A stretch of 6,550 nt of DNA from a bacterium (GTDB taxonomy: Bacteria > ARS69): NCBI GenBank assembly GCA_025774865.1, contig JALGZO010000674.1:1-6550 (forward strand), in the 5' to 3' direction. Below are positions 1 through 6,550 of this stretch, piece by piece. A program made the translations under genes and the position numbers. The notes under the pieces are model-generated. The model was not told where the DNA came from. It saw only the letters and a list, made by a program, of their open reading frames with translations, and did not search any database. The first letter of the stretch is position 1. Each line of letters starts with the position of its first letter.

Positions 1-1
1 G

Positions 2-511
2 CAGGTCTGGCTGGAAAGCCCGGCCGAGTTCGTGACCTACATGGACGTCGATCTCTCGACGAATCTCCGCGCGTTTCCCGAGATGGTGCAACGTCTCCAG
101 AACGGCAGCGACGTCGTGATAGGGTCGCGCCTCATGAAGGGTGCGGACACGACGCGGAGCTTGAAACGTGAGATCCTTTCGCGCGGGTACAACTTGCTCG
201 TCCGTCTCTTCTTCGGGACGAGGTTCTCGGACGCGCAGTGCGGGTTCAAGGGCGTGCGGCGCGAAGTGGTCGAACGCCTGGTCCCGCACGTAGAGGATCG
301 CAAGTGGTTCTTCGATACGGAGCTCCTGGTGCTTGCCGAGAAGTCCGGCCACGCCATCGGCGAAGTTCCGGTCGACTGGATCGAAGACCTCGATACGCGC
401 GTGCGTCTCGTTCGTACCATTTACGACGATCTCGTCGGGCTCTTCCGCCTCCGCGGCAACCTTTCCGGAGTGCTGAGGCGTATCGATGATCCGGGCCGCC
501 CACGCTCCTGA
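2..511 (+). CDS. GT2 glycosyltransferase, dolichyl-phosphate-sugar synthase type (5'-truncated)
   Basis: The reading frame is open from base 2 and begins before the window, so only the last 169 residues are seen. They contain the DxD-type motif of GT2 enzymes in YMDVDLST (bases 38-61), then the DVVIGSR strand, a basic stretch, SDAQCGFKG and WFFDTELL. This order is typical of the dolichol-phosphate mannose/glucose synthase branch (DPM1/GtrB-like). Family members transfer a sugar from a nucleotide donor to polyprenyl phosphate at the cytoplasmic face of the membrane. There is no membrane segment in the visible C-terminus, so this looks like a short DPM1-like form rather than one with a GtrB-type membrane tail. 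The stop (509-511) lies 26 bp inside the next gene, a putative polytopic glycosyltransferase that would be a natural user of the lipid-linked sugar. The sugar specificity cannot be read from the sequence. Confidence 0.9.
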   Translation, partial: QVWLESPAEFVTYMDVDLSTNLRAFPEMVQRLQNGSDVVIGSRLMKGADTTRSLKREILSRGYNLLVRLFFGTRFSDAQCGFKGVRREVVERLVPHVEDRKWFFDTELLVLAEKSGHAIGEVPVDWIEDLDTRVRLVRTIYDDLVGLFRLRGNLSGVLRRIDDPGRPRS

Positions 512-2495
512 CGGTAGCGGGGCGGGCACCCTTCGCGCCGCTCTGGTCGCGTTTCTTCCCCTCGCGCTCGCCGCTGCCCTCACGTGGGTCGCCGGGTCCG
601 GCGATGCCACGTCGTTCGACGACACCGTTCTTCTGCCGCCCGACGACATTTCTATGGGGAGATTCTTCCTCGCACTGATTGTGCTCGCCTTCGGTTACTT
701 CGGCGTCTACTTCGCGCCGGGGCTTCTCCTGATGCGGGCGCTCGGCTGGCGCGTCGGCAATCCGGTCGGGAATGCGGTCGCGGCGTTCGTGCTGTCGCTC
801 TTCGGCGGATCTCTGGCCTGGATCGGCGCTCAGGCCGTCACCGACGGATTGGCGGGACGGACTTGTCTGTACCTCACGATCGCGTCACTCGACGCGGCGG
901 CACTCCTGGCGGCCGTGTTCCTCGCGCGAGGCGCGCCCGCGCTTCCGACGTTGCCGGCAGAGGCGCGAGGCCGCGGCCGGCGAGAACTCGTGGTGCCGAT
1001 GCTCGGCGTCCTCTTCGTCCTGGTCGCGGGAGCTTTCCTGATGCCGGGCAAGATCACGACGGAGGCTCTCGAGGGCGACGCCACCGAGGTGAACGGCTTC
1101 GCCGCGAGCCTCTTCGATCGGGCGCTGCCGTACTGGGATCTCGAGTCGGGAGTCTGGGGCTTCTACCCGACGTTCATGTTCGTCGCGTACCCGGTCTTCT
1201 TTTCGCTCGCACTCCTCGGGCAGAGCGAGGCCGCCGTCCGACTACCGGCGCTCCTCTTTCTCGGAGTGTTGGCGCTCGCGACCGCCGATCTCGCCGCTCG
1301 TGGCCGCACGCGCGCCGCCGCCGACTCCTTCGCCGTGCTCGTCCCCGTGCTGGTCGCGGCCTACTTGTCGATGCAGGTGGGTGCGTACTACGCCGGCTAC
1401 CACCCGTTTCACGGTGACCTCGCATGCTCGCCGCTCGAGGAGTGGATGGTGACGGCGCTCGCGATGTGCGCGGTGGTGCTCGTCCGCGACGGCGCGCCGG
1501 GCCTCGCCGCGGTGGCGGCCCTCTTGTCCATCCTCACGTTTCCGAGCGGGCTGATGGTGGTGGGGTTTCTCGGAGTCGCCGGGTTCGTGACGGCCACGAA
1601 CGCGGAGGAACGCTGGACCGTGTTTCGATGGGGGACCGGACTCGCAGCGTTGCTCGGGGGATGGGCCGCGTTCTTGCTGGTCTACACGCTGGCGCAGGGG
1701 ACGTTCGGTCCGATGATCGGAGAGTGGTACGCGAAGTACTTCCAGGGCCGGGCGAGCTTCGGCGGAGAGAACCCGGAGCGCATCGTTCGTGCGCTCGGTT
1801 GGTACACGCTGCTCGCCGGAGGCCTCCCGGTGGTCGGGCTCGTCGTGGCCATCTGGCGGGGCGATCGCGTGGGGCGCTGGCTCGCGCTGGCCGGCGGCGC
1901 CTGGGTGGCGTTCTTCCTCTTCTCGCCGGCGAAGAACATTCACTACTTCATGCCGGCCGCGCTGTTGCCGGTCGCGACCGCACTCCGGACGACCACCTCC
2001 GAGCGCAAGCCCCGGTCGTCGCTCGCCGTCGCCGGTCTGCTCTCGGTGTCCGCGATCGTCTGCGTCATGCTCTGCCGTCCGCAGTCGGTTCCCCCGTACA
2101 CCGCCGACCGCGAGTTCGGGCGTCGTACGGTCTTCCTCGCGGGCACGGTGCGCCAGGCGGTCGACTACTCGAAGGTCATCTTCAACCTGACCGAGCCTCT
2201 CTGGCGGTGGCGACCGGGCTCGCCCTGGACGGTGGGGCACCACACGTGGGTTCTGTACGCCGATCGCGGCTTCGACCTCGACCGCGAGTACGACTTCTAC
2301 ATCGGGGAAGGGCCGACACCGGCGCCCGGTCTCGAGGAAGTGACGCGGATCTCGGTGCCGGGAGGCGGATCGGCGGCGCTGTGGGCGCGGGGGGGGCGGG
2401 CCGCGATCCGGGAGTGGAAGGCGAAGACGTTTCCTCTTCGGAAGGAACTGAGCCGCTTCAACTTCGATATGGCTCTCTCGGAGCCGGCGCCATGA
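486..2495 (+). CDS. Polytopic membrane protein, putative GT-C type glycosyltransferase
   Basis: This 669-residue protein has about 14 hydrophobic segments, roughly at residues 16-37, 59-85, 93-118, 126-147, 168-186, 227-245, 252-270, 281-297, 338-370 (probably two), 383-402, 437-457, 464-481, 486-500 and 511-530. A soluble C-terminal region of about 135 residues follows. The loop at 195-228 carries acidic residues (GDATE, then ALPYWDLESG) and leads into a P-rich helix start (YPTFMFVAYP). That arrangement resembles the acidic extracytoplasmic loop of GT-C enzymes that use polyprenyl-phosphate sugars. I infer GT-C activity from this and from the upstream GT2 gene; no family-specific signature was recognised. 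The ATG at 486 is chosen because GAGG at 475-478 sits 7 nt upstream. The stop overlaps the next start as ATGA (2492-2495). A run of eight G at 2389-2396 lies within codons for WARGGRA. An O-antigen ligase-like protein or an uncharacterised membrane protein is possible. Confidence 0.7.
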   Translation: MIRAAHAPDGSGAGTLRAALVAFLPLALAAALTWVAGSGDATSFDDTVLLPPDDISMGRFFLALIVLAFGYFGVYFAPGLLLMRALGWRVGNPVGNAVAAFVLSLFGGSLAWIGAQAVTDGLAGRTCLYLTIASLDAAALLAAVFLARGAPALPTLPAEARGRGRRELVVPMLGVLFVLVAGAFLMPGKITTEALEGDATEVNGFAASLFDRALPYWDLESGVWGFYPTFMFVAYPVFFSLALLGQSEAAVRLPALLFLGVLALATADLAARGRTRAAADSFAVLVPVLVAAYLSMQVGAYYAGYHPFHGDLACSPLEEWMVTALAMCAVVLVRDGAPGLAAVAALLSILTFPSGLMVVGFLGVAGFVTATNAEERWTVFRWGTGLAALLGGWAAFLLVYTLAQGTFGPMIGEWYAKYFQGRASFGGENPERIVRALGWYTLLAGGLPVVGLVVAIWRGDRVGRWLALAGGAWVAFFLFSPAKNIHYFMPAALLPVATALRTTTSERKPRSSLAVAGLLSVSAIVCVMLCRPQSVPPYTADREFGRRTVFLAGTVRQAVDYSKVIFNLTEPLWRWRPGSPWTVGHHTWVLYADRGFDLDREYDFYIGEGPTPAPGLEEVTRISVPGGGSAALWARGGRAAIREWKAKTFPLRKELSRFNFDMALSEPAP

Positions 2496-2941
2496 GGATC
2501 TTCGGCTCGCTCATCATCGTCGCGGTGCTGCTGGCCGAGGCAACCGCCGCCGCCTCGGGGTCCACGTACCACCCGACCCCGCTGCTCAAGGCGTATCACG
2601 GACTGCACAAGGCCCGGCTCCGCGAGGACGGCTGGGAGGATTTCGTTCGCCAGTTCGACCTGATCCTGGTCTTTCCACCCGTGCCCGCGAAGCAGCTCGC
2701 GGCGGTTCGAGCCGTCCATCCGGCCGTGATTCTCCTCGCGTACACGAACTGCCGGTCTCTCCCGTACCAGCGTTATCCGGCCGATTACTGGGCGCGGCTC
2801 GACGCGCTTCTCCCGGCCGAGATGCGGGTCCGGAACCCGGGGAGCGGGGATCTGGTCCACGATCCGCACGGCGCGAGCTACTTCGTCATGACGCAGGCCG
2901 TCGCGGAATCTCTCGTGGTATTGCACCGCGCTTCACGATGA
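2492..2941 (+). CDS. Secreted glycoside-hydrolase-like (GHL15-like) protein, N-terminal half of a split gene
   Basis: The 149 residues open with a signal peptide (hydrophobic core about 5-15, likely cleavage in the ATAAA-SG region near residue 21). Alternating strands and helices follow, as in the first part of a TIM barrel: LLKAYHG, FDLILVFP, VILLAYTN, then a segment ending VHDPHG. The pattern resembles the hypothetical glycosyl hydrolase family 15 (GHL15) or related GH114/TM1410-like proteins, recognised by general pattern only. The start ATG overlaps the previous stop (ATGA) and has GGAG at 2480-2483, 8 nt upstream. The frame stops at 2939-2941 just after a helix-like stretch (QAVAESLVVLHRAS), exactly where the next strand should follow. 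That strand is present in the -1 frame (next entry). The half alone is too short to be a complete barrel, so this is probably a frameshifted gene or a sequencing error. Confidence 0.6.
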   Translation: MRIFGSLIIVAVLLAEATAAASGSTYHPTPLLKAYHGLHKARLREDGWEDFVRQFDLILVFPPVPAKQLAAVRAVHPAVILLAYTNCRSLPYQRYPADYWARLDALLPAEMRVRNPGSGDLVHDPHGASYFVMTQAVAESLVVLHRASR

Positions 2942-3405
2942 CGTGGCAATGGGACGGTATCTTTCTCGACAATTGCACGCCGACGATTCCCGGGCACATC
3001 CTGAAGGCGATCACGTTGCAGACGGAGGAGTTCGATTTCGACAACGACGGGGTGCTCGACACCGTGGAGGATGCGCAGCGGTCCTACGAAACATGGCGCC
3101 CCTACTTCACGCGAAGGCTCCGAGAAGAGCTCGGCGACGGCGTCATCCTGATCGCGAACAGCGGCGGCGTCCTCGACGACCCGCAGCTCAATGGAATCTC
3201 TCTGGAGGCGATCGGAACCCTCTGGACGGAAGAGGAAGCGACCGACATTCTGGAGCGCCAAAGGGCGGTCGGCCGGAGCCCCTGGCTCGGCATCGGCTGG
3301 GTGGAGAACGCCACCGACATCGATCCGACGAGCTCCCTCGCGCGCCGGCTCGACGGCGTGTACTACGGAGTGAAGCGGCAATTCCCGCTCCCGCCCCCCC
3401 GATGA
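2938..3405 (+). CDS. Glycoside-hydrolase-like (GHL15-like) protein, C-terminal half of a split gene
   Basis: The 155 residues begin MTWQWDGIFLDN. The DG-IF-LDN strand is a hallmark of GHL15/GH114-type barrels, with its acidic residues at the expected catalytic end. A calcium-loop-like DFDNDGVLD (residues 33-41) follows, then a WRPYFTRRLREELG helix, an ILIANSGG strand, LNGISLEAIG, and the end of the barrel. The apparent start ATG (2938-2940) overlaps the preceding stop as ATGA. No convincing Shine-Dalgarno precedes it, and there is no signal peptide, so it would not be secreted alone. Joined to the N-terminal half by adding one base near 2935-2940, it gives a secreted protein of about 304 residues, a normal size for a single TIM barrel. 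Translational coupling of two natural subunits is possible but less likely. A C7 run (3394-3400) lies just before the stop. The substrate is unknown; a surface glycan is inferred from the neighbouring genes. Confidence 0.65.
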   Translation: MTWQWDGIFLDNCTPTIPGHILKAITLQTEEFDFDNDGVLDTVEDAQRSYETWRPYFTRRLREELGDGVILIANSGGVLDDPQLNGISLEAIGTLWTEEEATDILERQRAVGRSPWLGIGWVENATDIDPTSSLARRLDGVYYGVKRQFPLPPPR

Positions 3406-3477
3406 GTTCTCACTTCACCCTGAAGCGGACGAATTCGAGCCGCCGGTGTGAAAAGTTCGTAAGGGTATCCACTTATA

Positions 3478-3507
3478 TGAAGATTCGACCCCTGATTGTG
3501 CTAGCCT
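3478..3507 (+). promoter_or_regulatory. Weak sigma-70-like promoter candidate upstream of murI
   Basis: In an AT-richer patch of the intergenic gap there is an extended -10-like TGC-TAGCCT, with the hexamer at 3502-3507. A poor -35-like TGAAGA (3478-3483) lies 18 bp upstream. Only about half the consensus bases match in each box. It is the best candidate in a gap that must start a new transcript or carry the old one through. If used, transcription would begin near 3514, at the left arm of the first hairpin. Confidence 0.25.
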
Positions 3508-3538
3508 TCGATTCCGGTGTCCGAGCACCGGATCAGGG
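3490..3538 (+). promoter_or_regulatory. Nested inverted repeats before murI (first structured element)
   Basis: A perfect 7-bp hairpin is formed by 3513-3519 and 3526-3532 (TCCGGTG / CACCGGA, 6-nt loop). Around it, CCCTGAT at 3490-3496 is the exact complement of ATCAGGG at 3532-3538, giving an outer stem that shares base 3532 with the inner one. Bases 3535-3538 are also the start of the left arm of the larger hairpin at 3535-3584, so the outer stem and that hairpin cannot both form completely. This is what the sequence shows; a regulatory role is inference. No known riboswitch class was recognised. Confidence 0.4.
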
Positions 3539-3584
3539 CGAGAGACACGGCAACTGGTGCAGGCACCTGGTCGTCTCTCGCCCT
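3535..3584 (+). promoter_or_regulatory. 12-bp perfect inverted repeat before murI (leader hairpin or terminator-like)
   Basis: AGGGCGAGAGAC (3535-3546) is exactly complementary to GTCTCTCGCCCT (3573-3584). The stem encloses 26 nt that contain a small GGTG-CAGG-CACC hairpin (about 3556-3567). A 12-bp perfect match is well beyond chance for this short gap. No U-rich tract follows (ATCCTTTACCC), so it is a poor classical intrinsic terminator. It lies between two gene blocks and 71 bp before the murI start, so it could end the upstream transcript, act as an RNA leader structure, or be a protein-binding palindrome. I cannot decide among these. Confidence 0.5.
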
Positions 3585-3655
3585 ATCCTTTACCCTCCCC
3601 GCGTGACCCGGCCCGTTTCTCTTCCGTCAATTCCATCCACTCGGGTGCTGCCGGT

Positions 3656-4492
3656 GTGATTGCCGAGAAACGGGATTTGCCGCTCGGCATCTTCGATTCC
3701 GGGGTCGGCGGGCTCACGGTCCTGCGAGCGCTCAGGGACGAGCTTCCGTCCGAGTCCTTCGTGTACCTGGGGGACACGGCCCGCCTGCCTTACGGCACCA
3801 AGAGTCCCGCGACCGTGACGCGCTACGCCCGGCAGGCCGCGACGGCGCTCGCCGAGCGAGGCATCAAGCTCCTGGTGGTTGCTTGTAACACGGCGTCGGC
3901 ACTCGCGCTGGACGAGCTTCGCGAGCAATTCCGGAATCTGTCCGTGGTCGGGGTGGTGCGGCCGGGAGCGGAAGCGGCGGCGGCCGCCTCCGTGACCGGG
4001 CGCATCGCGGTCATCTCGACCGAGAGTACGGCGGCCCACGGAGCGTACGATCGGGAAATCCGGAGGGTGCGGCCGGAGGCGCACGTCGCGAGCCGCGGGT
4101 GTCCTCTGTTCGTCGCGCTCGCGGAAGAAGGCTGGACGAGCGGGGCAATCGCCGAGGCCGTCGCGAAGGAATACCTGGCCGATCTCTTCGGCCGGACCCG
4201 AGAAGATGGTCGGCCCGATTGCCTCGTCCTCGGCTGCACGCACTTTCCGCCACTGCGCGAGACGATCCGGCAGGTCGTCGGCGCGGACGTTCAGCTCGTC
4301 GACTCGGCCGCGACGACGGCGGCGGTCGTGCGGGTCGAGCTCGAGAGAACCGGCCTCCTCGCCGGGCCGGACGCCACGCCGCGCACGCAGCTGCTGGCGA
4401 CCGACGCTCCGGAGCGCTTCGCCCGCGTGGCCGCCCGGTTCCTTCCCTCCGACTTCATCCCGGACGAGGTCGAGCTCGTCGACCTTTCGTGA
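3656..4492 (+). CDS. murI: Glutamate racemase
   Basis: This cytoplasmic enzyme interconverts L- and D-glutamate and supplies D-glutamate for peptidoglycan precursor synthesis. From the GTG at 3656 the protein has 278 residues, normal for MurI. All hallmarks are present: IFDSGVGGLTVL (D14, S15), YLGDTARLPYGTKS (37-50), the first catalytic cysteine in VACNTAS (C77), a TxxT-type region (121-131), CPLFVALAEEGW (149-160), and the second catalytic cysteine in LGCTHFP (C194). The upstream reading frame is open to a GTG at 3557, but that lies inside the inverted repeat and would add 33 residues not expected in the family. GTG 3656 is therefore preferred, although its Shine-Dalgarno is poor. The stop overlaps the next start as GTGA (4489-4492). 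I see no frameshift or missing key residue. Confidence 0.96.
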   Translation: MIAEKRDLPLGIFDSGVGGLTVLRALRDELPSESFVYLGDTARLPYGTKSPATVTRYARQAATALAERGIKLLVVACNTASALALDELREQFRNLSVVGVVRPGAEAAAAASVTGRIAVISTESTAAHGAYDREIRRVRPEAHVASRGCPLFVALAEEGWTSGAIAEAVAKEYLADLFGRTREDGRPDCLVLGCTHFPPLRETIRQVVGADVQLVDSAATTAAVVRVELERTGLLAGPDATPRTQLLATDAPERFARVAARFLPSDFIPDEVELVDLS

Positions 4493-5104
4493 ATCACCTC
4501 GCGCACGCTCTCGTCGCCGAGCGGGCCGGCGGCTCGATCGTCGGGAACCTGATGGGGGACTTCGTCAAGGGCCGCCCCGAGGACCGGTACGGCGGCGCCC
4601 TCCTCGCCGGCATCCGATTGCACCGGCGGGTCGACGCCTTCGCGGACGAGAACGAAGTGTTCGCCCGCAGCCGCACCCGGATCCTCCCTCCCCTGCGTCG
4701 CTACGATCCTCCCGCCGCTGCGCCGCTACGCCGGCATCCTCGTCGACATCTTCTACGATCACTTTCTCGCGAAACGATGGACGGAGTTCGCGGACCGACC
4801 GTTGCGGGATTTCGCCGACGCGGTGTACGAGGAGCTGCGAACCGCGCACGATGCGCTGCCGCCCCGGATGACCGGGTTCGTGTCGTACATGATCGACACC
4901 GATCTGCTCGTCGCGTACCGCGAGAGGGAAGGGATCGCCCGGGCCTTCGCCGGGATGTCGCGGCGGATGCGGCACGAGAATCCGCTGGACCAGGCGATCC
5001 GAGAGCTGGACCGCGAGTACGAGGCGCTGGAGAGCGATTTCCTCGAGTTCTTTCCGCAGCTCCTGGCCGCCGTTGACTCCGGCGAAATCCGCCGACTAGC
5101 CTGA
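4489..5104 (+). pseudogene. acpH: Acyl-carrier-protein phosphodiesterase (AcpH/DUF479 family), frame broken by a 25-bp duplication
   Basis: AcpH removes the 4'-phosphopantetheine arm from holo-ACP. The N-terminal part (GTG at 4489) reads VNHLAHALVAE, then GNLMGDFVKGR (D24), then GIRLHRRVDAF (H45-R46-R47, D49), which matches the start of E. coli AcpH in order and spacing. After ILPPLRRY (4681-4704) the frame becomes meaningless and would run to a stop near 5076. The true continuation, RYAGILVDIFYDHFLAKRW to FPQLLAAVDSGEIRRLA (stop 5102-5104), is in the +1 frame. It follows a second copy of the same 25 bp. Removing one copy restores a 196-residue protein, close to the 193 residues of the E. coli enzyme, with the segment between HRR and DHF at about the expected length. 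The start overlaps murI (GTGA), so translation is probably coupled. As written, the gene cannot make full-length AcpH. True inactivation and assembly error are both possible. Confidence 0.85.
4681..4730 (+). repeat. 25-bp imperfect tandem duplication inside acpH
   Basis: Copy 1 is 4681-4705 and copy 2 is 4706-4730, directly adjacent and matching at 22 of 25 positions. The differences are at repeat positions 9 (t/g), 12 (c/g) and 18 (t/c). All three are third codon positions, so both copies encode ILPPLRRY. The unit is 8 codons plus 1 base, which shifts the frame by +1. Confidence 0.95.
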
Positions 5105-5111
5105 GGGACCG

Positions 5112-5118
5112 AAGGAGG
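5112..5118 (+). promoter_or_regulatory. Strong Shine-Dalgarno of the methyltransferase gene
   Basis: AAGGAGG lies 7 nt before the ATG at 5126, in the 21-bp gap after acpH. It is by far the best ribosome-binding site in the window and fixes this start. The gene can therefore be translated independently of the broken acpH frame. Confidence 0.85.
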
Positions 5119-5125
5119 CAGGCTG

Positions 5126-5806
5126 ATGCTCGAAGGTCGCGACCAGGCGCTCATCGACTACTACTCGAGACGCGCGCACGAGTACGACCGGATCTACGAG
5201 CGCCCGGAGCGGCAGGCGGATCTGGCGGAGCTCCGGCGGACCGTGGTCGGGTGGCTGCGCGGCCGTCGCGTACTGGAGATCGCGTGCGGAACCGGATACT
5301 GGACCGAGGTGCTCGCACCGGTGGTGAGCTCCCTCGTCGCGACCGACGCGAGCGCCGGCGTGCTGGAGGTCGCTCGATCACGACTCGCTTCCTCGTCGGA
5401 TCCGCCCATCTTCCGAGAAGCCGACGCCTTCGATCTCGCCTCCGTCCCCGGCGACTTCGACGCCGTCGCTGCGGGCTTCTGGCTGTCGCACTTGGCCCGC
5501 GCCGAGATCCCGCGTTGGCGGGACGCGTTGCACGAGCGACTCGGCGCGGGCGCGCGGGTCGTCCTCTTCGACAACCGTTTCGCGGAGGGCAGCAGCTCTC
5601 CGATCTCGCGGTGGGACGAGAGCGGAGACTCGTTTCAAGTGCGCCGCCTCGAGAGCGGCGAGGAGCACGAGGTCCGCAAGAACTTCTTCGAAGAGCCCGA
5701 GCTGCAACAGCGGTTCTCGCCGGGCGCGACCGAGCTCCTCGTTCACGAGTCGACGTACTACTGGGCCGTCCGGTACGTGATCGCGGCCCCGAGTTCGACC
5801 GCATGA
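5126..5806 (+). CDS. Class I SAM-dependent methyltransferase
   Basis: A 226-residue soluble protein with the Rossmann-type SAM-binding core. Motif I is VLEIACGTGYW (49-59). The acidic residue ending strand 2 is D73 in VATDAS. Motif III is close to READAFDL (96-103), and motif IV is FDAVAAGFWLSHL (110-122). A RVVLFDNRF strand follows. The N-terminal YYSRRAHEYDRIY segment is common in small-molecule methyltransferases of the UbiE/Methyltransf_11-25 type. The substrate cannot be inferred. No DNA- or RNA-specific signature (NPPY or similar) is seen, so a small molecule or lipid is more likely. Start ATG 5126 is supported by a strong AAGGAGG. The stop overlaps the next start as ATGA (5803-5806), which couples it to the asparaginase-like gene. 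Confidence 0.9.
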   Translation: MLEGRDQALIDYYSRRAHEYDRIYERPERQADLAELRRTVVGWLRGRRVLEIACGTGYWTEVLAPVVSSLVATDASAGVLEVARSRLASSSDPPIFREADAFDLASVPGDFDAVAAGFWLSHLARAEIPRWRDALHERLGAGARVVLFDNRFAEGSSSPISRWDESGDSFQVRRLESGEEHEVRKNFFEEPELQQRFSPGATELLVHESTYYWAVRYVIAAPSSTA

Positions 5807-6318
5807 AGATCCAGTTCATTACGACGGGCGGGACGATCGACAAAGTCTACTTCGACGATCGGAGCGAGTACGAGGTGGGCGTGTCCCAGATCCGCGAGAT
5901 TCTGAGGGGTGCGAGCGTCGCGATCGACTACGACGTTCGGGAGGTGCTGCAGAAAGACAGCCTGCACCTCACCGACGAGGATCGCCGCCTCGTCCGAGCC
6001 GCGGTGGAAGAGAGCGTGCCGAACCGGGTCGTCGTGACGCACGGCACCGACACGATGGTCGAGACGGCTCAGGCGTTGAAGCGGATTCCGGGCAAGGTGA
6101 TCGTTCTCACCGGCTCTCTGATTCCCGCCCGATTCAAGCACACCGATGCCGAGTTCAACGTCGCGGTCGCGGTCGCGGCGGTGCAGTGCCTCGACCCCGG
6201 TATCTACATCGCGATGAACGGGCGGATCTTCTCGCCGGACAACGTGCGGAAGAACCGCGAACGGAACTGCTTCGAAGAGATCGAACCCGACCGGAGCGCT
6301 ACCGGTGAAGAGCCTTGA
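5803..6318 (+). CDS. Single-domain asparaginase-like protein
   Basis: The 171-residue protein carries the N-terminal asparaginase/glutaminase domain. It has ITTGGTIDK with the nucleophile Thr11, the DSLHLTDED substrate-binding segment (S53), the second catalytic motif VTHGTDTM (T82-D83), and LTGSLIPARF with K112 where the family keeps a catalytic lysine. The N-terminal domain then appears complete (IYIAMNGRIFSPDNVRKNRERNCFE) and the gene stops. Classical type I/II L-asparaginases have about 330 residues with a C-terminal domain, absent here. Short stand-alone forms of this size are annotated in many bacteria, so this is probably natural rather than truncated; their substrate is poorly known. 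No signal peptide is seen, so it is cytoplasmic. The ATG overlaps the methyltransferase stop (ATGA) and lacks a good ribosome-binding site, which suggests translational coupling. The reading frame is open far upstream, but that part only shadows the methyltransferase. Confidence 0.9.
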   Translation: MKIQFITTGGTIDKVYFDDRSEYEVGVSQIREILRGASVAIDYDVREVLQKDSLHLTDEDRRLVRAAVEESVPNRVVVTHGTDTMVETAQALKRIPGKVIVLTGSLIPARFKHTDAEFNVAVAVAAVQCLDPGIYIAMNGRIFSPDNVRKNRERNCFEEIEPDRSATGEEP

Positions 6319-6438
6319 TCGACGTCCAGCTAGTGTCCTCCACCGGGACCGGACCGCAGTTCACTCCCACGTAGGTACAATCGAACCAGAGCTGCGCGTC
6401 GCACACGCCGTTCCGGCGCGGCGAGCGGCCCCAGATCC
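6299..6438 (-). pseudogene. Protein-like stretch with no start, possible frameshifted end of the right-edge gene
   Basis: On the minus strand, from about 6438 down to a TAG at 6299-6301, one frame reads like real protein: GIWGRSPRRNGV, then CDAQLWFDCTYVGVNCGPVP, then TSWTSIKALHR. It has three W, three C and several Y/F, which is unusual for antisense of GC-rich DNA, and G/C-rich third positions. It has no usable ATG, and upstream of about 6438 the same frame loses its codon bias. It begins just where the neighbouring minus-strand frame stops and is offset by -1 from it, so it may be that gene's true C-terminus after a single missing base. It overlaps the 3' end of the asparaginase-like gene by 20 bp. 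I recognise no family. Confidence 0.35.
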
Positions 6439-6550
6439 CTACTGCGACGCCCCCGGCACCTCCTCCTTCTTCTCCGTCGTCATCGGTGGCTCGTCGCCGA
6501 GGAGGTACCGCTCCCAGAACATGGACACGGCATAGGACATCTGGTCACGG
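6439..6550 (-). CDS. C-terminal end of an unidentified convergent gene (partial)
   Basis: The minus strand is open from the window edge to a TAG at 6439-6441, giving about 35 residues: RDQMSYAVSMFWERYLLGD followed by a charged tail ending EVPGASQ. Third codon positions are nearly all G or C, which supports real coding. The fragment is too short to assign; an enzyme-like helix (FWERYLLG) is visible but not diagnostic. The gene is convergent with the murI-to-asparaginase block. Its true end may lie in the other frame (previous entry). Confidence 0.5.
   Translation of the reverse strand, partial: RDQMSYAVSMFWERYLLGDEPPMTTEKKEEVPGASQ

Follow-up and report, generated by a model that had tools for sequence, protein, structure and literature searches.

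The acpH locus and its tandem duplication

The window, that is the whole stretch of DNA analysed here, corresponds to the entire contig C678 (6550 bp). It is one of the 785 contigs of a 4.72-Mb assembly, for which completeness is 92.65% and contamination 8.3%. The features considered are as follows.

3656..4492, forward strand: murI, glutamate racemase, upstream of acpH (TIGR00067, 222.7 bits against a cut-off of 146.65)
4489..4704, forward strand: acpH-like gene, 5' part (PF04336 profile positions 1-72, 75.9 bits; 68% identical to the homologue in the same-family genome G002)
4681..4705, forward strand: copy 1 of the duplication, ATCCTCCCTCCCCTGCGTCGCTACG, encoding ILPPLRRY plus one G; right end of a putative seed contig (1-4705)
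4706..4730, forward strand: copy 2 of the duplication, ATCCTCCCGCCGCTGCGCCGCTACG; left end of a putative second contig (4706-6550, 1845 bp)
4706..5104, forward strand: acpH-like gene, 3' part, shifted by one base (PF04336 profile positions 67-183, 135.9 bits; 59% identical to the G002 homologue)
5126..5806, forward strand: methyltransferase (PF13649), downstream of acpH
6437..6550, forward strand: 114 bases identical to positions 3810-3923 (reverse strand) of contig C8; probable branch overlap of a de Bruijn graph

The two acpH parts jointly cover the whole profile of AcpH, acyl carrier protein phosphodiesterase (PF04336, ACP_PD). Both exceed its gathering score (27 bits), and they overlap on the profile only around the repeat. 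Neither reached the cut-off of NCBIfam PRK10045, which is to be expected when a distant relative is present only as two halves. The difference from a usual AcpH is that the gene is split in the record: one open frame extends from 4489 into copy 1 and another, in +1, from copy 2 to 5104, but a single uninterrupted frame is absent, with a one-base shift at 4704-4706.

The duplication described in the original prediction was fully recovered by recomputation, and the pair was also detected by Tandem Repeats Finder. The two copies of the 25-bp unit are identical at 22 of 25 positions. Their mismatches, at unit positions 9, 12 and 18 (CCT/CCG, CCC/CCG and CGT/CGC), all fall on third codon positions and are synonymous, so that each copy encodes ILPPLRRY in its own frame, copy 2 being one base (+1) out of frame with copy 1. 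As had been pointed out, a G follows the TAC codon in both copies. Since a G also precedes copy 1, the boundary of the duplication can be placed at either 4704 or 4705. We rejected a chance origin of the repeat: tandem pairs of 20-60 bp with at least 85% identity appeared in none of 300 dinucleotide shuffles.

The earlier argument relied on the divergence being synonymous only. Indeed, all three differences are synonymous, but the weight of this pattern is limited: three random substitutions in the 25-bp unit were computed to leave ILPPLRRY unchanged 3.0% of the time. Taken on its own, the pattern is therefore suggestive rather than decisive.

Comparison with related acpH genes

Related acpH genes had been proposed as a check, and they contain one unit and never two. 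A single full-length PF04336 match, spanning profile positions 2-183 of 183 without stops, was found in each of the same-family genomes G001, G002 and G004. Identity to the N-terminal part of the window acpH is 68% for G002, 65% for G004 and 54% for G001; for the C-terminal part, the values are 59%, 52% and 49%, respectively. A further 77 loci contain both AcpH halves. On these, the two copies project to the same start in 68 cases, to starts separated by 3 nt in 8 and by 9 nt in the last one. A second unit, which would give an offset of 24-25 nt, was thus found in none of these 77 loci and in none of the three same-family genomes.

This result bears directly on the less likely route mentioned in the original prediction, namely an old duplication of 24 bp in frame, followed by synonymous divergence and then by a one-base insertion. 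Such a history would account for a divergence that is synonymous only, and a near-exact tandem repeat of 36 bp does occur in C7, a contig of the same assembly in its expected list position (see below). With no second unit in the homologues, it was rejected as the main reading and is now very improbable. Moreover, it leaves unexplained why the boundary lies where a contig end is predicted.

The murI-acpH order is also found in G001 and G002, and in G001 a similar methyltransferase follows shortly after acpH, as in the window. Because this order is common to G001 and the window, the two pieces of the window are probably adjacent in the genome. Gene order thus suggests that the join itself is correct.

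Contig list order and the predicted seam

We sampled 140 contigs of the assembly, with readable letters for the larger ones and lengths only for those under about 3 kb. In the assembly list, series of contigs of decreasing length are interleaved, and some entries, called over-long here, exceed the length expected at their place. From these lengths we derived a list-order rule, which assumes that an out-of-order contig holds the place of its seed contig. Near C678, the in-order lengths are 4752, 4752 and 4748 bp (C673-C675), then 4703 and 4697 bp (C681, C682), C676-C680 being out of order. List order therefore predicts a seed of 4703-4748 bp for C678, and the end of copy 1 (4704/4705) falls inside this range.

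Two other contigs displayed the same behavior. C144 (3424 bp) is listed between contigs of 3068 bp (C142) and 3044 bp (C146), and carries an exact 33-bp tandem duplication whose first copy ends at 3059. This duplication preserves the frame, and LDTLLNFDPMY is encoded twice. C680 (4943 bp), listed between contigs of 4748 and 4703 bp, carries an exact 32-bp tandem duplication at 4672-4735, with copy 1 ending at 4703. It interrupts a reverse-strand, glycosyltransferase-like gene, with KKRPIERLFA occurring in both frames and, in one of them, close to the end. This gene is falsely broken, giving the same picture as acpH but with identical copies. In C678, C144 and C680, the duplication boundary coincides with the contig end predicted from list order; a random position would fall inside the predicted range with a probability of 0.7%, 0.7% and 0.9%, respectively.

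Among readable contigs, 5 of the 23 over-long ones and 1 of the 66 in-order ones contained a two-copy duplication that was at least 20 bp long and at least 88% identical (Fisher p=0.004). The two classes were assigned by hand, and the multi-copy repeats of C358 and C676 were set aside. As a control, 920 kb of other genomes gave 15 hits, none of which was a two-copy, frame-breaking duplication as judged from the listed periods. Exact duplications were also found in the over-long contigs C5 (54 bp) and C310 (29 bp), neither of which fits the prediction for a single join. The 29-bp duplication of C310 (4864-4921), a length that is not a multiple of 3, lies beside a short membrane-protein-like frame. 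It is probably another seam, although its place in the list does not fit a single join. Most over-long contigs are without duplication, indicating that unmerged-overlap joins are not the only kind of join in this assembly.

Graph overlap at the right end of the window

The 114 bases at the right end of the window are shared with C8, an over-long contig (4384 bp) listed after a contig of 3923 bp. Beyond its base 3923, C8 differs from the window. The end of the C8 seed is thus located where list order predicts it. C151 and C659 likewise have exactly 114 end bases in common. Overlaps of this length are what a k-mer of 115 would give. A published setup, in which IDBA-UD was run with maxk 115 and a binning cut-off of 2000 bp (PMC9258230), fits the assembly without identifying it. 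In C8, the 114-base overlap is present only once. Full graph overlaps were therefore apparently merged, while overlaps of 25-33 bases were left in place. The shared segment appears to be the end of an S9-type peptidase gene, for which the two contigs provide different continuations; a branch at this peptidase-like gene end hints at mixed strains in the bin.

Origin of the duplication

The 25-bp duplication is almost certainly false and was created where scaffolding appended two contigs with an unmerged overlap. The assembly breakpoint proposed earlier is thus strongly supported, both by the end of copy 1 lying in the predicted seed range and by the same signature in sibling contigs. Assembly would have given two contigs, one of about 4705 bp with copy 1 at its right end and one of about 1845 bp with copy 2 at its left end, and these ends would overlap by 25 bases of a single genomic site. 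Such an overlap, which is far below the graph k-mer overlap of 114 bases and contains three mismatches, would not have been merged. The pieces would then have been appended end to end, probably on read-pair evidence. As 25 bases do not make a whole number of codons, the AcpH frame seems to be interrupted. We judge the frame shift at 4704-4706 to be an artefact. In the organism, acpH is probably intact.

The three synonymous mismatches probably represent two strains' versions of the same overlap. The proposal that the copies are alleles of two strains is therefore likely rather than proven: it agrees with the synonymous differences and with the branching of the graph at the right end of the window, but sequencing error at thinly covered ends might give the same result. 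A search for a second allele, or for another contig with the acpH region, found none; the left part of the window had no match other than itself and a piece of 34 bp located elsewhere, and for the right part the only matches were itself and the 114 bases of C8. G+C content is 67.5% and 66.1% on the two sides of the seam, so that composition neither supports nor excludes different sources.

The same seam could also have formed within one strain, with the three differences being sequencing errors at thinly covered contig ends. We consider this version unlikely, though it is the best placed of the alternatives. The duplications of C144, C680, C310 and C5 are exact, whereas that of C678 has three mismatches; strain differences are thus unnecessary for such seams to arise. 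However, random errors would all be synonymous in only 3.0% of cases, and the right-end branch, with its alternative contexts for one gene end, fits mixed strains.

A real 25-bp duplication inactivating acpH in the organism is as improbable as the old in-frame duplication. The gene is not universal, as the profile search gave no PF04336 match in G003, which belongs to the same family, but the copies have diverged by 12% while both halves of the gene are otherwise open and well conserved, and the boundary lies at a predicted contig end. More improbable still is a reversible 25-bp switch, in which some members of the population would truly have the double unit and slippage would turn acpH off and on.

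An unmerged overlap of this kind resembles the false homotype duplication described at contig boundaries by the Vertebrate Genomes Project (PMC8081667, Extended Data Fig. 5b), in which overlapping ends of two contigs stay unmerged and a tandem duplication results from scaffolding. Those cases come from long-read vertebrate assemblies, are about one read length long and have a gap between the copies, whereas the present one is 25 bp long, without a gap, in a fragmented metagenome-style assembly. The retention of two allelic versions of one site is also reminiscent of false heterotype duplication (PMC8081667, PMC9516828); there, however, the versions are two parental haplotypes, while here the alleles would come from co-occurring strains. 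Our literature search gave no direct account of short tandem duplications where metagenome scaffolds are joined.

The significance of these results is one of data quality only. At least two other contigs of the assembly have an unmerged overlap of the same kind at a predicted seam, which in one case falsely breaks a gene as well. Claims of pseudogenes or gene loss from such assemblies should therefore be checked at short tandem duplications. Moreover, lists of descending length can expose scaffold seams without reads.

Other genes of the window

Downstream of the methyltransferase, positions 5803-6318 hold a short asparaginase-domain gene (171 aa) with only the N-terminal PF00710 domain, which may be a single-domain form or may have been cut short. 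Upstream of murI, a gene at 2492-3405, possibly glycoside-hydrolase-like and without a Pfam match, is divided over two reading frames, with the break at about 2929-2935. It resembles a conserved protein of same-family genomes, and its homologues in G002, G003 and G004 pass the split point in one frame. As this site has no tandem duplication, the contig contains a second frame break of a different kind.
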